Source of the DNA: Eggerthellaceae bacterium
GTDB taxonomy: Bacteria; Actinomycetota; Coriobacteriia; Coriobacteriales; Eggerthellaceae
Assembly: GCA_017459485.1 (NCBI GenBank)
Contig: JAFUCW010000397.1
Location: forward strand, 1 to 10,683
Direction: 5' to 3'
Length of the DNA stretch: 10,683 bases
Shown here one piece after another: positions 1 to 10,683 of this stretch (the first letter of the stretch is position 1; each line of letters begins with the position of its first letter). The notes beneath the pieces are model-generated. The model worked only from the letters and a program-made list of their open reading frames with translations. It searched no databases and was not told the origin of the DNA. A program made the position numbers and the translations under genes.

Positions 1-348
1 CAGATTCCCGCTAAGCTCTCTTACCTTTTCTGGGGACCGATCGTGCATCTTGACGAGGCGAGCGTTGCGAAGGTGCTTTCAAAAGAGGGAGCACGCGCAG
101 ACGAGGCGCTTCACGCATGCCGCGAGGTTCTTGCAGACGAGTCCTTGCCATGGGAATGCGATGCTCTCCAAGAAAAGTGCAAAGAGCTGTGCGGTCCCCT
201 TGGCATGAAGCCCAAGAATCTTTTCCAGCCTTTGCGCGTTGCCGTCTGCGGAAACATGGTTTCTCCCCCTTTGTTCGAAAGCATAGAGCTGCTCGACCGC
301 TCGGACGTGCTTTCCCGCATAGACCAGACGCTCTCAGAGGTGTTCTAG
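1..348 (+). CDS. gltX: Glutamyl-tRNA synthetase, C-terminal part (5' truncated by window edge)
   Basis: The frame is open from base 1 to the TAG at 346-348 and gives 115 residues. They match the anticodon-binding C-terminal domain of bacterial GltX, which charges tRNA-Glu with glutamate in the cytoplasm. The clearest signature is the stretch K-P-K-N-L-F-Q-P-L-R-V-A-V-x-G followed by VSPPLFESIELL, near residues 71-99, typical of the last helices of class I GluRS. The HIGH and KMSKS catalytic motifs would lie upstream, outside the window. A GTG at 43 is an internal Val codon, not a start, because the homology continues upstream of it. The next gene begins on the base after the stop, which implies co-transcription. 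Identification comes from recalled family motifs, not alignment. Confidence 0.88.
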   Translation, partial: QIPAKLSYLFWGPIVHLDEASVAKVLSKEGARADEALHACREVLADESLPWECDALQEKCKELCGPLGMKPKNLFQPLRVAVCGNMVSPPLFESIELLDRSDVLSRIDQTLSEVF

Positions 349-1428
349 GTGCCAACACCTGAAAAGGAAAAACCAAGACAGAAGCTTGTCGTTCTGCCCG
401 AGTTCTGCACGCATGCAGCAGGGTCCGAATGCACTAGATGCCGGCATTGCTGCCCTCATGGCGCGATCAGCCTGCCCGACGATCTCAAGCCCCCAAAAGT
501 CGACCATGGCCTTTGCAGCGGTTGCGGTATTTGCTTCGGAGTATGCGACGCGTTCGCGTCCACGCGCATGTCGCTGTTCGACCTTCATGCTCGCATCCGC
601 CGTATAGCAAGCGATGGAGAGCGCGTCTATCTTACCTGCAACGAAAACGTCTTCCCCGGGTTCGAAGTGGATCACAACGTGGTTGTGCTGCCTTGCCTGT
701 CCATGCTTTCGCCTGAACTATGGACGCTTGTGCTTGCCGAAGGCATACGCATGACAATCGCGTGCGACCTGAAATACTGCGAGGACTGCTCGCGCGGAGG
801 CGACCTAGGAGGAGAGCTTTTTGCCCGAGCGGTTGAAATTGCCGAAGAGCGCACAGGCGAAAAGGTCCTTTTCACGTTTAGGATACCTGAAAAGAAGAGC
901 CTGATCGGCAAGTATGCGGAAAACGGCACGAGCGACCGACGCGACGTGTTCACCGGGTTTGCTGTCGATGCGGCAGAGATAGCAACGGGCAAACGCAGGC
1001 TGCGCAATTCCGAGGTGCTTAAGGACTACTACCAGCGCAAGGAGCGACAGCGTGCGGCCATGAGGCTGCATTTGGCAAGCGAGTCTCCTTACGGCACCGT
1101 GGTCCCGGCAGGCAAACGCAAAAGGCTCATGTTTCCCAAGCAACAGCTTGTGCTCGAGTCGATTGACGCGCGCCCCGACATCGCTTCCTGCATTCCCGTT
1201 GCGCTCTCCTGCACCGACCACTCTTCGTGCACGTTATCGGGCGAATGCGCTTCGGCGTGCCCCACGGGAGCACGTTGCGTAGACGACGGTGCAGTGAAGG
1301 TCGATGCCCATTTTTGCATTGGCTGCGGCATATGCGTCGACACGTGCGAACAGGGTGCATGCAGCATCGAAGAGGATGACGCGACCGCACTTCTTCCCGA
1401 CAACGCCAACAAGCCACGCGAAATCTGA
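349..1428 (+). CDS. Poly-ferredoxin-like 4Fe-4S protein of unknown function
   Basis: A 359-residue protein starting with GTG directly after the gltX stop. An AGAGGTG SD at 336-342 lies inside gltX, so translation is probably coupled. It has ferredoxin-type cysteines at both ends. At the N-terminus these are C28-x2-C31-x3-C35-P and C56-x2-C59-x2-C62-x3-C66. At the C-terminus there is a stretched C294-x5-C300-x3-C304-P and a canonical C323-x2-C326-x2-C329-x3-C333. This suggests four [4Fe-4S] clusters. The middle (about 90-150) has C97, LPC at 114-116, C139, C144 and C147. That spacing recalls the hydrogenase iron-sulfur (MvhD/FrhD-like) fold, but the match is weak. There is no signal peptide or membrane segment, so it should be cytosolic. 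A role in low-potential electron transfer is inference; no partner enzyme adjoins it. The gene ends in TGA. Confidence 0.8.
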   Translation: MPTPEKEKPRQKLVVLPEFCTHAAGSECTRCRHCCPHGAISLPDDLKPPKVDHGLCSGCGICFGVCDAFASTRMSLFDLHARIRRIASDGERVYLTCNENVFPGFEVDHNVVVLPCLSMLSPELWTLVLAEGIRMTIACDLKYCEDCSRGGDLGGELFARAVEIAEERTGEKVLFTFRIPEKKSLIGKYAENGTSDRRDVFTGFAVDAAEIATGKRRLRNSEVLKDYYQRKERQRAAMRLHLASESPYGTVVPAGKRKRLMFPKQQLVLESIDARPDIASCIPVALSCTDHSSCTLSGECASACPTGARCVDDGAVKVDAHFCIGCGICVDTCEQGACSIEEDDATALLPDNANKPREI

Positions 1429-1471
1429 CCACCGCCAGGCTTTGCAAGATGACTATGCGCATGGAGGAGCC

Positions 1472-1909
1472 ATGAACAACATGTTCGAAAACGACGAAGC
1501 ATTCCTTGCCCAGGCGCGCGCCTACTTTGATGGCGACACCTTCGTGTTCCGCACTATCGGCATGGAAGTGATTGCTGCTGCGCCTGGCCATGCGCTGGTA
1601 AGCATGGAAGCAGAGCCGCATATAGGAAACGCGAAAGCTGGCGTACACGGCGGTGCGCTTTTCACTTTGGCCGACATTGCGGTCGCCGTGGCGGATTTCA
1701 ACCCCGACGAGATCAACATGACCGTGGATGCATCAATACAATACCTAGCCCCGTCGAAAGGATCGGTGCTCTACGCCCATGCGTATGCGAAAAAACGCGG
1801 AGGTACCATGGGGTTCTACCGCGTGGACATCGCTGACGACTTGGACGCAACCGTTGCCGTAGCTTCATTCACTTACCTTCATCGCCCTTTTCGGACTGCA
1901 GAAGGCTAG
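1472..1909 (+). CDS. PaaI-family hotdog thioesterase
   Basis: A 145-residue single-domain hotdog protein. The PaaI signature is GVHGGALFTLADIA (about 57-70), with H59-G60-G61 and the acidic D68 on the central helix. A strand resembling the usual substrate-binding region follows (about 83-92). Family members hydrolyse acyl- or aryl-CoA thioesters in the cytoplasm, usually as tetramers; the substrate here cannot be told. The ATG at 1472 is chosen because GGAGG sits 4 bases upstream (1463-1467). The in-frame ATG at 1481 is an alternative three codons later, and the longer open frame back to 1304 overlaps the preceding gene. It lies 43 bp downstream of the Fe-S protein gene, probably in the same operon. 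Its last 41 bp overlap the 3' end of mfd on the other strand, so no intrinsic terminator fits between them. Confidence 0.85.
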   Translation: MNNMFENDEAFLAQARAYFDGDTFVFRTIGMEVIAAAPGHALVSMEAEPHIGNAKAGVHGGALFTLADIAVAVADFNPDEINMTVDASIQYLAPSKGSVLYAHAYAKKRGGTMGFYRVDIADDLDATVAVASFTYLHRPFRTAEG

Positions 1910-4900
1910 AGAGCAGGTCTAGCACCGCATCGAGCAGACTGTCGTCTTCGGAAAGACCGAAGAAGCGCATGGGTACCTGCAGCTTGCGTGCGGAAGAGAG
2001 GTATCGCGAAGCGGAAGCGCGCAACAGCTCCCACATCTTCCCCTTTGGCTGAGCTATTGGCTCGAAGACCACCTTGCCGTTCACAGACGAGACGACGGTG
2101 CAGCCCAGTTCACGTGCAATCACCTTAATCTCAGCCTTCGTGAACGCATTATGCGCAGCTTGGGGCATCGGACCGAACTTCTGAACGGTCTCTTCGCGCA
2201 GGCGTTCGACCGCATCAACGCGCTCCGCGGATGCGATTTTTCGATAGAGCAGAACGCGCATGTCGGCGTCGGGAACGTAGTCTTCCGGCAGATAGACATG
2301 CTCGGGAATATTGACCGTGATGTCCGAAAGAGCGTCAGGGATCAAGTCACTCGTCTCGATCGTCCCTTCGCGCGTTGCCTGCACGGCCGTGGCGATCATG
2401 CTAGCGAACAGGTCAAAACCGACCGCGCTCATGTTGCCGCTCTGCTCGGCGCCCAACAATGTGCCTGCACCGCGAATCTCCAGATCGCGCAATGCGACTC
2501 TCATCCCTGAACCTACATCCTGGTGTTCGTCAATGGCAGTAAGGCGAGACAGCGCCTCTTCGGTCAGGGGAACCTGCTCGGGAAACATGAAGTACGCGTA
2601 CGCCTGCCGGGAAGAGCGGCCTACCCTACCCTTGAGCTGGTACATCTGCGCAAGACCCAAGCGCTGAGCATCTTCGATGACCAGCGTGTTCGTGTGGGGG
2701 TTGTCAATGCCCGATTCGATAATGGTCGTAGCGACAAGGATGTCGATTCGCCCTGCAGAGAACTCCTCCATGACTGTCTCGAGCTCGTATTTGCTCATCT
2801 TCCCATGAGCTACACCGACGCGTGCGCTCGGTGCGACGGCCAAGACGCGCTCGACTGCATCGTCTATTCTCATCACGCGGTTGCTCACGTAGTAGACCTG
2901 TCCGTTTCGGTCAAGCTCGCGCGCGATAGCTTCGCCGACTATGTCGGGATCCCACTCGCCCACATGCACCTTCACGGGACGGCGGTCGTCTGGAGGCGTG
3001 AGGATTAGGCTCATGTCGCGCACGCCCGAAAGCCCCATCTGCAACGTGCGCGGTATGGGAGTGGCCGACAACGTAAGTACATCGATCGACTCGCGCAGGT
3101 TCTTGAGCTGCTCTTTGTGCCCTACCCCGAATCGCTGTTCCTCGTCGATGATGACCAGTCCCAGGTCTTGCGGGTTCACATCGCGGGAAAGAAGCCGATG
3201 CGTGCCGATGAGCACTTGCACGCTGCCATCGGCGAATCCCTCGATGGCATCGCGTTGCTGCCGAGTGGTGCGAAAGCGGCTTAGTACCTCCACACGCACC
3301 CCATAGGGAGCAAACCGATCCGTAACAGTAGTGAAATGCTGTTGGGCCAGAATGGTCGTAGGACAAAGCACCATGACCTGCTTGTCGTCCTGTGTAGCCT
3401 TAAACGCTGCGCGCAGCGCCACTTCAGTCTTGCCAAACCCGACGTCTCCGCACAAAAGGCGATCCATTGGCTTGGGTGCGCACATGTCGGCCTTGACTTC
3501 TTCGATCGCTCTCATTTGGTCGGCAGTTTCCGTATAGGGGAAGTCGTCTTCCATCTGTCGCTGCCACGGCGTATCGGCGCCGAATGCATGCCCTTTTGAC
3601 GCAAGACGTCGCGAGTAAACATCTACCAGGTCAAACGCAAGCTTGCGTGAAGCCTTGCGCGCCTTGGACAGAGCACGCGACCAGTCGCTTGTGTTGAGCC
3701 TTGTCAGGCGCGGACTCGATCCTTGCGGCCCCACGTAGCGCGTCACGCGGTCAAGCTGCTCCACAGGAACGTAGAGCTTGTCGTCTTCTGCGTACTCGAG
3801 GAGCAGATAGTCCCTTTCCACTCCACCCACCTCTTGACGCACCACGTCGCGGAAGAAAGCGACGCCATGGGCAGAGTGGACGACGTAGTCTCCGGGGGCG
3901 TAAGGGAAGGTAAGCTCGGTGACGTCTACGTGTTGCGCGGCCCTACGCGCCGTCGAACCTTGCGTGTCAGATATGCTCACAAGCGCGATCTTTGCCTTTG
4001 GAAGCACGAAACCGAGCGGAAGATCGACATCGGCGACGTTGACAACTCCCTTCTGAAGGCGCGTGGGCATCGACTTCTGCCGGTCGAGCACTTCGACGAT
4101 GGGGACGCTTCTGTCGACAAGTTCGAGCTTGATGTCTTCGCGAGCACGGTAATGGGGAACGCAAAGAACCGTGGTGTATCCGCTTTCGCACCAATTGCGA
4201 AGCCTTCCAAACAGCTTTTCGGGATCCCCGGCCACATCGGTCCTCTTGACGGGCATCTGCGCATCGAACGCTGTCCCTACGCGCGTGAAGCTTTGATACG
4301 TTGCACGCTGGCTTGCTCCGAAGTCGAGCTGTTTGGGATCGACATAGTGCCCCGACACCGAAATGCTGGTTCCATGCGCACGGGAAGCAAGATCGTCATG
4401 CGCATGCAAGGCGTCGTCGAACAGGGAACGCGGCTCGACAAGGACCGTCAGGGCACCTTCGGGCAGGTAATCTGCGAACGTGCCCGGATGCTCGTAGAGG
4501 TAAGGGAAAAGTGCGTCTAACCGGTCGTCTTTGACCCCAGCCTCGATTTTCTCGAGCAATTCGCGCAGTACGGGATTGGTCTTGGCAGGATTGTGAAGGC
4601 TTTCTCGTGCCCTGGCCAGCGCCCGCCTGGAAGGATCGAGTTCGCGAACAGGAAAGACCTCCAAATGATCGATCGAGCGAATGGTCTGCCCTGTACCGGG
4701 TAGTATGCGGCGCATATCTTCCAATTCCTCCCCGAAGTAATCCAGCCGGACAGGGTAAGCGAGGTCTGCAGGAAACACGTCGACAGTGCCCCCCTTGACG
4801 CAAAACGTACCGGGTCCTTCAAGCTCGACGGTGTTGTGGTAGCCCAAGGATTCGAGAGCATGCGCAATGTCGTCATAGCCGACCGAATCGCCTTTCCACA

Positions 4901-5348
4901 TGCTTCCATTGTCCAAAGAGAGCACCAGAGGATCGTATATGCGTACAGAAGCCGGAGGTAGCAACCTCAAAAGCGCAGCGGCCGACGCAACAATCACCAC
5001 GTCGCGATTGCACGAGCACGCATAGAGTGCCCGCATTCGTTGCGCGATGCACCGCAGGTCAACTCCACGTTTGCTCCAGGGCGTGTCGGTACGAGCGGGA
5101 TAGCGCATGACGAACTCATCGCATAGAAAAGATGCGAGCGATCGGGCAAATTCGTGCGCGCCCTCGTCTCCAGGAACTACCGCCAACGTCAATTGTGGCG
5201 TACGAGCAAAACGGGAAGCAATCAAGAAAGGGCGAGCAGATTGGGCGACCATGCACGAAGCATCCTGCCCGCCATCGAGACGGGCCCAAAAGGGCAGGAG
5301 ATCTTCACAGGACTCCAATTGCGGCACAAGCGCATCGACAAGACGCAT
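1869..5348 (-). CDS. mfd: Transcription-repair coupling factor
   Basis: Mfd removes RNA polymerase stalled at DNA lesions and recruits UvrA for nucleotide excision repair. The protein is full length (1159 residues from this ATG; E. coli 1148). In order it shows a UvrB-like N-terminal region, the CarD-like RNA polymerase interaction domain starting near GDYVVHSAHGVAFF (about 486), then the superfamily 2 motor. The motor has Walker A GDVGFGKT (634-641), the DEEQ box (735-738), the TLSATPIPRTLQMGL motif and ESGID / QLKGRVGR in the second RecA lobe. A C-terminal TRCF D7-type domain follows. The frame also allows a TTG start at 5366 (1165 residues), directly after an in-frame TGA. It has no SD, whereas the ATG at 5348 has GGAG 12 bases upstream, so I prefer the ATG; both are weak. 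The gene ends in TGA. Confidence 0.95.
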   Translation of the reverse strand: MRLVDALVPQLESCEDLLPFWARLDGGQDASCMVAQSARPFLIASRFARTPQLTLAVVPGDEGAHEFARSLASFLCDEFVMRYPARTDTPWSKRGVDLRCIAQRMRALYACSCNRDVVIVASAAALLRLLPPASVRIYDPLVLSLDNGSMWKGDSVGYDDIAHALESLGYHNTVELEGPGTFCVKGGTVDVFPADLAYPVRLDYFGEELEDMRRILPGTGQTIRSIDHLEVFPVRELDPSRRALARARESLHNPAKTNPVLRELLEKIEAGVKDDRLDALFPYLYEHPGTFADYLPEGALTVLVEPRSLFDDALHAHDDLASRAHGTSISVSGHYVDPKQLDFGASQRATYQSFTRVGTAFDAQMPVKRTDVAGDPEKLFGRLRNWCESGYTTVLCVPHYRAREDIKLELVDRSVPIVEVLDRQKSMPTRLQKGVVNVADVDLPLGFVLPKAKIALVSISDTQGSTARRAAQHVDVTELTFPYAPGDYVVHSAHGVAFFRDVVRQEVGGVERDYLLLEYAEDDKLYVPVEQLDRVTRYVGPQGSSPRLTRLNTSDWSRALSKARKASRKLAFDLVDVYSRRLASKGHAFGADTPWQRQMEDDFPYTETADQMRAIEEVKADMCAPKPMDRLLCGDVGFGKTEVALRAAFKATQDDKQVMVLCPTTILAQQHFTTVTDRFAPYGVRVEVLSRFRTTRQQRDAIEGFADGSVQVLIGTHRLLSRDVNPQDLGLVIIDEEQRFGVGHKEQLKNLRESIDVLTLSATPIPRTLQMGLSGVRDMSLILTPPDDRRPVKVHVGEWDPDIVGEAIARELDRNGQVYYVSNRVMRIDDAVERVLAVAPSARVGVAHGKMSKYELETVMEEFSAGRIDILVATTIIESGIDNPHTNTLVIEDAQRLGLAQMYQLKGRVGRSSRQAYAYFMFPEQVPLTEEALSRLTAIDEHQDVGSGMRVALRDLEIRGAGTLLGAEQSGNMSAVGFDLFASMIATAVQATREGTIETSDLIPDALSDITVNIPEHVYLPEDYVPDADMRVLLYRKIASAERVDAVERLREETVQKFGPMPQAAHNAFTKAEIKVIARELGCTVVSSVNGKVVFEPIAQPKGKMWELLRASASRYLSSARKLQVPMRFFGLSEDDSLLDAVLDLLSSLLQSEKGDEGK

Positions 5349-5378
5349 AAAGGCTGGCTGCTCCAATCAAAACGACAC

Positions 5379-5399
5379 AAAAAGCCGCACATACGCGGC
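5379..5399 (-). terminator. Terminator-like hairpin in the mfd leader
   Basis: On the - strand the sequence reads GCCGC, a 6-base spacer, GCGGC, then five T. The five-pair GC-only stem could gain a G-U pair, leaving a four-base loop. This is the shape of an intrinsic terminator, but the T run is short. It lies between the likely mfd promoter (-10-like repeats at 5404-5414) and the mfd start, so mfd transcripts must cross it. It could attenuate mfd, or stop - strand transcription arriving from the hydrogenase operon antisense to nth. Confidence 0.5.
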
Positions 5400-5403
5400 A
5401 TGA

Positions 5404-5414
5404 AGTATAGTATA
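5404..5414. promoter_or_regulatory. Divergent -10-like boxes between mfd and nth
   Basis: An 11-base A/T-rich stretch holds two overlapping TATACT boxes on the - strand (toward mfd) and TATAGT on the + strand (toward nth). It sits in the 100-bp space between the two divergent genes, as expected for back-to-back sigma-70-type promoters. No good -35 hexamer is visible at 16-18 bases in either direction, so the call rests on the -10 match and the position. Confidence 0.35.
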
Positions 5415-5451
5415 TCCAATCAAGCAAGCAGAAAAGCGCTGGAGGTGGATC

Positions 5452-6123
5452 ATGTCGCGCGAAACCAAAGCAGCAAAACGAGAGCGGGCAGCGAAGGTGG
5501 AAGAACGCATGTTTTCCCATTACGGCCCAGGAGAGCCCTCTTTGGACTACGACAGGGACCCGTTTCGACTTGTCTGCGCTGTTCTCCTGTCCGCCCAATG
5601 CACCGATGCCGCCGTCAACAAGGTTACGCCCAAGCTCTTCGGTCGCTATCCCACGTGCTTCGAACTCGCCTCTGCCAATGCGGAAGATGTGGAGGAGATC
5701 ATTCACTCGCTCGGATTTTTCCGTTCGAAGGCGGCAAACCTTGTCAAGCTCTCGCGCAAGCTCGTAGCAGAATTCGACGCAACTGTACCCAATGACCTAG
5801 ACTTGCTCCAAAAACTACCTGGCGTGGGAAGAAGGACCGCCAACGTCGTGATGGCCGAAGCATTCAAGAACGCACAGGGAATCGCCGTGGACACGCACGT
5901 CTTTCGTATAGCGCATCGTCTGAAGTTCGCAGGTCCTTCTGCAGACACGCCCGACAAAACGGAACGAGCACTGCTCGACCTTCACCCCAAGGAAACCTGG
6001 CTTTATATCAACCACCAATGGGTGCACTTCGGCAGGGAATTCTGCTTGGCGCGACGACCGAAATGCGATCTGTGCATCATAGCCGATCTCTGTCCGTCAT
6101 CTGGTGGTGGAAACCATTCATAA
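5452..6123 (+). CDS. nth: Endonuclease III family protein with Arg at the catalytic Lys position
   Basis: A 223-residue helix-hairpin-helix DNA glycosylase (E. coli Nth 211). Family members excise oxidised pyrimidines and nick the abasic site in base excision repair. Visible are LLSAQCTD (45-52), the hairpin LPGVGRRTANVV (122-133), the catalytic Asp147 in VDTH, and the [4Fe-4S] loop C198-x6-C205-x2-C208-x5-C214 with correct spacing. The catalytic Lys of E. coli Nth (Lys120 in GVGRKTAN) aligns with Arg128 here (codon AGG, 5833-5835), one base away from AAG. By family knowledge this should impair the glycosylase/lyase reaction; whether it does so here is unknown. The ATG at 5452 has GGAGGTG at 5441-5447, which fixes the start. 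The 3' end overlaps the protease gene on the other strand by 47 bp, a stretch that includes the last cluster Cys codon. Confidence 0.93.
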   Translation: MSRETKAAKRERAAKVEERMFSHYGPGEPSLDYDRDPFRLVCAVLLSAQCTDAAVNKVTPKLFGRYPTCFELASANAEDVEEIIHSLGFFRSKAANLVKLSRKLVAEFDATVPNDLDLLQKLPGVGRRTANVVMAEAFKNAQGIAVDTHVFRIAHRLKFAGPSADTPDKTERALLDLHPKETWLYINHQWVHFGREFCLARRPKCDLCIIADLCPSSGGGNHS

Positions 6124-6658
6124 CCGGAGTGCCGCCTAGCGCCACCTTGACGGAAACGCCCCTGCCGACAAGCTCCGCCAAAACGCAGTCGACCAGATCG
6201 GGGACATGCTCGTACACCGCTGGTGTAAGCCCTACCGTCGCCTCGGCGGGGAAGGCATTTTCTACTTGCATTCCCAGGCAGACACCCTCGCACTCGTAAC
6301 CAAGAAGCGCTGCGGAGTCAAACAGGTCCGAAAGCGTCAAGTCGTGAAGCGACTGTGTCCCGAACGCACGCTTGGCAAGGTCGGAAGGAGCGTAACGAAA
6401 CAGCGTCCCTGGTGGATGCCCTGTTCCATCAACGGCGTCGACAGTGATGATGACATCGTAGTCGCACACGTCGTTGATTCGCCCCAGAGTCAGGCAGCCT
6501 AGGTCGAACAGGTCCACTCCTTCGGAAAACTCATACGAAGAAAGCTCCTCGTACACAACCGGGCCGATGCCGTCGTCGAGCATGAGTTTGTTGCCCACGC
6601 AATACAATGCGATACGTATAGGCGAATCACTGGAAAACTTTTTTCGATCATCAGGCAT
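6077..6658 (-). CDS. hyaD: [NiFe] hydrogenase maturation protease (HyaD/HybD family)
   Basis: A 193-residue endopeptidase that removes the C-terminal peptide of the large subunit after nickel insertion. It has the family pattern GNKLMLDDGIG (22-32), then VDAVDG (73-78), H105 and VGLTPAVYE near residue 150. By comparison with E. coli HybD (Glu16, Asp62, His93), the nickel-sensing ligands should be D29, D74 and H105. Asp in place of the first Glu is common in this family. It is the last gene of the operon, and its target is the large subunit encoded two genes upstream. The start has only a weak SD; AGGGG lies about 16 bases upstream, but no better start is in frame. A gap of 157 bp separates it from the cytochrome b gene. 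The 3' end overlaps nth. Confidence 0.9.
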   Translation of the reverse strand: MPDDRKKFSSDSPIRIALYCVGNKLMLDDGIGPVVYEELSSYEFSEGVDLFDLGCLTLGRINDVCDYDVIITVDAVDGTGHPPGTLFRYAPSDLAKRAFGTQSLHDLTLSDLFDSAALLGYECEGVCLGMQVENAFPAEATVGLTPAVYEHVPDLVDCVLAELVGRGVSVKVALGGTPVMNGFHHQMTDRDRL

Positions 6659-6815
6659 TTCTTGGCTTTGCGATCCCCTCTTGCAACAAAAGCGACGCGC
6701 TCGGTTGCTCGTCCGACGCTCCCCTGCACCCTAACAGGGATGGAAGCTACTAACGGATTCGCACCAAGCGCGCCGACACTACGCACGTCAGCAGACTACG
6801 CTGCAACGGCAAACG
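6659..6815 (-). other. 157-bp intergenic gap inside the hydrogenase operon
   Basis: This lies between the cytochrome b stop and the protease start, in an operon whose other junctions are 1 bp. No convincing gene was found. The only open frame across it (from GTG at 6786) runs out of frame into the protease gene and resembles nothing. A weak hairpin sits just after the cytochrome stop (CAGC / GCTG, 6789-6803, no T run). A CCCTG / CAGGG pair lies at 6722-6739, also without a T run. It could hold RNA processing or structure, but nothing is proven. Confidence 0.4.
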
Positions 6816-7502
6816 TTACACCGACTCGTCCTCGCCAGAAAGAGCATGCGTGTGGATATCGTAGGTGTAGCCACCATGCTCCTTGTTTGCGAACATGAGC
6901 TTGAGAAGCGGCTTCCCTCCTTCGATGATAGACATGTACACATGGATGATCATGAAGATGATGAACACGAACATCATGAAGTAATGAATGATGCGCACGC
7001 TCATCAGGCCGCCGACCGCATTCGTGAACACAGCGAAAATGCCCATGTTCATCGTGGGGCCCCAGAGGCAAAAGCCTGTGTATGCCATGAAAAGGATGAG
7101 AAGCGGAATAATGACATAAGCAGTCTTCTGGAGAGGGTTGAACTTGCCGGAAAGCGGATGCTCCTTCTTGGCAAATAGGTAGAACTTGATCCATGCAAGA
7201 AGCTGGCCCTTGTTGTCTGCCTGAGGCATCCAAGACTTGATGTCCTTTTGCGTCTGACGAGTGCCGCCCGCAGGAGCGGAGTTGATCACGAAAGAGAGCA
7301 CCACGCGCACGATGCAGTTCACCAGGATGACGATTCCGGCGAAGATATGCGCTCCACGTGCAATGCCCATGATTGCCGGGAAGTAGGGGAAGTGGATGAT
7401 GAGGCCCGACAGAATAAGGATGATCATGCACACGAGATTGATGTAGTGCGTGACGATAAAGGGAACGGGATGCGCTTCACGATAATGAGCAAGATGAGCC
7501 AT
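6816..7502 (-). CDS. hyaC: Hydrogenase b-type cytochrome subunit
   Basis: A 228-residue integral membrane di-heme cytochrome b of the HyaC/CybH family. It takes electrons from the small subunit and passes them to the quinone pool. Four hydrophobic segments are seen at about 15-37, 50-73, 127-148 and 170-192. Candidate heme ligands are H19 in the first, H52 (RGAH) in the second, and H173 and H187 in the last, which matches the family pattern. GKFNPLQKTAYV before the third helix is also a family signature. The start is 1 bp after the large-subunit stop; GGGGGGTGA inside the end of that gene serves as SD, so translation is probably coupled. The hydrophilic loop between helices 2 and 3 (about 75-125) should face one membrane surface. 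The gene ends in TAA. Confidence 0.93.
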   Translation of the reverse strand: MAHLAHYREAHPVPFIVTHYINLVCMIILILSGLIIHFPYFPAIMGIARGAHIFAGIVILVNCIVRVVLSFVINSAPAGGTRQTQKDIKSWMPQADNKGQLLAWIKFYLFAKKEHPLSGKFNPLQKTAYVIIPLLILFMAYTGFCLWGPTMNMGIFAVFTNAVGGLMSVRIIHYFMMFVFIIFMIIHVYMSIIEGGKPLLKLMFANKEHGGYTYDIHTHALSGEDESV

Positions 7503-7503
7503 G

Positions 7504-9159
7504 CTACTTCACCCCCCAGGGACTGACCACTGTGTCAAAATGCTTACCCGTCGCAGGCTCGCTGATGTGCACCGCACACGCTGTGCAAGGATCGAAGCTG
7601 TGTACGGTGCGCAATGCGTTGATGGGCATTTCCACATCGCCCACGGGAACGCCGATCAGCGCCTGTTCCATAGGACCAGGCGTTCCGTCGGGGCCATGCG
7701 GTGCTATGTTCCATGTGGTGGGAATGATAATCTGGTAACCAGATATCTTGCCGCCATTCACATGCTCGGTATGGTAGAGTGCGCCGCGCGGTGCCTCCCA
7801 GAATCCCGTACCGTCGCCCGAATTGGTTTCAGGCTCGCGGAAGAACTCGGAATCGCCGCCCTTGAGGGCCTCGATAAGCTCGGCAACCCAATCCTTCATA
7901 AGAGAAGCCACGTACAGCGTTTCGATCTGCCGCGCGCCCGTGCGTCCCAAAGTGGACTGAAGCACGTCGATGCGACCGGGCACGCCCAGCGTCTCGAGCA
8001 TCCCGTCGATCTGCTCGACTACGAAGGGAACGCCGCGCTTGTAGGCAACGAGCAGACGGGAAAGGCCGCCTGCCTCCATGCATTGCCCGTCGTAGGCAGG
8101 AGCCTTGCACCAAGTGTAGCGGTCTTCGATGTTGTACTCGGTGTATTCAGGGTCGGTGAGGCCTTCGTCACGCGGGTTGCGCCATTCGACATCGTCTGGC
8201 TTGTACCAGGAATGGCCCGTGTATTCCTTGATAAGGTCTTCGTTGACGTCGGCAAGCTCCAGGCCGTCCTTAAGCACGCCAGCGGGCAAATACCGCTTGT
8301 TCATCTCGAAACTTGCATCCTCGAACACGCCCCATGCCACATAGCGGCCGCAACCGCCGCCCCACGTAAGCGCGTCCTCGTAGAACGGGACGAGAGCGAT
8401 CGTGTCCTGGACCATGGTGGAGGCGACCCAGTCGTAGATCTCGTTGACCAGGGACCAAAGGTCATCGAGCTTCTCTTCGGTAGGAACGAACATCGTGCCG
8501 CCGGGAACCAGCGTCATGATGTGAGGCATCTTGCCACCCAGAAGGCCAGAAATCTCCGACGCCTTCGCCTGCATCGTCAGCGCCTCGAGGTAATGGGCGG
8601 TGCAGATCAGGTCGAGCTCAGGAGGAAGTTGGTACCCCTCCCCGCCTTCCGAATCGAACCAGTGACCACTGAAGATGGAAAGCTGCTTGTTGTTGGCGAA
8701 CTTCGTCAAACGCTCCTGCAGCGCATTAAGGTCGGTGTTGGTGGACGTTCCCACACTTACGGCAAGGTCGTGTGCGTCTGCGGCGGAGGCCTTCAGCGCA
8801 TTGATGGGGTTAACGTAGTCGGGAGCGGCCAAATTGTAGAACCACAGAATGTGGCTGTGCAGGAACTGGGCACCTTCGAGCAGGTTTCGGATGATGCGTG
8901 CATTGTTGGGGATGGTGATGCCAAGGGCCTTTTCCGCCGCGATGGAAGCGGAATGCGCATGGGACACGGGGCACACGCCGCAGATGCGCTGCACAATCAT
9001 GGCTGCATCGGCGGGAGTGCGGTCCTGAACCACCAGCTCCATGCCGCGGAAGCACCCGCCGGAAATCCAGCAATCGGACACGACGCCGTTGGTGACTTCC
9101 ATCTCGACGCGAAGGTGGCCTTCGATTCGGGTTACGGGGTCGATGATCGAGCGAGTCAT
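7504..9159 (-). CDS. hyaB: [NiFe] hydrogenase large subunit
   Basis: A 551-residue catalytic subunit carrying the NiFe(CN)2CO centre that splits or forms H2. The N-terminal signature is RIEGHLRVE (11-19). The L2 motif RICGVCPVSH (58-67) gives nickel ligands C60 and C63. The C-terminal motif DPCTACAVH (523-531) gives C525, C528 and H531. The nickel ligands are all Cys, so this is not a [NiFeSe] enzyme. Twenty residues follow H531, the usual cleavage point of the maturation protease, whose gene is two genes downstream. There is no signal peptide, as expected, because the large subunit is exported with the Tat-bearing small subunit. The ATG shares its A with the small-subunit stop (TAATG); AAGGGAGG lies about 10 bases upstream. 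Group 1 is clear from the partners; assignment to the Coriobacteria-type subgroup (1i) is inference. Confidence 0.96.
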   Translation of the reverse strand: MTRSIIDPVTRIEGHLRVEMEVTNGVVSDCWISGGCFRGMELVVQDRTPADAAMIVQRICGVCPVSHAHSASIAAEKALGITIPNNARIIRNLLEGAQFLHSHILWFYNLAAPDYVNPINALKASAADAHDLAVSVGTSTNTDLNALQERLTKFANNKQLSIFSGHWFDSEGGEGYQLPPELDLICTAHYLEALTMQAKASEISGLLGGKMPHIMTLVPGGTMFVPTEEKLDDLWSLVNEIYDWVASTMVQDTIALVPFYEDALTWGGGCGRYVAWGVFEDASFEMNKRYLPAGVLKDGLELADVNEDLIKEYTGHSWYKPDDVEWRNPRDEGLTDPEYTEYNIEDRYTWCKAPAYDGQCMEAGGLSRLLVAYKRGVPFVVEQIDGMLETLGVPGRIDVLQSTLGRTGARQIETLYVASLMKDWVAELIEALKGGDSEFFREPETNSGDGTGFWEAPRGALYHTEHVNGGKISGYQIIIPTTWNIAPHGPDGTPGPMEQALIGVPVGDVEMPINALRTVHSFDPCTACAVHISEPATGKHFDTVVSPWGVK

Positions 9160-10526
9160 TATTCCTGGCCTCCCTTCTGCGTTTCGTTGTCAGCTTCAAG
9201 CTTCTTTGCAGCTTCTGGTCCGTCGATGGCGCGGACAACGTCGATGTAGTCCTGACGCTGCTTTTCGGAGAACTGATCAGCGGAGACGATGGTCGACTTA
9301 CCTTTCTCGTCAATGATGACGCGATCGGCACTGTAATCGCCCACGGCAGTGTCGGGATGCTTGGCGTCCCATGCACGCTGTTCTTCGAAGCGGAACTTGC
9401 CCTTCATACGACCGGACTTCTTGATGCCGAAGCCATGGATGAGCACCGCTGCTGCAACGATGCCAGTAAGTCCAAGCGCGATAGCCTCAGGCTGGACGAC
9501 CCAGTTCCCACTGCGCAGATCTCGATGGCGCTGGAAGAAGGGAGTGTTCACTTCGACCCAATTATGCCCGGTGTCGTTCGGATCTGCCTCGCAGCACCCG
9601 ATGCAGGGAGCACCGGACTCGACGCACCAGCTCCGACGGCGGTTGTACCGCACGACGCCGCAGTTGGCTTTGGTCTGCGGACCCCGGCAGCCCAGAGGAT
9701 AGAGGCAATAGCCTTTCTTCTCCTCTTCGCTGCCGAACTTGTAGACGAATTCGCCGTTCTCGAAATGGCCGCGGCGCTGGCAATTGTCGTGCACCGTCTG
9801 GTTGAAGATGAGAGCAGGCTTGTTTTCGGAGTTCAGCTCGGGAAGGGTGCCCATGAGAACCACGTCGACGAGCACTGCAACCAGTCACTCGGGATTGGCC
9901 GGGCAGCCGGGAATGTTCACGACAGGGGTTGAAATGCCGCGCTTGGCCATGTACGCCTGGCAGCCGATAGCACCGGCAGGAGTGCCATAGGCACCCATCC
10001 AACCGCCATTGACCGCGCAGCTACCAAGAGCCACGACGCCGAAAGCACTTTCGGCGGCCTCGGCGAACGCGTCGATACCTGCAGTATCCGCCACGCGAAG
10101 CGCCATGCCTTCCCAGCCCTCAAGCAAAGCACCTTCGTAGACAAGGATGTAGTTTCCCGCACAGTGCTTGATGGTTTCCGCTTTTGCTTCTTCCACGGAA
10201 TGACCTGCTGCGAAAGAAAGAGTTTCGTTGTAGTTGCACGAGATCATCTCGAGCACAACAGTCGCAGGATCGGGCTCGTCGATTTGCGCAAACGCTTCGG
10301 TGCATCCGGTGCAGGACGCGCCTTCGATCCAGATCACTGGGTAGAGGTTACCCTCTGTGGCGCCAATGACGGAACTTTCGAGTGCGTGAGCCACCTGGGG
10401 AACCGTAAGCTGGGAAGCACCAGCAGCCGCAGCAACCGCCCCGCATAACTGCAGGAAGCCGCGGCGAGTTACCCCACGTGAAGCCAGGAGCTCTTCGAAT
10501 TTCGTTCCCAAGGCCTCATACTCCAT
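9159..10526 (-). CDS. hyaA: [NiFe] hydrogenase small subunit, frame interrupted by one in-frame UGA
   Basis: One continuous frame of 455 sense positions plus stop, broken only by TGA at codon 214. The first part (9885-10526) has a Tat signal (TRRGFLQLCG at 20-29, hydrophobic to about 48) and proximal-cluster ligands C72, C75, C170 and C208. The second part (ending at 9159) has the distal-cluster ligands H246-x2-C249-x24-C274-x5-C280, with spacing as in Desulfovibrio gigas. Medial-cluster Cys are C289, C301, C308 and C311. A membrane anchor lies at about 346-367, then a charged 88-residue tail. The protein passes electrons from the large subunit to cytochrome b. The start is firm: AGGAGGTGG at 10531-10539. 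The second part has no good SD of its own. Without read-through or recoding the product stops at 213 residues, lacking two clusters and the anchor, and should be inactive. It may therefore be a pseudogene, a recoded gene or a sequence error. Confidence 0.9.
9885..9887 (-). other. In-frame UGA codon 214 of the hydrogenase small subunit
   Basis: The codons read GCC AAT CCC GAG TGA CTG GTT GCA. Residues on both sides fit the family pattern GCP-x-[NH]-P-x-x-hydrophobic that follows the fourth proximal-cluster Cys. Trp is plausible at this site in related small subunits, and TGG to TGA is one base. UGA is a true stop elsewhere in the window (mfd, the Fe-S protein, the protease), so a general UGA-to-Trp code is excluded. 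Confidence 0.9.
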
Positions 10527-10683
10527 GTGTCCACCTCCTAGGGGTGCAACGATGAACAGTCTGCAGATAGAATTATCGCCTATAATCTCAAATAGAAAGC
10601 ATGAAATCTGCCAACGGCATCAACAAAAGACAACATTAGGCATGTGGATGATAGGTTTTCTCTCCATTAGAAAGAGAATCACA
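10527..10683 (-). promoter_or_regulatory. Upstream region of the hydrogenase operon
   Basis: At least 157 bp without a gene, distinctly richer in A/T than the coding sequence. It carries the SD at 10531-10539, a -10-like GATAAT on the - strand (complement of 10572-10577) with no good -35, and a short inverted repeat TTCTCT / AGAGAA (10658-10663 and 10673-10678). It most likely holds the operon promoter and perhaps an operator, but no exact site can be fixed. No clear FNR-type palindrome was seen. Confidence 0.4.

Follow-up and report, generated by a model that had tools for sequence, protein, structure and literature searches.

The small subunits of [NiFe]-hydrogenases in Eggerthellaceae (TIGR00391, hydA; e.g. 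the proteins P0002 and P0003) have a Tat signal, two Pfam domains and a set of Cys and His residues, and their genes stand in the order hyaA-hyaB-cytochrome b. The locus that we describe here resembles them in all these traits, and its small-subunit frame has the same length as P0002. It differs from them by one in-frame UGA, at a codon where the others examined encode Trp or, rarely, His. Bacterial selenoproteins, such as SelD and GrdB, also have a UGA in a genome with selenocysteine (Sec) machinery (PMC1794560). PMC1794560 lists selenoproteins in the hydrogenase-related families FrhA and FrhD, and describes Sec as a residue that trades places with Cys in redox proteins. Here, in contrast, the UGA occupies a Trp site of the small subunit and no homologue with Sec or Cys was seen. 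A third kind of described case is the spurious internal stop of draft assemblies. According to PMC11017572, assembly errors account for many of the pseudogenes with internal stops in public bacterial assemblies, and their occurrence is tied to assembler, platform and coverage. Our case shares with these an isolated stop, a fragmented draft and an intact near-identical sequence on another contig, but here an error is only probable. A literature search on hydrogenase small subunits with an in-frame UGA or selenocysteine found no paper, and searches at the level of listings (Eggerthellaceae hydrogenases, recoding, Sec in Coriobacteriia, read-through and stops in MAGs) found no report of this codon. 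We regard the lone UGA as ordinary; recoding is not supported.

A hydrogenase small-subunit gene with one in-frame TGA

The window, i.e. the whole stretch of 10683 bases that was analysed, is a complete contig (C326) of a draft genome (G000) that consists of 504 contigs and 2.43 Mb, and is 72% complete with 3.5% contamination. The relatives found by sequence carry mostly Eggerthellaceae or Coriobacteriia names. The window encodes the small and large hydrogenase subunits, a b-type cytochrome and a maturation protease (Table 1). Models of the large subunit in ncbifam match the second of these proteins with scores under their cut-offs.

Table 1. Features of the hydrogenase locus, with coordinates in the window.
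Feature	Position	Strand	Evidence
[NiFe]-hydrogenase small subunit (hyaA-like), 455 codons + TAA, one interruption	9159-10526	minus	TIGR00391, PF01058, PF14720 and TIGR01409 on the read-through; P0002 coverage 100%
In-frame TGA, codon 214 of the small-subunit frame	9885-9887	minus	Trp in the near-identical P0002 and in almost every relative examined
Upstream piece, 213 codons + TGA, Tat signal and N-terminal domain	9885-10526	minus	PF01058 65.5 bits; Tat signal
Downstream piece starting with GTG, 238 codons, C-terminal Fe-S domain	9159-9875	minus	PF14720 91.6 bits
Codon 339, Ser in the window	9510-9512	minus	Ile in 118/120 and Val in 2/120 listed homologues
[NiFe]-hydrogenase large subunit, 551 aa, intact	7504-9159	minus	PF00374 on P0122, identical to the window protein
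Hydrogenase b-type cytochrome subunit, intact	6816-7502	minus	PF01292 99.4 bits; TIGR02125 109.8 bits, under its cut-off of 121.5
Hydrogenase maturation protease, intact, TGA stop	6077-6658	minus	TIGR00072 94.2 bits

The small-subunit frame runs from ATG to TAA, uninterrupted apart from the single TGA at codon 214, and the base that follows this stop (position +4) is C (TGA CTG). An earlier note on this DNA had described a UGA at this codon in a frame open on both sides, and this is indeed the case. When the UGA is read as Trp, the product reaches 291.2 bits with TIGR00391 (cut-off 179.5). The Tat signal (TIGR01409) lies at residues 19-48, the PF01058 match reaches residue 221 and that of PF14720 begins at residue 241; both domains also exceed their cut-offs when the two pieces are scored apart. 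Hence, the gene satisfies the profile of the small-subunit family, but not as a single uninterrupted frame. The 12 Cys and His positions that we checked (72, 75, 170, 208, 246, 249, 274, 280, 289, 301, 308 and 311), which we take to be the Fe-S ligands, are unchanged in the window protein and invariant across the 120 listed homologues. The statement in the note that the Fe-S ligands downstream of the stop are preserved agrees with our data. The downstream piece would also include the membrane anchor. UGA was said to end three other genes of the window, and it does so in the ORFs at 349-1428, 1869-5366 and 6077-6658.

The absence of a second lesion, also claimed from the sequence, must be qualified. 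Codon 339 of the window encodes Ser, in contrast to the Ile or Val of the homologues. On the other hand, proteins with a single odd residue of this kind are common enough: small subunits have on average 0.62 singleton residues, and at least one is found in 42 of the 120 listed sequences. The large subunit of the window also has one (mean of 0.65). The ORF of 1165 codons at 1869-5366, which is presumably Mfd, is open and so is the large subunit. With counts of odd residues near the mean and these long frames open, the window contig is not visibly rich in errors.

Codon 214 in relatives and homologues

We compared codon 214 between the window and its relatives. In the best 80 of 128 loci on genome contigs, the codon is TGG in 78, CAT in two and TGA in none. 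Another 29 loci of relatives, which partly overlap with the previous set, show TGG in 25 and CAT in two, the site being uncovered in the other two. At the protein level, residue 214 is Trp in all of the 120 aligned homologues (the best 120 of 1289 reported, each representing a cluster at 90% identity). The residue aligned to Trp214 is Asn in the three solved hydrogenases with printed alignments (1h2a, 5xvb and 1frv), and there is therefore no conservation of Cys or Sec at position 214. The relatives also retain the order hyaA-hyaB-cytochrome in 75 of the 80 loci, while the other five end about 1.4 kb or less past hyaA. A TGA flagged in one relative (G023) was discarded, as it lies in a degraded contig end and at a site different from codon 214. 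In this genome, the hydrogenase gene runs into unrelated-looking sequence at the end of a contig (C128, about 1-140 of locus L245), probably an artefact of the assembly edge.

The closest protein is P0002. It has 455 residues, shares 452 of the 454 other positions with the window reading and has Trp at position 214, while the next nearest small subunit (P0003) is at 85%. P0002 is encoded on a contig of 9458 bases, hence not on that of the window. Its two other differences to the window are Tyr295 and Ile339, the first of which is an oddity of P0002 itself (Asn in the other 119 of the 120 listed homologues). An intact copy of the gene therefore exists in what, judging from this identity, is very probably the same species as that of the window. 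P0002 may represent an independent strain or a second assembly of the same sample.

We also searched with the 213-residue upstream piece. Among the best 120 of 230 matches there was no near-identical protein (the top match has 71% identity over the whole piece, and the maximum at any coverage is 79%) and no shorter homologue ending at residue 213. This search carries little weight, as the window's own piece is also absent from the matches listed and clustering at 90% could hide a member. As no near-identical truncated protein is among these matches, they offer no further witness for a stop allele that segregates in the population. Among the 120 listed shorter homologues, 57 span site 214, with Trp in 54, Gly in two and Met in one. 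For five shorter small-subunit homologues (P0264, P0253, P0321, P0360 and P0361), the alignments to the window protein stop between its residues 206 and 226; they may reflect contig ends, frameshifts or genuinely short proteins. One of them, P0264, has 207 aa and represents a cluster with 17 members.

Base error or nonsense allele

The earlier note had offered three options for the stop, i.e. a recent nonsense change, a sequencing or assembly error, and read-through or recoding. Our results support the first or the second but not the third, since the near-identical protein has Trp at this codon and no relative examined has a stop there. The note had also named the codon in relatives as a way to separate these readings: the relatives encode Trp, rarely His, and the UGA is not conserved, which points to a simple nonsense mutation or an error. 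In the reading that we favour over a real allele, and that we regard as moderately probable, a low-quality assembly would have taken over a wrong base, or a variant present in a minority of reads, producing a UGA at a Trp codon. The living population would then keep an intact hydrogenase small subunit, and the difference would be technical rather than a real allele. This is consistent with the fragmentation, incompleteness and contamination of the draft, with the near-identical P0002 and its Trp214, with the TGG or CAT codons of relatives and the Trp of all 120 listed homologues, with the lack of a second truncated witness among the matches listed, and with the frequency of such errors in public assemblies (PMC11017572).

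The draft has another isolated stop. We aligned the ORFs of a same-genus genome (G002, 1.2 Mb; longest non-overlapping ORFs, one per region) to 60 of the 504 contigs of the draft (22 masked) and to the window, which gave 24790 aligned codons, of which 21754 lie outside the window. This census gave seven in-frame stops: the TGA of the window, a TAA at L143:2468 (contig C180) and five near alignment ends or with poor flanks. The latter were removed by the strict rule, i.e. 25 aligned residues and no fewer than 10 identities on either side of the stop. This leaves one other isolated in-frame stop among the 21754 codons outside the window. Since it is a TAA, neither Sec nor a decoding of UGA as Trp could explain it; stray stops therefore arise in this draft without UGA recoding. 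In the reverse control (ORFs of the draft on G002), 11 stops passed the rule, one of them a TGA facing Trp, but the result is confounded by phantom ORFs: all of the stops come from two query ORFs with several stops each, and there is no usable base rate.

Other observations speak against an error. The window contig shows no visible excess of errors, as noted above. P0002 may derive from the same sample, and it too has an odd residue (Tyr295). If its gene caller had translated a UGA as Trp, P0002 would no longer count as evidence; this would not affect the TGG codons found in relatives.

The alternative of a real, recent nonsense mutation is quite possible, if less probable than an error. Translation would stop after 213 residues, leaving the C-terminal Fe-S domain and the anchor unmade and the hydrogenase dead. 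The stop is present in the assembled sequence at a site that is Trp in relatives, and Ser339 would fit relaxed constraint. It would be a loss, since the hyaA-hyaB-cytochrome set is normally kept: if the stop is real, the strain lost a hydrogenase whose genes the examined relatives mostly keep together. However, the gene and its neighbours show no second decisive lesion, P0002 is nearly identical and yet intact, and the matches listed include no truncated near-identical allele.

Functional decoding of the UGA

We consider any functional decoding of the UGA at codon 214 very unlikely. One form of it would be a recent change of the Trp codon to UGA that is still decoded, by Trp read-through or by Sec capture, in a genome that decodes Sec. 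If true, this would result in a regulated or low-level production of the full-length enzyme, and would show how a recoded site might first arise, but we give it even less credence than functional decoding at large.

UGA leaks at low level in bacteria. In functional read-through, a near-cognate tRNA-Trp(CCA) would insert Trp at a leaky UGA-C, yielding some full-length enzyme. The base at +4 is indeed C, and the draft has a gene for tRNA-Trp(CCA). Yet, the stop conservation across related species that marks programmed read-through was found in none of the relatives examined, which leaves no sign of selection for UGA. Furthermore, a suppressor tRNA-Trp(UCA) is missing from the 22 tRNA matches of the incomplete draft, and leakage alone makes the codon no more than a nonsense allele. 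This scenario thus seems as improbable as the previous one. A split small subunit, where translation stops at the UGA, restarts at a GTG nine bases further on and yields two chains that assemble, has slimmer chances still. There is an in-frame GTG at 9873-9875, close to the border between PF01058 and PF14720. But the C-terminal piece starts far past the Tat signal, and none of the 120 listed shorter homologues ends at residue 213, even if the five alignments mentioned above end nearby.

The insertion of Sec at codon 214 deserves consideration because the genome appears to decode Sec genuinely. The check for selA, selB, selC and selD proposed in the note had a mixed outcome. We found a tRNA-Sec with 69.6 bits (Rfam cut-off of 47) and, according to ARAGORN, a tca anticodon. 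This gene (1501-1597 of locus L112, contig C434) adjoins an ORF at 1-1275 with a TGA at 1015-1017, which encodes a reductase of the glycine/betaine/sarcosine reductase selenoprotein-B type (GrdB-like). With TIGR01918, the two pieces that flank this in-frame TGA give matches over 1-345 (beginning at profile position 6) and over 347-431. In locus L122 (contig C382), selD has a single in-frame TGA at 1531-1533, close to the gene start, and SelD of this genome is itself a probable selenoprotein. A C-terminal winged-helix fragment of SelB (by Pfam; the ncbifam model of SelB is under its cut-off) lies at a contig start. SelA was not found, a negative of little weight in a draft that is 72% complete. 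These elements suggest that UGA is very probably read as selenocysteine elsewhere in this genome.

This machinery does not explain the UGA at codon 214. Homologues have Trp at the site, rarely His, and the three solved enzymes with printed alignments have Asn; none of them shows Cys or Sec, and the failure to find SelA in the incomplete draft also counts against Sec insertion. The note had judged selenocysteine less likely because the site is not a known Sec position, and the Trp of relatives leads us to the same view. As a test for a SECIS-like hairpin, the folding of the region 3' of the TGA gave z values of +0.45 to +1.24, not above shuffles, but the two Sec sites of the genome itself gave equally no signal (z of -0.24 to +1.35, not above shuffles), and so the test is without power. 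Sec at codon 214 is barely credible, even less so than a split subunit. The case serves mainly as a caution: no special mechanism need be invoked for a single in-frame UGA in a draft genome, not even where the organism uses selenocysteine, and in this case a near-identical sequence and the relatives sufficed to set recoding aside.

Finally, a genome-wide reassignment of UGA from stop to Trp, for which one Trp site of the window carries a TGA, has negligible probability, as three genes of the window terminate in TGA, UGA is a Sec codon elsewhere, and none of the 205 same-genus Trp positions covered outside the window, in the 60 contigs sampled, has a TGA. These positions have TGG in 185 cases and other codons in 20, whereas those inside the window have TGG in 33 and TGA in one. 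The 22 tRNA matches in this incomplete draft include no tRNA-Trp(UCA); the sole tRNA-Trp found is CCA. A count over all ORFs (11 TGA for 330 TGG at Trp positions) was dropped because it included antisense or wrong-frame ORFs with many stops. Elsewhere in the draft (3786-5611 of locus L133, contig C80), two adjacent matches to one same-genus ORF differ in reading frame, which may reflect a frameshift or a misassembly of this region.
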